Of a DNA stretch of 64,000 nt, positions 1 through 64,000 are shown one piece after another. The translations under genes were made by a program, and so were the position numbers. The stretch is taken from contig PBSN01000002.1 in the NCBI GenBank assembly GCA_002726235.1, positions 7,061-71,060 of the forward strand, in the 5' to 3' direction. Numbering within the stretch: position 1 is the first letter of the stretch; each line of letters opens with the position of its first letter. This DNA comes from Nitrospiraceae bacterium (GTDB lineage: Bacteria; Nitrospirota; Nitrospiria; Nitrospirales; UBA2166). The notes under the pieces were generated by a model. The model saw only the letters and a list, made by a program, of their open reading frames with translations, did not search any database and had not been told where the DNA came from.

Positions 1-2
1 CT

Positions 3-79
3 GCCCCCGTAGCTCAGTCGGATAGAGCAGTGGTTTCCTAAACCGCGTGTCGCAGGTTCGATTCCTGTCGGGGGCGCCA
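3..79 (+). tRNA. tRNA-Arg (anticodon CCT)
   Basis: The cloverleaf is complete. The acceptor arms are GCCCCCG (3-9) and CGGGGGC (69-75), with discriminator G76 and an encoded CCA at 77-79. The D stem is GCTC/GAGC, the anticodon stem GTGGT/ACCGC encloses the loop TTCCTAA, and the T stem is GCAGG/CCTGT. The anticodon CCT reads the AGG arginine codon. The 3' half from position 32 onward recurs at 1840-1887, so this gene appears to be the intact side of an integration site. Confidence 0.97.
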
Positions 80-191
80 ATCTTCTCAATGACTTACGAA
101 ACGCTCACCTTCTCCACATCGTCAGGAATTCCGGTTTTAGTCACGGTTGGATTCACATCACGAGTGATAGCGCAACTGGGGGCAGATCGCC

Positions 192-1214
192 TTATTTCAC
201 CGCTTGGTAGACAGCCGGGTTTTCCTTTCCAGTGACATTCAGAATACCCACTGCGCCCTTATCAATACGAAAGATGGAATGATCCACCAGAATGTAGCTT
301 CCGGGAACGTCCACGGTGAATTCTGCGACGGAGGCGCCTGCCGCGGGAACGGTGGTGGTTTGAACACTTTCGAGCGGACTGGCCGTCAACGAACCCTCAT
401 GATATACACGGTCAAAAATCTCTCCGATAATATGCCACGAGGAGACAAGATTCGGACCAGCATTCCCGAAATACATCCGGATGCGATTGCCCACCTTTGC
501 CTTGAGCGCGCCATCGCCTGTCAGTGATCCCACACTTCCATTGAATACAACGTACGTCGGATGTTCCGCTGCTCCCTTTGCTTCATCAAAATGCTGAAGT
601 CCCTTTGCTCCGAACTCCCCTGTCGTGTAGAACTCGCTTTGTAAAACATAGAACTCCTTATCGACAGGTGAAAGGCCACCTTCCGGTTCCACGAGAATCA
701 TGCCATACATGCCATTGGAAATATGCTCTGGAATGGGGGCCGTCGCACAATGGTAAATGTAGAGACCAGGGTTCAACGCCTTGAAACGCGCCACTTTTTC
801 TTCTCCTGGCTCGGCTAACAGCGAAGTCGCGCCTCCTCCCGGACCAGTCACCGCATGTAGGTCGATGTTATGTGAGTTTTCACTGCCCTTGGCATTCTTG
901 AGATGTAATTCGATCGTATCTCCGACACGAACACGAATCATGGGCCCCGGAACCTGTCCATTAAACGTCCAGAACTCATACCGGGTGTCACCATGCTCGT
1001 CTTTGACAAGAACGCCCTCCTTCTCGACCGTCTCCAGGTCGACACGAACAAGCGCAGGCGAGGCACGATCGATCTGTGCCGGCACTGCCGGAGCAAACGT
1101 GAGATGGGCAGATTCGGTCGCCTCATTCGCGAGAAGACTTGGAGAGGATATGAATATTACGAGAGCACACACACTTACAATCGATAGGATTGTATATAAT
1201 AATCTTCGTAGCAT
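192..1214 (-). CDS. nirK: Copper-containing nitrite reductase NirK, exported
   Basis: This periplasmic enzyme reduces nitrite to nitric oxide with a type 1 and a type 2 copper. The product has 340 residues: an N-terminal signal segment (about 1-30) and two cupredoxin domains. All copper ligands are visible. Type 1: His115, Cys156, His164 and Met169. Type 2: His120, His155 and His312. The catalytic Asp118 and His261 are also present. Short interdomain loops suggest the AniA-like branch. The ATG at 1214 is preferred over the GTG at 1217 because AGGAGG lies 8 bases upstream of it. The gene is alone, with no maturation or regulator gene nearby, and lies between tRNA-Arg and a copy of the tRNA 3' half. 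In nitrite oxidisers NirK is common but its role is debated. Confidence 0.93.
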   Translation of the reverse strand: MLRRLLYTILSIVSVCALVIFISSPSLLANEATESAHLTFAPAVPAQIDRASPALVRVDLETVEKEGVLVKDEHGDTRYEFWTFNGQVPGPMIRVRVGDTIELHLKNAKGSENSHNIDLHAVTGPGGGATSLLAEPGEEKVARFKALNPGLYIYHCATAPIPEHISNGMYGMILVEPEGGLSPVDKEFYVLQSEFYTTGEFGAKGLQHFDEAKGAAEHPTYVVFNGSVGSLTGDGALKAKVGNRIRMYFGNAGPNLVSSWHIIGEIFDRVYHEGSLTASPLESVQTTTVPAAGASVAEFTVDVPGSYILVDHSIFRIDKGAVGILNVTGKENPAVYQAVK

Positions 1215-1300
1215 CACCGTGACCTCCTAATCCGACATTTCCAAGATAACCCCATCGCGGGCCTCATTTGCTACTACAATACGCGAATCCACTCACAAAA

Positions 1301-1468
1301 TCATCGATCGTTCTGCTCAGCCCACGAGTGATCCTCGCACATCTTCATGTTCCGATCCAGGATGGCCTTGAACCGGTCACGCGGCACCACGAGATCCGCC
1401 ATCTGGAATGTGATGGATCGGGCATGCCTGACTGGCCTTACCCCAATAGTTGGTCCAGCGCGAGACAT
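1301..1468 (-). pseudogene. Probable transposase C-terminal remnant
   Basis: An open frame of 55 codons ends at a TGA at 1301-1303. Its middle reads like the C-terminal tail of DDE transposases of the IS1380 kind: a basic HAR motif, then a ITFQMADLVVPRDRFKAIL-type segment that resembles the usual FQ-AEVAVPR-LF-AIL tail. The rest of the transposase, its DDE residues and any terminal inverted repeats are not visible. The family assignment is from memory of that tail and is tentative. A decayed insertion sequence would suit the foreign character of the nirK island. Confidence 0.35.
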
Positions 1469-1839
1469 AATTTCGCACCCTTCACCCCCACTCTCCCTGC
1501 ACCACTACACAGGTCCCCTCCAACCCCTCCCAAAATTTCAAAAATAATTCACAAATGTGGAGCGCACCCTGGCCATAACCCCTCCAACTTGGATTGTGGA
1601 GTCGGGGTCACTTGGTGATGTGTAGAAGTTTGAAAGTGAATGATGGAAAGAGGGAGAGGGAGCTAAATCACGTCACGGTTTGAGTCACGGTTGGACTCCA
1701 GAAATACCGGTTTTGGTCACGGTTAGAGGAAACTAGGCCTTGCCACTCTGTGCAACAGGAAACGACGAAACGCCTTGGTAGCATTTGGTTTCTGTGTGAT
1801 GCTGTGGCACCATGTTGTCTGCTGTATCGAGAGAAGGTA

Positions 1840-1887
1840 GGTTTCCTAAACCGCGTGTCGCAGGTTCGATTCCTGTCGGGGGCACCA
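1840..1887 (+). repeat. Duplicate of tRNA-Arg 3' half, candidate attachment site
   Basis: Positions 1840-1883 are identical to 32-75 of the tRNA-Arg gene over 44 bases. The match continues to 1887 with one mismatch at the discriminator base (A instead of G) and keeps CCA. The sequence upstream of 1840 does not resemble the 5' half of a tRNA, so this is not a second full gene. A 3' tRNA end repeated at a distance is the usual footprint of tyrosine-recombinase integration. The enclosed segment is about 1.76 kb. Confidence 0.85.
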
Positions 1888-1970
1888 TCTATTATCATTT
1901 CCATCGTGTCCCACCTAGCGTCAGTCAGTGCCTCAGCGTGCGTCACTGTGACCTAGGACGTGTGATTGGC

Positions 1971-2747
1971 TCATTCAGATTCGAGCTTGCGCAGCAGAGC
2001 CTGTGCATCTGGCTTATGCCTGTGGAGCCAGAGCCACGGCTCCTTTGGCTTCGTTGTACTGAGAATAAGTTTCGCCTGATTTGCTGCCAAGTCAGGCTTC
2101 CCAGATTCATAATGATAGTAGGCTAAAAGCAGGCGAAGCCGTGTAGATGTGGGATCAACATCAACAGCTTGTGTGAGATAACCCTCAGCTTGTTTCTTGT
2201 TTCCTTTCAATAATACCCGAAGAGGTGCTGGAACTTCGTTGAGCAACATTCCCATCATATTGAGTGATCGAGCATGTTTCGGCTCTAAGGCCAGTGCTTG
2301 CAAGAGATGTTGCTCCAACTCAAACGGCATTGTGGGTAAAATTCTCCAAAAGGGCAGTTGCGTTGCCACAAGTCCTTTCGTCGCCGCAAACAGAAAATGC
2401 GCTTCGGCATTGGTTTCATCAAGTTCTAAAGCCAGACTTGCTGCAGCTTGACCACACCGATACCATTCGGCTTTTCCCTCTTCTAGCAAACCTCCCAGTT
2501 CCAGACAGGCCCACGCAAGTCGCCGATACGGCAATGCATATTCGGGACGCAACTCTATTGCCATACGATACAACGAAATAGCCTGTTCAAGTGCATCGGG
2601 ATAGGATGGGGTATCTCGGAGTATCTGCTCTGCACGGTCAATCCACTCCTGTGCAGATTGACCAGCATAGGTTGTTGTACCAATCCCCACAAGCCACAAC
2701 AACAGAACCACGATAACGCCACATTGGCGATACATCGTCCAACTCAT
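1971..2747 (-). CDS. Exported TPR-repeat protein, TatT-like
   Basis: A 258-residue protein with an N-terminal hydrophobic segment (about 8-28) ending in a possible signal-peptidase site after TTYA. The rest is helical TPR-like repeats, e.g. residues about 55-75, 105-125 and 145-170, with the A-x-x-L-x-P pattern. The FLFAATKG stretch resembles the TatT family of periplasmic TPR proteins linked with TRAP transporters, but no TRAP genes are in the window, so I infer only a periplasmic scaffold. The start overlaps the stop of a short upstream frame (2744-2839) as ATGA, suggesting coupled translation. No partner gene is recognised nearby. Confidence 0.7.
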   Translation of the reverse strand: MSWTMYRQCGVIVVLLLWLVGIGTTTYAGQSAQEWIDRAEQILRDTPSYPDALEQAISLYRMAIELRPEYALPYRRLAWACLELGGLLEEGKAEWYRCGQAAASLALELDETNAEAHFLFAATKGLVATQLPFWRILPTMPFELEQHLLQALALEPKHARSLNMMGMLLNEVPAPLRVLLKGNKKQAEGYLTQAVDVDPTSTRLRLLLAYYHYESGKPDLAANQAKLILSTTKPKEPWLWLHRHKPDAQALLRKLESE

Positions 2748-2839
2748 AACGTAGCCAGCAGCCCAAAAAAGATTACACCCATCGCCCGCAATCGACCGAA
2801 CAAAGAAGCGATAAGATCGTTATTGATATCGGCGTCCAT
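2744..2839 (-). CDS. Possible 31-residue membrane peptide upstream of the TPR gene
   Basis: A small frame begins with ATG at 2839 and ends with a TGA that overlaps the ATG of the TPR gene in the ATGA arrangement. Its C-terminal part is hydrophobic (GVIFFGLLATL). I do not recognise it. It could be a leader that couples translation of the downstream gene or chance. The ribosome-binding site is weak, so only the overlap supports it. Confidence 0.25.
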   Translation of the reverse strand: MDADINNDLIASLFGRLRAMGVIFFGLLATL

Positions 2840-3059
2840 ATAACCCCACAGGTATCAGTAAACGCGTGTGAAAGAGACAAATACAGAAAAAACCATTCCG
2901 ATTGCGATTCCATATGCTAATTAATTCGCCGTGCAACGTTTCATACACGCCGATTTGTGCACTGGGGACCCATGTACGCATCTCCACAGATTGTGCTCCT
3001 CATAGAGAAAGAAAAAATCCACCTCACCGAAGCATGTCACTCTCCTTTTTCTTCATAAC

Positions 3060-3096
3060 AGGGCAGCTGTGGGGATCAAATCCTCACAGCTGCCCT
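3060..3096. repeat. Long inverted repeat (16-bp arms)
   Basis: The arms 3060-3075 and 3081-3096 pair over 16 base pairs with a single G-T pair and enclose a 5-base loop (TCAAA). No T-run follows on either strand, so it is not a standard intrinsic terminator. It lies in a stretch of about 970 bases (2748-3716) with no convincing gene, together with three other inverted repeats. Confidence 0.7.
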
Positions 3097-3140
3097 ATAC
3101 GCCGCGCCTTGTCCCGAGACACAATTGAATCAAGCGCAGG

Positions 3141-3173
3141 GACGATTTATCATGACATGCGTGATAAATCGTC
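3141..3173. repeat. Perfect inverted repeat (12-bp arms)
   Basis: GACGATTTATCA at 3141-3152 pairs perfectly with TGATAAATCGTC at 3162-3173 across a 9-base loop. Two further hairpins follow: CAATAGT/ACTATTG at 3254-3272 (5-base loop), and 3327-3334 pairing with 3345-3353 with one bulged base. Their purpose is unknown. The region might encode a structured RNA or hold operator or decayed repeat sequences. Confidence 0.6.
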
Positions 3174-3565
3174 CGGCCCAATACCGCAATCACACTCAAA
3201 CATAGTGGCGAGTCAAATTGAAGAAAATGAGCAAGGCATCACCTCACTAGCATCAATAGTCCTTCACTATTGCCATAAGACGACGAAGAGTCGCATGCAC
3301 TGATATCGCGTGGAATAGCTGTATCTGGCCTGCCGGACGAATTTGGCAGGGCCGGAAAAGCCACCACCATCTCCTCACGGCGTGCATACGAGATTACACA
3401 ATACAAGTGTTCCTTGACATCATTTGTGCTGCCTATGACAGCTCCTCTCACGGCTAACCAAGCAAACCACCTGTCGCATTGCACTTCAAAAGCATGCGCT
3501 CTATAAAATTATACAATTGTCAACTGCAAACTATCCGTTTGAATTCTTGTTAATTACTCGCTTGA

Positions 3566-3655
3566 CAATTTCACTAGAAAATCATCATCATCTCGACCCT
3601 TATTAAATTATTGTTGATTTCAACTTGCAATTTCGCTAGAAAATAACCATCATCT
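3566..3655 (+). repeat. Duplicated AT-rich segment upstream of the HU-like gene
   Basis: The 28-base stretch at 3566-3593 recurs at 3628-3655 with 25 matches, 62 bases apart. The shared core is CAATTTC-CTAGAAAAT followed by CATCATCT. The first copy overlaps a TTGACA that could be a -35 element. The pair ends about 60 bases before the HU-like start. It could be a duplicated promoter or a pair of operator sites; which is not decidable from sequence. Confidence 0.55.
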
Positions 3656-3716
3656 TGGCTCTTGCTTAGAATCTAATTTAAAATCTAGTTCTACGCCACC
3701 ACAGGAGGGTCCCAGT

Positions 3717-3998
3717 ATGGCCAAACCCATGAGTAAAGCTGCTATCATTTCCCATCTCGCCAAAGAAGCAAACATAAGCAAGAAGGCTATGTCTGCATTT
3801 CTCGAAAATCTCGCATCGCTTTCCTATAAGAGCGCAAAGAACGGATTTACTATTCCTAACATCGGCAAGCTGGTGGTCGTGAACCGAAAAGCACGGACAG
3901 GGCGAAACCCTCAAACGGGTGAGGCTATCGAGATTCCCGCAAAGAGCGTGTTGAAGTTTCGCGTATCTAAAGTCTGTAAAGACGCCGTGTTAGGGTAA
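3717..3998 (+). CDS. HU/IHF-family DNA-binding protein
   Basis: A 93-residue basic protein of the normal length for the family. It has N-terminal helices (about 5-40), a GFTIPNIGKL strand, and the GRNPQTGEAIEIPAKSV arm that wraps DNA, including the family's conserved proline-containing R-NP-TG motif. It should bend or compact DNA as a dimer. A strong AGGAGG lies about 7 bases before the ATG. The gene is isolated, flanked by about 970 gene-free bases on each side, with a duplicated AT-rich segment ahead. Whether it acts as HU or as a specialised IHF-like factor cannot be told. Confidence 0.93.
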   Translation: MAKPMSKAAIISHLAKEANISKKAMSAFLENLASLSYKSAKNGFTIPNIGKLVVVNRKARTGRNPQTGEAIEIPAKSVLKFRVSKVCKDAVLG

Positions 3999-4966
3999 AA
4001 ATCATAGTCGCAATTTGAGCAGACCGCGCAAGCTCCGCGGATGATCGAGAGCTGTGGTGAACCGCGTCCTTACTTTCGCACTTATGCTTACCAGCAATGG
4101 TAAATTGACGGCCGTTCCTGCATGGGCGGGCAGAATATCACCACATGAAAAGTCTAGCCCGCCAGAAAGCACAAACCTTTCTGAAATATATTTCCAGGCG
4201 ACGTCAAGCAACCTTGATCTACCTTAACAGCTACTCTGCCCCCTCTCTCTTGCACCATTTCGTCGGGGGGCATTGAGACATTCTGCTGGAAACTTTTGAT
4301 AAGTCTTTCGTCTTTTCAAAGGCTTCATGTTTAAGCTTTAAAACACCGCGATTAGGTTTTACTTCAATGCTGTAAGAATTTTGGCATCCCAGACCCCATG
4401 TTGTACATGCTCGTGACGAACCTTGATGTCAGTGATTTAATTTTAGCTCCATGGCTTTCATACAACACCTCAATTAATTTTCAGAGTTCTGGCTTTGCGA
4501 GAACCTCTCCGATGATCCTATCACCAACAATTATCTAAAATGACTGTTTGCTCCTACCTGAATTTTGGCACCACATATGAAATTGGTTGCTAAAAACCAC
4601 TGTTTGAGTTCACCAACAGTTGCCAATTCCATCGACAAATAGCTGACATTTATTGACTGCATCCAACAATGTTACCTTGAAAGCATATGCACTGATCAAT
4701 CAGTTCAGAGTCTCGCAAGCTACTACTTTTTTCTTGCAGTACATACCTGCTGTCTACTAAATACATGCACATCGTTTCATGGCATAGCACTCGCTCGTCT
4801 ATAATTGACATTTCATCTATAATTCACATCCCATCGCAGTCAGCCAAGCGATGATATACGAGCAATTTTTCGACAAGCTTTTCCTGCTACGAGATGAACG
4901 TATGTATGTCACTACCAACGTCTTCTAGAGACGTAGCACACGTGTGCAACAAGGAAGGATTAACGA
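3999..4966. other. Gene-free stretch of about 970 bases
   Basis: No convincing coding frame, tRNA or terminator is visible here. The only structure noted is an 18-base tandem near-repeat at 4798-4815 and 4816-4833 (15 of 18 matches), each containing TCTATAATT, which could serve as a -10 region for the downstream hydrolase. Base composition looks AT-richer than the coding DNA around it. It may be a decayed gene or an upstream regulatory region. Confidence 0.5.
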
Positions 4967-6835
4967 ATGGGTTATAAACCAATCGGCGACTATGGCATTA
5001 TCGGCGACCTTCATACGGTTGCTCTAGTTGGGACAGACGGGTCGATTGATTGGTGTTGCCTCCCTCACTTTGACTCCGCAAGCGTATTTGCCAGCATCCT
5101 AGACCATAAGGCAGGAGGGCATTTCAAAATCTCGCCGAAGCGTGATGGAAATCGACGTCAAATGTACCTGCCGGAAACCAATATCTTGCATACACGTTTT
5201 TTGCAAGATGAGGGTGGGGTAGGTGAACTAACCGATTTCATGCCTGTCGAATCCGATGAACCTGGACAAAGCCCAAAACGTCATCAGATCATCCGTATGC
5301 TTTCGGTCGTCCGCGGTCGGGTAACGTTTGTGCTTGAATGCGCGCCCGCGTTTAATTACGCTCGCGACTCTCACTCAGTTGAGATAGAAGAGAATGGCGC
5401 GATCTTCCGATCTCCCAACCTGACGCTCGGACTCGTTAGCCCGGTTCCCCTTCAGGTACGAGATGGGATTGTGCATGCTGAGTTTACACTCTCCGCAGGT
5501 CGAAGTCTGACATTTTTCCTCGAGCACCTCGAACCAAACGAGAAGGGAGCATTGCTTTCTACACCTGAGTCCGCAGAAGAAGCGTTTCAGAAAACCGCAG
5601 CTTTTTGGCAGCAATGGCTCGCACAATGTCAATATTCAGGACGCTGGAGAGAAGTTGTTCATCGATCCGCACTCACATTAAAACTTCTGACATACGCACG
5701 CACCGGCGCCATCGTCGCTGCTCCAACCATGAGCCTTCCAGAGTTTTTTGGAGGCCGTCGAAATTGGGACTACCGCTATACCTGGATTCGAGACGCGTCC
5801 TTCACCTTATACGGACTGCTTCGATTAGGCTTTTCCAATGAAGCTCGGCGTTTTATGGACTGGTTGGAATCGCGATGCCACGATCTCAACCCGGATGGAT
5901 CCATACAGCTTATGTATGGCATTGATGGGCGACATGAACTCCCCGAAGAAGAACTCCTCCACCTCGACGGCTATCGAGGCTCTCGCCCGGTACGACTTGG
6001 GAATGCCGCCGCTGGACAACTTCAACTCGACATGTATGGGCCTCTGATGGATGCGATCTATCTCTACAATCAAGATAAAGATGGCTCGCCAATTTCCTAT
6101 AGCCTCTGGATGAATTTGTGCAGATTGTTGGATTATGTTTCAGCAAATTGGCAACAGCCGGATGAAGGAATCTGGGAAGTACGAGGCGGACGGCACAATT
6201 TTGTATATTCACGGGTAATGTGCTGGGTGGCATTGGATAGAGGCATTCGCCTATCAGACAAACACGGATATCCCGCAGACCGCACCAAATGGATTGCGGA
6301 ACGCGATCGGATCTACACGGAAGTGATGCAATGCGGGTGGAACAAAAAGGCCCAAGCCTTTGTTCAACATTATGAAGGGGCAGGCCTTGATGCCGCCAAC
6401 CTCATAATGCCGCTAGTTTATTTCGTATCCCCCAATGATCCGCGCATGATTTCTACCATCAACCGTACCATGGAACAACTTGCTTCAGGCAGCCTTGTCT
6501 ACCGATATCAGACATGGGATGCAGCGCCAGATGGATTACAAGGGGAAGAAGGCACGTTTAGCATGTGTACGTTTTGGCTCGTTGAAGCCTTAACAAAGGC
6601 AGGACGCCTCCATGAGGCACGACTCATTTTCGAAAAGATGTTGAGTTATTCAAACCACCTCAGATTGTTTGCAGAAGAAGTCTCTCATACCGGAGAGCAG
6701 TTGGGGAATTTCCCGCAAGCCTTAACCCACATGGCACTAATCAGTGCAGCCTATAACCTCGACAAAGCCCTCAACAAGAAACAATGGAACGAGGCCCACA
6801 CACGCTGGGCGAGCGCTAATCCCTATACCCGCTAG
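4967..6835 (+). CDS. GH15 family glucoamylase/trehalase-like glycoside hydrolase
   Basis: A 622-residue protein of the two-domain GH15 type common in bacteria. The N-terminal beta domain opens with the family signature YKPIGDYGIIGDLHTVALV. The (alpha/alpha)6 barrel begins near residue 255 with the hallmark RNWDYRYTWIRDASFT, and the HTGEQLGNFPQAL motif lies near residue 575, where the second catalytic glutamate sits. It inverts alpha-1,4 or related glucosidic bonds; glycogen-derived glucans or trehalose are the likely substrates, but the exact one cannot be read off. No signal peptide, so cytoplasmic. AAGGAAGG lies about 9 bases upstream of the ATG. The window also has treZ at 43.7 kb, consistent with storage glucan metabolism. 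Confidence 0.92.
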   Translation: MGYKPIGDYGIIGDLHTVALVGTDGSIDWCCLPHFDSASVFASILDHKAGGHFKISPKRDGNRRQMYLPETNILHTRFLQDEGGVGELTDFMPVESDEPGQSPKRHQIIRMLSVVRGRVTFVLECAPAFNYARDSHSVEIEENGAIFRSPNLTLGLVSPVPLQVRDGIVHAEFTLSAGRSLTFFLEHLEPNEKGALLSTPESAEEAFQKTAAFWQQWLAQCQYSGRWREVVHRSALTLKLLTYARTGAIVAAPTMSLPEFFGGRRNWDYRYTWIRDASFTLYGLLRLGFSNEARRFMDWLESRCHDLNPDGSIQLMYGIDGRHELPEEELLHLDGYRGSRPVRLGNAAAGQLQLDMYGPLMDAIYLYNQDKDGSPISYSLWMNLCRLLDYVSANWQQPDEGIWEVRGGRHNFVYSRVMCWVALDRGIRLSDKHGYPADRTKWIAERDRIYTEVMQCGWNKKAQAFVQHYEGAGLDAANLIMPLVYFVSPNDPRMISTINRTMEQLASGSLVYRYQTWDAAPDGLQGEEGTFSMCTFWLVEALTKAGRLHEARLIFEKMLSYSNHLRLFAEEVSHTGEQLGNFPQALTHMALISAAYNLDKALNKKQWNEAHTRWASANPYTR

Positions 6836-6968
6836 CATAATTCATCCAGGCTTAGCCAGCTACTAAAATGTTTTCCATTCTGTGGGCCATCATCTACTCG
6901 TCTACTCGTCACATCTAACCCTGTGCACGATTTTCGTAACTCTTGTCGCTTGGCTATAATAGCAAGCT

Positions 6969-7685
6969 ATGATTCCACTCCACGATGACAACCCCACAAC
7001 AATCAAGCCGATTGTCACCGTTTCCCTCATCATCGCATGCATATCGGTCTTCCTCTATCAGCTATCGCTTCCAGGCTCAGAAGAACGAATATTCGTGTAT
7101 CAATTTGGGGCAATTCCGGCCGTCATCTTCGGCGAGGATGCGATTTCATCCAAACACGTCATCATCCCAGCACCACTAAGCCTGATCAGTAGCATGTTTC
7201 TCCATGGCGGGTGGATGCATCTCATCGGAAATATGCTCTATCTGTGGATTTTCGCGAACAACATCGAGGATGTAATGGGACATCGCCGCTTCATTGCGTT
7301 CTACACATTGTGTGGTGTCATTGCAGCACTCAGTCATATCCTCACTGCTCCTGCCTCCCCTATCCCAATGGTCGGAGCTAGCGGAGCAATCTCAGGTGTG
7401 CTAGGAGCGTATCTGCTCTTATATCCACGCGCATCAGTACTCGTGCTCATTCCAATCTGGGTGTTTATCAAAATCATACGCGTTCCCGCAGCATTTGTAC
7501 TAGGCTTGTGGTTTCTCATGCAACTCGTGAGTGGTAGCGCAAACCCGTCCGGTGAAGGCGGCGGCGTAGCATGGTTTGCTCATATCGGAGGATTCATCGC
7601 AGGTATGGTCTTGATTGGGTTTTTCAAACGCCCGCAGATTCGTTTTTTTAACCCCCCCAGGCGACATTCACGCGGATACGGCTGA
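6969..7685 (+). CDS. Rhomboid family intramembrane serine protease
   Basis: A 238-residue membrane protein with about six hydrophobic segments. The catalytic serine lies in the GASGAISG motif near residue 138 and the catalytic histidine in AHIGG near residue 204; the HGGWMHLIGNML loop and NN-ED motif are also typical. It should cleave transmembrane segments of membrane proteins within the bilayer. The L1-loop sequence (Glu-Arg-Ile-Phe-x-Tyr-Gln-Phe-Gly) is the short bacterial form. It lies between the GH15 gene and rplU with its own upstream spacing, so it is probably a single-gene unit. The substrate is unknown. Confidence 0.92.
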   Translation: MIPLHDDNPTTIKPIVTVSLIIACISVFLYQLSLPGSEERIFVYQFGAIPAVIFGEDAISSKHVIIPAPLSLISSMFLHGGWMHLIGNMLYLWIFANNIEDVMGHRRFIAFYTLCGVIAALSHILTAPASPIPMVGASGAISGVLGAYLLLYPRASVLVLIPIWVFIKIIRVPAAFVLGLWFLMQLVSGSANPSGEGGGVAWFAHIGGFIAGMVLIGFFKRPQIRFFNPPRRHSRGYG

Positions 7686-7774
7686 TGGCAGGTCACGGTC
7701 CAGTGCTTGACAGCTCTTCGGCAGTATCCTACTCTATGTGATTCTATTCATGAATCCTGATTTGGAGTAGCCCC

Positions 7775-8092
7775 ATGACGTATGCCATCGTTGAAGCAGG
7801 TGGAAAGCAATATCGAGTAGCTTCTGGTGATCTTCTTGACGTCGACCGATTCGCTGGAGAAAAGGGGTCTACAGTCGAGTGGACCAATGTGCTACTCTAT
7901 CGAAAAGAGGACGGTCCCGTCGTCGGGACTCCCGTCGTCCCAGATGTGAAAGTGACGGGCACAGTCGTTTACCAAGGTCGACGGCGATCCATCACTGTCT
8001 TTAAGAAGAAACGCCGCAAAAATTACATCCGGACCAAGGGACACCGACAATACTTCACACGTGTCCGTATTGACGAGATTGTAGAAAATTAA
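7775..8092 (+). CDS. rplU: 50S ribosomal protein L21
   Basis: A 105-residue protein of standard L21 length, with the opening [15 protein letters not shown] and the C-terminal [15 protein letters not shown] motif that contacts 23S rRNA. It starts the conserved rplU-rpmA-obgE cluster, 19 bases ahead of rpmA, and is co-transcribed with it in most bacteria. Confidence 0.98.
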
Positions 8093-8111
8093 CGTAGCCA
8101 ACGGGGACGAT

Positions 8112-8366
8112 ATGGCACATAAAAAAGGGCAAGGGGCATCACGGAACGGAAGAGACAGCAACCCCAAATGGCTTGGCGTAAAACGCTATGCTGGAGAATC
8201 TGTGCTAGCCGGTAACATTCTTCTCCGACAGCGGGGAACTAGGATTTATCCTGGTGCCAATGTTGGCATGGGTCGTGATCACACCTTATTTGCGAAGCTT
8301 CCCGGCATCGTAAAATTTGAGTCCCACTCCGGTCGGCGTGCGGTCAGTGTTTATCCTGCCACTTAG
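8112..8366 (+). CDS. rpmA: 50S ribosomal protein L27
   Basis: An 84-residue L27 with the typical [17 protein letters not shown] start, whose flexible N-terminus reaches the peptidyl-transferase centre. There is no N-terminal extension of the cleaved firmicute type. It sits 19 bases after rplU and about 100 bases before obgE. Confidence 0.98.
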
Positions 8367-8462
8367 TTTCGTTTTATAAGTTATAAGGCCCTTCGTTCCG
8401 CCTCCCAGACTTGTCCGGTCGTGTTCCCTGAAGCATTACTTTGGGTAGCCACACCATCAGCC

Positions 8463-9494
8463 ATGTTCATTGACCAAGCAAAAATTTTTGCCAAAGCCGG
8501 GGAGGGAGGGAACGGCTGTTCCTCTTTCAGACGGGAAAAATATGTCCCATTTGGTGGACCTGATGGGGGAGACGGAGGCAAAGGGGCAAGCATCATTGTT
8601 GAAGCGAGTCACCATTTAACCACCCTGATCGATTTTCGCTACCGACAGCACTATACCGCCAAACGCGGTGGACACGGCGAAGGGAACAACAGACACGGCA
8701 AGAATGCTTCAGATGTCATCGTTCGAGTCCCGATTGGAACGATCATCCGAGACATCGAAGAAGACGTTCAACTCGCGGACCTAACCGAAGAAGGCGCAAC
8801 CGCAGTCGTTGCCCACGGCGGAAAAGGTGGAAGAGGCAACGGCAAACTCGCCACCTCAACTAATCAATCGCCGACCCGCGCCACTCCGGGAACACCCGGT
8901 GAAGCCCGCTGGTTACACCTAGAGCTAAAACTTCTCGCTGACATTGGATTAGTCGGATTTCCAAATGCCGGAAAATCATCATTGATCGCGGCGCTATCTG
9001 CCGCAAAACCCAAAATCGCCGATTATCCATTCACCACCCTCGCCCCACAACTCGGGATGGTATCATGGGGTGACGAACAACACTTCGTCCTTGCTGATAT
9101 TCCAGGAATTATCAAAGGTGCACATGCGGGAAAAGGACTTGGAATCCAATTCCTCCGCCATATCGAACGGACAAACTTTCTCCTCCTTCTTATTGACATC
9201 GGAGAATTTGAGCCAGATGATGCTGTCGAAATGTTCAACGCCCTCAGAAACGAGCTGCGATTCTATGCGGAAGGCCATTTTCAGCTCGACCGCAAACCAT
9301 TCGCAGTTGTCGGAACAAAGCTTGACCTACGAGGAGATGATTCTCGGCTCAATCAGCTTCAATCGTTTTGTGTCAATCAACGCATCCCATTCTTCACCGT
9401 TTCGTCCGCAACCATGGAAGGATTAACCCCACTCATTCAATATGTGGGCACCCAGCTCACAACGCTTCGAGAACAATGCGTCACGCAATCTTAA
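8463..9494 (+). CDS. obgE: Obg family GTPase ObgE/CgtA
   Basis: A 343-residue GTPase for late 50S assembly and stress control. The glycine-rich Obg fold fills residues 1-160 (GEGGNG, GGPDGGDGG), followed by the G domain with P-loop GFPNAGKSS at about 163, the DIPGI switch region, and a TKLD motif. The internal ATG at 8463 is preferred over the frame's first ATG at 8421 because Obg proteins begin at MFIDQAKI. Its last 19 bases overlap proB, so the two are translationally linked. No OCT-like C-terminal extension is present. Confidence 0.96.
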   Translation: MFIDQAKIFAKAGEGGNGCSSFRREKYVPFGGPDGGDGGKGASIIVEASHHLTTLIDFRYRQHYTAKRGGHGEGNNRHGKNASDVIVRVPIGTIIRDIEEDVQLADLTEEGATAVVAHGGKGGRGNGKLATSTNQSPTRATPGTPGEARWLHLELKLLADIGLVGFPNAGKSSLIAALSAAKPKIADYPFTTLAPQLGMVSWGDEQHFVLADIPGIIKGAHAGKGLGIQFLRHIERTNFLLLLIDIGEFEPDDAVEMFNALRNELRFYAEGHFQLDRKPFAVVGTKLDLRGDDSRLNQLQSFCVNQRIPFFTVSSATMEGLTPLIQYVGTQLTTLREQCVTQS

Positions 9495-10597
9495 ATGGCT
9501 GCAAGCGAATTGTGGTCAAGGTTGGGAGCCATGTGCTGGCTGTCCAAAAAACCGGGCTCAACGCCCAAGCACTCAAACGAATTGCAAAGAACGTCCTTGA
9601 GGCGAAGGAATTGGGATACGAAGTCGTCATGGTCTCCTCTGGAGCCATCGTATCCGGCATCCAGAAACTCGGCCTCGCACCACGATTAACCAGCCTGCCA
9701 CTCAAACAGGCCGCCGCCGCAGTTGGTCAAGGAAACCTCATCCGTGCGTATGACCATGCCTTCGGAGCCGCAGGACAACAGGTGGCCCAAATTCTCCTGA
9801 CCAACGATGCCATGACGGATCGCAAGCGATTTCTAAATGCACGCCACACCATTACTGCCTTGCTCAAACTAGGGGTAATCCCGATTGTGAACGAAAACGA
9901 CACTGTCTCGGTCGATGAGATCAAATTCGGCGACAATGATACTCTAGCCGGAATGGTGGCGAATCTCATCGATGCCCAACTGCTCATCATTCTCTCGGAT
10001 GTGGACGGGCTTTTTTCAGACGACCCTCGTCGTAATCCCAAGGCATTACTCATTCCAACTGTGCATAAAGTGACCGCTGAAATCGAAAAACTCGCGACAG
10101 GTGCAGCAAGTGTCGAAGGCACCGGTGGCATGGCCTCAAAAGTCGAAGCGGCAAAACGAATGTCAGTGTCCGGAATTCCAACCGTAATTATCAACGGAAA
10201 ACATGCGGGATCAATGTCCGATGTATTGGCCGGCAAAGAGATAGGAACCGTGTTTCTTCCGCAAAGAATCCATCGTGCAAACCGCAAACATTGGATCGCC
10301 TTTATCCGTCGAACAAAAGGGCAGCTTACTCTCGATGATGGCGCGACAAAAGCGGTGCTTCAAGGTGGTAAAAGCCTCCTTCCTGCAGGTGTGGCCGCTA
10401 TCAACGGTGATTTTTCCCATGGAGATGCCGTCGGTTGCGTGGATAAGGAAGGGCACGAAATCGCCAGAGGCCTTGTGAATTATTCTTCAAGCGCTCTTGC
10501 GCAGGTTAAGGGTTTGAAAACTGGCGAAATAAAGCAGGTATTAGGTTATAAAGATTACGATGAGGTGATTCATCGCGACAATATGGTGATTATGTAA
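9476..10597 (+). CDS. proB: Glutamate 5-kinase
   Basis: Phosphorylates glutamate to glutamyl-5-phosphate, the first step of proline synthesis. The 373-residue product has an amino-acid-kinase domain (KVGSHVLA near residue 15, SSGAI, NENDTV, SDVDGL) and a C-terminal PUA domain (about 280-365), the usual two-domain build. The start at ATG 9476 gives the family N-terminus; the longer frame would run deep into obgE. It overlaps obgE by 19 bases and precedes proA by about 165 bases. Confidence 0.96.
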   Translation: MRHAILNGCKRIVVKVGSHVLAVQKTGLNAQALKRIAKNVLEAKELGYEVVMVSSGAIVSGIQKLGLAPRLTSLPLKQAAAAVGQGNLIRAYDHAFGAAGQQVAQILLTNDAMTDRKRFLNARHTITALLKLGVIPIVNENDTVSVDEIKFGDNDTLAGMVANLIDAQLLIILSDVDGLFSDDPRRNPKALLIPTVHKVTAEIEKLATGAASVEGTGGMASKVEAAKRMSVSGIPTVIINGKHAGSMSDVLAGKEIGTVFLPQRIHRANRKHWIAFIRRTKGQLTLDDGATKAVLQGGKSLLPAGVAAINGDFSHGDAVGCVDKEGHEIARGLVNYSSSALAQVKGLKTGEIKQVLGYKDYDEVIHRDNMVIM

Positions 10598-10762
10598 TTG
10601 AGGCTGTTCCAATGGACAGTCAACCTTACAAAGCAAGGAACTCGACCAAGCGTACTATTTATCGTATAGAGCAGATGGCGACACTAGGGAATCAGACTTG
10701 GCAAAGACACTCTGGTAATAGCTTTTGCGAAAGAGATGAACGCAAAATATAGCGAGGAACAT

Positions 10763-12013
10763 ATGGAAATTCGACAGTGGGTAATTGAACGAACGCGTCA
10801 AGCAAAACACGCTTCCCGTCCTCTCTCTCTTCTTTCAACAGAAGTAAAAAATAAGGCATTGGAAGCCATGGCTAACGCAATCAAGGCTAACGAGGCCACA
10901 ATTGTTGAGGCCAATCGCAAGGATCTCGACGCTGCCACACAGCTAAGCAGGGCCATGGTGGACCGACTCACCCTCACACCAAAACGCATTGCCGACATGC
11001 AAACAGGCTTGCACGATGTTGCGGCACTTCCCGATCCAATCGGAAGCAATGGCGGCATGTGGAAACGTCCTAACGGATTGAAAATTGGACGAGTTCGTGT
11101 GCCAATTGGAGTAATTGGAATCATTTATGAATCCAGACCGAACGTCACTGCCGATACCGTTGGACTGTGTCTGAAATCTGGAAACGCCGTCGTTCTGCGA
11201 GGCGGCTCGGAGGCAATTCACTCCAACACCGCCATCGCAAACATACTCACCAAAGCTGCTCAAGATGTTGGAATTCCCGAAGGAGCAATTATCTTTCTCG
11301 AAAATCCCGATCGCCAAGCGGTGACCGAAATGCTGTCACTCACAGAATATATTGACTTGATTATCCCACGCGGCGGAGAAGGATTGATGCAAGCGGTAAC
11401 CTCGCAGTCAAAAATCCCTGTGATCAAGCATGACAAGGGGGTCTGTCACATCTATGTCGATCGCGATGCCGATATACAGATGGCACAAGAGGTGTGTTTC
11501 AACGCCAAAGTCCAACGTCCGGGCACCTGCAACGCAATGGAAGCTCTCCTCGTTCATGAACACGTCGCACCAACATTTCTTCCCTCCATTGGGAAGAAGC
11601 TACACGAGGCTGGGATAAAAATCAGGGGCTGCCCTAAGACAGTCTCCTTGATTCCAAACGCCACACGAGCAATCGACAACGACTGGGGCCGAGAATTTCT
11701 TGACCTTATTCTCGCTGTGAAAATCGTCGCCGATATGGACGCTGCGATGGAACATATCGTGAACTACGGATCATCACATACGGAATCCATCATCACAAAG
11801 AACAAGGCAACAGCACAACGCTTCTTAAAAGAAGTCGATGCCAGCGCTGTCATGGTGAACGCATCAACGCGATTCAACGACGGATTTCAGTTTGGATTAG
11901 GCGCAGAAATGGGTATCAGCACGACACGCATTCACGCACGCGGGCCCATGGGTCTGGAAGAACTTACCTGCCAGAAATTCATCGTCCTCGGCAATGGTCA
12001 GGTAAGGGAGTAA
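10763..12013 (+). CDS. proA: Gamma-glutamyl phosphate reductase
   Basis: Reduces glutamyl-5-phosphate with NADPH to the semialdehyde that cyclises toward proline. The 416-residue protein is the normal length and carries ESRPNVT, the PRGGEGLM segment, the catalytic cysteine in VQRPGTCNAMEALLVH, and the closing HARGPMGLEELT motif. ATG 10763 is chosen because GCGAGGA precedes it and it matches the family length; an ATG nine codons upstream is also in frame. It follows proB and together they channel the labile acyl phosphate. Confidence 0.96.
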   Translation: MEIRQWVIERTRQAKHASRPLSLLSTEVKNKALEAMANAIKANEATIVEANRKDLDAATQLSRAMVDRLTLTPKRIADMQTGLHDVAALPDPIGSNGGMWKRPNGLKIGRVRVPIGVIGIIYESRPNVTADTVGLCLKSGNAVVLRGGSEAIHSNTAIANILTKAAQDVGIPEGAIIFLENPDRQAVTEMLSLTEYIDLIIPRGGEGLMQAVTSQSKIPVIKHDKGVCHIYVDRDADIQMAQEVCFNAKVQRPGTCNAMEALLVHEHVAPTFLPSIGKKLHEAGIKIRGCPKTVSLIPNATRAIDNDWGREFLDLILAVKIVADMDAAMEHIVNYGSSHTESIITKNKATAQRFLKEVDASAVMVNASTRFNDGFQFGLGAEMGISTTRIHARGPMGLEELTCQKFIVLGNGQVRE

Positions 12014-12499
12014 GGCAGCGTCGTATTTATCTATGATTTTAAGAAAGCGTACACTACGTACCCCCCCAACATTCGAAGCAGGAACATAATCCGTGTAATC
12101 TTCTCTCAAGCTTGACACAACTTTTCATACTGCACAGCATATAGTAAATTTATCGGATGATTTGAACTTTGGCCAATACACCTAACCGTCAGCTCTTTGA
12201 GAATGGTCCATCCAGAAAGTTTTGGGAAATGAATGAGTGAAGTAAGCCAAGACCTGTGCGCTGCCATTGCAAATTACATCCAAGCACATTAACTGCGATG
12301 CGAAGCAAGAAACACGCCGTGACACCCAAGACAACGTTACAGCTTGGGCATTTTTAGGCCATTAGGATACAGTTCTAAGTGAATTTCCAGTCACGATATG
12401 ATTTACTCCTCACCGAGCGCGATCTAGGCGCACTCATCAAGCTAAAGTCAAATCCACTATCCCGAGAGACATGCAACACAGCTTCACCAAACTGACATC
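12014..12499. other. Gene-free gap of about 490 bases
   Basis: No coding frame, tRNA or clear terminator is visible between proA and nadD. A run of seven C at 12061-12067 is the only notable feature. A promoter for nadD-rsfS probably lies in the last 150 bases but no convincing -35/-10 pair stands out. Confidence 0.5.
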
Positions 12500-13204
12500 A
12501 TGAACCTCGGCTTATTTGGTGGAACATTCGACCCCATTCATGCAGGACATCTTGCGATCACGCAAGAAATCGTTGATCGTGTGCTCTGCGATCAGATTCT
12601 TTTCATTCCTGCTGGTTTGCCGCCCCACCGAGAAAACTCTACTGTTACTGCAATTGAGCATCGACGCGAAATGGTACGTCTTGCAATCGCGTGCATCCCC
12701 TCGTTCTTGCTTTCAGACATTGAAATAGACGGTCCATCATATTCGTATCATACAGTTGAAACGATACGGGAGATGCATGACGATGACACCAATCTCTCCT
12801 TCATCATCGGCCTCGATAATCTCTTTGCCCTTCCACATTGGAGAGAACCCCAACGCATCCTCAAGGTTTGCAACCTGATCGTCGTTTCACGTCCAGGATG
12901 GAAATTTGAGTCTATTGTGGAACCACCGCACAAGGAATTTCTTGGGATAGACATTGAACCAGAAGGCCTTAAAGCTCTGGATGCCGGAATTTGCAATACA
13001 CTCGTCATCTCCCCGAATCAGCGAACTAATCACTCACGATCCATAACCCTTCTTCGAGTCCATACCACCGATGTTTCGTCAAGCAAAATCCGCGAGGCTA
13101 TAGCGCAAAAACAAGAAACTCAGACTCTATTGCCCGCCCCTGTTAAATCTTATATACTCAATTCCAGACTCTACACTACGGAGCATATTCACTCTGAATC
13201 CTAG
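12500..13204 (+). CDS. nadD: Nicotinate-mononucleotide adenylyltransferase
   Basis: Adenylates nicotinate mononucleotide in NAD synthesis. The 234-residue protein opens with the nucleotidyltransferase signature GGTFDPIHAGHLA (residues 7-19), has the FIIGLDNL segment, and ends the fold with the SSSKIREAI motif corresponding to the ISST-x-IR signature. It is slightly longer than the E. coli enzyme (213). Its stop codon overlaps the probable start of rsfS, the usual neighbour. Confidence 0.95.
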   Translation: MNLGLFGGTFDPIHAGHLAITQEIVDRVLCDQILFIPAGLPPHRENSTVTAIEHRREMVRLAIACIPSFLLSDIEIDGPSYSYHTVETIREMHDDDTNLSFIIGLDNLFALPHWREPQRILKVCNLIVVSRPGWKFESIVEPPHKEFLGIDIEPEGLKALDAGICNTLVISPNQRTNHSRSITLLRVHTTDVSSSKIREAIAQKQETQTLLPAPVKSYILNSRLYTTEHIHSES

Positions 13205-13574
13205 ATCCAAAGCCCTCGAAGCAGCGCAGGCTGCCATCGAAACAAAGGCGAGAGATATTGTCATTTTTGAGGTCGGAGAACTGACAACCATTGCCGACTA
13301 CATGGTAATCTGCTCCGCACAGTCTCATCGCCAAGTGCAAGCCGTGATGCGCCACGTAGAGAATCGACTAAAGAACCTTAAGACACTTCCACAGAGCATT
13401 GAAGGGACAGAAGCTGCTGTCTGGATTCTCATGGACTATGGCGACATCATGGTCCACATTTTCACCAATGATATTCGGGAATACTATGGCCTCGACTCCG
13501 TATGGGGTGATGCACCTAGTCAAGTCTTTGAAAATGAACCATCGACCATGGCCGCAGGCCGTACCATGGGATAA
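13194..13574 (+). CDS. rsfS: Ribosomal silencing factor RsfS, non-ATG start
   Basis: Binds L14 and blocks subunit joining under starvation. The conserved domain is read continuously from 13203 (SKALEAAQAA, DIVIFEV, IADYMVICSA, WILMDYGDIMVHIF, REYYGLDSVW), but the first ATG in frame, at 13302, would remove about a third of the domain. The frame is open back to a TAG at 13101. A CTG at 13194, ten bases after GGAG, gives a 126-residue protein of normal length and overlaps nadD by 11 bases. That start is inference; other rare starts are possible. Confidence 0.88.
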   Translation: MNPRSKALEAAQAAIETKARDIVIFEVGELTTIADYMVICSAQSHRQVQAVMRHVENRLKNLKTLPQSIEGTEAAVWILMDYGDIMVHIFTNDIREYYGLDSVWGDAPSQVFENEPSTMAAGRTMG

Positions 13575-13630
13575 CGCCAACGACTTCTGATCCGTGATCG
13601 TTACTTCTAACCCAGAGAAAATCTCACCTC

Positions 13631-14617
13631 ATGCTCCAAGACCACACGCTTCAATTTGAGAAATACTCGTCTATGGCGCTTCGCGGTGACGTCCTCACCC
13701 GTGAAGAATGTCGAGAGATCCTCACAACTCCGAATAGCGAAATCCTTGCTCTCCTCAGCGCCGCCTATGAGGTGAGAAAACAATTCGCCGGAAATGCCGT
13801 TCAAGTGCAAATGCTGACCAACGCCAAAAGCGGAGCGTGCATCGAAGATTGCCAGTACTGTTCACAATCGTCTATTTCTACTGCCGATATCGAGCATTAC
13901 GGTCTGTTGCCCGAGGACAGCCTCGTTGAGGCTGCACATCGCGCTGCCGAGTCCAAGGCCGTCAGGTACTGTATTGTCACCAGCGGCCGCGGGCCACTCG
14001 ATCGCGAAGTGGACCTTATCGGGAAGGCAGTGAGTCGCATCAAGCGCGAGCTTCCATTGCAAGTCTGCTGTTCCCTCGGTTTGCTCACGGAACCCCAAGC
14101 CTGTCGCTTAAAAGAGGCAGGGGTGGACCGAATTAACCACAACCTCAATACCAGTGAGCGATATCACGCCGATATCTGTGAAACACACACATTCCGCGAT
14201 CGCATTGATACCATCATCAATGCCAAGAAAGCCGGACTTGAAATCTGTTCAGGTGGAATCATCGGAATGGGTGAGAACGATGAAGATATCATCGATCTTG
14301 CACTGGCCCTTCGTGATGTCGGCCCCAATTCAATTCCGATCAACTTTCTTCACCCTATTGAGGGCACGCCATTGACGAGCTGTAACACCCTCACGCCACA
14401 ACGATGTCTGAAGGTGTTATGTCTGTTCCGTTTTTTGCATCCTCGCAAGGAGATTCGAGCCGCTGGAGGGAGGGAGTATAATTTTCGTTCGCTCCAACCA
14501 CTCGCACTGTTCGTAGCAGACTCCCTGTTCGTTGACGGCTACTTGACGACTCCAGGACAGCCACCCAATGAGGTCTGGCAGATGATCGATGATCTTGGGT
14601 TTACCATCGCTAAATAA
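13631..14617 (+). CDS. bioB: Biotin synthase
   Basis: A radical-SAM enzyme that inserts sulfur into dethiobiotin. The 328-residue protein has the CxxxCxxC cluster motif at Cys70-Cys74-Cys77 (GACIEDCQYCSQ), the second-cluster region, and the conserved IPINFLHPIEGTPL and AAGGREYNF stretches. ATG 13631 follows rsfS by 56 bases. No other biotin gene lies beside it, so dethiobiotin is made elsewhere. No BirA operator was recognised ahead of it. Confidence 0.96.
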   Translation: MLQDHTLQFEKYSSMALRGDVLTREECREILTTPNSEILALLSAAYEVRKQFAGNAVQVQMLTNAKSGACIEDCQYCSQSSISTADIEHYGLLPEDSLVEAAHRAAESKAVRYCIVTSGRGPLDREVDLIGKAVSRIKRELPLQVCCSLGLLTEPQACRLKEAGVDRINHNLNTSERYHADICETHTFRDRIDTIINAKKAGLEICSGGIIGMGENDEDIIDLALALRDVGPNSIPINFLHPIEGTPLTSCNTLTPQRCLKVLCLFRFLHPRKEIRAAGGREYNFRSLQPLALFVADSLFVDGYLTTPGQPPNEVWQMIDDLGFTIAK

Positions 14618-14725
14618 TTGCACATCGGTCATATTTCATTTCCACGACTTTCCCAAACACCATCCCACACTATATTCCAAGTCTGCCTCTACCAAAGATC
14701 AACTGAGGTCATAGAGAAATAGCAT

Positions 14726-17035
14726 ATGCCTCTTCATAAATCGAAACAACGCACACGAACAGGACTCCCTCTTTGGGTTAAACTCCTGCTCGCCATGCTC
14801 TTCGCCAGCACCCTTGGAGTCATCGGCGTCAGTGGAATCGTGTGGAATTTATCTCTAGACCTTCCTGACGTCGAAGCGCTCCACTCACATCAACCAAGCT
14901 TGGTCACGCATGTTTATGCGGATGACGGGAGGCCCATCGGACAGTTTTCTGTCGAGCGTCGAATTCTTACGCCATTAGACAAGATGCCGAGAGAACTCCT
15001 GCAGGCCGTCATTGCAGTCGAAGATGCTCGATTCAGGGAGCATGGGGGAGTGGATATTTTTGGAATCGTTCGGGCAGTTGTGACAAACCTCGAAGCCCTT
15101 CGAATTCGACAAGGGGCTAGTACCATCACGCAACAACTTGCACGATCCGTATTTTTGACCCCGAAACGCAGTTACACGAGAAAAATTAAAGAGGCAATTC
15201 TTGCCGTTCGCATGGAAAAAACGCTGTCGAAAGATAAGATTTTAGAACTCTACTTAAACCAGATCTATTTTGGCCATGGCGCGTATGGCGTCGCCGCAGC
15301 TGCAAAAACATATTTTTCAAAAAACATCTCAACGCTTTCGGTGGCAGAGTCAGCATTTATCGCAGGGCTCCCAAAAGCCCCGACGTTGTATTCACCATTC
15401 CGATATCCTGAACGTTCCCAGCGACGACTCCGCCACGTTCTAAAACGGCTTCACGATGAGGGATTCATTACCGGAGCCCAGCACGAAGAGGCAATCTCAA
15501 CACCATTGAAATACCAGCGAGAGCAGGAAAACACAATTGCTCCCTACTTCGTCGATGCGGTTCGCCAACACCTTCTCAGCACATATGGCGAAAGCATGCT
15601 CTACAAGGGAGGACTCCATGTTAAGACTACGTTGAATATCGATGACTATCAGGAAGCGGCCCGCGCAGTACGAAACGGCCTTCGCACGCTCGACAAACAG
15701 CAGGGATATCGAGGCCCTCTGAATCCGGAACAGGCCAATGGGTTTGAAGCCTCGCAGGACGGCATCCTGCAGGCAGTGGTCAACAAAGTTGATGCAGAGT
15801 CAGCCGTAGTCACTGCGGGAAACCTCACCGGAACCATTGCGCTCAAAGACATGCTCTGGGCGGCTCGCCGCCTCATTGGCCCAGACGTCAATGAGGATAT
15901 TGTCGTGTTGAAATCCCCAACGGCGGACCAGATTCTCAGCGCCGGAGACACTGTCGAGGTTATGGTCAAGACATCACGCACCGGGATCACGAGGTTTGCC
16001 TTGGAGCAAACCCCGCTTGTCCAAGGGGCACTCATGGCCATCAATCCAAAAACTGGAGCCATTCGCGCCATGGTCGGCGGTTATGACTTTAACCGTAGCG
16101 AATACAATCGGGCTACGTCTGCCAAACGGCAACCCGGATCAGCATTCAAACCCATTATTTATACCGCGGCACTACAGGCAGGTATGACACCCGCAACCAT
16201 TTTGATTGATTCTCCGGTAGTCTTTCAGAAATGGAAGCCAGAAAATTATGAGAGAAAATTCTATGGGCCCGTCACACTTCGTGATGCGCTCATTCATTCA
16301 CGAAATGTGGCAACGATAAAACTGCTAGAAAAAATCGGCTTTCGCCGCGTTCATGCACTCGCCGAATCCCTTGGCATTACCAGAATGCTAGACGTGGACC
16401 TCTCACTTGCCCTCGGATCATCGATCCTGACATTACAGGAACTAACGAACGCATATGGAGTGTTCGCCAACCAAGGCGTTCACCTGAGCCCGTATTCTAT
16501 AGAGTCTGTTCGCGATTCAGCTGGCGTGGTACTTGAGCAGCACGAACATCATCCTCAACCCGTGCTGTCGCCCGAAACGACATATCTCATAACCACTATT
16601 CTTGAAGATGTCATTCAGCACGGCACAGGAAGCCGGGCAAAAGTAATTTCCTATCCTGTGGCTGGCAAGACCGGAACAACCAACGATTTCACTGATGGCT
16701 GGTTCATGGGCTATTCCCCACATACGGTGACTGGAGTCTGGGTGGGATTCGATAGGATTAAGTCATTGGGCGACAAGATATCAGGGGCTCGCTCGGCTCT
16801 TCCAATCTGGATCGACTTCATGAAAAACACCCCCCCCCTCTCTGACGAGAAACATTTTATCCCCCCAGACAATATCGTATTCGCCGAGATCGATCCCAAA
16901 ACAGGGTTTCTCGCCAAGCACGGTGCATCTGACACCAAACGAGAAGTCTTCGTGCGCGGATCCGAACCCATCGAACATACCCCTCAGCAAGTCAATACAC
17001 GAGATTTCTTCAACCTCGATCACGCGACCCCTTAG
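14726..17035 (+). CDS. mrcA: Penicillin-binding protein 1A, bifunctional
   Basis: A class A PBP that polymerises and crosslinks peptidoglycan in the periplasm. Of 769 residues, one N-terminal membrane anchor spans about 17-40. The GT51 domain follows with EDARFREHGG and the QGASTITQQLAR motif, then the transpeptidase with catalytic Ser in SAFK at about 472, an SRN motif, and KTGTT at about 648. It lacks an obvious C-terminal extension. It ends 2 bases from the stop of convergent panB, so no terminator fits between. Confidence 0.95.
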   Translation: MPLHKSKQRTRTGLPLWVKLLLAMLFASTLGVIGVSGIVWNLSLDLPDVEALHSHQPSLVTHVYADDGRPIGQFSVERRILTPLDKMPRELLQAVIAVEDARFREHGGVDIFGIVRAVVTNLEALRIRQGASTITQQLARSVFLTPKRSYTRKIKEAILAVRMEKTLSKDKILELYLNQIYFGHGAYGVAAAAKTYFSKNISTLSVAESAFIAGLPKAPTLYSPFRYPERSQRRLRHVLKRLHDEGFITGAQHEEAISTPLKYQREQENTIAPYFVDAVRQHLLSTYGESMLYKGGLHVKTTLNIDDYQEAARAVRNGLRTLDKQQGYRGPLNPEQANGFEASQDGILQAVVNKVDAESAVVTAGNLTGTIALKDMLWAARRLIGPDVNEDIVVLKSPTADQILSAGDTVEVMVKTSRTGITRFALEQTPLVQGALMAINPKTGAIRAMVGGYDFNRSEYNRATSAKRQPGSAFKPIIYTAALQAGMTPATILIDSPVVFQKWKPENYERKFYGPVTLRDALIHSRNVATIKLLEKIGFRRVHALAESLGITRMLDVDLSLALGSSILTLQELTNAYGVFANQGVHLSPYSIESVRDSAGVVLEQHEHHPQPVLSPETTYLITTILEDVIQHGTGSRAKVISYPVAGKTGTTNDFTDGWFMGYSPHTVTGVWVGFDRIKSLGDKISGARSALPIWIDFMKNTPPLSDEKHFIPPDNIVFAEIDPKTGFLAKHGASDTKREVFVRGSEPIEHTPQQVNTRDFFNLDHATP

Positions 17036-17037
17036 GG

Positions 17038-17838
17038 TCAGTCATAACTCTCACGACCAGAAGGAAACTTTCCAGACTCAACATCCCTTCTGAATTGGCG
17101 GAGCGCTTTGATTGATGAAGTTTTGAGATGTGCGTACTGTTTCACGAACTTTGGAACAAAAACATCAAACAACCCGAGAAGATCATACAACACCAAGACC
17201 TGGCCATCACATGCGGCACCAGCTCCAATTCCAATCGTTGGAATAGCCACCGACGCAGCCACCTGCTCCGCAGCGTCAGCCGGTATCGCCTCTAATACCA
17301 CCGCAAATACGCCAGCGGATTCAACCGCTTTCGCATCCTCAATCAGCTGGTCCACAGCACTCTGTGACCTTGCTTGGATTCGATACCCTCCAAGCTGATG
17401 AACCGATTGCGGGGTCATACCGAGATGCGCCATAACGGGAATCCCGAACTCGACCATCGCACTCATTCGGTCAAGGACAACCACGCTGCCTTCGAGTTTA
17501 ACTGCCGCAGCCCCACATTGAAGAAATCGACCGGCATTCTGGATGGCATCATCAATGTTTCCCTGGTACGACAGAAACGGCATATCAGCAATCACAAGAC
17601 TTTTCTTTGCTACTGATGCCACCATTCTAGTGTGATAGAGCATCTCCTCCATCGTCACCGACAACGTATCCTCTTTCCCTTGCACCACCATGCCAAGCGA
17701 ATCTCCTACCAAGATCACATCGATTCCAGCTTCTTCAACAATGCGCGCGAAGGTGGCATCGTAGGCCGTCACCATCACAATTTTCTTCCCTTGTCGCTTG
17801 CGTTTCTGCAGATCAGTGATTGTCGTTCTGGGTTTCAT
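17038..17838 (-). CDS. panB: 3-methyl-2-oxobutanoate hydroxymethyltransferase
   Basis: Adds a hydroxymethyl group from methylene-tetrahydrofolate to ketoisovalerate for pantothenate. The 266-residue TIM-barrel protein carries VTAYDATFARI, the GDSLGMVVQG metal-site segment, KLEGS, GHLG-type MAHLGMTPQ and IGIGAGA. It is last in the run folD-metF-asnS-panB, 13 bases after asnS. FolD makes its one-carbon donor and MetF drains it, so the operon groups users of one pool. Confidence 0.96.
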   Translation of the reverse strand: MKPRTTITDLQKRKRQGKKIVMVTAYDATFARIVEEAGIDVILVGDSLGMVVQGKEDTLSVTMEEMLYHTRMVASVAKKSLVIADMPFLSYQGNIDDAIQNAGRFLQCGAAAVKLEGSVVVLDRMSAMVEFGIPVMAHLGMTPQSVHQLGGYRIQARSQSAVDQLIEDAKAVESAGVFAVVLEAIPADAAEQVAASVAIPTIGIGAGAACDGQVLVLYDLLGLFDVFVPKFVKQYAHLKTSSIKALRQFRRDVESGKFPSGRESYD

Positions 17839-17851
17839 CGCTTCAACCTTA

Positions 17852-19150
17852 CTATGGCCTGAGACGTTCTAACATTCTCGGAAACGGAATCGCTTCACGC
17901 ACATGGTCAATGCCACATACCCACCGGACCACTCGTTCAATTCCCATTCCAAAACCTGCATGAGGAACGGAGCCATACCGCCGTACATCCACATACCATG
18001 AAAAGTCTTCGATTAGAAGACCATGCGCAGTGATTTTGTCCTGCAGGGTTTCAAGATCATCTTCACGCTGACCACCGCCGATAATTTCTCCTGCTCCTTC
18101 TGGTGCAAGCATGTCCATGCTGAGAGAGATGGTGGGATCGTCAGGATCATTCTTCATGTAAAATGCTTTACAGGCCGCAGGATATCGGTGTACGATCACT
18201 GGCCGGTCAAACCATTCTGCGATCAAAGTTTCTTCATCAGCCCCAAAATCGTGTCCCCACTCAAACGCGACACCCTGATTCCTGAGACGTTCAACAGCAT
18301 CCCCATAGGTCATTCGAGGAAAGGGCTTTTTGATCTTTTTCAATTTCGCGATATCTCGATCAAGTACCGCCAGTTCTTCCGAACACCGAGTGAGAACATG
18401 GCAAACAATGGTCTCCACAAAATCTTCTGCAAGATTCATGTCGTCCTGCAGGTCAAAATACGCGACTTCCGGTTCGATCATCCAAAACTCCATCAAATGC
18501 CGGCGTGTCTTAGATTTTTCTGCTCGAAATGTCGGACCAAAGCAATATACTTTTCCAAACGCCATCGCGCCAGCTTCCATGTATAGTTGACCACTCTGCG
18601 TCAAGTATGCAGGCTCCCCGAAATAATCAACTTCAAACAGCGTGGTTGTGCCTTCACACGAAGCCGGGGTAAAGACCGGCGCATCGAGAAGCGTAAACCC
18701 ACGCGAATCAAAATAGTGACGAGATGCTTTAATTAACTCACTTCGGATCCTGAGGATCGCGTGCTGACGCGAAGAGCGCAACCACAGATGCCTATGGTCA
18801 AGAAGAAACGCAACGCCATGTTCTTTCGGCGTGATTGGATACTCTTCGGCAAGTGTCATAACCGAGAGATGTTTAATGGAAAGCTCAAATCCAGACGGTG
18901 CACGTTGTTCAACTCGAACCGTCCCGGTAACGATGATCGATGATTCTTGAGGAAGGTGACCCGCTATGCTGAAAACGTCCGCATCAACATCCCCCTTAAA
19001 AACAACACACTGGATAGTCCCTGTCCCATCCCGCAATTGCAAAAAATGGAGTTTTCCGCTAGACCGTCTGTTCTGCAACCAGCCTTTGAGCACAACCTCC
19101 TGCTTGTCGAATCCGGAAATATCCCGAATATACACCCACGGTGGCATCAC
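17852..19150 (-). CDS. asnS: Asparaginyl-tRNA synthetase
   Basis: A class IIb synthetase of 432 residues: an OB-fold anticodon-binding domain (about 5-105, opening with the [15 protein letters not shown] segment) and a catalytic domain with class II motif 2 ([21 protein letters not shown]) and motif 3 ([10 protein letters not shown]). The [11 protein letters not shown] stretch and the tRNA-Asn(GTT) gene at 51.9 kb support Asn specificity over Asp, though discrimination from sequence by eye is not absolute. ATG at codon 1 or 2 could be used. It is 6 bases downstream of metF. Confidence 0.93.
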
Positions 19151-19156
19151 AGGCTC

Positions 19157-20056
19157 TTAGCGAAGTTCCGCTCTCTTGATCAGCTCTGGAAGTCGATCAA
19201 TTGCGGTGATGGTCATCAGGTGAACACCATCACAAGAATCGCGAATGGCATTAATGGTCCTGACGGCAAGATCAATTCCAACATCGCAGGCTTTGTCTTC
19301 GGGTACCCCATCAAGCTCATCAACCATATCCTGTGGAACAGAAAGTCCCGGAATATTGTCATTTAGAAACCGAGCCATTTTCGCTGATCGCAACAGGATA
19401 ATTCCCGCGATCACCTTGACCTGGAATTGGCGAGCAAAGGCCATAAATTCCTTAAAACGAACAGCATCGAAGATAGCTTGAGTTTGAAAGAAGTGCGCAC
19501 CCGCGTTCACCTTCGTCTCAAATTTTGTTTGTGCAAGCCCACGGGGTAGCATGTCCGGCGTCATGGCAGCCCCCACATGCAAATCGGTCATCCCATTCAG
19601 CGTTTTCCCGTTCATGTCGTGTCCTTGATTCATCCCATCGATAATCTGCATCATCTGAATGGAATCAATGTCATACACCGGCTTGGCATCCTTATGATCT
19701 CCAACAGTGGGGTAGTCGCCAGTCAAACACAAAAGATTTCTAATCCCCAGTAGATGTGCGCTGAGAAGGTCAGATTGAATGGCAAGTCGATTACGATCAC
19801 GACAGGTGATTTGCATAACCGGATCATGCCCAATTTCGTACAACAATCGACAAAGGGAAATCGATCCGGCACGCAACACAGCTGCCGTATTGTCAGTCAC
19901 GTTGACACCATCAACCATCCCTACCATTTTCCCAGCTAGAGTCATCACCTTCGAAACATCAGTACCCTTTGGCGGGTTAAATTCGATAGTGGTCACGAAA
20001 GGCCTGGTTGCCAAAGCCTCCCGAAGACGTGGAACGTTATTCATCATGACAGCCAC
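19157..20056 (-). CDS. metF: Methylenetetrahydrofolate reductase
   Basis: A FAD TIM-barrel enzyme that reduces methylene- to methyl-tetrahydrofolate for methionine synthesis (and the reverse in some C1 routes). The 299 residues hold the TIEFNPPKG opening, VNVTDN, a QITCRDRNR segment, the NLLCLTGDY signature, GAHFFQTQ and AGIILLRS. The length matches the bacterial family. ATGs at codons 1, 4 and 5 are all possible starts. It lies between folD and asnS on the minus strand. Confidence 0.92.
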   Translation of the reverse strand: MAVMMNNVPRLREALATRPFVTTIEFNPPKGTDVSKVMTLAGKMVGMVDGVNVTDNTAAVLRAGSISLCRLLYEIGHDPVMQITCRDRNRLAIQSDLLSAHLLGIRNLLCLTGDYPTVGDHKDAKPVYDIDSIQMMQIIDGMNQGHDMNGKTLNGMTDLHVGAAMTPDMLPRGLAQTKFETKVNAGAHFFQTQAIFDAVRFKEFMAFARQFQVKVIAGIILLRSAKMARFLNDNIPGLSVPQDMVDELDGVPEDKACDVGIDLAVRTINAIRDSCDGVHLMTITAIDRLPELIKRAELR

Positions 20057-20095
20057 TTACAAAAGACATGAATCGGCACAACATAGACTCGTCCC

Positions 20096-20953
20096 TCACT
20101 TCGCCGCGCGTACAGTAGCCTCAACCGTATTCTCCAACAACATGGCAATGGTCATCGGACCCACGCCACCCGGAACAGGGGAAATCCACCCCGCAACTTT
20201 AGAAACGGTCTCAAAATCGACGTCCCCAACAAATCCGGTGTCTACTAAGTTCATTCCAACGTCGATCACGACGGCACCCGGCTTAACCATAGCCGCATCG
20301 ATCATCTTGGCCTTCCCAGCTGCGACAACCAAAATATCAGCCTCACGACACCGACCAGCCAAGTCTTGTGTCCGAGAATGGCAAATCGTTACCGTTGCAT
20401 GGCGTTCCAGCAGAAGCATCGCCGCTGGTTTTCCAACAATCTGGCTTCGGCCTACCACAACTGCTCGTTTGCCTGCAATTGACATTCCCGTTGACTCAAT
20501 CATCTTCACCACTCCCTTTGGAGTACACGCGACAGCACGAGGGTTGCCTTGAAGCAACCCTCCCATATTATAGGGATGGAACCCATCGACATCTTTTTCA
20601 GCCGCAATGGTTTCAATAATCGCACGCTTGTCGATGTGATTGGGAAGGGGAAGTTGAACAAGAATGCCATGAATACTCGGGTTGAAATTTGCGGCCAAGA
20701 CCAGATTAATAAGTTCATCTTGAGATACCGTCACTGGCAAGCGATGCTCCTCGGAGAAGACTCCAACAGACTCACACGCCCTGTGCTTATTTTTCACATA
20801 CAAGGCCGAAGCCGGGTCATCTCCGACAAGAAATACCGAAAGGCCAGGACGAACGCCTTTGGCCTGCAACGCCGCGGCCTGCTCACGCAACTCAGCTCTG
20901 ATTTCCTGAGCCAAAGCCTTACCATCGATAATCTGCGCCGCCACGCGTAGCAT
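20096..20953 (-). CDS. folD: Bifunctional methylene-THF dehydrogenase/cyclohydrolase
   Basis: Interconverts methylene- and formyl-tetrahydrofolate. The 285-residue protein has the usual motifs: AQIIDGKALAQEI, YVKNKHRACESVG with the catalytic lysine, VQLPLPNH, and the PGGVGPMTIAMLL C-terminal signature with the VVGRSQIVGKP Rossmann loop. The ATG at 20953 lacks a clear ribosome-binding site because a repeat element begins two bases upstream at 20955; a GTG at codon 4 is an alternative. It heads the folD-metF-asnS-panB run. Confidence 0.96.
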   Translation of the reverse strand: MLRVAAQIIDGKALAQEIRAELREQAAALQAKGVRPGLSVFLVGDDPASALYVKNKHRACESVGVFSEEHRLPVTVSQDELINLVLAANFNPSIHGILVQLPLPNHIDKRAIIETIAAEKDVDGFHPYNMGGLLQGNPRAVACTPKGVVKMIESTGMSIAGKRAVVVGRSQIVGKPAAMLLLERHATVTICHSRTQDLAGRCREADILVVAAGKAKMIDAAMVKPGAVVIDVGMNLVDTGFVGDVDFETVSKVAGWISPVPGGVGPMTIAMLLENTVEATVRAAK

Positions 20954-20954
20954 T

Positions 20955-21031
20955 CTAGCAGGATGTTGGAAAAGGTCGCCAGCAACGTTCTCATTCCGTT
21001 GTCATCCTCACGTACTTATGCGTACGTTCCA
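20955..21031 (+). repeat. MITE-like repeat, copy A (one end visible)
   Basis: This segment begins CTAGCAGGATGTTGGAAAAG and matches the reverse complement of the element between pstA and pstB (49713-49898): about 45 of 62 aligned bases by hand with one gap, and the differences are mostly transitions. A small ACGTAC/GTACGT inverted repeat follows at 21009-21026. Only one terminal end is recognised; the far end seems degraded or absent. It abuts the folD start and so must carry or have displaced that gene's promoter. Confidence 0.6.
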
Positions 21032-21159
21032 GGTACCAAAACAGCTACAGCCTTGCTAGGCAATCCTTCCTTCCCCTCTCATATTCCAGCAGACTGCCCG
21101 GTTGTTCCCATAGGGCCAAGCATGAGACAATTTTGCATTATTCAACGAACACCGGGCCC

Positions 21160-21468
21160 ATGGTGACGTGCAAGATAAAGTAGCTCCATCCGGAACGAAA
21201 GGCCGCAGCGACACTCAAATATGGCCAGCCATCACAACCAGGCCCCACAACTAATTGCCAAAGCCAAAAAGTCACCACGGAAGCACTCATCCGCGGTGTG
21301 CAAGAAGCCGCCATTCCAATCCAAGAAGATCGCGATCTCGCCCAACTCTTGCTATAACTCGACCGCGCTGAAGCAATGCCTGAAGAATTTTACCAAGTTA
21401 TCGCCAAAGTCCACGCATTCATTTATCACATACGCAAAGAGTATCAATCGACACGAACAACACCCTGA
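21160..21468 (+). pseudogene. Decayed FlhB C-terminal-domain-like (FhlB/YlqH-type) gene
   Basis: Three-frame reading reconstructs the small FlhB-like protein often found beside flagellar genes: ERKAAATLKYG in one frame (21193-21225), then NQAPQLIAKA shifted one frame (21236-21265), then back to the first frame with VTTEALIRGVQEAAIPIQED, DLAQLLL, a TAA at 21355-21357, and AMPEEFYQVIAKVHAFIYH to the TGA at 21466-21468. There is another in-frame TAG at 21181. Two frameshifts and two stops in about 90 codons argue for a dead gene, unless they are assembly errors. No flagellar neighbours are present. Confidence 0.72.
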
Positions 21469-21482
21469 CTACTGAACACACC

Positions 21483-22385
21483 ATGCACGGATCTATCATT
21501 ATTCGCGACCTTTCCATCAACACTCACTGTGGGGTGACACCCGAAGAACGTTCGGTTGCGCAACAACTGATCGTCAATGTCGAGGCAACCTACGACACGA
21601 CGCAAGCAGTCATTTCTGACGATATCTATAAAACTGTTGACTACGAACGGGTGTGCCAAGTCATCAAAGACATCGCACGCACAGAAACATTTGCGCTGCT
21701 AGAAACATTAGGCAATCACATAATCAATCGTCTTTTTGAAACCACAGATGCACAAACAATAATCATAACGCTCACGAAGAAAACCCTCGCCACGATTTTA
21801 GGGAATCAGGGGTCGATTGGAGTAACGACAAGCGCACAACGTCCAGATGGTCCACAGGGGAACCGACCCTCAGCGCTGCTTACAGAACATCTCGCATTAA
21901 TCCCACCTGGACGTGCCCTCGACATTGCAACCGGGAAAGGGCGGAACGCGCTGTTTCTCGCACAGGCTGGCTTTCAGGTAAACGGCGTCGATCGAAATCG
22001 TGAAGCACTAGCGGCATGTGAGGAAAAAGCAAAACAACTCGGTCTTCGGGATCTTTCACTCAACGAAATCGACCTCGAACAGTCACCATCAATTGAGAAC
22101 AACTCCTATAATTTGATCGTCAACACCTACTACCTTCAGCGCAACCTCGCTCCAGCAATTGTGAATGCGCTGAGAACCGGAGGCATCCTCATTTTCGAAA
22201 CCTTCTTGATTGCAAATCATCATCGATTCAATCACCCACGCCGAAAAGAGTTTTGCTTGGAATCCAACGAATTACTCAGTCTCTTCCGAGGTCTCACTGT
22301 CCTGTACTACCAAGAAAATACGACAGGGAAAGGCCCCTACCTCGCCCGTCTAGTTGCCACGAAATCGTCAAACCCCGTTCTATAA
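21483..22385 (+). CDS. folB: Dihydroneopterin aldolase fused to a SAM methyltransferase
   Basis: Residues 1-118 are a FolB domain (IIIRDLSINTHCGVTPEER, VDYERV with the conserved Tyr, and LTKK near residue 98), which cleaves dihydroneopterin in folate synthesis. After a short linker, residues about 128-295 form a class I methyltransferase with motif I ALDIATGKGRNALFLA and a GVDRN acidic strand, resembling TehB-like small-molecule methyltransferases. Total 300 residues, against about 120 for stand-alone FolB. The methyl acceptor is unknown. It starts 15 bases after the FlhB-like remnant. A frame error joining two genes is unlikely because the linker reads through cleanly. Confidence 0.88.
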   Translation: MHGSIIIRDLSINTHCGVTPEERSVAQQLIVNVEATYDTTQAVISDDIYKTVDYERVCQVIKDIARTETFALLETLGNHIINRLFETTDAQTIIITLTKKTLATILGNQGSIGVTTSAQRPDGPQGNRPSALLTEHLALIPPGRALDIATGKGRNALFLAQAGFQVNGVDRNREALAACEEKAKQLGLRDLSLNEIDLEQSPSIENNSYNLIVNTYYLQRNLAPAIVNALRTGGILIFETFLIANHHRFNHPRRKEFCLESNELLSLFRGLTVLYYQENTTGKGPYLARLVATKSSNPVL

Positions 22386-22398
22386 CTTAAATTACATG

Positions 22399-22548
22399 CT
22401 AGCTAATACTGATTTTCAAAAGCGATGAAATTACACGATCAAATCGATCCTTGGCTTCTTTCGCGATTACCGCTTCCGTAACTTTTAAAATCACATCCTC
22501 ATAGAACGTATTAATCGTTGTTAAGATTCCATAGGATTGTGTCGACAT
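22399..22548 (-). pseudogene. Short DUF302-like N-terminal fragment
   Basis: A 49-codon frame (ATG 22548, with AAAGGA just upstream) starts STQSYGILTTINTFYEDVILKVTEA, which is how DUF302 proteins begin (short strand, then the helix with VTEAL). The expected EGFGVLTEID core and all later strands are missing; the frame ends after a charged helix. It may be a truncated gene, or a small unrelated protein. An in-frame ATG two codons upstream (22554) is equally possible. Confidence 0.35.
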
Positions 22549-22661
22549 GCCCATCCTTTCCCGGCTTATGAGACGCATACGATAAAAACATTCACCTCCA
22601 CCTCCCTCTTCCACGTCAAGAGGGATTGATTTCTACTATTGATTTGACCGAGTAGCCTCGA

Positions 22662-23804
22662 TTAATGCATAGACCCCTGCTGAGATGCTAACAATTTCAC
22701 GACTGTGCGGAACAACGCGACGGCTTTCCATTCGATGGCCGGATCACGGAAAAAGTGGTCGAGGCCTAGTTCGAGGACAGTGACACTGCCTGGAATAATC
22801 TCATCCACGAGAAGGGTCAGTCCATCATTCGGGCCATAGGGGCGAAGTGCTTCGTACCGGCTCCTCACCCCTCCTGATACGTCCCCAGAAAGCGGAACGG
22901 CCATATAATTTACAACCAAGATATCATCCGGGATGCGAACATGAGCATAGCGTGCACGTCGGACATCTGTGGTCATACTCGCAAGACCAGCAACATTCCA
23001 TCCTTTCCACCAAAAGTAGAGACGCAGTCCCCACCGCTGAGGCCAGTTCATGACACCGTCAGCAAGCTGTGTCCCTTGAATCACCCCACCAACATTAACC
23101 CACGCGCGAACGTGCGTCGTTTGCGCCGAGGTCAGATGGGCCCCCAGCGCTAACGCCGCTTCAGCACCAGATTTGCTGGTGCTAACCAGAATCAATTTCT
23201 CTTCTCCATCACGTCGTCGCATGATCTCGTCAGCAATGATTGCCGCATTGCGTTCAACAGATCCGCTTTCCTCTGTTTCAATCAACACCGTTTGGATACC
23301 CATGCGATCAAAAATTTCCCGTTGTTGCCGAAAATCAGCACCCGTTGAAGGATCCGAGCGATAGAGCCATCCAGGTGCGAAAAGGATCACGTACGACCGA
23401 TATTGAGTGGCATTTAAGGATACCTGTTGTTGTGAACGAAGGATCGCATCGAGTTCATCGGAAAATTTCGCCCGCATTTGAACGTTGGAATCAAGGCCCG
23501 AAAGATGCGACGCGAGCATTAATGTCGCAAGATCTGTCGACATACTATTGGCAATATGTGCGATCGTGTCCCGATCAATTTCACCTCCCTGAAGCTGTGC
23601 GTGGAAGTCGTCAATCTGTCGGTGCGTTTTAGGATCGGTATTTTCACCTCGTAGGTAGCGCTCGAGGTAATAGCGCGCAATGACAGAATCAACCGTGGTG
23701 TTGATGTGATGACCAGCCAATTCCCCTTGCACAGGCACGCGAGGAATGGAGGCCTCACATGCTACAAGGAAGACACTCGCCACACAAGCAAGTATGGTAT
23801 ACAT
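22662..23804 (-). CDS. Alpha/beta-hydrolase-like lipoprotein
   Basis: A 380-residue exported protein. The ATG at 23804 places a hydrophobic segment with lipobox (FLVAC) at about residues 5-16, so it should be lipidated. A helical region (about 35-120) precedes an alpha/beta-hydrolase-like fold: VILFAPGWLY strand-oxyanion loop, a nucleophile-elbow-like STSKSG near residue 225 in place of the usual GHSKGG, and a late His in GLDHFF. The serine assignment is inference. It is divergent from the HTH-MBL gene with only 31 bases between starts, implying a shared control region. Substrate unknown. Confidence 0.68.
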   Translation of the reverse strand: MYTILACVASVFLVACEASIPRVPVQGELAGHHINTTVDSVIARYYLERYLRGENTDPKTHRQIDDFHAQLQGGEIDRDTIAHIANSMSTDLATLMLASHLSGLDSNVQMRAKFSDELDAILRSQQQVSLNATQYRSYVILFAPGWLYRSDPSTGADFRQQREIFDRMGIQTVLIETEESGSVERNAAIIADEIMRRRDGEEKLILVSTSKSGAEAALALGAHLTSAQTTHVRAWVNVGGVIQGTQLADGVMNWPQRWGLRLYFWWKGWNVAGLASMTTDVRRARYAHVRIPDDILVVNYMAVPLSGDVSGGVRSRYEALRPYGPNDGLTLLVDEIIPGSVTVLELGLDHFFRDPAIEWKAVALFRTVVKLLASQQGSMH

Positions 23805-23835
23805 TATCGAGCGTTGCACGAGGAAGGAACTGACG

Positions 23836-24693
23836 ATGGCATCTCTCGAAGATGAGTTTGGGGACATTATAAAGAAGGCTCGCCAAGGCCAAGGACTAAC
23901 CCTTGACGATGTCATCGGCAAGACGGGCATCCCTAAAACCACTCTGCGCGCTCTTGAAGGGTGCAAGCAACTGCCAACATCAAACGAAGTTCAAGCGATC
24001 GCGCCACTTCTCTCCTTAGACCCAAGAACATTAGAAGCGATTGGACGAGAACAGTGGCAACCACTTGACTCTCCTGGCTGGGTCGCCGAAACCGTCGAGA
24101 CCGTACGCGGCGATATTGGAGGATACGAGGTTAAAGGCTACCTCCTTTACGATTCAACCACCAAAGACGCAGTTATGATCGACACCGCCTATAACGCGAA
24201 GCAGATGTTGCACCACATAGACACACTTGGACTTCGCCTGCAGGGCATTTGCCTCACCCATGGGCATTCCGACCATGCCAATGGCATCGATATCATTGTG
24301 GCAGCACATCCGACGACAGTACACATCGGACATGGTGATATGTCGATGATCACTGAATACCAATCTTTAGTGGACATTCAACCCTCACACGATGGGCATA
24401 TTCTGGAGATTGGATCTATTGATCTTCAGTTTATATCAACCCCTGGCCATACTCCAGGCGGCGTCTGCTACTCTACCGGACCGTTGTGCTTTGTAGGAGA
24501 TACTCTCTTTGCCGGTTCGATCGGACGTTCTTGTCCATGGAATTTGTACCCGATCCATTTGCAATCGGTAACGGAGCAGATCCTACAAATGGACGCATCG
24601 GTGATCTTGCTTCCCGGGCACGGTCCTGCCACCACCGTCGGAGAAGAGAAACGACACAATCCGTTCGTGACGGGCTACGCTATGCCATCATGA
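23836..24693 (+). CDS. HTH (XRE)-metallo-beta-lactamase fold fusion hydrolase
   Basis: A 285-residue protein. Residues about 8-70 form an XRE-type helix-turn-helix (ARQGQGLTLDDVIGKTGIPKT). Residues about 85-280 are a metallo-beta-lactamase domain of the glyoxalase II type, with metal ligands His142, His144, Asp146, His147, a GHTPGG histidine near 210, VGDTLF and LLPGHGP. It could be a thioester hydrolase with self-regulation or an HTH used for partner binding. AAGGAA precedes the ATG; the longer frame upstream overlaps the divergent lipoprotein. The stop overlaps the next gene as ATGA. Confidence 0.82.
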   Translation: MASLEDEFGDIIKKARQGQGLTLDDVIGKTGIPKTTLRALEGCKQLPTSNEVQAIAPLLSLDPRTLEAIGREQWQPLDSPGWVAETVETVRGDIGGYEVKGYLLYDSTTKDAVMIDTAYNAKQMLHHIDTLGLRLQGICLTHGHSDHANGIDIIVAAHPTTVHIGHGDMSMITEYQSLVDIQPSHDGHILEIGSIDLQFISTPGHTPGGVCYSTGPLCFVGDTLFAGSIGRSCPWNLYPIHLQSVTEQILQMDASVILLPGHGPATTVGEEKRHNPFVTGYAMPS

Positions 24694-25607
24694 GGAATAT
24701 CTGGAACCGCCTTCGCACCCTTTATAGAAAAGGTGGTCCCCATACCATACTTTTTCTCCTTACGATCCTAACCACGCTTTCCGCTGGCGCATTTCAAGCA
24801 GGAACGAATCCGTTCAGAAGCCCCTCTCACCTCATTGAGGGCATTCCATTTTCCATGACCTTGCTCTGCATCCTCCTCACGCATGAGATGGGCCATTATG
24901 TAACGGCGCGGTGGCACAGAGTTCCTGCAACACTGCCCTATTTTATTCCCGGCATTCCATTCTTTATTGGAACCTTCGGGGCCGTGATCCGTATGAAAGG
25001 TCCAATCCTTGGGAAGCGTGCATTGTTCGATATTGGCGTTTCCGGGCCAATCATAGGTTTCGTATTCGCAGTGATCGCGATCGTTATCGGATTGCACTAT
25101 TCGAACGTCGTTGTCGTAGATGGATTGTCAGGAATACAGCTCGGAGAGCCTATTCTCTTCGATTTGCTTACGCGGATGGTCATTGGGAACATCCCTGATA
25201 CATACGATATCGTACTCCATCCCATCGCGTTTGCCGGCTGGGTTGGACTCTTGATTACGGCATTAAACCTGATCCCCATCGGCCAACTTGATGGCGGACA
25301 TGTTGCCTATGCGATGTTTGGAGAGCGGCAACCCATGATTGCAGCAATACTGATTCTTCCCATCCTCCTCTACCTCGGAGTGCTAAGCATACTCACAATC
25401 GCATTCCCCTGGATGAAGGTATTGCCAGGAGCCCCCGGATGGCAAGGTTGGATTATTTGGAGTCTCCTTCCTCTGCTCATTGGGCTCCGCCACCCACCAG
25501 TGCTGGATGCGTATGTTCCGTTGGACCCAACGCGAAGATTGATCGGATGGATCGCGGTCATCATTTTTCTGGTAAGTTTCGTGCCCGCTCCGTTCACAAA
25601 CCTTTAG
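24690..25607 (+). CDS. Site-2 protease family zinc metallopeptidase (M50)
   Basis: A 305-residue membrane protein with several hydrophobic helices. The zinc site is HEMGH at about residues 65-69 and the second ligand motif is IGQLDGGH near residue 195, as in the M50 family. It should cut a membrane-spanning substrate, possibly a regulator. It lacks the PDZ domain of RseP and resembles the shorter plant/cyanobacterial EGY-like group. The ATG at 24690 overlaps the stop of the HTH-MBL gene, so the two are translated together; a functional link is inference. Confidence 0.88.
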   Translation: MRNIWNRLRTLYRKGGPHTILFLLTILTTLSAGAFQAGTNPFRSPSHLIEGIPFSMTLLCILLTHEMGHYVTARWHRVPATLPYFIPGIPFFIGTFGAVIRMKGPILGKRALFDIGVSGPIIGFVFAVIAIVIGLHYSNVVVVDGLSGIQLGEPILFDLLTRMVIGNIPDTYDIVLHPIAFAGWVGLLITALNLIPIGQLDGGHVAYAMFGERQPMIAAILILPILLYLGVLSILTIAFPWMKVLPGAPGWQGWIIWSLLPLLIGLRHPPVLDAYVPLDPTRRLIGWIAVIIFLVSFVPAPFTNL

Positions 25608-25611
25608 TTGT

Positions 25612-26403
25612 TCAGACCTGCCCTGCCAATACGCGAAGCATATCGTGCTGTATAAGCCTATTGCTGGCAAGCACTTCGTTATAATAAATTGAGAACGGGT
25701 TTCCAACGAAATCGCTGATCGATCCACCCGCCTCCGTCACCATTAGACTCCCCGCGGCCACATCCCATGGCGCCAGCTTCATCTCCCAAAACCCATCAAA
25801 GCGTCCCATCGCCACATAGCAGAGATCCAACGCGGCAGAACCCGTTCGGCGCACACCCTGGGCCCGAACCACAAATCCACGAAAGAAATTGAAGTTATTG
25901 TCGGTCCTATCCTGACGTACATCATAGGAAAATCCCGTCACCAGCAACGCATGGTTGAGCGTAGCAACACGCGAAACGGACATCGTCTGTCCGTTACACG
26001 ATGCCCCTTTCCCTTTTTCCGCAACAAACAACTCCTTGCGCATCGGATCAAAGACCACCCCCATGACGATAACCCCATCAATCTCCAAGCCAATGGAAAC
26101 GCAGAACGCGGGAAATGCATGCGTGTAATTGGTCGTCCCATCAAGTGGATCGATCACCCACTTGTAGCGCGACACTGGACCCGACGATAGTCCCCCTTCC
26201 TCGGCGAGAATTTGGTGGTCAGGAAAAGCCGAAGAAATTCGCTCAACAATCGCCCGCTCCGCTGCACGATCGGCATCGGTAACCAAATCCATCACCCCCT
26301 TAAACTCGATGGTAATCCCCTTCTCCATCCGATCCAGAAGAATGTCTCCTGCCTCTCGTGCAGCCTCAATTGCAACGGTCTTCCATGCCTCAGAGTTTTC
26401 CAT
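25612..26403 (-). CDS. Inositol monophosphatase family protein
   Basis: A 263-residue phosphatase of the IMPase/SuhB family. It has the metal-binding WVIDPLDGTTNYTHAFP motif near residues 83-98, an EEGG segment, and the C-terminal WDVAAGSLMVTEAGG signature. Substrates in the family include inositol phosphates, histidinol phosphate and PAP, and I cannot choose among them; SuhB-type roles in rRNA transcription are also possible. ATG 26403 is used because GGTGAC precedes it by about 5 bases. It is convergent with the site-2 protease, 4 bases apart. Confidence 0.93.
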   Translation of the reverse strand: MENSEAWKTVAIEAAREAGDILLDRMEKGITIEFKGVMDLVTDADRAAERAIVERISSAFPDHQILAEEGGLSSGPVSRYKWVIDPLDGTTNYTHAFPAFCVSIGLEIDGVIVMGVVFDPMRKELFVAEKGKGASCNGQTMSVSRVATLNHALLVTGFSYDVRQDRTDNNFNFFRGFVVRAQGVRRTGSAALDLCYVAMGRFDGFWEMKLAPWDVAAGSLMVTEAGGSISDFVGNPFSIYYNEVLASNRLIQHDMLRVLAGQV

Positions 26404-26450
26404 CAGTGTCACCATCTTCAAAAATGCGGAGAAAATGAATGGGTTCCCAG

Positions 26451-26732
26451 CTATTCGAACATTGCACTCAAGGGAATATCGAGACCAGGGAGCAGGGAGA
26501 TCGAAGGGCGTCCTCCAGCATCTAGCCACCCACAACCTGGATCGTCCGAGAAATTAGCATGTTTGTCTTGGTAAATCTTTCCATCATCCATCTGAACATA
26601 AACCGCTGGCGATGAAAAGGTGCAAGGTGAAGGGTCGTTTGTCCTTGGAGCCAAATTTAAAATGTGTCTCCAGAAGTTTTCTTCATGCTTCGTTTCATCG
26701 CTTAGTAGAGCCAGACAGACAAGGCATGTCAA
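26451..26732 (-). CDS. Hypothetical 93-residue protein
   Basis: A frame starting with TTG at 26732 and ending 47 bases before the IMPase start. The C-terminal half (VQMDDGKIYQDK, a CGWLDAGGRPS segment, LPGLDIPLS) has the composition of a real soluble protein; the N-terminal part does not resemble anything and lacks a good ribosome-binding site. It may be the remnant of a longer gene or a small exported protein whose start I have misplaced. I do not recognise it. Confidence 0.3.
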   Translation of the reverse strand: MTCLVCLALLSDETKHEENFWRHILNLAPRTNDPSPCTFSSPAVYVQMDDGKIYQDKHANFSDDPGCGWLDAGGRPSISLLPGLDIPLSAMFE

Positions 26733-26950
26733 GAGATCTGCAAGATTTAAACCCTAGCAACATTCGACGTTCTCTCGCGACCTGAGGCCTCGCCAGAGAA
26801 CCAAGCCATACAAATACGTCACTTCAATGTCAATTTTCTTGACAACCCGAAAACTGCACGCCTATGCTCTTCTGTTGAGACCACAACCAAAACAGTGTCC
26901 ATCTCACATAATCTCGTCGAGCCGGTGAGAATCACCCAAGAAAGGATTCC

Positions 26951-27490
26951 TTGACACCAATGCCATCCCCGGAGGTTGTACCAGAAACAGTACTCAGCAA
27001 CCTTCAAGAGACCAAACCAGAGAGCGTCACAATTGTCTGCTTGAGCGGAGACATGGATAAGGCCATGGCGGCATTCATCATCGCCACAGGCGCTGCCTCA
27101 ATGGGCATGAGAGTCACGATGTTCTTCACGTTTTGGGGCCTTAACATGTTACGTCGCAAAGGAAGCACATCAAATGTCAAAGACTGGTTGAGACACCTGT
27201 TTGGTTTACTCAACCGCGGCGGCGCTGACACTCTTCCATTATCGAAATTTCATTTTCTTGGTGCAGGCACAGCCATGATGAAAAAGGTCATGAAGCAAAA
27301 TAAAATGCCAGGGATACCAGAACTGATGGATATCGCTCAAGACTTAGGTGTGCGATTTATCGCCTGTACCACGACGATGGGTCTGTTAGGCATAACCAAA
27401 GACACCTTGATCGAGAGCGTCGATCAGTACGCGGGCGTGGCAACCTACTTAGCAGAGGCCAAAAATGGAAGCGTCAATCTTTTTATCTAA
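26951..27490 (+). CDS. DsrE/DsrF/DrsH-like family protein
   Basis: A 179-residue protein of the DsrE/F-like fold: a nucleotide-binding-like strand (VTIVCLSGDMDKAMAAFIIATGAAS), the MFFTFWGLNMLR segment, and a late cysteine in FIACTTTMGLLG near residue 138. Members trap or relay persulfide sulfur with TusA and rhodaneses. TTG at 26951 is preferred since AAAGGA lies 4 bases upstream; ATG at 26960 is the alternative. It is followed after 24 bases by a TusA-like gene, and a rhodanese lies at 33.5 kb. Confidence 0.88.
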   Translation: MTPMPSPEVVPETVLSNLQETKPESVTIVCLSGDMDKAMAAFIIATGAASMGMRVTMFFTFWGLNMLRRKGSTSNVKDWLRHLFGLLNRGGADTLPLSKFHFLGAGTAMMKKVMKQNKMPGIPELMDIAQDLGVRFIACTTTMGLLGITKDTLIESVDQYAGVATYLAEAKNGSVNLFI

Positions 27491-27514
27491 TATGTAATAT
27501 GAGAGGGCAACTAC

Positions 27515-27772
27515 GTGAGCGTACCTTTTCAAGCAGATGAGCAACTCGACACATTAGGCATGTTTTGTCCAATGCCAATTATCATGACATCAAAGAAATT
27601 TAAACAACTCGAAATCGGCAAGGTCCTGGAAGTCCTGTCGGATGATGAAGGCATCAAGCAAGACATGCCCGCATGGTGTAAGACTACCGGCCAAGAGTTC
27701 ATCGGCCTCGAAGAAAAAGAAGATGGCCTCAGGATGATTTTCAAAACCTTTGTGAGAAAAATAAAGGCATAG
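27515..27772 (+). CDS. TusA-family sulfur carrier protein
   Basis: An 85-residue TusA/SirA-like protein with the family's CPMP motif (Cys about 18) following DTLG, and the ..VLEVLSDDEG.. strand. The active cysteine carries persulfide. Start is GTG at 27515 with GAGGG about 10 bases before. It pairs with the DsrE-like gene directly upstream; together they look like a sulfur-relay module, perhaps for cofactor or tRNA thiolation or for sulfur oxidation. The partner acceptor is not in view. Confidence 0.88.
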   Translation: MSVPFQADEQLDTLGMFCPMPIIMTSKKFKQLEIGKVLEVLSDDEGIKQDMPAWCKTTGQEFIGLEEKEDGLRMIFKTFVRKIKA

Positions 27773-27883
27773 GAATAATGAGTCAAAAAAATAAACGCTA
27801 CTTATCTCTGATCCAACCAATCGTTTTTTCTTCTAGCCCCCTCCTCAGAGTCCAGACCCCCGAACACCGAGTCCGCTCCCCGC

Positions 27884-28435
27884 TCATTCCCCCCGCAGCC
27901 TAAACAACGAAAGCGGTTCAATATTGAACAACAGTGAGGTAAAATTCGTCGGAAAGGTCAGAAGACGCGCATTGTATGCCCGAACTGCTTGGTTATAGTC
28001 AAAACGCTCTTTGTTGATTCGCGTCGCGAGAACATTGAGACTCTCGATCAGGCCCCCAAGCGTAGGATGTGCATTAAGCCGTTCGATGTTATACAGGAAT
28101 ACGGACAAACTCACTCTCGGCAATTCAGTTTCGTTATATGCTTCAATTTGCATTCCACGATCTTGGGCACCTTCCATGATCACTTGCGCATATGCAAGCT
28201 CACCAATGATAGCAGTTTCGTATGGGGCTTCCTTCTTGATGATCGCACGGATATCCAAGATCCCCTCCGTTCGATATCGAAAGAGCTGTTCAATACTAGC
28301 CCATCGCTTTGCTTGTTGCTCATGTAGGCGGTTTAACTCACACGATCCGTCGTACATCCAAATGGCCAACCCTCCGAGCATCGATACAACAACGGCTACA
28401 CTCGTCCAGACTATTGTACTGATCTGCTTTTCCAT
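27884..28435 (-). CDS. lemA: LemA family protein
   Basis: A 183-residue protein with one N-terminal membrane helix (about 8-28) and a long helical domain typical of LemA (short VRAYNARLLTFPTN-type motif near the C-terminus: YNQAVRAYN..L..FPTN..). Family members are membrane-anchored and of unclear role. ATG 28435 is used because the longer frame overlaps the upstream FAD gene. No TPM or HtpX partner is adjacent. Confidence 0.9.
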   Translation of the reverse strand: MEKQISTIVWTSVAVVVSMLGGLAIWMYDGSCELNRLHEQQAKRWASIEQLFRYRTEGILDIRAIIKKEAPYETAIIGELAYAQVIMEGAQDRGMQIEAYNETELPRVSLSVFLYNIERLNAHPTLGGLIESLNVLATRINKERFDYNQAVRAYNARLLTFPTNFTSLLFNIEPLSLFRLRGE

Positions 28436-28455
28436 ATTCGGAACTCCTTGATTCC

Positions 28456-29721
28456 CTATCCTGTCTTCGCCCACCAATCCGGGAGTAACCCAACCGCAAC
28501 GAGTCGGTCCGTCAGGCTAAAAGGTGCTTGTCGCCGTAATCCAGCCGTAGCGGTCAACGCTTGATACCTCAACCTGACATTATCGTCAAGCGTTCGCAAA
28601 ACCCGGTCCACAGCGAATTGGACCACTGGATTCCTTGAATTCCAAAAAAACGTTTGTTCATCACCCAACCGTTGGAGCATCTCCACATGAGGACGCCGCT
28701 CGCGTTCGAACGCTGCCAGCGACGAGCCTGAACAGTCACCTTTGGCAAGACAGTCCTGAACGACCCGTGAACACACTACAGCATCGTGCATCGCCTGCAT
28801 TCTCCCTTGCGATATATGCGGATTCATTGCATGTGCGGCATCACCGATAATCATCGCCCCATCTGTAACCCATGTTGCAGCACGAACCCGAAAACACGGT
28901 CGAAAGATGGTCTGGTCAAGGTGAGTGAGTTGCTTAAGAGGCTGGATGAGACTCGGATCGATCTCCTCCATCGCGTCTTTGATGCGCTGAAAACCCACTG
29001 CGTCTAATGATGCTCTAGTCATATTCGGAAGCAGGTAAAAAAAATAGAGTTGGTCGTTGGGTACGGGGAGGAGTCCAAGGATCTCCCCTTTCCCAATATA
29101 GTAACGAGATCGATGTTCAAAACCTTGAGGGCGATCCAACACTCCGAGCAGATATCCCTCTGGGTATTGATGTACCTGGGAAGAAATGTCTAACGCCATT
29201 CGAACGGCGGAACCAATTCCATCTGCACCAACAACCAATTGGGCTCTAATTTCGTGACTCTGTCCCTCATGTTCCGCCATCACCCCCGTAACAATTTTCC
29301 CATGCCGCATGAGTCCCTTGAATACAGCCCCATACAAAACAGTCAATGTGGTTTCATCGGCAGTGGCATCCAAGACGTGTTGATGAAGCGAGCTGGAAAA
29401 CGCGGTTAACGCAACATTGTATGGTGATGGCAAATCACCGTAATCAAACGCACACAAGCGCCCTTTACCAATGCGGAAAAAATCGAATTGGCGGGTTTGA
29501 TACACGGCATCTTCAGGTAACCCATTGAGAATTCCGAGGTCATCAAGAATCTTTTGACCGTTGGGCTGAAGAATCTCACTCCGAATATCATTCGGAAGCT
29601 GTGAACCACGCTCAAGTATAAGCACATCGATCCCCTGCCGAGCCAGCAAGAGTCCCAAGATTGCCCCTCCACTCCCGGCTCCGACGATAAGAACATCATA
29701 TTTTGTTTTCATAGCACGCAT
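28456..29721 (-). CDS. FAD-dependent monooxygenase/oxidoreductase
   Basis: A 421-residue flavoprotein of the UbiH/PHBH-like group: FAD-binding GAGSGGAILGLLLA near residue 14, a mid GADGIGSAVR motif (the DG motif), and the GDAAHAMNPHISQGRM FAD-ribityl motif near residue 297. These enzymes hydroxylate or dehydrogenate aromatic or isoprenoid substrates. The gene stands before lemA and has 194 bases of divergent space to the acyl-CoA ligase. The substrate cannot be read; a quinone-pathway or carotenoid-type role is possible. Confidence 0.88.
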   Translation of the reverse strand: MRAMKTKYDVLIVGAGSGGAILGLLLARQGIDVLILERGSQLPNDIRSEILQPNGQKILDDLGILNGLPEDAVYQTRQFDFFRIGKGRLCAFDYGDLPSPYNVALTAFSSSLHQHVLDATADETTLTVLYGAVFKGLMRHGKIVTGVMAEHEGQSHEIRAQLVVGADGIGSAVRMALDISSQVHQYPEGYLLGVLDRPQGFEHRSRYYIGKGEILGLLPVPNDQLYFFYLLPNMTRASLDAVGFQRIKDAMEEIDPSLIQPLKQLTHLDQTIFRPCFRVRAATWVTDGAMIIGDAAHAMNPHISQGRMQAMHDAVVCSRVVQDCLAKGDCSGSSLAAFERERRPHVEMLQRLGDEQTFFWNSRNPVVQFAVDRVLRTLDDNVRLRYQALTATAGLRRQAPFSLTDRLVAVGLLPDWWAKTG

Positions 29722-29915
29722 ATTATATCAGCGTCTCAACACGGCGTCGGAGCGATTAAAATTATTTTATCCCACAAATAAGATCACCAGAGATGTATGA
29801 TTGACTCTATGCACAGAAATGTTGTAACAACGCTAGCTGGTAGTACTGTTTGACATGTTTCAATACTAACTTTTCTTAGCGTGCAGTCCTCATACTTTAG
29901 GAAGTTGAACAAGCC

Positions 29916-31592
29916 ATGAGTGATCCGGTTTGGCTCTCTCAATACGAATCTGGCGTTCCTAGAAACATCGAATATCCGGACTGGACGATTGTGCGGTTTC
30001 TGCTCGAATCGGCCTCACAATTTCCTCATCACACCGCGATATCATTTTATGGAAGACCAATAACGTATCGCGAACTCGACAATGTATCAAACCAGTTTGC
30101 GCAGGCATTGATAGGACTCGGGGTAAAAAAAGAAGATCGCGTCGCGATTATGCTGCCAAACATCCCTCAAACGGTCATTGCATACTTTGGCATCCTGAAA
30201 GCTGGTGCACGAATCGTCCATGTAAATCCGTTGTATGTGGAACGGGAATTGGAACATCAGATCAGCGATTCCAAGAGTACAATCATCATTGCGCTCGACC
30301 TGTTTTACGAGAAAATTCGGAACGTGAAATCCAAGACCTCCCTGCAATCCATTATTGTGACCGGCATCCGTGACTACTTGCCGACGATACTTCGCTTTCT
30401 TTACCCGATTAAAGCGAAGAAAAACAAGCAATGGGTCGAAATCAAGAAAGTTCCGCCAGTCTACGATTTCTGGCAGTTGCTCAAAGAGGCAACGTCGGAG
30501 CACCCAAATATCAAGAACAAGCCAGAGGACCTCGCCCTTCTGCAATATACCGGCGGAACAACCGGTGTCTCCAAAGGGGTCATGCTCAGCCATACAAATG
30601 TCGTGGCCAATACACTTCAATGCCAATACTGGATGACAGATCTTCAACCAGGCCAGGAAGTATTTATAGGGGTCCTCCCATATTTTCACGTCTATGGGAT
30701 GAGTACCTCCCAGAACTTGGCGATTTCGCTAGGAGGGACGCAAGTGCTTCTCCCTCGATTCCAGGCGGATGAAGTTTTGAAGGCAATCGAAAAACACCGC
30801 GCCACGGTGTTCTGTGGCATTCAGGCAATGTTCATCGCCATCAATAACCATCCACGCGCGTCGAGTTTTGATCTCTCGTCACTCAAAGTATGTATGAGTG
30901 GAGCCGGCCCGCTTCATGCGGAAGTCCAGAAACGCTTTGAAGACCTGACAGGAGCTAAGTTGATTGAAGGCTATGGGCTGACGGAAAGCGCGCCTGTCAC
31001 CCATTGCAACCCGTGCCGAGGCACTCGCAAGCAAGGCTCCATTGGAGTGCCATTTCCAGACACCAGTGCGCGCATCGTCGATATTGAAACCGGAAATGAA
31101 ACGGTTTCACCCGGCAACATCGGTGAGCTAATCATCTCCGGGCCACAAGTGATGGCCGGGTACTGGAATCAGCCGGAGGAAACCAAAAACACGATTCGGG
31201 ATGGATGGCTCTATACAGGTGATTCCGCGAAAATGGATGAAGATGGGTTTTTCTATATCGTCGACCGCAAAAAGGACATGATTAAATCCGGCGGGGAAAA
31301 TGTGTACCCGCGGGAATTAGAAGAAGTACTGTTCCGCCATCCCAAGATCAAGGATGTCGTCGTGGTAGGACTCCCGCACAGTTTGCGTGACGAAGCCATT
31401 AAAGCGTACGTTGTCCTTAAGGATGGTGAACACGCAACGGATGCTGAGATTTTGAATTTCTGTCGGGAAAATCTCGCAAAATTCAAAGTCCCGCGCTGGG
31501 TAGAGTTTCGCGCCGCATTGCCGAAGAATCTGGTGGGAAAAGTCTTGCGACGGACCTTGCGCGAAGAAGAGTTGGCGAAAAAGAAACAGTGA
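29916..31592 (+). CDS. Long-chain fatty acid-CoA ligase
   Basis: A 558-residue AMP-forming acyl-CoA synthetase. The ATP-binding P-loop YTGGTTGVSKG lies near residue 211, GYGLTE near 351, the YTGDSAKMDEDG hinge region near 430, and the GGENVYPRE, with the C-terminal lysine in GKVLRRTLRE. It activates fatty acids for lipid use or beta-oxidation. It has no membrane segment and FadD-like length. Its stop overlaps the GTG start of the S9 peptidase (GTGA), so they are co-translated. Confidence 0.93.
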   Translation: MSDPVWLSQYESGVPRNIEYPDWTIVRFLLESASQFPHHTAISFYGRPITYRELDNVSNQFAQALIGLGVKKEDRVAIMLPNIPQTVIAYFGILKAGARIVHVNPLYVERELEHQISDSKSTIIIALDLFYEKIRNVKSKTSLQSIIVTGIRDYLPTILRFLYPIKAKKNKQWVEIKKVPPVYDFWQLLKEATSEHPNIKNKPEDLALLQYTGGTTGVSKGVMLSHTNVVANTLQCQYWMTDLQPGQEVFIGVLPYFHVYGMSTSQNLAISLGGTQVLLPRFQADEVLKAIEKHRATVFCGIQAMFIAINNHPRASSFDLSSLKVCMSGAGPLHAEVQKRFEDLTGAKLIEGYGLTESAPVTHCNPCRGTRKQGSIGVPFPDTSARIVDIETGNETVSPGNIGELIISGPQVMAGYWNQPEETKNTIRDGWLYTGDSAKMDEDGFFYIVDRKKDMIKSGGENVYPRELEEVLFRHPKIKDVVVVGLPHSLRDEAIKAYVVLKDGEHATDAEILNFCRENLAKFKVPRWVEFRAALPKNLVGKVLRRTLREEELAKKKQ

Positions 31593-33478
31593 CAAAAACC
31601 ATTCGCCCCTACGGTCTCTGGTCCAGCCCAATCACTCCGGAATACCTGTCGCATGGAAAGCGCCTCATGGAGGTTGGGTGGGACTCTGATGGACACATCC
31701 TCGTCTGGCTTGAAGAACGATCTGACCGCGGAGTCCTTGTCTGTGTCAACGATGATGGACAGGCACCTCGAGACCTCACCAATACCCTCTCTGTACGAGC
31801 GAAAGTCGGGTATGGCGGTGGAGAATTTACCGTTGGACATGGGCATGTCTATTTTGCGGAACAATCGGGATGTCTCTATCGACAGTCGGTAACATCTGGT
31901 ACCGCAAAACCCTTACTTGCGTCTTTTGGCCACGCAACTTCACCATGCCTATCTCATGATGGAGCATGGTTGCTCTACATCCATTCCTATGAAGGCACTG
32001 ATGTCATTGCAATCGTTGATTCTGAAGGAACACAATGGCCACAAAAGCTAGCAAGCGGTGCCGACTTCTATATGCAGCCTTGCTGGCACCCCACGGGAAG
32101 ATGGCTGACGTGGATCGAATGGGACCATCCTCAAATGCCCTGGGATGGAACGCGATTGATGCTGGCACAAGTTGTTACTGAGAATGATCACTTCCCACGT
32201 CTTCTGAAGCCCTCTATCATTGCCGGTGATACCAACACCGGAATCTTTCAGCCAACGTTTTCACCTGATGGAATGTCAATCGCCTACATTTCAGACCAGA
32301 ACGGATGGAGCAATCTGTGGATCTATGATGTTAATCAAAAGACGCACCGATGCCTGATCGATGAACCGGCTGACTTGGGAGTCCCCGCGTGGACTCAAGG
32401 ACGACGGACGTTTGGCTTTCGCCATGATGGACAATACATCTATTTTCTGCGGAACGAGCGCGGTCGGTGGAAACCTGGCACGGTTGAGATCGCAAGTGGG
32501 AAGACTTTCAACCTCACAGCGTTATCTGACTATGAGTCCTTTGGACAACTCGCTGTATCACCAACCAACCCAACGATTGCCTTTATCGGATCAGCAGGGA
32601 CGATTCCACCACGCGTTCTCACATACACATCCGATGCTGAAATCCAAATCCATACGCGAGCCACAGATGAGACACTTGCCACAGAGCGCCTTTCACGACC
32701 TGAGCCAATCGAGTGGGCGACCCCTTCCGGTGGAACAATTCACGGAATTTATTATCCGCCGACCAATCAAGACTTTGATGGACACGATCGCCCACCAGCA
32801 ATCATCCAAATTCATGGCGGCCCGACAGGACAACGCGACACCAGCTTTAGCCTCGCAAACCAATTTTTTTCAACGCGCGGATACGCGGTGCTCGAAGTGA
32901 ATTATCGCGGAAGCACGGGATACGGAAAAGCATACCGCCAAGCCCTGAATAGGCAGTGGGGCATCTACGATGTTGAAGATGCGATAAGCGGGGCACAACA
33001 CCTGATTGACTACGGTTTAGCGCATCCAAAACGACTGGTTATCATGGGTGGGAGCGCTGGGGGCTATACTGTTTTACGCGCCTTAACCACTCGGCCAAGA
33101 TTTTTCAAAGCAGGAATTTGTCTCTACGGCATCTCCAATCTGTTCACCCTTGATGCCGAAACCCACAAGTTCGAATCCCATTATCTCGAATCTCTCATCG
33201 GCCCATTACCCGAAGCAAGCGCAATCTACCAGGAACGATCACCGCTCTTTTCAGTAGGGAATATTCGCGACTCCCTTGCAATCTTTCAAGGGGAAGAAGA
33301 CAGGGTAGTTCCGAAGGATCAGGCTGAGTTAGTAGTAAGCGCGCTCAAACAGCACGGAGTTTCCTATGAATACCACCTTTACGAGGGAGAGGGGCACGGA
33401 TGGAGAAAAGCCGAAACGGTGACGAAATTTTATACTGCTGTTGAAGCGTTTCTCAGACAGCACGTCGTGTTTTCATAA
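31589..33478 (+). CDS. S9 family prolyl-oligopeptidase-like peptidase
   Basis: A 629-residue protein with an N-terminal beta-propeller (about 30-370, PD40-like repeats such as PTFSPDGMSIAYISDQNGW) and a C-terminal alpha/beta-hydrolase peptidase: IIQIHGGP oxyanion region, the catalytic serine in GGSAGGYTV near residue 489, Asp in GEEDRVVP near 570 and His in GEGHGW near 602. It cleaves short peptides or acylated peptides. Start is GTG 31589 overlapping the acyl-CoA ligase stop. No signal peptide is seen. Confidence 0.93.
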   Translation: MTKTIRPYGLWSSPITPEYLSHGKRLMEVGWDSDGHILVWLEERSDRGVLVCVNDDGQAPRDLTNTLSVRAKVGYGGGEFTVGHGHVYFAEQSGCLYRQSVTSGTAKPLLASFGHATSPCLSHDGAWLLYIHSYEGTDVIAIVDSEGTQWPQKLASGADFYMQPCWHPTGRWLTWIEWDHPQMPWDGTRLMLAQVVTENDHFPRLLKPSIIAGDTNTGIFQPTFSPDGMSIAYISDQNGWSNLWIYDVNQKTHRCLIDEPADLGVPAWTQGRRTFGFRHDGQYIYFLRNERGRWKPGTVEIASGKTFNLTALSDYESFGQLAVSPTNPTIAFIGSAGTIPPRVLTYTSDAEIQIHTRATDETLATERLSRPEPIEWATPSGGTIHGIYYPPTNQDFDGHDRPPAIIQIHGGPTGQRDTSFSLANQFFSTRGYAVLEVNYRGSTGYGKAYRQALNRQWGIYDVEDAISGAQHLIDYGLAHPKRLVIMGGSAGGYTVLRALTTRPRFFKAGICLYGISNLFTLDAETHKFESHYLESLIGPLPEASAIYQERSPLFSVGNIRDSLAIFQGEEDRVVPKDQAELVVSALKQHGVSYEYHLYEGEGHGWRKAETVTKFYTAVEAFLRQHVVFS

Positions 33479-33509
33479 TCACTCCGAACTCCCGAGCATG
33501 CCACCCACA

Positions 33510-34343
33510 CTATGTTTCAATTGGCAGTGAGAAATCACGACTCCATTCCCACCATGAGCCAGTGTAGTTCCGCACTTTCGAGTATCCAGCGAATTGAAAC
33601 ACCGTTAATAACCAGGCTGATCGAACACCTCCCGTACAATAGCAGATAATTTCCTGATCTTCAGTCAGTGTGTTTTCTCGAAAGACCCGCTGTAGTTCTT
33701 CGCGCGATTTGATCGAGGCATCTTCATTAAAAAACTGATCCCACGGAATATTGATGGCCAATGGCACATGTCCACCACGTGGAATCCCCGGTCCCACCGC
33801 ACCGTTATATTCTTTCGAACTACGCGCATCGATCACCACATGGGATTTGAGACATGTGCCCTCTGCACGCGAACCGACCAATGTTTTCATTTCATCCTTC
33901 AAAACGATAAGCTCCGGACGTACGCTAGCTTTAAATGCTGACGAATCCGGATTCGCAAATCCTATTTCAGTTTTCCGGCCCTCACGTTTCCACTTCACCC
34001 ACCCGCCATCCAACACCTGTACATTCTGATGCCCTAGATAGGAAAGCATCCAATAGATCCTTCCGTCAGAGCCCCACGAATCAAAGGGATCGGTATAGAC
34101 AACTACGCGATTCTCATTTCCAATTCCAAGCGCACTTAGCTTTTCCTCCAAACAACTTGTCTGTGGATCGAGTAGGCCCTTAATATCAGAATCGGGATCG
34201 CTGAAATCACGCCACTCGGTTTGTACCGCGCCAAAAATGTGTCCGGCGACAAATTCGAGTTTCGGCCGCACATCGACAACAACCAATCCAGGCAATCCAA
34301 GGTCCTTCTCAAGATCCTCAGTGGTCACAAACAGTGATGCCAT
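33510..34343 (-). CDS. Thiosulfate/3-mercaptopyruvate sulfurtransferase (rhodanese)
   Basis: A 277-residue two-domain rhodanese. The first domain is inactive-looking; the second carries the active-site loop ICYCTGGVRSAW with the catalytic Cys about residue 235. It transfers sulfane sulfur, for example from thiosulfate to cyanide or a thiol acceptor. The ATG at 34343 follows GGAGGG by 7 bases. It lies downstream of the multihaem cytochrome and HDAC genes in the same direction, 19 bases from the cytochrome stop. Confidence 0.93.
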   Translation of the reverse strand: MASLFVTTEDLEKDLGLPGLVVVDVRPKLEFVAGHIFGAVQTEWRDFSDPDSDIKGLLDPQTSCLEEKLSALGIGNENRVVVYTDPFDSWGSDGRIYWMLSYLGHQNVQVLDGGWVKWKREGRKTEIGFANPDSSAFKASVRPELIVLKDEMKTLVGSRAEGTCLKSHVVIDARSSKEYNGAVGPGIPRGGHVPLAINIPWDQFFNEDASIKSREELQRVFRENTLTEDQEIICYCTGGVRSAWLLTVFQFAGYSKVRNYTGSWWEWSRDFSLPIET

Positions 34344-34362
34344 TTCATTCCCTCCAAAAACA

Positions 34363-35661
34363 CTAACCTTGCTCATTGTCCTCATGGCAACCAAGTCGAT
34401 ACGCTGCCACGAGTTCCGCGTGGTTCACATTATATGTACCCTCTACCGTCTCGGGGAATGGCCCGCTGAGTGGAATCTCTCGCTCAAAAACCGGGAAGTT
34501 GTACGGATCGTTCCCGGTTAGACCATATTTGTCGCGCAACATTTGGTTCTGCGCATCGGTCTGAATGTGGTAGGTGACCACCGTGCGAAGCGTGATGGGT
34601 CCTTCCGCACCACCCAGTTGAGGCATTCGATATCGAAAGCGATAGTTGCGACTTTGGAGCGGCTTCAGCCGATTATCCCACACCTCCCAGATAACCGGCT
34701 GCCACAGAATCCAACGTCCCATGGTATGGGATTGAGCCTCTAACACGTTGCCCGCTTGATCAACAATTTCAAAATCGAAGGTAAAGTGCCGGTCAGGATC
34801 ACCAGTTGGCAGTTTGTGCCCAGCCCCGGAGTTGGTAATTTCCATTAAAAACTCAACTTCCTGTCCGGAAGGCAACTCGGGAGGATCAGCGGTAAGTTTT
34901 ATCGTAATGGCACGTTTGACCTGCTCAGGGTCATGTCCCCCTCTCCAGAGATGTTTTCGTCCTTTTCGCATTGGGCCGCCAGTCGCGACCGGTCGTTCGA
35001 CCGCAGGCATATGGCACGTCTGGCAAATGTATCCTTGATTGAAGTAATGCTCCCCTTCAAACTCCGGATATGTTCCGCATGGCCCAGCACGGTAAAACTG
35101 AAATGGCCCTGACGGCACCTGATGACATCGATAGCACAAATCCATCGACCGGTAGATGGGATCGTACATCGTCGGATGTGGCGCATCAGAGTCTTCATAA
35201 GGACCAAGAATGACGCCATCTCGAACATGGCAGGCAGCACAGGTGATACCTTCGTGCTGAAACTCTGGATCGTAATTTGGATTGGGCATCTTCACCGCTT
35301 TCTCGACGCGATCCCTTGGAATATCGATGATAAGTTCTGGCTGTTGATTTTCAAGCGGAGTATGACAATTCAAACAAATCCAAATATTGTTATCCCGCTT
35401 CCAATACGCTTGGAAGAAAGGATCATCAAATGCTTGGGCATGAATAGAGGTCTTCCACTCTTCATAAATCGCTTGGTGACATTTCCCACACGACTCAGCC
35501 TTGAGACTATCAATCCCTTCAGGAACTTGCTGAAAAGGTATCGCCTGCGCAAAATCATCGCGGAGGCCAAAGATCACCACCGGACGAAGTTCGGTGTAAA
35601 AAATATACACACCACCCCCAAGAAGACCGACAATCCCAAGTGTCAACAATCCACGTTTCAA
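34363..35661 (-). CDS. Pentahaem cytochrome c, membrane-anchored, TTG start
   Basis: A 432-residue protein with an N-terminal hydrophobic anchor (about 3-24) and five CxxCH haem sites at about Cys58, Cys96, Cys141, Cys176 and Cys213, all within the first half; the second half (about 240-420) looks like beta-sandwich. It resembles the cytochrome c-554-type family, which shuttles electrons between the membrane and periplasm. The TTG at 35661 begins right after the HDAC stop at 35664, in a GATGGA context; a longer frame from 35742 would overlap HDAC by 79 bases. The electron partner is unknown. Confidence 0.85.
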   Translation of the reverse strand: MKRGLLTLGIVGLLGGGVYIFYTELRPVVIFGLRDDFAQAIPFQQVPEGIDSLKAESCGKCHQAIYEEWKTSIHAQAFDDPFFQAYWKRDNNIWICLNCHTPLENQQPELIIDIPRDRVEKAVKMPNPNYDPEFQHEGITCAACHVRDGVILGPYEDSDAPHPTMYDPIYRSMDLCYRCHQVPSGPFQFYRAGPCGTYPEFEGEHYFNQGYICQTCHMPAVERPVATGGPMRKGRKHLWRGGHDPEQVKRAITIKLTADPPELPSGQEVEFLMEITNSGAGHKLPTGDPDRHFTFDFEIVDQAGNVLEAQSHTMGRWILWQPVIWEVWDNRLKPLQSRNYRFRYRMPQLGGAEGPITLRTVVTYHIQTDAQNQMLRDKYGLTGNDPYNFPVFEREIPLSGPFPETVEGTYNVNHAELVAAYRLGCHEDNEQG

Positions 35662-35663
35662 AA

Positions 35664-36614
35664 CTATGTTTCCATCAAAACCTGGATATGCCGATAAATG
35701 GATTTCGCAATCGATTCGAGGTGATAGCCTCCCTCGAGGCAAGAGATTATTCGCCCACCTGCATACTCCTCGGCAATCCCTTTCACAATACGCGAAAGTT
35801 GCGCATACCCTTCTTCCGTCAGTCTCATATTCGCAAGCGAATCATTTCGGTGAGCATCAAACCCGGCCGAGATGAGAACCGCATCCGGCTCAAATTCTTT
35901 TGCCGCCGGAATCAGTCTACTATTGAATGCCTCGATATATTCTTTGTCCCCGCTTCCCGCCCTCATTGGAACGTTAATCGTCGAACCTAAGCCCGCTCCA
36001 AGGCCCTGTTCTGACTCCCCTCCAGTCCCTGGGTAGAAAGGATACTGATGGGCACTAAAAAACAAGACAGAGGGATCTTTGTAAAACGCCTCTTGAGTTC
36101 CGTTGCCATGGTGAACATCCCAATCGACAATGAGAATCTTCCTGAGACCGTAGCGTTTCTGAAAATAGCGAGCGCCAATCGCCACATTATTAAAGAAACA
36201 AAAGCCCATCGCACGTGTCGGTTCGGCATGATGCCCGGGAGGACGAATGGCACAAAATACTGAGCGCACCGTACCATTCATTACGGCATCGATCCCTGCA
36301 AGAACCCCACTAACGGCCAGAAACGCCACTTGGAGGGAATCTTGTGACATCGGAGTGTCCCCGTCGACATATGCGAGATCATCTCCGACTTGGGTCCCCA
36401 CAGCACGCAATGACGCCACATGTTGCGGAGAATGCACACTCGTAATCCAGAATTCGTCCGCAGGCTCCGGCTCAATCAGTGTTAGTTTTTCCGTCAGTCG
36501 CTCTTCCTCAAGCAGTGACATAATCGAAGTAAGCCGCTCCGGCCGCTCTGGATGCATGTGACCTGTTTTATGCTTCAAAAAATCAGGATGATAGACAAGT
36601 CCGACATTCGCCAT
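35664..36614 (-). CDS. Histone-deacetylase-family (acetoin-utilisation-like) zinc hydrolase
   Basis: A 316-residue zinc-dependent deacylase. Family motifs are seen: HPERPERL, RPPGHHAEPTRAMGFCFFNN with the catalytic His pair, VDWDVHHGNGTQ with zinc ligands, ISAGFDAH, and LEGGYHL. It may act on acetylpolyamines, acetylated proteins or acetoin-related thioesters. It starts the operon HDAC-cytochrome-rhodanese and is divergent from a hypothetical gene 21 bases away. No acuA or acuB partner lies alongside, so the acetoin role is less likely. Confidence 0.93.
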   Translation of the reverse strand: MANVGLVYHPDFLKHKTGHMHPERPERLTSIMSLLEEERLTEKLTLIEPEPADEFWITSVHSPQHVASLRAVGTQVGDDLAYVDGDTPMSQDSLQVAFLAVSGVLAGIDAVMNGTVRSVFCAIRPPGHHAEPTRAMGFCFFNNVAIGARYFQKRYGLRKILIVDWDVHHGNGTQEAFYKDPSVLFFSAHQYPFYPGTGGESEQGLGAGLGSTINVPMRAGSGDKEYIEAFNSRLIPAAKEFEPDAVLISAGFDAHRNDSLANMRLTEEGYAQLSRIVKGIAEEYAGGRIISCLEGGYHLESIAKSIYRHIQVLMET

Positions 36615-36634
36615 ACAATCATGCTCCTCGATTC

Positions 36635-37102
36635 ATGCTCCGTAGTATTCTATACGATCGTGAAAGTGAATTGCTCAGACAGGTTTGGGAAGTTGGTGAG
36701 AGGCAAGCAAACCTACTCGTCTTCGCCGCAATCATGCAACTCGAAGCATTGGGAGTTGCTCAGGATGAGAGACTGGAGAAGTTTGTTATCTTGAAGACCG
36801 AGAAAGCAGACGAGTACCTGAGTTTTGAATTTAGCGAAATCACATCCAACGCTCGTCTGTTCGACCAACAGCACACCTTCCCAGTACAAATCGATGAAAC
36901 CACGTTTATCACCAGGCTTTTTGGCGGGATACCCGGAGGTAGCACCACAGCGAAATGGCGTTCCGCAAACCGCAAAGAAACCCTGGCAGAAAAATTGTGT
37001 CTGCCCTTTTCCATAACCCTGCCCAACCCATTCTCCGACGAAACTTTCCGCCCGGGTTTTACTTTCGTTCCAAGAAAGCCGCGTAGCATACCGTTGGCTT
37101 AG
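36635..37102 (+). CDS. Hypothetical 155-residue protein
   Basis: An open frame of 155 codons diverges from the HDAC gene. The first 60 residues look helical and charged (RESELLRQVWEVGERQ); the later part holds glycine- and proline-rich stretches. No membrane segment and no recognised family. No ribosome-binding site is evident ahead of the ATG. Composition favours a coding frame over its shadow on the other strand, but I am not certain it is real. Confidence 0.45.
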   Translation: MLRSILYDRESELLRQVWEVGERQANLLVFAAIMQLEALGVAQDERLEKFVILKTEKADEYLSFEFSEITSNARLFDQQHTFPVQIDETTFITRLFGGIPGGSTTAKWRSANRKETLAEKLCLPFSITLPNPFSDETFRPGFTFVPRKPRSIPLA

Positions 37103-37366
37103 TTCTACCCACCCGCGCTATTTACGGGCATTGGGTACAACAGTACCATCATCTCTCCCGCAACTCGCGAAGCAAGAATTTTATTATTGGATTCGACAAT
37201 TTCTTTCTGCGAAAAACTTTTATGGCAACTCCTAGTCAAAGTGCAAATCTAACACTGGGACAATCCCACCCTCTCAGTTCGTTCCCTAAATCGTAGCCGT
37301 GAATTACAGAACTCTATAACTCTATTTGGCAAAACACAACGCCCGCATCCCAATCACATCGACCTT

Positions 37367-38311
37367 CTATCTATCCCGCCATTTGTCGCTATCACCCCAC
37401 TCTGACTCGGTAGGTTGTTCAAGTTCGCCGTAGTCAAACATCAAGTTATCCTGGTCCTCTTCTTCTGCCTGTTGTCGCCGACGGATTTTGAGTCGTCGAA
37501 CGTGCATTCCAAACGCAACGAATGCCAGAGTTGAAATTCCAATCCAGATCATGAAGTCGCTGGTCACAAATGGCACCCAACGCAGCCATACAGATTGCCG
37601 GTCTATAAATGCCTCAGCTGCTTGATGGGGCAATAGCGACACGACCTGTCGAAAGGCAATGGGAAAAGGTACATCTTGCGCAACGAGCGCCAAGATTCGC
37701 CTTGGTGTATCTTGACCATACTCCTGAATGATGTCCCGGACAAACCCTGCTGACAATGCGTACCCTCGGCGAGCGGTAGGAGCATTGCCACGAAAAAACA
37801 TATTTACCCGCTCGAGTGAAAATTCGTCGCGCTCGCCTACAGCCCATAGCAACCTAGCGCGATCTTCGATATCCCAAGTACGGGCCGCAATGGTGGCAAT
37901 GCCTTCATCAAACCATCGCGGAATCTCTCGCCCTCGAGCAGCACGATGATTCAAAATGTGCGCGACCTCGTGAACGAGAAGATCTTCGATTGCCCGGGCG
38001 GGATAGGAATGTACGCGCTCCGCAAGCAGCACGATGGTACTCGCTTCTCCATTGGCAAATCCCGATACCCATGGTGGGAGTTGTGCCCCAAGCTGAGAGG
38101 TTTCGGGGACCACATAGACGAGAATAGCCGGCCCGGGATAATCCAAACCAGCTAGTTTCATGGCATAGCTGTAATGCGGCCACCCCATGTTATTTAATCG
38201 CTTGACAATGGGTTGCAACGATTCCGGCGCTTCAAAAATCAGGTGAGGAGGATTCGCAGCCTGCATGGAATTTGGTTGGAACACAAGGCAGAAAATAACC
38301 AGAAATTGCAG
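37367..38311 (-). CDS. Exported zinc metallopeptidase, peptidase-MA-like
   Basis: A gluzincin-type protein of about 314 residues with a signal-like hydrophobic segment at the N-terminus and a C-terminal membrane helix near residues 255-275, followed by a charged tail. The HEVAH zinc motif sits near residue 113. No ATG lies in a sensible place: the longest frame starts at 38539, deep inside the divergent aldo/keto reductase. CTG at 38311, nine bases after GGGAG, gives a good signal peptide; that choice is inference. A 39-base gap then separates the two genes. Confidence 0.75.
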   Translation of the reverse strand: MQFLVIFCLVFQPNSMQAANPPHLIFEAPESLQPIVKRLNNMGWPHYSYAMKLAGLDYPGPAILVYVVPETSQLGAQLPPWVSGFANGEASTIVLLAERVHSYPARAIEDLLVHEVAHILNHRAARGREIPRWFDEGIATIAARTWDIEDRARLLWAVGERDEFSLERVNMFFRGNAPTARRGYALSAGFVRDIIQEYGQDTPRRILALVAQDVPFPIAFRQVVSLLPHQAAEAFIDRQSVWLRWVPFVTSDFMIWIGISTLAFVAFGMHVRRLKIRRRQQAEEEDQDNLMFDYGELEQPTESEWGDSDKWRDR

Positions 38312-38350
38312 AAATTGACGCTCCCAAATTCTGGTGATAAGGTGTTTCCG

Positions 38351-39229
38351 ATGGCAAAAATCCCGCAACGCATTCTTGGAAAAACTGGCGTCAACGTGCC
38401 AATTTTGGGATTTGGAACGGCCCCCATTGGAAACCTCCGTAATGCCAAAGATGCGGCTGCCATTTTTCACGAAGCCATTAACCTCGGAGTGACCTATATC
38501 GATACGGCTCATGATTTTGCTGGGTATGGACATGCTCAAAAGTATCTCGGCCCTGTGCTGAAAGAACGGCGAAACGAAGTCTTTCTTGTGACCAAATGCT
38601 TTGAGCCAAATGGAGAAAAAGCACTACACCTCTTGGAACGCAATCTCAAAGAACTTCAAACAGACCATACTGACCTAATGTTTGTCCATAGTTTAGGGCA
38701 TGACAAGATGGATCCATTACAGGTCTTTAGCCGACGCGGGGTATACCCCACGTTAATGCAAGCCAAAACGCAAGGACTGGCGCGGTTCGTCGGCGTCTCG
38801 GGCCACAACCGTCCACACCGCTTTGTGAAGGCGATTCAGCAATATGAATTTGATGTCCTGATGAATGCAACCAACTTCGTCGACCGGCATACCTATAACT
38901 TTGAAGAGCAGGTTTTCCCCCTTGCTACGCAAAAACAAATCGGATTGGTTGCAATGAAGGTGTTTGGGGGACAAGAGAAATCGCTCTTTGCCGGATTAAG
39001 TAATCGCAACATACCAACGCAATACCTCGATATCGCGTTTCGATATGCACTAAGCCTTCCACAGGTTGCCTGTTCGATTATCGGCATGTCAACACGCGAC
39101 GAATTGCTCCAAAACGTCGCGCGAGCGCGAAACTTTACTCCGGTCACCCCGCGAGAGCTAGCCATGCTTACCCCCATAGGAAAAACACTGGCGAACAAGT
39201 GGGGAACTCACTTCGGCACACTTGTGTAA
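38351..39229 (+). CDS. Aldo/keto reductase family oxidoreductase
   Basis: A 292-residue TIM-barrel protein. Typical elements are RILGKTGVNVPILGFG, DTAHDFAGYGHAQKYLG with the catalytic Asp and Tyr region, a TKCF lysine segment and MFVHSLGH. It reduces aldehydes or ketones with NADPH. ATG 38351 has AAGGTG about 6 bases upstream; the longer frame beginning at 38213 runs into the divergent metallopeptidase. Not a sugar-specific signature. It is followed by a cluster of small exported proteins. Confidence 0.92.
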   Translation: MAKIPQRILGKTGVNVPILGFGTAPIGNLRNAKDAAAIFHEAINLGVTYIDTAHDFAGYGHAQKYLGPVLKERRNEVFLVTKCFEPNGEKALHLLERNLKELQTDHTDLMFVHSLGHDKMDPLQVFSRRGVYPTLMQAKTQGLARFVGVSGHNRPHRFVKAIQQYEFDVLMNATNFVDRHTYNFEEQVFPLATQKQIGLVAMKVFGGQEKSLFAGLSNRNIPTQYLDIAFRYALSLPQVACSIIGMSTRDELLQNVARARNFTPVTPRELAMLTPIGKTLANKWGTHFGTLV

Positions 39230-39272
39230 AATGACACCGTCATTAATTTGTGTACTGGAGTCCCATAGGCGT

Positions 39273-39848
39273 ATGGGAATTCTACGTTCCAGCGTGGTCT
39301 TTTGTTTGCTGTGGGGGGCACCAGCTGGTGCGTTTGCAACAACCTCCTCCGTCATCGATGCAGGCGTGTCTTGGCAATCGATAACCATTTCACCAGAACA
39401 GATGGTGCACGCGAAAACTCGTGGCAATGCACTGCTCGCACGATCTGACCTCGCACTCCTGTTTGAAGCGGAGAAAACCATCCACCTTGCAACCCTCCTT
39501 GAACCAGCATTGCTCATTTCTCACCACGAATCGGCGGTCAACTTTCCACATCACCATCTCCCAACATCGACTGTTCTCCGCTTAAAACCCCAGAAGGCTG
39601 TGGATCAGATATTTCAGGCGTTACAAGAAGAGTTGTGTCAGCATGATCCCGCCATATTAGATCTGTCGTTAGATGATACCATCACCAGCTGGCTGCCGGT
39701 TGCGATTGCGGCTGTCCCAGCGGCAGTGACAACCTCATCATCCATCCAGTTTGCACAGGATTTAGCCGCCACAATTGTCGTGTTATTCTTCAAAATAGGC
39801 CAACCCGATGCGTGTTACGTTGACTCGCCCTACGAGGGAACATTCTAG
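39273..39848 (+). CDS. Hypothetical exported protein
   Basis: A 191-residue protein with a signal peptide (about 1-23, ending near AGAFA) and no recognised domain. The mature part is helix-rich. An ATG at 39231 gives a longer N-terminus but with poorer signal; the ATG at 39273 is chosen. It directly abuts the next small exported gene, ending one base before its start. Confidence 0.65.
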   Translation: MGILRSSVVFCLLWGAPAGAFATTSSVIDAGVSWQSITISPEQMVHAKTRGNALLARSDLALLFEAEKTIHLATLLEPALLISHHESAVNFPHHHLPTSTVLRLKPQKAVDQIFQALQEELCQHDPAILDLSLDDTITSWLPVAIAAVPAAVTTSSSIQFAQDLAATIVVLFFKIGQPDACYVDSPYEGTF

Positions 39849-40376
39849 ATGCCCGCTCAATTCCAAAACATCCTTTGTGCCAGCGCTGTGCTTGTCTGCT
39901 TGTGCATGAATTCGATCCGCCCTGCAATTGCTGAGGAGGGAGGTGACAATGGCGCACTCGCACGAAGCCCGGATCATTCGACCATTGTCACAGCACTCCT
40001 ATATCCCGTAAACCGCATTCTCGATATTTTCGACATCTTCCGCATAAATGTCGGCTTTGGGCCGGGATATGGCATCAATGTACGGGCGACCAAAGTGCTT
40101 CAGGTTGGGATTGAGAGCTACTCGACCGTACGCGTTGGGCTCGGCAAAGAATCCGGAATCTGGAATCCCCGATATGGAATTGTATATACGGAGTCAGAAC
40201 CGTTCACCGCTGGAGCCAGCATGGCCTATATGGGTGGACGACAACGTGGGGCGATGGAAGTCGGAACAACGGTGCACCTTGGTTTTGTGGGAGCGGAGGC
40301 TGCTATTGACTTAGCTGAAATCGCGGACTTTTTTTTGGGATTCGTCATCATTGACTTCAAAAAAGATGACCATTAG
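39849..40376 (+). CDS. Hypothetical exported glycine-rich protein
   Basis: A 175-residue protein with a signal peptide (cleavage near AIA, residue 28). The mature part has ILDIFDIFRINVGFGPGYGINVR, a regular strand pattern with glycine and aromatic residues as in small outer-membrane or surface proteins. A hydrophobic C-terminus (FFLGFVIIDF) follows. I do not recognise a family or function. It starts right after its neighbour and ends 19 bases before the TPR lipoprotein. Confidence 0.7.
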   Translation: MPAQFQNILCASAVLVCLCMNSIRPAIAEEGGDNGALARSPDHSTIVTALLYPVNRILDIFDIFRINVGFGPGYGINVRATKVLQVGIESYSTVRVGLGKESGIWNPRYGIVYTESEPFTAGASMAYMGGRQRGAMEVGTTVHLGFVGAEAAIDLAEIADFFLGFVIIDFKKDDH

Positions 40377-40395
40377 CGTGTTATTGTATTAACCC

Positions 40396-41097
40396 ATGAA
40401 ATATTTCGCGTATAGAAGCCAATGCGGCATGAGGCAATTGATCATCACGACATGTTTCCTCCCCCTGATTGTTCTTATCTCAATCGGCTGTACCGACGAT
40501 AGAGATTGGATCACGTTGCAGCAAGAAGCCGCGAAGCTTGTCGAAGAAGGGGATTTTGCGGGAGCCGAAGACCTCGCTCAGAAATCCCTCACGCACGCAG
40601 AGAACACCATTGGACCGGATCATGCAGATGTTGCACACGTCCATAATACACTGGCAATGGTAGCCTATGGCAATCAAGACTATGCACAAACAGAAGCCCA
40701 TCATCGCCACGCCCTAGCCATTCAGGAACAAGCGCTTGGCAAAAACGACTTCGAAATCGGACGAACGCTCGCCTCTCTTGGTGACTTTTTCCTAAGTCAA
40801 AACAAGCTCACTGAAGCCGCAGAAACGCACGAACGCGCACACGAAATCCTCGTCGCCAATCTTGGTGATCAACACCCTGATATCGGTCGTAGTATCAATA
40901 ATCTTGCCAGAATCTATACCGCACAGAATCGGCTAAGGGAAGCGGCCAGTCACCATGCGCAAGCGTTGGCCATCCTCGAAGCTACACTCGGTCCTGATGA
41001 CCCAGAGGTAAAAATGGTCATTGATAACCTCACAATACTCTATTCCGACATTGCCCCATCAGAAACGGCGGACACATCACGGCCGATAGATCCATAG
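40396..41097 (+). CDS. TPR-repeat lipoprotein
   Basis: A 233-residue protein with a lipoprotein signal: a hydrophobic stretch ends in LISIGC, Cys about residue 32. The mature part has kinesin-light-chain-like tetratricopeptide repeats of about 42 residues (for example NTLAMVAYGNQDYAQTEAHHRHALAI and similar), usually scaffolds for protein contacts. A second ATG 11 codons downstream could be the start. It seems to form a unit with the two preceding exported proteins and the ferredoxin after it. Confidence 0.8.
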   Translation: MKYFAYRSQCGMRQLIITTCFLPLIVLISIGCTDDRDWITLQQEAAKLVEEGDFAGAEDLAQKSLTHAENTIGPDHADVAHVHNTLAMVAYGNQDYAQTEAHHRHALAIQEQALGKNDFEIGRTLASLGDFFLSQNKLTEAAETHERAHEILVANLGDQHPDIGRSINNLARIYTAQNRLREAASHHAQALAILEATLGPDDPEVKMVIDNLTILYSDIAPSETADTSRPIDP

Positions 41098-41104
41098 TAG
41101 CCCT

Positions 41105-41416
41105 ATGCGATTCACTCACCACATATTTATTTGCACCAACCAGCGGCTGAAGGGCGACCCTCGAGGGTGTTGTGCCAATAACGATTCCGAGCATTTTCGG
41201 TCTTTTTTTAAACAGGAAGTTGCACGGCTTGGTCTAAAGGGAAAGGTGCGGGCAAACAAAGCCGGATGCCTAGACCACTGCATGTATGGACCAGCAGTGG
41301 TTGTCTATCCTGAGGGAGTATGGTACTGGATTGGATCAGAAAAAGACGTGACGGAGATTATGGAGCGCCATATCGTCAAGGGGGAGATCGTTGAGCGGCT
41401 ACTTATCCCCGACTAA
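41105..41416 (+). CDS. Thioredoxin-like [2Fe-2S] ferredoxin
   Basis: A 103-residue protein of the NuoE-like ferredoxin fold. Cluster ligands are Cys10, Cys22 (or Cys23), Cys55 and Cys59, matching the family's C-(11-12)-C-(32)-C-x3-C spacing. It carries a single [2Fe-2S] cluster and passes electrons to an unknown partner. It starts 7 bases after the TPR lipoprotein stop. No hydrogenase or nitrogenase genes are near, which leaves its client unclear. Confidence 0.92.
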   Translation: MRFTHHIFICTNQRLKGDPRGCCANNDSEHFRSFFKQEVARLGLKGKVRANKAGCLDHCMYGPAVVVYPEGVWYWIGSEKDVTEIMERHIVKGEIVERLLIPD

Positions 41417-41545
41417 AGCACCATTTCTTCCTAAGAATCTAGTGAAAAGCCCCTGCCCGTGTCGTGGCTCTCTTGCTCACGCTCCCCACATACGGCCAGA
41501 GCCGCCGAACCATCGCGCCGAAAAGTAATACTGAGAACCATCATG

Positions 41546-42493
41546 TCATAGTTTATCTCTGTGGCGATTGAGGAATGCGAGAATCCTCGCTGAAAAGTCT
41601 TGTGGCTTTTCCTGGGAAAGAAAATGCCCAGCATCGGAATATCGTTCGATCTCAGACTGCGGCAATATCAGTTTAAATAAGTTGACATTCTCCGGAGGAA
41701 TAATGGGATCTTGCTCTCCCCAGGCGAGAAGGACAGGCCCATCAAATGCCTGCAGGCTCCTTCGAAACATATTTTGGTGATCGAATTGAAACCCTCGCAG
41801 TACCTTCTGTAATATTTTTCTGGATTGAATGGTTTTGACATTCATCCATACCCGGTCATCAAACTCGCCCTTACTCTTTTCACCGTCCGCAAACAACGCT
41901 CTGCCTAGCATACTGACCATTGGCCGATTGGTGGCATAGACACCCATCCATCCCGTCGGCGACCACTTCAGAAACTTGAGCAAAAACGGCATATGAAACG
42001 CCTCATTGGTATACCATGTATTGGCGATCACTAAACCGCTAACTTTCTCAGGGTGCGCCGCAAGCAGTTCAAAACTGATCGGCCCAGCAATATCAGTCAC
42101 AGCAAATACTGCATGATCGACATTAATGGCTTTCAAAAAATGATTGAGCCACTCCCCATACGCCGACCAGGAATAGTCCGCATCTCGTGGTCGATCCGAG
42201 TAGCCGAACCCGTATAAATCTGGAACAATCACCCGATAGTTTGCAGCCAAAACGGGGATAAACTTGCGCCATTCCCACGAGGACAGGGGCAACCCATGCA
42301 GTAGCACGACCACCGGACCGTTCCCGCGATCAATGTAGAAAGTTTTCTTACCGTCAACAGTGACAAAATCCCCTTCAACATATCGAGGATCCTCTGGCCC
42401 CCAGAGAATGTCATGCCCAGCACACCCAATGCTCGAAAGGAGGGTGAAGACAACGAGAACGCGGAAAATGCCAATGCCCATTGGCTTTCTCAT
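41546..42493 (-). CDS. Alpha/beta-hydrolase lipoprotein with an aspartate nucleophile
   Basis: A 315-residue hydrolase with a lipoprotein signal (LLSSIGC near residue 24). The HGLPLSSWEW oxyanion segment follows, and the nucleophile elbow reads VTDIAGP, with Asp where esterases have Ser; this is the haloalkane dehalogenase/epoxide hydrolase arrangement. GWGEQDP-type LAWGEQDPIIP and a late DAGHF histidine complete the triad. The substrate is unknown. The ATG at 42493 overlaps the stop of the upstream gene by one base (TGATG). Confidence 0.85.
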   Translation of the reverse strand: MRKPMGIGIFRVLVVFTLLSSIGCAGHDILWGPEDPRYVEGDFVTVDGKKTFYIDRGNGPVVVLLHGLPLSSWEWRKFIPVLAANYRVIVPDLYGFGYSDRPRDADYSWSAYGEWLNHFLKAINVDHAVFAVTDIAGPISFELLAAHPEKVSGLVIANTWYTNEAFHMPFLLKFLKWSPTGWMGVYATNRPMVSMLGRALFADGEKSKGEFDDRVWMNVKTIQSRKILQKVLRGFQFDHQNMFRRSLQAFDGPVLLAWGEQDPIIPPENVNLFKLILPQSEIERYSDAGHFLSQEKPQDFSARILAFLNRHRDKL

Positions 42494-43374
42494 CACTTGA
42501 ATTTCAGCACCTTCAGGGTCGCAATGTCTTTCCACGCTGACACCATTGTCGCCCCTTCAGGAATATCTTCTTCATCGTCCTCATCCAACACCATCACTGC
42601 TTGGAGTTCTTGGTCTACATACTCCTCAATAGCATCGACATTGCTACTAATTCCAGCCTTGATGTTTGTCCAGCCCTCCTCTCTCCACCCTTCAACCTTC
42701 GATACCAAGGCACGCGTACCAGGTCGCAGCATAAACACCGGACCGGACGGAAAAGCATGCTCGGCAAGCCATTCATGTACATCAGGTGATTGGGAGGCAC
42801 TGCCAACAAAAAGGTACAGCAATGCGGCTCGTTTCGACACGTCAGTGAGGGCATCGGATGCCCCAGGCATAGGATTGGGAAGGCTACCATGAGTCTGTCC
42901 AAACGCTGAAAGATCGAACGGACCGAATTTCGGTTTTTCAACATGCATCATGGTAGCCGCAAGTTCAACCAATACGATGGGACGTGTCCGATCCGCACTC
43001 CCAATCATCGCTGTATAAGACTGAGCCTTCACACGCTTTCCATGAGCGAGCCTCACTGTAAACTCCAGTACGCCTTTCTTTTTCGGAACAAACTCCTTCC
43101 TCGCCCAACCATCGCCCCCTGTCATTGCCTGACCGATAGACCTCCCATCGACGAGAAACTCCACGGGTTCACCACCAAGACCGGTTTGCATAAAAAATCG
43201 TGTTTTGACCAGTCTTGCGGAAAGCAAGACCGGCTGCTTTGGTTGCGCCAGAACATCGGAGGCGATGAGTTCAGCCGACTCCCGCGACACTAGAGTTACG
43301 TCAGGGACATCTGAGAATCCCCACAGCGCGATGAGGAAAGGAAACAGAAAAAAACCGAACGCCCTAAATAACAT
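42493..43374 (-). CDS. Exported protein with Ig-like and HAD-like regions
   Basis: A 293-residue protein with a hydrophobic N-terminus (about 5-20). Residues about 45-115 look like a beta-sandwich (EPVEFLVDGRSIG, VLEFTVRLAHG). The C-terminal half (about 130-260) contains an IVLVELAATM strand and SASQSPDVHEWLA, LYLFVGSA segments reminiscent of a HAD-like/LNS2 phosphatidate phosphatase fold, but the catalytic DxDxT is not intact (VELAAT). So it may be an inactive relative. It is co-translated with the hydrolase downstream. Confidence 0.6.
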   Translation of the reverse strand: MLFRAFGFFLFPFLIALWGFSDVPDVTLVSRESAELIASDVLAQPKQPVLLSARLVKTRFFMQTGLGGEPVEFLVDGRSIGQAMTGGDGWARKEFVPKKKGVLEFTVRLAHGKRVKAQSYTAMIGSADRTRPIVLVELAATMMHVEKPKFGPFDLSAFGQTHGSLPNPMPGASDALTDVSKRAALLYLFVGSASQSPDVHEWLAEHAFPSGPVFMLRPGTRALVSKVEGWREEGWTNIKAGISSNVDAIEEYVDQELQAVMVLDEDDEEDIPEGATMVSAWKDIATLKVLKFK

Positions 43375-43452
43375 TCGATGATCTTGAACTTTCCAGAAGA
43401 GGCTGGTACAGTTTCCGGCGTTTCGTTGAGGCGATTCCAAAGACATTCCGAC

Positions 43453-43458
43453 TACAAT
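43453..43458 (+). promoter_or_regulatory. Candidate -10 element for tRNA-Thr
   Basis: TACAAT lies 12 bases before the tRNA start, the normal place for a -10 box. No convincing -35 at 17-base spacing was seen; TTGAGG is present 21 bases upstream. Confidence 0.35.
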
Positions 43459-43469
43459 TCATCACACAG

Positions 43470-43544
<75 letters not shown>

Positions 43545-43714
43545 TCATACACTAAAAGATGCAACACCACGCTACCACACAGGTATCATCGCTTATCTCA
43601 AACGTTTTCATGAACCCGCCTTCCTGCCAATCATTCTCATCATTAGTCACATTCAGCTGGGCTATCAGATAGCGTCGTGATGGCGGTTGTGGCATACTGG
43701 ACTGCAAGCGTTTG

Positions 43715-45580
43715 ATGACAACCAAGGACCCTTGGCAATTAGACTTGGGAGCTCGCCCCCTCGGCGCTTCCGAGGTTTTCTTCCGCGTTTGGGCTCCGTT
43801 TGCCCAAACAGTGTCCGTTCGGGCTTCCGAACGGCAGGGTGATGACTTTCCCCTTGAGAAACAGGATTTCGGATATTTTCAGGGCACGATTGCTCTGTCG
43901 GGTCCAGGTACACGGTATCAGTACATATTGGATGGGGAAAAAGCTCGCCCGGATCCTGCCTCCCGCTCACAGCCCAACGGTGTTCACAACCCATCAGAAG
44001 TCGTGGCAATTACTGGATTCCCTTGGACAGATCAGAACTGGAAGGGCCTGCCACTCGAAAGACTTATCCTGTACGAACTCCACACAGGTACGTTTACACA
44101 GGAAGGAACGTTTGAAGCGATCATTCCGTTCCTCGATTACCTCGCAAATGAAGTGGGTGTCACAGCAATTGAATTGATGCCCATCGCGCAATTTCCAGGA
44201 ACACGTAACTGGGGATACGACGGGGTCTATCCATTTGCTCCCCACAACAGCTTTGGAGGGGGACAAGGGCTCAAGCAGCTCGTGGATGCGTGCCATGCAC
44301 GCAATCTCGCAGTCATCCTCGATGTTGTCTACAATCATCTCGGACCTGAGGGAAACTATCTCGGCGACTTCGGACCCTACTTCACGGACCGCTACCACAC
44401 ACCCTGGGGACAGGCCATCAATTATGACGGAGCAGATAGCGATCCGGTCCGTCATTATTTTATCAGCAACGCTCGCTACTGGATCACTGAGTACCATATC
44501 GATGCTCTCAGACTCGATGCGATTCACGGCATCTTCGATTGCAGGGCGATCCACATCCTCGAAGAATTGACATCGGCCGTCCATCAGCTTGGAGAACAAC
44601 TCGGTCGAAGTGTGCTCGTGATCGCAGAAAGCGATAGCAATGACGCGAAAGTCATACGGCACACACGCGACGCTGGATATGGTATCGACGCTCAGTGGAG
44701 CGATGATTTTCACCATGCACTGCATGCCCTGCTTACTCATGAAACGGTTGGTTATTACGAAGACTTTGGCCATCTCGATGACCTTTCAACAGCATTCACC
44801 GATGGATTTGTCTATCAGGGTCAGGCTTCTGCGTTTCGCAAGCGGCGCCACGGAAGTCCAACCAAGGGCTGCGACTCATCACAATTCATCATTTGTTGCC
44901 AAAACCATGACCAGATCGGAAACCGGCCTAGAGGTAATCGGTTGAGCACCCTTGTTTCAAATGCGGCATTGAAGGTTGCAGCAGCTTCTGTACTCCTCTC
45001 CCCAAATACTCCTCTCATTTTTATGGGGGAGGAATATGGAGAAACGGCGCCATTTTTTTATTTCGTCGATCACGCTGACCCACATCTCCAAGCTACAATC
45101 CGCGATGGGCGTCAGGCTGAATACAAAAACTTTGGATGGTTGGAGACTGGGCCCGATCCAAATACTATTGACGTATTTGAACGTTCGAGAGTTCATCCCG
45201 GAGTTCAGACTAATTCCAAACAACAGGCCATACTACGATGGTATCGCCGGCTGATCAGTCTTAGAAATCAAGTCCCTGCCCTAGGAACTTCAAAAGGAGG
45301 AATGCTTAGCCTATGGACCTTTCCTGAGCGAGTGCTTATCATGCATCGCTGGGCCTCCGATGGACCTCAGGCAATTGTGGTTTTGGGATTCAACCCTGCC
45401 CCAACGGAAATCAACATATGTGCTCCAAAAGGAACATGGACACGGGCACTTGATGCCTCATCGGAAAAAAACGGAGTGACGGGTCAAGCGAACATGCCAA
45501 AAGAACTTACCATTGATGCCAAGGGTCAATCCATCCCTATCCCAAGCTTCACCGCGACGGTATATCTAACATCGTGTTGA
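43715..45580 (+). CDS. treZ: Malto-oligosyltrehalose trehalohydrolase
   Basis: A GH13 enzyme (about 621 residues) that releases trehalose from maltooligosyl-trehalose. N-terminal beta-sandwich (FFRVWAPFAQ), then the barrel with YELHTGTFTQEGTFEAI, the WGYDGVYPFAPH motif, DVVYNHLGPEGNYL, the nucleophile in LRLDAIHGI near residue 267, the VIAESDSND glutamate near 305, and the NHDQIGNRPRGNR signature. The ATG at 43715 is preferred to a TTG just before. TreY is not in the window. With the GH15 gene this suggests glycogen-linked trehalose turnover, useful under osmotic stress. Confidence 0.95.
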   Translation: MTTKDPWQLDLGARPLGASEVFFRVWAPFAQTVSVRASERQGDDFPLEKQDFGYFQGTIALSGPGTRYQYILDGEKARPDPASRSQPNGVHNPSEVVAITGFPWTDQNWKGLPLERLILYELHTGTFTQEGTFEAIIPFLDYLANEVGVTAIELMPIAQFPGTRNWGYDGVYPFAPHNSFGGGQGLKQLVDACHARNLAVILDVVYNHLGPEGNYLGDFGPYFTDRYHTPWGQAINYDGADSDPVRHYFISNARYWITEYHIDALRLDAIHGIFDCRAIHILEELTSAVHQLGEQLGRSVLVIAESDSNDAKVIRHTRDAGYGIDAQWSDDFHHALHALLTHETVGYYEDFGHLDDLSTAFTDGFVYQGQASAFRKRRHGSPTKGCDSSQFIICCQNHDQIGNRPRGNRLSTLVSNAALKVAAASVLLSPNTPLIFMGEEYGETAPFFYFVDHADPHLQATIRDGRQAEYKNFGWLETGPDPNTIDVFERSRVHPGVQTNSKQQAILRWYRRLISLRNQVPALGTSKGGMLSLWTFPERVLIMHRWASDGPQAIVVLGFNPAPTEINICAPKGTWTRALDASSEKNGVTGQANMPKELTIDAKGQSIPIPSFTATVYLTSC

Positions 45581-45677
45581 AAAATAATTCCCGAGCCATC
45601 AAGGGCCTGGCAATGCGAAAGTCCATGCTGACACCACACTCGTCCGCAGAATGACCTCCAATTCGCGTTAATAAGTC

Positions 45678-47912
45678 GTGAGCTTACACACCACATCTCC
45701 ACGAAAACACCTGAGGAAGAGCGTTGACCAATTCGCCGCTGTCATCATTCGGATGGGGGGAATCGGGATCATTCTCAGCATCCTTGGAATTTTTGTATTT
45801 CTTGTAGCACAAGTCATTCCACTATTCCTTTCCCCAACCGGCTCTTTGGCTCGGAAAATTGATACTGGCGCCACACCAACTAGCTTTCCACAAGCAACAC
45901 TTGTTGGCATCGATGCCCGCCAATCACTCTCCTATGTTCTCACGCCAAATACCATTTCATTTCGCCAGCTGCCATCAGGAAATGTTTATCCGGTCACACT
46001 TCCAATAGCGCTTGAAGAGGCAAACATCACCGCAGTCACACACATGACAGGAGCCACGCAGTGGTTGGCGCTCGGAACCGATGATGGGCACATTATCCCA
46101 ATGCGTATTCGATTTCGCTCGGTTTTCGATACCGCCGGAACACAAGAGACAATTCCACAAATGTCGGTCGAACCAGCATTCGCAATCGATCCAACTCACG
46201 CACCAATCATCCGATTGGCTTATCAACATGACGATGACGGCATCTCTGCCATTGCCCTCAACAACCAAGGGCACCTTTGGTATGGAACATTTCGAACGCT
46301 CGACCATGGCTATGAATCCGTACAGCCTCCCGTCGACCTTTCGCCCCACATCACCGGGACGATCACATCACTTGTCATGGATGGGTCTGGGGAGATATTT
46401 GCTGCGGGCACATCCAACGGTGAACTCTACTACTGGAAAACACAATACGATGCCCCTCCAGTGCTAATCGGAGCGTATCGTGTTGCTCCAGCAGGAGTCG
46501 CAATCACCGCCATCGCGTACTTGATTGGAGACCGCTCTCTGATTATCGGAACGGCGAAGGGATCCGTGTCAGCATGGGCCGAATTGTCCGGCCGGCAAGA
46601 CCCTGCCCACTCACGACTCCACGCTATTCACCACCTCGCTCCACACTCAACACCCGTCACCGTCATTGCCCCTTCGCAACGGAATAAGGGTTTCATCACA
46701 AGCGATACCACTGGCAATTTACATATCCACCATGCCACATCGGAACAGACACTTTTGCGTATTCCAGGAAATGGCACTGCAATCACAGCACTCATGTTCG
46801 CACCAAAAGCCAACGGAGCTGTGGCTCTCGCGGCCGACGGCAACCTCATGGCATACGATATCAAAAACCCCCACCCCGAGATCACACTTGGAACGCTCTT
46901 TGGAAAGGTCTGGTATGAAGGCTATGACGAGCCAGAGTTCGTATGGCAATCCTCAGGAGCAACTGACGATGTTGAACCGAAGTTCAGCCTGACCCCCATC
47001 ACCATTGGCACGCTCAAGGGAACGTTTTATGCCTTGCTCCTCGCAGTGCCTATAGCCTTACTCAGCGCGATCTACACCTCGATGTTCATGCATCCATCAC
47101 TACGCGCCACACTCAAGCCAAGCATTGAAACCATGGCAGCATTACCCACTGTTGTACTAGGGTTTCTCGCTGGTCTTTGGCTTGCGCCGCTCATTGAGGA
47201 CATGTTTCCAGCCTTAGTGGGAATGTTGATCGTCATCCCATGCAGCGTTCTCACTGTGAGCCTGCTCTGGCAACTAGTACCAAGTCCAACACGAAAACGC
47301 ATGCCCCAGGGAATGGAAGCACTCATCCTCATTCCGATTATCGGAGGAGCTGCCACTCTGTGCTATCTCAACACACCATTCTTTGAGCAAGGGCTTTTCG
47401 GCGGAGACTACAAAGGGTGGCTTGATACATCGCTAGGCCTGTCGTATGACCAACGCAATGCCATTATCATTGGATTCGCGATGGGATTCGCCATTATCCC
47501 AATAATCTACAGCATCTCAGAAGAGGCGCTCTCAAATGTGCCAAAACGCCTGATCGCGGCATCACTTGGCCTCGGAGCCACCCCATGGCAAACCTTGACC
47601 AGACTTGTACTTGTAGCTGCAGCCCCTGGGATTTTCGCGGCCATTATGATGGGGTTCGGACGGGCCGTCGGTGAAACAATGATCGTCCTCATGGCCACGG
47701 GGAACACGCCTATCATGGACATGAACCCATTCAACGGTTTTCGAACACTTGCGGCAAACATTGCGGTAGAAATTCCGGAGGCACCGCAGGGAGGCACCTT
47801 ATACCGCACATTGTTCATAGCGGCACTCCTTCTCTTTATAATGACATTCGTGACGAATACAATCGCCGAAATGATTCGACAGCGGTTGCGTAAACAGTAC
47901 AGCCAATTCTGA
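45678..47912 (+). CDS. pstC: Phosphate ABC transporter permease PstC with a large propeller insertion
   Basis: A 744-residue permease, more than twice the usual length of about 320. The first membrane helix (about 22-45) is followed by about 370 residues of WD40-like repeats (e.g. ALGTDDGHIIPMR, FAAGTSNGELYYWKTQ, IIGTAKGSVSAWAE), probably a periplasmic beta-propeller. The permease core starts near residue 440 with the KGTFYALLLAVPIALLSAIY loop and the EAA motif EEALSNVPKRLIAASLGLGAT. GTG start. Such long PstC proteins occur in other proteobacteria-like genomes. pstS and phoU are not present here. Confidence 0.93.
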   Translation: MSLHTTSPRKHLRKSVDQFAAVIIRMGGIGIILSILGIFVFLVAQVIPLFLSPTGSLARKIDTGATPTSFPQATLVGIDARQSLSYVLTPNTISFRQLPSGNVYPVTLPIALEEANITAVTHMTGATQWLALGTDDGHIIPMRIRFRSVFDTAGTQETIPQMSVEPAFAIDPTHAPIIRLAYQHDDDGISAIALNNQGHLWYGTFRTLDHGYESVQPPVDLSPHITGTITSLVMDGSGEIFAAGTSNGELYYWKTQYDAPPVLIGAYRVAPAGVAITAIAYLIGDRSLIIGTAKGSVSAWAELSGRQDPAHSRLHAIHHLAPHSTPVTVIAPSQRNKGFITSDTTGNLHIHHATSEQTLLRIPGNGTAITALMFAPKANGAVALAADGNLMAYDIKNPHPEITLGTLFGKVWYEGYDEPEFVWQSSGATDDVEPKFSLTPITIGTLKGTFYALLLAVPIALLSAIYTSMFMHPSLRATLKPSIETMAALPTVVLGFLAGLWLAPLIEDMFPALVGMLIVIPCSVLTVSLLWQLVPSPTRKRMPQGMEALILIPIIGGAATLCYLNTPFFEQGLFGGDYKGWLDTSLGLSYDQRNAIIIGFAMGFAIIPIIYSISEEALSNVPKRLIAASLGLGATPWQTLTRLVLVAAAPGIFAAIMMGFGRAVGETMIVLMATGNTPIMDMNPFNGFRTLAANIAVEIPEAPQGGTLYRTLFIAALLLFIMTFVTNTIAEMIRQRLRKQYSQF

Positions 47913-48060
47913 GAATCCCTTTGCAAAACACTATCCTGAACACCTCAACAGTTCACAATGTTCATATGCGTCGTACGCATTCCGCTTGTTTGTCAATAAC
48001 TGTCTTGCCAGAATGCGCAATTATGTATTTTTCAAGTGGCTCCGAAGGCGTATAGATATA

Positions 48061-49716
48061 ATGAAAGCATGGTTCAGAAAAGTCATTGCCTCAGGTGACC
48101 TGTTTATTTGGGGTAGTGGCGCAGGGCTTGCCATTGCTCTGCTCATGGTCATCGGGCTTGTAGCGCTAATCGGCATAAATGGATTGGGATTCTTTTGGAC
48201 TTCAGACGTATTGGAGCTTACGCTTGATGATGGAACGCGCGTCATCGGCGAACTCACAGGATCCGAACAAATCCCCAACTCTGTTACCCCAGAACACCCA
48301 CAGGGTCAGACGAGAATTCAGATTAAAGTGGGCAACCGCGATCTTTACGGACAAGACTTTCGATGGATTGATGAAGCTCGAATTATCACACGGACAACGC
48401 CTCCCGATGTCGTGCTACTGGAACGACAAGAGTGGGGGAATATGTACGCGCGCATTCAAGCAATCCACGCGCAGGGCTCCCCCATCGCCGCAGGAGGAGA
48501 TGCCGGATGGAATGCCCTCCTACCGCTCATCGACAATGCCACCATGCTACGCACTCAAATTCGCCATATTGAGAAGAGTGAAATTGGAAGTCTCAGTGAC
48601 GCAATCGAGCGAGCTCGATTGAAGATACGAAAGCTTGAACTGGCGCTGCCGCAAGAGCAGAAACTTCAGAACGCCAACCCAGAACGCTACACGCAACTGC
48701 ACGCCACCATCAACAATGCAGAGGCGCAATATCATAAGCATATCGCTTCACTGGAAAAATTATATGTCGATTTGGACACCCATACCGCCATTCTCATCGA
48801 CAGCAACGGTCTCGAGACATCCCTGCCCATTGGCAAAATCATTCGCGCGCTGCGTCCGAATTCAATGAGTTTCCATGAGAAAACTTGGATCTATATCGTC
48901 AACGTATGGGAGGTCTTGACCGGCGAACCACGGGAAGCCAATACCGAAGGAGGGCTTTTCCCCGCAATTATGGGGACGGTGATGATGGTCCTAGTCACGA
49001 GTATCATCGTGGTCCCATTTGGAGTGATTACCGCGTTGTACCTTGGCGAATACGCCCGGCAAGGCGTCATCGTGAAAATCGTCAGAATCGCAATCAATAA
49101 CCTTGCCGGCATCCCATCAATCGTACTCGGGATCTTTGGACTTGGATTTTTTATCTATGTCGTTGGCGGAACAATTGACACATTCTTCTTTGCTGAAACC
49201 CTTCCCAATCCAACCTTTGGGACTGGAGGTCTGTTGTGGGCATCCTTTACACTCGCACTCCTAACCGTGCCAGTGGCTATTGTTTCAACCGAAGAAGGCT
49301 TATCTGCGGTTCCACGTGATTACCGGGAGGCCTCGGTAGGGCTCGGAGCCACAAAATTTGAAACCATCTGGCACGTTGTGCTCCCAGTCGCGATGCCGGG
49401 GATTTTGACAGGATTCATCCTTGCCATTGCCAGGGCAACCGGCGAAGTCGCACCACTGATGCTGACCGGAGTCGTCAAATTAGCTCCGGAGCTTCCCTTG
49501 GATACGACTTTTCCATTTGTGCACCTTGATCGGAAATTTATGCACCTTGGTTTTCACATCTATGATGTTGGGTTTCAATCTCCAAACGTTGAAGCCGCCA
49601 TGCCAATGATTTACGTCACAACCTTAGTCCTCCTTATCATAGTCGTCACGCTGAACCTTCTCGCCATTGCACTCCGCCAGCGTCTTCGAAAGAAGTATGC
49701 CGGTTCTACGGTCTAG
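48061..49716 (+). CDS. pstA: Phosphate ABC transporter permease PstA with a periplasmic coiled coil
   Basis: A 551-residue permease, roughly double the usual 280-300 residues. After the first helix (about 18-40) comes a periplasmic insertion with a beta stretch and a long charged coiled-coil segment (residues about 165-265, LSDAIERARLKIRKLELALP-like heptads). The permease domain begins near 280 (FPAIMGTVMMVLVTS) and carries the EAA loop EEGLSAVPRDYREASVGLGAT. ATG 48061 is chosen. Its stop codon lies inside the repeat element that begins at 49713. It probably pairs with PstC, both having large periplasmic parts. Confidence 0.93.
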   Translation: MKAWFRKVIASGDLFIWGSGAGLAIALLMVIGLVALIGINGLGFFWTSDVLELTLDDGTRVIGELTGSEQIPNSVTPEHPQGQTRIQIKVGNRDLYGQDFRWIDEARIITRTTPPDVVLLERQEWGNMYARIQAIHAQGSPIAAGGDAGWNALLPLIDNATMLRTQIRHIEKSEIGSLSDAIERARLKIRKLELALPQEQKLQNANPERYTQLHATINNAEAQYHKHIASLEKLYVDLDTHTAILIDSNGLETSLPIGKIIRALRPNSMSFHEKTWIYIVNVWEVLTGEPREANTEGGLFPAIMGTVMMVLVTSIIVVPFGVITALYLGEYARQGVIVKIVRIAINNLAGIPSIVLGIFGLGFFIYVVGGTIDTFFFAETLPNPTFGTGGLLWASFTLALLTVPVAIVSTEEGLSAVPRDYREASVGLGATKFETIWHVVLPVAMPGILTGFILAIARATGEVAPLMLTGVVKLAPELPLDTTFPFVHLDRKFMHLGFHIYDVGFQSPNVEAAMPMIYVTTLVLLIIVVTLNLLAIALRQRLRKKYAGSTV

Positions 49717-49898
49717 CAAGGTGTTGGAAAAACTCAAAAATCATCAGAAACCGATTATTCTATACGCCAGACTTAAAACACCAGTGGAGAGATAGGATGT
49801 TCAAAAAAGTCCATTCAGCAATTCCGCAAGCCACCAGCACATGAGCACGATAACGGACCAAGGACGTCACTGGAAGCCTTTTTCAACATACCTACTAG
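49713..49898. repeat. MITE-like repeat, copy B, with terminal inverted repeats
   Basis: A 186-bp element lies between pstA and pstB. The left end reads CTAGCAAGGTGTTGGAAAAA (49713-49732); the right end on the minus strand reads CTAGTAGGTATGTTGAAAAA (from 49898), so the ends are imperfect inverted repeats of about 22 bases bounded by CTAG. It contains no gene. Its left end supplies the pstA stop codon. A related half element sits at 20955. Small palindromic elements with a GTTGAAAAAG core are known to me from Nitrospira genomes, by recollection only. Confidence 0.72.
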
Positions 49899-49909
49899 GT
49901 ACGTAATCC

Positions 49910-50773
49910 ATGGCATCTGAAGACACACCACGTCGCGGACACACTCACGCACACATGTTAAATATTGTGGAATCCCCCCCCGAACAAACCAGCACCCCAG
50001 TGAAACGACCCAGCAATGCAGAACCGAAAGTGCTCATACAAGATGTGAATTTCTTTTACGGGAACGTCCAAGCGTTGTGGGCTATCAACTTAGCTATTCC
50101 AACACGACAAATCACCGCCTTGATCGGTCCTTCAGGATGCGGGAAGTCTACCCTCCTTCGCTGCCTAAACCGCTTAAATGACTTGATTGAAGAAGCGCGT
50201 CTGGAGGGAGCGATCCTTCTCGACAACCTGAATATTCACGATCCTCAACTCGACATCACAGATCTGCGAAAACGCGTCGGGATGGTATTTCAACGGTCAA
50301 ATCCATTCCCAAAATCAATCTATGAGAACGTGGTCTATGGACCCCGGCTTCAAGGAATTAAAAATCGCGCCGAGCTGGACGTTATCGCGGAAAAGAGTTT
50401 AACCGAGGCTGGCTTGTGGGATGAAGTGAATGATCGCTTGGCGAAAAGCGCATTGGGACTATCCGGCGGGCAGCAACAACGCTTGTGCATTGCCAGAGCT
50501 CTGGCAGTCGAACCGGACGTCTTGCTGATGGACGAACCCTGTTCTTCCCTTGACCCTATCGCGACAGGAAAAATTGAAGAGTTGCTCTTTTCGCTCAAAA
50601 ACACACTCACGATTATTATTGTGACTCACAACATGCAACAAGCCGCCCGAATCTCAGACCATACCGGATTCCTACTGATGGGCGAACTAGTCGAATTTGG
50701 AGAAACGAAAACGATCTTCACCGTCCCAACTGATCCCCGAACAGAAGACTATATCACCGGTCGATTTGGGTAG
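49910..50773 (+). CDS. pstB: Phosphate ABC transporter ATP-binding protein
   Basis: A 287-residue ATPase that powers PstCA. Walker [10 protein letters not shown] near residue 73, the PstB-type [17 protein letters not shown]-loop region, signature LSGGQQQR near 184, Walker [14 protein letters not shown] near 205, and the EFGET C-terminal motif. An N-terminal extension of about 35 residues is unlike the core and may be disordered. The ATG is 12 bases past the repeat element. It ends 4 bases from the convergent pcm gene. Confidence 0.96.
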
Positions 50774-50777
50774 ACCG

Positions 50778-51533
50778 TTATTTTACTTGTCCTTCAGCCT
50801 CACCGGTAAGAGGAACAAAGCGCACACTGCTGATTTGTGAGATCCTGAACTCTCCCCTGATCTTCTCTCCCAACGTGAGATTTTGCGACCGGTTTGTATC
50901 CCCAACGGGCATAATCAAACGGCCACCCTCCTTGAGCTGTTCAATGAGCGGAACAGGAATGTGGTCTGCCGCTGCAGTGACGATAATTTTGTCAAAGGGA
51001 GCGAATTCATCCCAACCTTTGTAGCCATCACCATATTTAACCAAAACCGTTGTATGCCCAAGACTTGCTAATGACGAACGCGACAAATTCGCCAACTCCT
51101 CAATAATCTCAATGGAGTAGACTTGATCCGTGAGTTCAGCCAGAACAGCCGCTTGGTATCCCGACCCAGTGCCCACCTCCAACACTTTTTCCCCATGTTC
51201 AACACCGAGATGCTGCATCATTAGCGCAACAACGTAAGGCTGTGAAATAGTCTGACCATAGCCAATAGGTAATGGCTGGTCTGAATACGCCGCATCCCAA
51301 TATTGCTGTGGGACAAAGCGATGGCGTGGGACAACAGCCATAGCACGAAGCGTGGGAACATCGGTGATGTCACGAGTGACAAGATCCCGTTCGACCATTT
51401 GAATTCGCAATTCATGGAACAAATCGTGATCGGGTTTAGGGGTCGTACAGAAAGCTAGCATCCCAGCAACTCCCAAAAGAAGCACAGCGAAGAACATCCT
51501 GCCAAGGCGAAGATACTCCCACAAATCAAGCAC
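50778..51533 (-). CDS. pcm: Protein-L-isoaspartate O-methyltransferase, apparently exported
   Basis: A 251-residue methyltransferase that repairs isoaspartyl residues. The catalytic core is normal: motif I VLEVGTGSGYQAAVLAEL near residue 117, the VPRHRFVP region and YSDQPLPIGYGQTISQP. What is unusual is an N-terminal hydrophobic segment (about 12-28, FFAVLLLGVAGMLAF) ending in a cysteine, though the preceding residues do not make a clean lipobox. This would place the enzyme in the periplasm or membrane. The methyl donor SAM is cytosolic, so I cannot exclude a mis-set start: a later ATG at codon 25 or 46 gives a cytosolic form. Confidence 0.88.
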   Translation of the reverse strand: MLDLWEYLRLGRMFFAVLLLGVAGMLAFCTTPKPDHDLFHELRIQMVERDLVTRDITDVPTLRAMAVVPRHRFVPQQYWDAAYSDQPLPIGYGQTISQPYVVALMMQHLGVEHGEKVLEVGTGSGYQAAVLAELTDQVYSIEIIEELANLSRSSLASLGHTTVLVKYGDGYKGWDEFAPFDKIIVTAAADHIPVPLIEQLKEGGRLIMPVGDTNRSQNLTLGEKIRGEFRISQISSVRFVPLTGEAEGQVK

Positions 51534-51903
51534 CTACAGGCCCCCTATGCGAACCACTGACAGCAATGAAAAATAGCTCCCCATGTTGGACGAGTTTCGG
51601 AACTATTGCTTTTCGCCAACATCCGCCGGAGGCTGTCCTACTGCTTACTCAGGACATCTTTAATTTTAGAGCAATATAATGCGCAATGGTAGTGAGTAGA
51701 GCGTGCCGCTTTGATTGAGTGAATTTCGCACCCGATTCAACAGCGTCTGACCGGTAGCCTCACCGTGTTTTTTGGTGAGGACTTCCCAAGCATCGGATTG
51801 GGTTTCCTATATTGCAACTCTGTGCATATATGCAGATTCATGCTGTTTCCTGATAAGCAAATTCTCGAACGTCGATCTTGCCAAATGGGTTGAATCGAGG
51901 AAA
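51534..51903. other. Intergenic region of about 370 bases
   Basis: Between pcm and tRNA-Asn. Contains an inverted repeat CCTCACC/GGTGAGG at 51758-51780 with a 9-base loop (GTGTTTTTT) but no T-run following the stem on either strand, so it is not a clear terminator. No gene seen. Confidence 0.5.
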
Positions 51904-51979
51904 TGGCTCCCCGGGCAGGGCTCGAACCTGCGACAAGTCGGTTAACAGCCGACTGCTCTACCAACTGAGCTACCGGGGA
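51904..51979 (-). tRNA. tRNA-Asn (anticodon GTT)
   Basis: Minus-strand cloverleaf: acceptor TCCCCGG (complement of 51973-51979) pairs with CCGGGGA (complement of 51908-51914), discriminator G and encoded CCA (complement of 51904-51906). Anticodon stem GTCGG/CCGAC encloses CTGTTAA, anticodon GTT for Asn AAC/AAT. Complements asnS at 17.9 kb. Confidence 0.96.
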
Positions 51980-52086
51980 ACACTATGTAATGTGCGAGAT
52001 TTGAGGTTCGGAGTATACTCGAAACGTAATCGTGGGTCCACGACAGTGGCATGAAACTACGAAAAATCTAAGTGAGTACTGTGTCG

Positions 52087-52311
52087 CTAATCCATCATAG
52101 GCGTTTCATCAAACCCAGCATAGTGTTTGGCCCAGGAAAGGTAGATTGCACCACTATCTCTCATGGCAGCTTTCATTTTGATGGCACGATCCAAATTCTC
52201 ACCACCAACCTCGGAAGCGTGCAGTTCTTGCACATAGCGATCAAAGGCTCCATTCAAACGTTCCATGGCCAACTCAACTTCAGCTACTGCAACTCTTACA
52301 TCTTCAGTCAT
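52087..52311 (-). CDS. 2-oxoacid:ferredoxin oxidoreductase small subunit (ForE/PorE-like)
   Basis: A 74-residue helical protein (ERLNGAFDRYVQELH, MKAAMRDSGAIYLSWAKHYAGFDETP) with no cofactor motif. A small fifth subunit of this kind is known in the five-subunit oxidoreductases of Hydrogenobacter-type reductive TCA enzymes, where it stabilises the complex. It is the last gene of the operon, 29 bases after the ferredoxin subunit. Assignment rests on context and length. Confidence 0.8.
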   Translation of the reverse strand: MTEDVRVAVAEVELAMERLNGAFDRYVQELHASEVGGENLDRAIKMKAAMRDSGAIYLSWAKHYAGFDETPMMD

Positions 52312-52340
52312 CGCCTCTTACTCGTTTTTTGAGATCACAT

Positions 52341-52616
52341 TTACTGATAGGCTTGCCCCAACTCAGCAGCTTCCCCAACCGTGTCAAGAATCTTCCCGTC
52401 ACCTCCAACGGCGAGCATCTCGATGGCATTATGCTTGGCCGCATCGCACACAACCACACACAACTCGCACCCCTTACACCGATGAATAATAACCTCAGCG
52501 ACCATCTTCTCACTATTGAGCATGACACAATCGGGCTCCGGACAATACATGATACACAGCCGACATCCCTTTTTCGCGATACACTTATCATCTGTCACAA
52601 CGGCAACGTTATACAT
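52341..52616 (-). CDS. porD: 2-oxoacid:ferredoxin oxidoreductase delta (2[4Fe-4S] ferredoxin) subunit
   Basis: A 91-residue protein with two [4Fe-4S] motifs: C(I)AKKGCRLCIMYCPEPDC (irregular first motif) and CKGCELCVVVCDAA (second). It accepts electrons from the catalytic subunits and passes them to soluble ferredoxin. It lies between the gamma subunit and the small subunit; the gap to the gamma subunit is 42 bases. The first cluster spacing is slightly unusual (C-x5-C-x2-C-x3-C). Confidence 0.92.
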   Translation of the reverse strand: MYNVAVVTDDKCIAKKGCRLCIMYCPEPDCVMLNSEKMVAEVIIHRCKGCELCVVVCDAAKHNAIEMLAVGGDGKILDTVGEAAELGQAYQ

Positions 52617-52658
52617 ACGTTATCTCTTTTCTCTCTTCAACTCATCCCCAGCTACTGC

Positions 52659-53354
52659 TTAGGCGGCAGCAACCATTAGCTCATATTTATTGTCATTGGC
52701 CCATGCTCCAGCACGCTCATAGGCATGGGTCACCGTTGCAAGATTTTTAGCCAAAAGTTGTTCCTTCTTGGCAAATTTTTTCTTGATGGCTTCATCAAGG
52801 GTCGCAGTGCCCCCTGACGCCACATATTTCTTCCCAAACCGATCTTGAAGCGCCAAATCAAGGGATTGCAATGACACACAACCAGTAATTCCCGCCACCG
52901 ACCCAATCAACGCCATATTAGTTGCCAACTCCGTCCCAGCAATATCTATAGCGATTTTGGTAGCAGAAACGTAAAACGTGGATACATTCAACTTGACAAG
53001 GCTTGCTTTGTCTTCTTTGGATAACAACGGCACATCGGAATTGATAATCAGCAACCCGCCATTTTTGACCCCGGAATAGAACGGAGCAGTGTAACTCTTT
53101 TGCATGGTGATCACTTGCGGATGAAACACGATAATAGCGTCAGGATAGACCAGCTCGCCTCGGTCATAAATCCGATCAATACCAATTCGCGTGTAGGCTT
53201 CCGCAGGGGCCATCCGTTTTTCCGCTCCGAAAAACGGATTTGAAATTGACCACTTGTTCTCTTTTGAAGCCGCCATCGCAAGCACATGAGCCGAGGTGAC
53301 TACTCCTTGGCCACCTAGACCAGACATCCTGATATTCAACCGCCGTTTAATCAT
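52659..53354 (-). CDS. porG: 2-oxoacid:ferredoxin oxidoreductase gamma subunit
   Basis: A 231-residue gamma subunit with GLGGQGVVTSAHVLAMAA at the N-terminus (family signature), ISNPFFGAEKRMAPAEAYTRI, and an IVFHP segment. It binds the alpha/beta partners and helps CoA handling. It is 31 bases downstream of the beta subunit gene. The GAEKRMAPAEA stretch matches pyruvate/2-oxoglutarate-type gamma subunits; the substrate preference is not evident. Confidence 0.93.
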   Translation of the reverse strand: MIKRRLNIRMSGLGGQGVVTSAHVLAMAASKENKWSISNPFFGAEKRMAPAEAYTRIGIDRIYDRGELVYPDAIIVFHPQVITMQKSYTAPFYSGVKNGGLLIINSDVPLLSKEDKASLVKLNVSTFYVSATKIAIDIAGTELATNMALIGSVAGITGCVSLQSLDLALQDRFGKKYVASGGTATLDEAIKKKFAKKEQLLAKNLATVTHAYERAGAWANDNKYELMVAAA

Positions 53355-53385
53355 GCCACAATCTCCCTTTGGTTTTCTCCAGTCT

Positions 53386-54294
53386 CTACGCAGATGATTG
53401 CGCGAGCGCAGCCTTAGCTACCGCCTTCCTTTCTTTTTCTTTGGTCGCAATTTCAGTGATCAACTCTTTGGCTTCGGGAGACACATACTCCTTGTACGCA
53501 AATCGCAAGCCGGGTTTTTCAGAATCCCGCATCTCCTGCAGACCTTCCATACTTTGCTTGCCAATTTCAAGAATGCATGGTGTATACACCTGAAGATAGG
53601 TTGGGCCGATCTCTCTGGCAACGTACACAGCATTTTTCACAACTTTTTCCACCAACGATGGTTTGCTAACCGTACAGCTCACAACATAGTGGCATCCAGA
53701 CTCCCGAGCGATCTCTGGCAAACGCACTTTCTCAAACTGCTTCCCAACGGGAGCCATTTTCGCCACAAATCCCTTTTGCATCAATCCGCTCTCCTGACCA
53801 CCGGTGTTGGCATAGAGTTCGTTGTCAAAGCAAATGGTGGTAAATTTTTCCTGTCGAAACCATGACTGCAGAGTATAATCCAAGCCAATATCCACCGTCG
53901 CACCATCACCAGCCAACACCACGACATCTTTCACCTGGTCAGGAAAACGGGATGCAAGAGATCGCTTCAGCCCACTAGCAATCGCATTTTGATTGCCAAA
54001 CAGAGAGTGAATATTGTGGACAGCGACATGCGGAAATACCAAGCTGGTACATCCTGTCGACCCAACCATGACGGTGTCTTCTGGATTTGGAAGGGACGAA
54101 AGAATATAGCGAAACGCCATGGACTCTGGACATCCTGCACACAACGAATGTTCTTCAATCAGTTCCTTGCTAGCACCAACATCCTTCCATCCACGATCTA
54201 CTTTTCCCCACGTAGCGTCGTCGACTAGATCACGGTATTCAGGGGGCATAATATTGCGAAATTCGGGAGCTATCTTGATGCGTTCTTTAGACAT
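53386..54294 (-). CDS. porB: 2-oxoacid:ferredoxin oxidoreductase beta (TPP-binding) subunit
   Basis: A 302-residue subunit binding thiamine diphosphate and a [4Fe-4S] cluster. The TPP motif is GDGATVDIGLDYTLQ with NELYANTGGQ following, and an N-terminal CAGCPESMAFR provides cluster cysteines. The 2-oxoacid is decarboxylated here and the acyl group transferred to CoA, or the reaction runs in the carboxylating direction during CO2 fixation. Its start overlaps the alpha subunit stop by 8 bases, so the two are translationally coupled. Confidence 0.95.
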   Translation of the reverse strand: MSKERIKIAPEFRNIMPPEYRDLVDDATWGKVDRGWKDVGASKELIEEHSLCAGCPESMAFRYILSSLPNPEDTVMVGSTGCTSLVFPHVAVHNIHSLFGNQNAIASGLKRSLASRFPDQVKDVVVLAGDGATVDIGLDYTLQSWFRQEKFTTICFDNELYANTGGQESGLMQKGFVAKMAPVGKQFEKVRLPEIARESGCHYVVSCTVSKPSLVEKVVKNAVYVAREIGPTYLQVYTPCILEIGKQSMEGLQEMRDSEKPGLRFAYKEYVSPEAKELITEIATKEKERKAVAKAALAQSSA

Positions 54295-55489
54295 GAGATA
54301 ACTCCTCCTTATCTGCTTTGAGGGTTCTCAGAATGCGCTCCATAACGACTTCTGGAGGCATGGTCATGCCTCCGCCGACGTGAGGGCCAGCAACAACCCG
54401 TTGATTGTCCTCAACAACCGCCTTCACCTCTCGTGCCAACCAACCCGCAACATTAAACTCTGGAACAAAAATTCTCTTGGCATTGCGTGTAGCCGCCTTA
54501 ATTTCTTCTGTTGGAAACGGACGCAAAGTCTTAATTTTTACCAATCCAACATCAAAGCCTTCATCCTTCATAAGGGTAATAGTCTCTCGCCCCTGTGAAA
54601 CTGCAGTACCCGATGACACGATTAAGACTTCAGCATCCCCATTCTCAATTTCAATCAAGCCGTCAAGCAACACCTCTGTGTGTTTTCGAGACCGCTCAAT
54701 TGCCGCTCGAACCTCTTGCTGCCATGACGCGTGAGTCGCATAGCTGATGTAATTGTTTTTCATCACGAATGGATCTCTCATCATTCGAACCGGAGGGCAT
54801 TCCATGTCCATACAGGGAACCGGTGACCGATAGGGATCATAGCGTGGAAGACACATATCATCCGGCGTCATCATCACAACATCTTTAGTATGGGTTACAA
54901 AGAATCCATCACACGCTACCGCGATGGGTAGATGAACATCAGGCTGCTCCGCGACTACAAATCCTTTCATGATGAAGTCGAAAAGATCTTGCGCCGTTTC
55001 GGCGTGCCAAATCAAACATCCAGTCTCAAGCATGTAGTACAGTTCAAGAGTATCAGGCTGGATACTCAGTGGCGAATTAATCCCCCGACAAGTGATACAC
55101 ACCTGAATGGGCAACCGCGACCCTGCCCACATTGGGAAATTTTCCATAGCACGAAGCGTTCCTGGCCCAGCCGTGGTTGTAAAACAACGGGATCCCCCAA
55201 ACGAGCCTCCTGCACATATTGACATCACGTCAAACTCACTGGCTCCTCGGGAATAAATGTCGACATACCCCTCCGCAAACAACTCGCCAATGAGAGATGC
55301 CGCTTCACTCTGCGGAGTGATTGGATAGGCCACCGACATCTCACAACTGGAACGTTTGATGGCTTCCTTAATAATTTCACTCCCTGTTAAGAAGGAAGCG
55401 TCCCTCGGAGCTTCGAAAAAAATCTCATTTGGATCGGTATACACCTGTCCCTTTTTATTCTTGGTCCCTATCAGCGCTGTGGTTGTCAT
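54287..55489 (-). CDS. porA: 2-oxoacid:ferredoxin oxidoreductase alpha subunit
   Basis: A 400-residue alpha subunit with YPITPQSEAASLIGE, the RGASEFDVMSICAGGSFGG segment, TAGPGTLRAMENFPMWAG, and the transketolase C-terminal-like domain (SSGTAVSQGRETITLMKDEG). An ATTTA/AT-rich leader and RBS precede the ATG. It is downstream of the 198-residue subunit gene by 45 bases. Pyruvate versus 2-oxoglutarate specificity cannot be separated from sequence here; the enzyme class is typical of the reductive TCA cycle. Confidence 0.95.
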   Translation of the reverse strand: MTTTALIGTKNKKGQVYTDPNEIFFEAPRDASFLTGSEIIKEAIKRSSCEMSVAYPITPQSEAASLIGELFAEGYVDIYSRGASEFDVMSICAGGSFGGSRCFTTTAGPGTLRAMENFPMWAGSRLPIQVCITCRGINSPLSIQPDTLELYYMLETGCLIWHAETAQDLFDFIMKGFVVAEQPDVHLPIAVACDGFFVTHTKDVVMMTPDDMCLPRYDPYRSPVPCMDMECPPVRMMRDPFVMKNNYISYATHASWQQEVRAAIERSRKHTEVLLDGLIEIENGDAEVLIVSSGTAVSQGRETITLMKDEGFDVGLVKIKTLRPFPTEEIKAATRNAKRIFVPEFNVAGWLAREVKAVVEDNQRVVAGPHVGGGMTMPPEVVMERILRTLKADKEELSHV

Positions 55490-55534
55490 AATTATATTCC
55501 TCCTTCACACAACGAGGTATCGCCTCCCACGCCG

Positions 55535-56131
55535 CTATACCGTTCCCTTTAGTTTTTTTATCCAGCCGGCAAAATTCATGATTTTTTCCGGTGTAGCATC
55601 TCGAAACGTGAGGTTCGCATCCTCATGGCCCGCCTGCGCACACATCGCAATGGTAAAACAGTCCGTTCCACCACGAATAATCTTAAGCGCCAAATTGGCT
55701 TGATGGCAATGGACGCCAACGAACATACACGCGTCAATCTTATTATGCCAAATGGTAAGATTGGGGTGATTTGGATTGATTTCGACTTCTGGATTGATTT
55801 TCGGATACTTGGGGCGATAATCCGCCATGGGAATGAGCATTGGTTTCGCTCTTTTTGAAACAGATTCTCGAATGGCATCATACAGGTATTGTATAGCCGT
55901 TGCTTTTTTAGCTGCTTTTTCGTTCCAACTCCACAACACCAAGGGTCCCGGAAAAATGGTCGGGACATTAGCAGACAAAAAAACCCTCGCAGCTCGCTCC
56001 ATTGCCTCTTCTTCTGGCACAATTCTCCCCTCAATATGCCCTTGATCAGGATCAGGCAACCTAATACCCATTGATGCCGCGGAAGGCGGAAGAAATTCCT
56101 CCGGGCCAGGTAAAACACGATACGGCTTCAT
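55535..56131 (-). CDS. Oxidoreductase accessory subunit annotated in relatives as CO dehydrogenase beta-subunit-like
   Basis: A 198-residue protein, soluble, starting KPYRVLPGPEEFLPPSA, with ALKIIRGGTDCFTIAMCAQAGHEDANL and MFVGVHCHQANLAL. It contains few cysteines (two, in CMF and CHQ, plus CFT, CAQ) in a TPP/CODH-like Rossmann region. It heads the operon of five oxidoreductase genes and is probably the extra subunit of the five-subunit Hydrogenobacter-type enzyme. The role is inferred from position; the CO dehydrogenase name would be a family label, not proven activity. Confidence 0.78.
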   Translation of the reverse strand: MKPYRVLPGPEEFLPPSAASMGIRLPDPDQGHIEGRIVPEEEAMERAARVFLSANVPTIFPGPLVLWSWNEKAAKKATAIQYLYDAIRESVSKRAKPMLIPMADYRPKYPKINPEVEINPNHPNLTIWHNKIDACMFVGVHCHQANLALKIIRGGTDCFTIAMCAQAGHEDANLTFRDATPEKIMNFAGWIKKLKGTV

Positions 56132-56356
56132 AAGCTAAAATTTACCTCCATTTTCTTTTCCTCAACGCTTCAGCATTTCTCAGCGACAGATAATTGGAGA
56201 AATGCAACATAGCTAAAAGAGGAAATAAATGTCAACTTTCTGATTGGCAACCACTCCAACCTTAAGAATGAGAACCAACATCACTCGCGTTAGAGACCAA
56301 ATGTCTCTTGTCCGACCCACCAAGCATCCGGCCTTGTCGAAAGCGCTAGACCAAGC

Positions 56357-56386
56357 ATGACTAGCAATGCTAGTAGCGACTAAACT
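56357..56386 (+). promoter_or_regulatory. Candidate promoter of the small RNA
   Basis: ATGACT at 56357-56362 (4 of 6 match to TTGACA) and TAAACT at 56381-56386 (4 of 6 to TATAAT) are separated by 18 bases. Transcription would begin at about 56392, exactly at the base of the RNA's closing stem. An ACTAGC/GCTAGT palindrome (56360-56374) lies in the spacer. Confidence 0.4.
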
Positions 56387-56391
56387 ATATG

Positions 56392-56542
56392 GAGCGAGGC
56401 TCCCTGCTGTCAATGGCTCAGATGCCCAAATTCACAGGCTGTTAGAACCTCATTCTTTCTCCACAAACACCCTGCAGAACTTGTCTTCTGGGCATGAATA
56501 TCGTACACTCCCTCGCTCAAAGGGCGAGTGCCCTTTTTTTTT
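56392..56542 (+). ncRNA. Structured small RNA candidate, 6S-like
   Basis: A 127-base body is closed by GAGCGAGG (56392-56399) pairing perfectly with CCTCGCTC (56511-56518). Nested inside is a 7-bp stem ATGCCCA (56422-56428) with TGGGCAT (56489-56495), leaving a large internal bubble between the stems and a long inner region. An intrinsic terminator follows immediately. The layout (closed rod with a central bubble, own promoter and terminator) recalls 6S RNA, but it is shorter than the typical 160-200 bases. No SRP (GGAAGCAGC), tmRNA or RNase P motif is seen. The strand and terminator are certain; the name is not. Confidence 0.55.
56519..56542 (+). terminator. Intrinsic terminator
   Basis: AAAGGGC (56519-56525) pairs with GCCCTTT (56530-56536) around GAGT, followed by a run of nine T (56534-56542). 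It ends the small RNA candidate and insulates it from nusA. Confidence 0.9.
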
Positions 56543-56664
56543 GGTGGGGTGCGCCCATAACTTGAGGTGGGGGGGGGCTAGGTTTATTCAAATACCGTAG
56601 AACCTGTACAAGTATTCACAGCTTAAATTTGCAAGGATATTTTTAGCCGTCTAAAGGACTCTCG

Positions 56665-57885
56665 ATGGGTAAAGAACTTATTACTGTTATTGAGCAGATC
56701 GGAAGGGAAAAAGGAATCGACAGCGTTCAGATTATCTCTGCTGTCGAATCTGCACTAGTGAGCGCTGCCAAAAAGCGGTATGGATTAGCGGAAAACATTC
56801 AGGTCACAATCAATCAGACGACAGGAAGCATTGAAATCGTCTCTCTCAAAACCATCGTAGACAGAGTTGTGAATCCGCGGTCTGAAATCCTTCTTGATGA
56901 AGCGCAGAAAGTCGACAGCGAAGCCGAAATTGGCGATGAAATCGGATCGCTAATTGAAGTCGAAGACTTTGGACGTATCGCAGCACAAACCGCCAAACAG
57001 ATCATTTTCCAAAAAGTCCGCGAGGCCGGATGGGAGGTAATCCAGCGTGATTATTCGGCTCGGATGGGAAGCCTCGTCAACGGAATCATTCTGGGACAGG
57101 ACCGAAGAAACTACGTCGTTGATATTGGGAAAACTGAAGCGATACTGCCGGTATCGGAGCAAATCCCACGCGAGACATATCGACGCGGAGATCGCATCAA
57201 GGCCTATTTGTATCAAGTCAAGCGAACTCCAAAAGATGTCCAAGTCATTCTATCACGAGCCCATACGAATTTCGTCGCTAAACTGTTTGAGTTGGAAGTC
57301 CCAGAAGTTGCGGAAAAAATTGTCGAGATCAGGGGACTGGTAAGGGAACCCGGTGATCGAACCAAAATCGCTGTGATATCCCGCGATCGCGCGGTAGATC
57401 CAGTGGGTGCCTGTGTAGGGGTGAAAGGCTCCCGCGTTCAAGCCATTGTACGCGAACTCAGAGGGGAAAAAATTGACATCATCACTTGGACCTCTGATCC
57501 TCGGATCTTTATTGCTGAAGCCCTAAATCCAACATCAATTGAAAAGGTTGGGATCGACGAGGAAAAGAAATCTGCATTAGTTGTCGTCTCCGACCAACAA
57601 CTATCACTTGCAATTGGTAAAAACGGGCAAAACGTCCGATTGGCTGCCAAGCTGACAGGATGGAAAATCGATATCATTGGCTTGAGCGAATATGAAAAAG
57701 AGAAGGTCGAGAGAGAGCAAGTAATCGGTAGCGCAGTCGTTGCAGAGGAAACAACCTCAAACACTGACTCACCTGAAGGATCCTCTGCCATCACAATGAC
57801 TCCCAATGCTGATGATACCGCTACGGAGGCACACGACATCACACCTCCGGCTATCCCCAGTAATGATCAAACTCAGGAAACATAA
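56665..57885 (+). CDS. nusA: Transcription termination/antitermination factor NusA
   Basis: A 406-residue protein: N-terminal RNAP-binding domain (about 1-120), S1 domain (about 130-200), two KH domains (about 225-340) with the GACVGVKGSRVQAIVREL and LAIGKNGQNVRLAAKLTGW motifs, and a short acidic tail. Standard for a NusA without the C-terminal acidic repeats of E. coli. The ATG is preceded by AAAGGA. It heads nusA-infB-DUF503-rbfA-truB-rpsO-pnp. rimP, its usual upstream partner, is absent. Confidence 0.97.
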   Translation: MGKELITVIEQIGREKGIDSVQIISAVESALVSAAKKRYGLAENIQVTINQTTGSIEIVSLKTIVDRVVNPRSEILLDEAQKVDSEAEIGDEIGSLIEVEDFGRIAAQTAKQIIFQKVREAGWEVIQRDYSARMGSLVNGIILGQDRRNYVVDIGKTEAILPVSEQIPRETYRRGDRIKAYLYQVKRTPKDVQVILSRAHTNFVAKLFELEVPEVAEKIVEIRGLVREPGDRTKIAVISRDRAVDPVGACVGVKGSRVQAIVRELRGEKIDIITWTSDPRIFIAEALNPTSIEKVGIDEEKKSALVVVSDQQLSLAIGKNGQNVRLAAKLTGWKIDIIGLSEYEKEKVEREQVIGSAVVAEETTSNTDSPEGSSAITMTPNADDTATEAHDITPPAIPSNDQTQET

Positions 57886-57927
57886 CGTAAGTGTCATCGC
57901 ACACGAATAGCTGATACCAAATTTCCA

Positions 57928-60444
57928 ATGCGCGTATTTGAACTTGCGAAACAGATTGGCACTTCGAGCAAGGAGGTCCTGTTGCAATTAGATAAAATGG
58001 GGCATCCCGGCCTTACCCACATGAGTTCTATTGATGAGGCCATCACCAAACAAATTTTGAAAAAGAAATTACCCACAACTCCTGCCCTGTCACCGACACG
58101 GCGACAAAAGTCTCAACCTGCGCCGGAAGTAAAGACAGGACAAGAAAAAAAACGCATCCTCCTCAAGCGCCGGAAGCTTGAAACTAAATCAACGACGACT
58201 ACACAGCTTCCAGTTTCAGCATCTGAGCTAATCACACCTTCACCGCAAGATACCCGGCCGTCCATTGGGACGGTGTCCGACCACTCGAAACCATCACCAG
58301 TTATAAGTGAACAAATGATATCGGGTTCCGAGCACGCCTCAGAAACACCACTCGCTCAACCCCTTACACCTGAAGATGTCGCGCCACCTAAAACCCAAGA
58401 CCATCTCCCCACTTCTTTGACCACGCCATCCCCATCCATCTCAGCAGAACACACCTCTGACACACTCCACGCCAATGAAAACCCCATACCACCCCCCCCA
58501 CAGCCTACAATAGTCACTCCGGCAGAAAAAGCACCGAAACCTCCAAAACCCGTTGCAAAACGTACAGGTGATGTTCGTGAAGATGCCACTCGATGGAAAG
58601 ATCTTCGCACTCTTCCATCGCTCCGTCGCGAAGAGCGTTCTCGACCTGCCTCATCCACACATCCAACAGATGGCACTAGGCCCAGAAAAAAAATCATCAA
58701 ACTCTCCGATGGTCTCAGTGTCAAAAGTTTTGCCGAAGCCATCGGACAGAAGCCTACTGACGTCATTCGAAAACTCATGGCATCCGGAGTCATGTTGACG
58801 TTGAATCAACCGATTGATTCCGACGCCGCGGTTCTTGTCGCTGATTTATTCGGACTCAAGGTTGAAGTCACGACAGAACAACCTCCAGAGGAACTGCTCC
58901 AAGATCCTGAAGATGCTCCGGAAAGCCTGCTTCCGCGCCCACCAGTTGTCACCATCATGGGGCACGTTGACCATGGCAAAACTTCCCTGCTTGATGTCAT
59001 ACGAAAAACCAAAGTGATTGACAGCGAAGCTGGAGGAATCACCCAACATATCGGTGCCTACACGACAAAACTTGGAGATAAACCGATCTGCTTCCTGGAC
59101 ACCCCAGGGCACGAAGCATTCACAGCGATACGCGCCCGCGGATCTAAGATCGCTGATCTGGTTCTCCTTGTCGTCGCCGCCGATGATGGGGTGATGTCTC
59201 AGACACTTGAGGCAATCAATCATGCGAAAGCTGCCGATATTCCAATCATTGCCGTCATCAATAAAATGGATCAGCCGGATGCCAACCCAGAACGCGTCAG
59301 AAGCGTCCTCGCAGAACATGGTCTAATTCCTGAAAGCTGGGGAGGACAAACAATCTACGCGGAGGTGTCGGCGAAGCAGGGAACAGGAATTGAGAACCTA
59401 TTGGAACTCATTCTTTTACAAGCTGAGATCCTAGATCTTAAGGCAAACCCCGCGCGCTTAGCGAAAGGCGTTGTAATCGATGCGCGGCTTGATCGAGGAC
59501 GCGGTCCAATCGCAACCCTCCTCGTTCAGATGGGCACATTGAAAGTCGGAGATGCGTTTCTCGTCGGTGCCCACAGTGGACGAGTGCGCGCTCTTCTCAA
59601 TGATGAAGGTCGCAAGATTACCGAGGCAACCTCCTCCATGCCGGTAGAAGTTATTGGCATTCCAATGGTGCCTCAGTCAGGGGACATTTTTCTCGCGGTC
59701 AAAGACGAGAAAGTTGCACGCGAGATTGCGAAGCGGCGACAAGAAGCACTCCGCACTCAAGAACTCAATCGCTCGAAACGACTCACCCTTGACGACATCT
59801 ATACGAATATTCAGGACGGAAACATCAAAGACTTGAACCTCGTCATTAAAGCTGATGTACAGGGAACCACAGAGGCTCTTGCAGAAGCCCTGGGAAAAAT
59901 TGACACCCCCACCGTCAAGCTCAACATCATCCACAGCGGCATCGGTGGGATTACCGAGTCAGACGTCCTGTTAGCCTCTGCGTCACGCGCTATCATAATC
60001 GGCTTCAATATACGACCGGAACCCAAAGCGGCAAGAGTCGCCGAACGCGAAAGCATTGATATCAGGCTATATAACATTATCTACAATGCCATTAACGATG
60101 TGAAAGCTGCGATGGAAGGTTTGCTCGCACCCATTGTCAAAGAGCGTATCATGGGTCGAGCCGAAGTTCGACAGACTTTTTCAGTACCCAAAGCCGGAAC
60201 AGTGGCCGGGTCATATGTTGTTGAAGGGCTCATTTCTCGTGCTTCAGAGGGCATTCGCGTCATCCGAGACAACGTCGTTGTCTATCAGGGCACCATCGGA
60301 TCGTTGAGACGATTCAAAGATGACGTCCGCGAAGCCAGCATGGGGTACGAATGCGGGATTGGAGTACAGAATTTCAACGATATCAAGGTCGGTGACGTCC
60401 TAGAAACCTTCCAGATGGAGGAGGATACAACGAGGCGGGCCTAA
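57928..60444 (+). CDS. infB: Translation initiation factor IF-2
   Basis: An 838-residue IF-2. An N-terminal IF2_N helix domain (about 1-55) precedes a Pro/Thr/Ser-rich linker (about 60-270), a second IF2_N motif, then the GTPase core with GHVDHGKTS near 345, [18 protein letters not shown] and the C-terminal C1/C2 domains. It positions fMet-tRNA on the 30S subunit. It lies 42 bases downstream of nusA and 41 before the DUF503 gene. Confidence 0.97.
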
Positions 60445-60485
60445 CGGGTCATTTCTATCTACTACGCTGTAGCCCTCCATCTCAT

Positions 60486-60767
60486 ATGGTCGTTGCCGTT
60501 TACACGATTGTTATCATCATTTCTGAGAGCCATTCGCTCAAAGACAAACGCCGAGTTCTTATGCAACTACGTGACAAAATTACCAGAAAGTTCAACGTGT
60601 CAATGGCAGAAATTGACCACCACAATTTGTGGCAAAAGACGACGTTGGGCATCGCATGCCTTGCCAATGAACAACGCCACGTGAATCAGGTATTGGACCA
60701 AGTAATGAACGCCATCTATCGACTGCCCTTTCTCGAAGTTGTTGATTGTCGCAAAGAATTTACTTAG
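60486..60767 (+). CDS. DUF503 family protein
   Basis: A 93-residue protein of the YlxP-like DUF503 family, usually found between infB and rbfA, as here. It opens VVAVYTIVIIISESHSLKDKRRVL and has an LGIACLANE segment. Function is not firmly established; a role in ribosome maturation is suggested by gene order. There is no signal peptide. Confidence 0.92.
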   Translation: MVVAVYTIVIIISESHSLKDKRRVLMQLRDKITRKFNVSMAEIDHHNLWQKTTLGIACLANEQRHVNQVLDQVMNAIYRLPFLEVVDCRKEFT

Positions 60768-60903
60768 CGTGGCACGAACAACTATAGTCCTATGATTTTT
60801 CCTCGACCTGAGCCAACAGAAACACGCCTGGGGTTGCTGTGAGTAGTCAAATGCGAGAGCAACAACACCTTGGTTTAGACTATGGCCACCTTGAATCCTG
60901 CCT

Positions 60904-61332
60904 GTGACGAGTAGAGTAAAACCCGTGCCAGAACATCAGCGAGTGTCTCGCGTTGGTGAAACGATGAAGGAGGAGATCGCTGATATCCTCAGGAAAAAGG
61001 TTAAAGATCCACGCATCGGATTTGCCACCATTACCAGCATTGCAGTGACGCGAGATTTTCGTCATGCGTGGGTCCAAATTACCGTTCTTGAAGGAGAAAC
61101 TGCCGAGAAGGAAACCCTCCTAGGGCTAGCCCGGGCTTCTGGATTTATTCGTTCTGAACTTGGACGCCGTCTCCGATTACGACGCATACCAGATCTTACC
61201 TTTCAATGCGATAGCCAGATTAAAAAAACCCAGCAAGTGCTCGCACTTCTCGACACTTTGGACACTCCCAAAGAGGCAATCGACTCTTTAACTCTCCACG
61301 AACCCCGAGACGAGAACGCACCATCATCGTAA
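60904..61332 (+). CDS. rbfA: Ribosome-binding factor A
   Basis: A 142-residue KH-fold protein that matures the 16S 5' end. Motifs are RVGETMKEEIADILRKKVKDPRIGF, ITSIAVTRDFRHAWVQITVL and the RLRRIPDLTFQCD strand. GTG at 60904 is the start of the frame; an in-frame GTG seven codons later (60925) is also possible. There is a 136-base gap from DUF503 with nothing in it. The C-terminal acidic tail is weakly conserved. Confidence 0.94.
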   Translation: MTSRVKPVPEHQRVSRVGETMKEEIADILRKKVKDPRIGFATITSIAVTRDFRHAWVQITVLEGETAEKETLLGLARASGFIRSELGRRLRLRRIPDLTFQCDSQIKKTQQVLALLDTLDTPKEAIDSLTLHEPRDENAPSS

Positions 61333-61376
61333 AAACAATTGCGCCACCATCTCCACTCACACACCAACGGATTGAA

Positions 61377-62306
61377 ATGAACGGCATCCTGAATATCGAC
61401 AAACCACATGGCTGGACATCCCATGACGTCGTCGCCAAACTTCGGAGTCTTCTCAAAATCAGGAGGATCGGCCACACGGGGACTTTAGACCCCGCGGCTA
61501 CGGGAGTGTTACTAATTTGCATCGGGAAAGCCACACGAGTTGCAGAGTATCTTGTTGCACGTGAGAAAGAGTATCGTGCGGTGCTTCGCCTTGGAGAAAC
61601 GACAGACACCCAAGATGGAACCGGCCAAGTCATTGAGCAACACGATGTCGGCAACATTACAAAGCCACAACTTCAGGCAGTGATGCGTCAGTTTACTGGA
61701 GATATTTTTCAAATGCCGCCGATGTATTCCGCAGTGAAGATCAATGGCGTACCACTGTATAAGTTAGCTCGGGCTGGTCAGACGATTCCACGGCCTACAC
61801 GCCCCGTCCATATCAGCCATATTGGTATCGACGCCATTCGCGGTACAGACGTGATGCTCAATGTGACATGCTCAAAAGGCACCTATGTTCGGACACTCTG
61901 CCACGACATCGGAGCGGCACTAGCTATTGGCGGACATATGCGTCACCTTACCCGCCTCAGAGTTGGCTCATTTCAGCGTAACCAGTCACTCACCATCAAC
62001 ACCATTGAACAACTTCATCGAGAACGAAGACTTGAGTCATCACTCCATCACACAGACGACGCACTGCATGACTTCCCAGCAGTGGATGTAATTGAGCCAA
62101 CTGTCACACGGGTACGACATGGAGGAGGGATTCGAGCCGAAGAAGTCACGGCAATCCTGGGATCAGGGAGATCAGGGATGCTCGTGCGAATCCGCGAACT
62201 TCGCAGAGGATTACTTGCCATAGGACGCCTCTCCTACCCAATCGTGGAACTCGGACGACATGGAGATACTCGAATGGCCGTGACGATTGAAAAAGTCCTT
62301 GTATAG
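61377..62306 (+). CDS. truB: tRNA pseudouridine-55 synthase
   Basis: A 309-residue pseudouridine synthase with the catalytic aspartate in HTGTLDPAATGVLLICIGKATR (about residue 41) and the KGTYVRTLCHDIG segment, plus a C-terminal PUA-like region. It modifies U55 in the T loop of tRNAs. It is placed between rbfA and rpsO, as in the normal operon. Confidence 0.96.
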   Translation: MNGILNIDKPHGWTSHDVVAKLRSLLKIRRIGHTGTLDPAATGVLLICIGKATRVAEYLVAREKEYRAVLRLGETTDTQDGTGQVIEQHDVGNITKPQLQAVMRQFTGDIFQMPPMYSAVKINGVPLYKLARAGQTIPRPTRPVHISHIGIDAIRGTDVMLNVTCSKGTYVRTLCHDIGAALAIGGHMRHLTRLRVGSFQRNQSLTINTIEQLHRERRLESSLHHTDDALHDFPAVDVIEPTVTRVRHGGGIRAEEVTAILGSGRSGMLVRIRELRRGLLAIGRLSYPIVELGRHGDTRMAVTIEKVLV

Positions 62307-62354
62307 TGAGTCAAGCAGAACCGTTCTCGTTTTCAAATCACCTGTGGAGGGAAT

Positions 62355-62624
62355 ATGACCATCAAAAACCAAGCAAAGAAACAACTGATTCATGACTATC
62401 GCCAACACGCAACTGACACGGGGTCTTCAGAAGTTCAGATTGCGGTTATCACCAACAGAATCTCATACTTGACCGAACATTTCCGACACCATCCAAAAGA
62501 CCATCATTCACGTCGTGGTCTCCTATTCATGGTGAGCAGGCGACGAAAACTATTGGACTACCTTCGCAGAGGACAAGAAGACAAATATCAAGATATTATC
62601 CGGAAACTCGGAATCCGGAAATAG
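62355..62624 (+). CDS. rpsO: 30S ribosomal protein S15
   Basis: An 89-residue S15 with the canonical helices and HHSRRGLLFMVSRRRKLLDYLRR motif, which binds the 16S central domain. A GGAGGGAAT ribosome-binding site precedes the ATG. It stands ahead of pnp, as is near universal in this operon. Confidence 0.98.
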   Translation: MTIKNQAKKQLIHDYRQHATDTGSSEVQIAVITNRISYLTEHFRHHPKDHHSRRGLLFMVSRRRKLLDYLRRGQEDKYQDIIRKLGIRK

Positions 62625-62673
62625 GCAGCACACAACGCGGGAAGACGACGGAAATGGGGAGGGGAAGAGGGAT

Positions 62674-64000
62674 ATGAGCATGAGACAGAAAGTTGAACTC
62701 GAAGTAGCTGGCCGGCCACTCATACTCGAATCTGGCTGGATCGCGAAGCAAGCACATGGGTCAGTATGGGCACGATATGGAAATACCGTCGTTCTCGCCG
62801 TCGCAACAGCGGCAAAAGCTCCGAAACCAGGGCTCGACTTTTTTCCTCTGACAGTGGAATACCAAGAGAAATCATACGCTGCTGGAAAGTTCCCTGGCGG
62901 GTTTTTTAAGCGTGAAGGACGACCTTCGGAAAAAGCAACATTGACTAGCCGACTCATCGATCGCCCGCTTCGCCCGCTTTTCCCAAAGTCGTTTTCCTGT
63001 GAAACTCAAATAGTGACAACGGTGCTCTCGGTTGATGAGACCGGCACCTCGGATGTCCTCGCAATGACTGCAGCATCAGCAGCGGTAGCAATCTCGGACA
63101 TTCCCTGTGCTGGACCCATCGCTGGAATCCGAATCGGGCGGGTAAATGACGCCTTCGTCGTTAACCCTGACATTGCAACCCTGGAAGAGAGCACTCTAAA
63201 CCTCATCGTTGCTGGAACCGCGGACGCAGTAATGATGGTCGAAGCTGGAAGCAACGGCTTGCCAGAAGAAACCATGATTGAGGCAATCTCTCTAGCCCAC
63301 AACGAAATCAAGAAAATCGTACGTGCAATTGTTGAACTTCAGTCACTGCTAGGACGTCCAAAGCGTATCGTCGTTGCAGAAGCGATCGATCCAACGCTAC
63401 AAGACAGCATTGAAAACGCTGCCACTGCGCCCCTGAGAAAAGCACTCACAACGACCAACAAGGCCGATCGAGAGCTTGAATTACATACCTTGACACAGGA
63501 GATCATCGAACAATTTGGCAATTCCGACCCGGAACGCCAAAGACAGATTAAGAACATTCTCCACGATATGGAATCCCAGGAAGTCAGGCTCAAAGTCCTA
63601 GACCAAGGTATTCGCATTGACGGCCGTGGATTAACTGATATTCGACCGATTACGTGCGAAACAAGCGTCCTTCCGCGAACGCATGGCTCTGCGATTTTCA
63701 CCAGAGGGGAAACCCAAGCCCTTGCGGTAATTACTCTTGGAACAAAGCTGGATCAACAGAAAATTGACGCCCTCGAGGGCGAAGGATATCGAACGTTTCT
63801 TCTACACTATAATTTCCCCCCGTATAGTGTCGGCGAGGTCAAACCTCTCCGTTCGCCCGGTCGACGCGAAATCGGACACGGCGCCTTGGCCGAGCGTGCA
63901 CTCGTTCCAATCCTCCCATCACAGACCCAATTCCCATACACGATCCGTCTTGTTTCAGAAATTTTGGAGTCCAACGGATCGTCCTCCATGGCAACCGTCT
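62674..64000 (+). CDS. pnp: Polyribonucleotide nucleotidyltransferase (partial, runs off the window)
   Basis: The first 442 codons of a PNPase. The first RNase PH domain starts near residue 10 (VELEVAGRPLILESG) and carries FFPLTVEYQEK and GGFFKREGRPSEK; the second begins near 340 with RIDGRGLTDIRPITCE, THGSAIFTRGETQAL and PPYSVGEVKPLRSPGRREIGHGALAERAL. It degrades RNA phosphorolytically. The ATG at 62674 follows GAAGAGG; a second ATG two codons on is possible. The remaining KH and S1 domains lie beyond the window. Confidence 0.97.
   Translation, partial: MSMRQKVELEVAGRPLILESGWIAKQAHGSVWARYGNTVVLAVATAAKAPKPGLDFFPLTVEYQEKSYAAGKFPGGFFKREGRPSEKATLTSRLIDRPLRPLFPKSFSCETQIVTTVLSVDETGTSDVLAMTAASAAVAISDIPCAGPIAGIRIGRVNDAFVVNPDIATLEESTLNLIVAGTADAVMMVEAGSNGLPEETMIEAISLAHNEIKKIVRAIVELQSLLGRPKRIVVAEAIDPTLQDSIENAATAPLRKALTTTNKADRELELHTLTQEIIEQFGNSDPERQRQIKNILHDMESQEVRLKVLDQGIRIDGRGLTDIRPITCETSVLPRTHGSAIFTRGETQALAVITLGTKLDQQKIDALEGEGYRTFLLHYNFPPYSVGEVKPLRSPGRREIGHGALAERALVPILPSQTQFPYTIRLVSEILESNGSSSMATV

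Follow-up and report, generated by a model that had tools for sequence, protein, structure and literature searches.

A copper nitrite reductase gene, nirK, was found as the sole intact gene of an island of ~1.8 kb lying between tRNA-Arg(CCT) and a copy of the 3′ half of this tRNA. We consider the island to be, very probably, a CIME-like integrase-less derivative that keeps both of its putative att ends. The island is an integration footprint that has lost its integrase; its cargo segment has passed between species, occupies two different tRNA sites and has its breakpoints at short repeats. As to how the island moved, comparison of the sequences leaves about even chances for an integrase acting in trans, as opposed to exchange into a resident island. 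The window analysed is a stretch of 64 000 nt (G000:C2:7061-71060) from a MAG, designated here G000, which is 90.65% complete and consists of 27 contigs; it was compared with congeners G001, G002 and G003 (UBA2166), all members of the genus being represented by fragmented MAGs.

The repeat that bounds the island had been noticed in an earlier note made from the letters of the window; positions 32-75 and 1840-1883 are indeed identical over 44 bases, and the near identity that the note saw through position 1887 is broken by a single base (76 G / 1884 A). An exact 44-bp repeat within 64 kb cannot be a product of chance. On comparing both copies we saw no similarity 5′ of 32/1840, thus the copy at 1840 is a tRNA 3′ half, from the anticodon stem-loop on. 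Neither ARAGORN nor Rfam calls a tRNA at position 1840, and Rfam gives the tRNA alone as an RNA element of the island. A tandem tRNA array, the alternative raised in the earlier note, is ruled out, as the copy at 1840 has no tRNA 5′ half. The note had also proposed a search for the 44-bp core elsewhere in the genome; with window positions 1-2200 as query no further copy was found in G000. Among the tRNA surroundings compared in G000, only tRNA-Arg(CCT) and tRNA-Arg(TCT) have a 3′-half copy on the same contig. At the tRNA-Arg(TCT) gene (G000:C15, L009, c6661-6737) we observed a 274-bp scar with an integrase-tail-like remnant and a degraded 3′-half copy.

Table 1. Features of the nirK island and its target site; positions are those of the window
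Feature	Position	Strand	Remarks
Target tRNA-Arg(CCT)	3..79	+	32-79 is the putative attL copy of the repeat; called by ARAGORN and Rfam RF00005
Left-end module: tyrosine integrase remnant (3′ part, in frame), ending in NPTVTKTGIPDDVEKVSVS and a stop	80..160	-	Homologous to in-frame tails beside tRNAs
Candidate left arm sites	128..148	+	ATTCCGGTT at +49 and GTCACGGTT (140-148) at +61 from the tRNA end
nirK	192..1217	-	Copper-containing nitrite reductase, TIGR02376
nirK upstream region	1218..1470		~98% identical in the G003 island
Stretch partly common to other elements (G001 C27, C177, C34)	1471..1665		blastn blocks of 78-88%
Candidate right arm sites	1672..1724	+	GTCACGGTT at 1672, 1684 and 1716; degenerate ATACCGGTT at 1704
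Right-end spacer, arm sites to putative attR	1725..1839		89% to the G001 same-tRNA island, 72% to the G003 tRNA-Met island
Putative attR, displaced tRNA-Arg(CCT) 3′ half	1840..1887	+	47/48 identical to 32-79

The earlier view that there is only nirK and non-coding sequence between the repeats holds as far as intact genes are concerned; however, an integrase gene has its 3′ end in positions 80-160, and positions 1471-1840 make up a right-end module common to other elements. Tails homologous to 80-160 were observed in frame beside tRNAs in G001 (L045, L174), G002 (L049) and G015 (L057), with comparable integrase ends at tRNAs or tRNA 3′ halves in L049, L057 and L174; at tRNA-Arg(CCT) of G001 the counterpart of 80-160 closes a longer open frame that ends in FGKGTNPRTSVPQNEPVSIPTVTKTGITGDMEKAGIA and a stop. 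Given this homology to integrase ends in relatives, the left end of the island keeps the last ~18 integrase codons, joined to the nirK segment at GTCACGGTT; the loss of the recombinase, suspected in the earlier note, is thereby borne out, as these codons are all that is left. The GTCACGGTT repeats are candidate integrase arm sites, judging by their position and conservation: the left positions recur in elements at other tRNAs throughout the order, and the right cluster (repeat family D1) is kept beside 3′ halves of other tRNAs. Window positions ~1640-1840 recur at other loci, each time followed by a tRNA 3′ half, that of Arg(CCT) in G001 C177, a Phe-like one in G001 C27 and that of Met in G000 C19 and G003 C53; weaker matches to the right-end module were seen in further Nitrospirales genomes, several of them adjoining other tRNA 3′ halves. 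No recognised gene was seen in positions 1471-1665, which sit just inside the right repeats and may have a role as an origin, a transfer site or a packaging site.

Checks in relatives, as proposed in the earlier note, gave an empty site, a second nirK island and a nirK divergence at odds with that of core genes. In G003 tRNA-Arg(CCT) is unoccupied (L042): it is followed by an HU gene, with no 3′-half copy and no nirK, and the TPR gene that comes after attR in G000 and G001 is missing as well. The nirK segment of G003 is found in tRNA-Met (L041), together with its own 44/45 copy of the tRNA-Met 3′ half. In G001 an integrase end lies at tRNA-Arg(CCT) (L045); the right end that goes with it, comprising attR and the TPR gene, is on another contig (L043). 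The tRNA-Met site of G001 is occupied by a ~12-kb element whose integrase is broken. The nirK genes of G000 and G003 are 99.4% identical with dS of 0.012, while dS in six neighbouring core genes of the same two genomes is 0.51-0.78, a mismatch that indicates recent transfer. The suggestion in the earlier note that we deal with an integration footprint carrying nirK as a single-gene cargo is thus well supported by the integrase tail, the empty site and the recent transfer.

The segment common to G000 and G003 begins at the left GTCACGGTT repeat (140) and ends at the cluster of right repeats (~1724). Along the two islands identity goes up from ~70% to 95-100% at window position 140, is 98.2% over the 443 bp of 1218-1660 and drops after ~1720; therefore the common segment starts and stops at the GTCACGGTT repeats. 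Beyond these limits the identity of the two islands is only ~50-75%. The ends of the island in the window are nearest to those of the G001 island at the same tRNA (81% on the left, 89% on the right), with G003 further away (73% and 72%).

One base pair does not fit easily. The anticodon stem has G in both G000 copies and A in the empty tRNA of G003; a single integration event with a G003-like tRNA as target would not leave this difference, which counts against the explanation that we prefer. The fragmented state of the MAGs and the missing TPR gene at the empty site of G003 are further points against it. In terms of pairing (window 32-49 versus L042 5498-5515), the island-bearing tRNA has G-U, as against A-U in the empty tRNA of the congener; the G is common to G000 and G001, and a 3′ half delivered by an element may have been its source.

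Some tRNA genes are bordered by integrases on the other side. In G003 an intact integrase (L041 3163-4257) ends 21 bp upstream of the tRNA-Met 5′ end, on the side opposite to the nirK island, and no 5′-half copy of tRNA-Met was seen up to the contig end. The tRNA-Arg(CCT) of G029:C6 is flanked on both sides (L052 8012-8050, 17898-18998, 19010-19086; L053 11138-11182), having upstream a 5′-half copy 11 kb away and an integrase ending at the tRNA 5′ side, and downstream a 3′-half copy ~12 kb away with a second integrase; this arrangement suggests that an element also integrated on the 5′ side of the tRNA.

With respect to the origin of the cargo, island nirK and the native nirK of G002 group together in the tree with support of 100/100. 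The native gene of G002 is intact and adjoins a gene for a BaiN-like flavoprotein; in the native locus of G001 nirK is reduced to 106 aa by an internal deletion; the native gene order of G003 has the neighbours but no nirK, flavoprotein gene or a TPR gene that belongs there. This comparison covers G001, G002 and G003, most of the flanking genes being missing from the G000 assembly. The intact, decayed and deleted native copies, taken together with the island copies, indicate that native nirK is disappearing from the genus as an island copy spreads. The other nirK loci found in the search had no tRNA within the flank compared, with the exception of L116, which is the G003 island itself.

The repeats define a wider family of elements. 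The pattern GTCACGGTT-N3-GTCACGGTT is present in 48 of 196 Nitrospirales genomes, with no occurrence of the reversed-pattern control. As drawn from the well-resolved ones among twenty regions around repeat-pair sites, the family layout consists of a tRNA, a convergent integrase, 5-9 kb of genes, the right repeats and a tRNA 3′ half that is perfect or nearly so; the left repeats lie within the integrase 3′ end (at +48/49 and +60/61 from the tRNA), and the right ones at about -167/-155/-144 bp from the tRNA 3′ half. The targets include Arg(TCG) and Lys(TTT), with Thr(CGT), Gly and Met at other loci. Among the family genes are those for a tyrosine integrase, an HTH_17 excisionase-like protein, a DnaB/Toprim helicase-primase and a YafQ-type toxin (TA), with defence-like cargo (SIR2, AriA/AriB-like, AAA_13); no relaxase was seen among the family proteins scanned, a part of the total. 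Loci with defence-like cargo include L248 6724-8493, L260 5748-7938 and L250 8236-11737 (SIR2/PDC-S65, AriA/AriB-like, PDC-S06, NucC-like nuclease). A further possible integrase-less member is a ~9-kb island at tRNA-Met in G084:C27 (L210 732-9886), with an exact 3′-half copy and right repeats, in which an integrase was not found.

An integrase-bearing member is also present in G000, seemingly split over two contigs and carrying DUF3631 and DUF5681 genes: an intact integrase (C8:212-1342) lies by tRNA-Met, and the right end with the matching 3′ half is at C19:12285-12438. This integrase sits at a different tRNA and has diverged repeats (ATCTCGGTT) in its tail, so that its action on the nirK island is uncertain.

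In the explanation that we prefer, an ancestral island would have lost its integrase and gained nirK from the genus's own lineage, and the segment bounded by GTCACGGTT repeats would then have spread among species. In a circular form, the right spacer, the tRNA 3′ half and the integrase tail (~220 bp) would make one block outside the repeats; swapping this attP block for that of another element would retarget the island to a different tRNA. For such movement an integrase would have to be supplied in trans, e.g. by a relative, such as the intact one at C8:212-1342 in the same genome. A bolder version, which we think unlikely, takes the stretch between the GTCACGGTT repeats as the mobile unit proper, so that cassettes would plug into interchangeable tRNA-specific end modules and use the integrases of relatives; a lone gene could then change its tRNA by exchange of the ~220-bp attP block at the repeats.

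The main rival fits the sequences about as well as an integrase in trans combined with attP exchange. A resident integrase-bearing element at tRNA-Arg(CCT), as in G001, could have had its inside replaced by the nirK segment via homologous or short-homology recombination, in which case nirK was never moved by site-specific recombination; we regard such a history as quite possible, if short of an even chance. It concerns the mode of movement, and the integrase-less reading stands with it. The ends of the island in the window are most G001-like while its inside is near-identical to that of the tRNA-Met island, as replacement would have it, and the right module offers up to ~330 bp at 88% homology for exchange; on the left side, however, the common part is the repeat and a few bases, which is little for homologous exchange. 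Replacement inside a resident island and an attP swap in a circle give the same final sequence, so the data cannot separate them.

It is improbable, in our judgement, that the island integrated once, decayed in place and is immobile by every route. The island has no intact integrase, an integrase of Arg(CCT) type was not seen in G000, and the 274-bp scar at tRNA-Arg(TCT) is a sign that decay does occur in this genome; yet in two species, and at two tRNAs, the nirK segment recurs together with its integrase-tail junction at a dS of 0.012, which means that movement continued after the integrase was lost. A misjoined repeat or nirK, produced by assembly or binning, has to be considered when all genus members here are MAGs. 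We find it hardly credible, as the left junction (secG-tRNA) matches G003 and the right junction (attR-TPR gene) matches G001, and the junction of integrase tail and nirK is seen again in an independent MAG, the right flank of which agrees with G001.

CIMEs are elements that have no integration and transfer genes and keep attL and attR; they are decayed ICEs or IMEs and often stand in tandem with them (PMC5704250). The nirK island resembles them in keeping putative attL and attR (the 44-bp exact repeat), in having its integrase gene reduced to the last ~18 codons and in being devoid of transfer genes, with nirK the sole gene recognised in 1.8 kb. It differs in that transfer genes have so far not been identified in the parent family, and in that the tRNA-Arg island stands alone with one gene, its cargo segment occurring at two different tRNAs. 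In Dehalococcoides, ssrA islands carry respiratory-enzyme cargo between an RNA gene and its duplicated 3′ end, and 15 such islands with no integration module were proposed as possible cis-mobilizable elements (PMC3146451). In view of this precedent a respiratory enzyme on an island with no integration module is not unprecedented; still, the Dehalococcoides islands have a serine recombinase, the single target ssrA and tandem arrays, unlike the nirK island with its tyrosine integrase remnant, varying tRNA targets and nirK as cargo. Tycheposons are bounded by tRNAs, have a tyrosine recombinase, carry nitrogen-related cargo and measure 4-200 kbp (PMC10872708); compared by description, the 1.8-kb nirK island, with only the last recombinase codons, falls outside them in size and in recombinase. 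Virus-encoded nirK is described as an auxiliary metabolic gene (PMC8115048), which is similar to the nirK island in having nirK as mobile cargo and different in that the island has no viral genes. We rejected a virus-borne nirK, as no relative of nirK or of the integrase was present in viral contigs; the exact GTCACGGTT repeat pair was not found in viral contigs either. The parent family is apparently undescribed within the literature that could be searched; no reports of such elements in Nitrospira were found in the open literature, a result that is weak evidence for their absence. New within the same limits of search are the element family, the occurrence of nirK as its lone cargo and the combination of one cargo with two sets of ends, each specific to its tRNA.

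The nirK gene is a widely used denitrification marker, and its patchy distribution is usually ascribed to loss and transfer, with the vehicle not visible. Here the vehicle, an empty site, a second location and decayed native copies are all visible within one genus. The island is also a compact and testable example of an integrase-less element whose cargo moved after loss of the recombinase, and of putative attachment-site exchange; the simple DNA pattern of the candidate arm sites would allow listing of such islands across Nitrospirales.

The product of island nirK scores 344.1 bits on TIGR02376 (cut-off 296.3). Its N terminus is signal-peptide-like, and the likely start is the ATG at 1214, with AGGAGG ahead. 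The best solved relative is AniA (1kbv), to which the type 1 and type 2 copper motifs align (HNxDxHA, YHC, H..M, SSWH and DHSIF), motifs that provide the copper ligands in NirK. Between island nirK and the G002 copy dN is 0.13 and dS 1.86, values indicative of purifying selection, which suggests that the island NirK, a predicted nitrite reductase, is functional.
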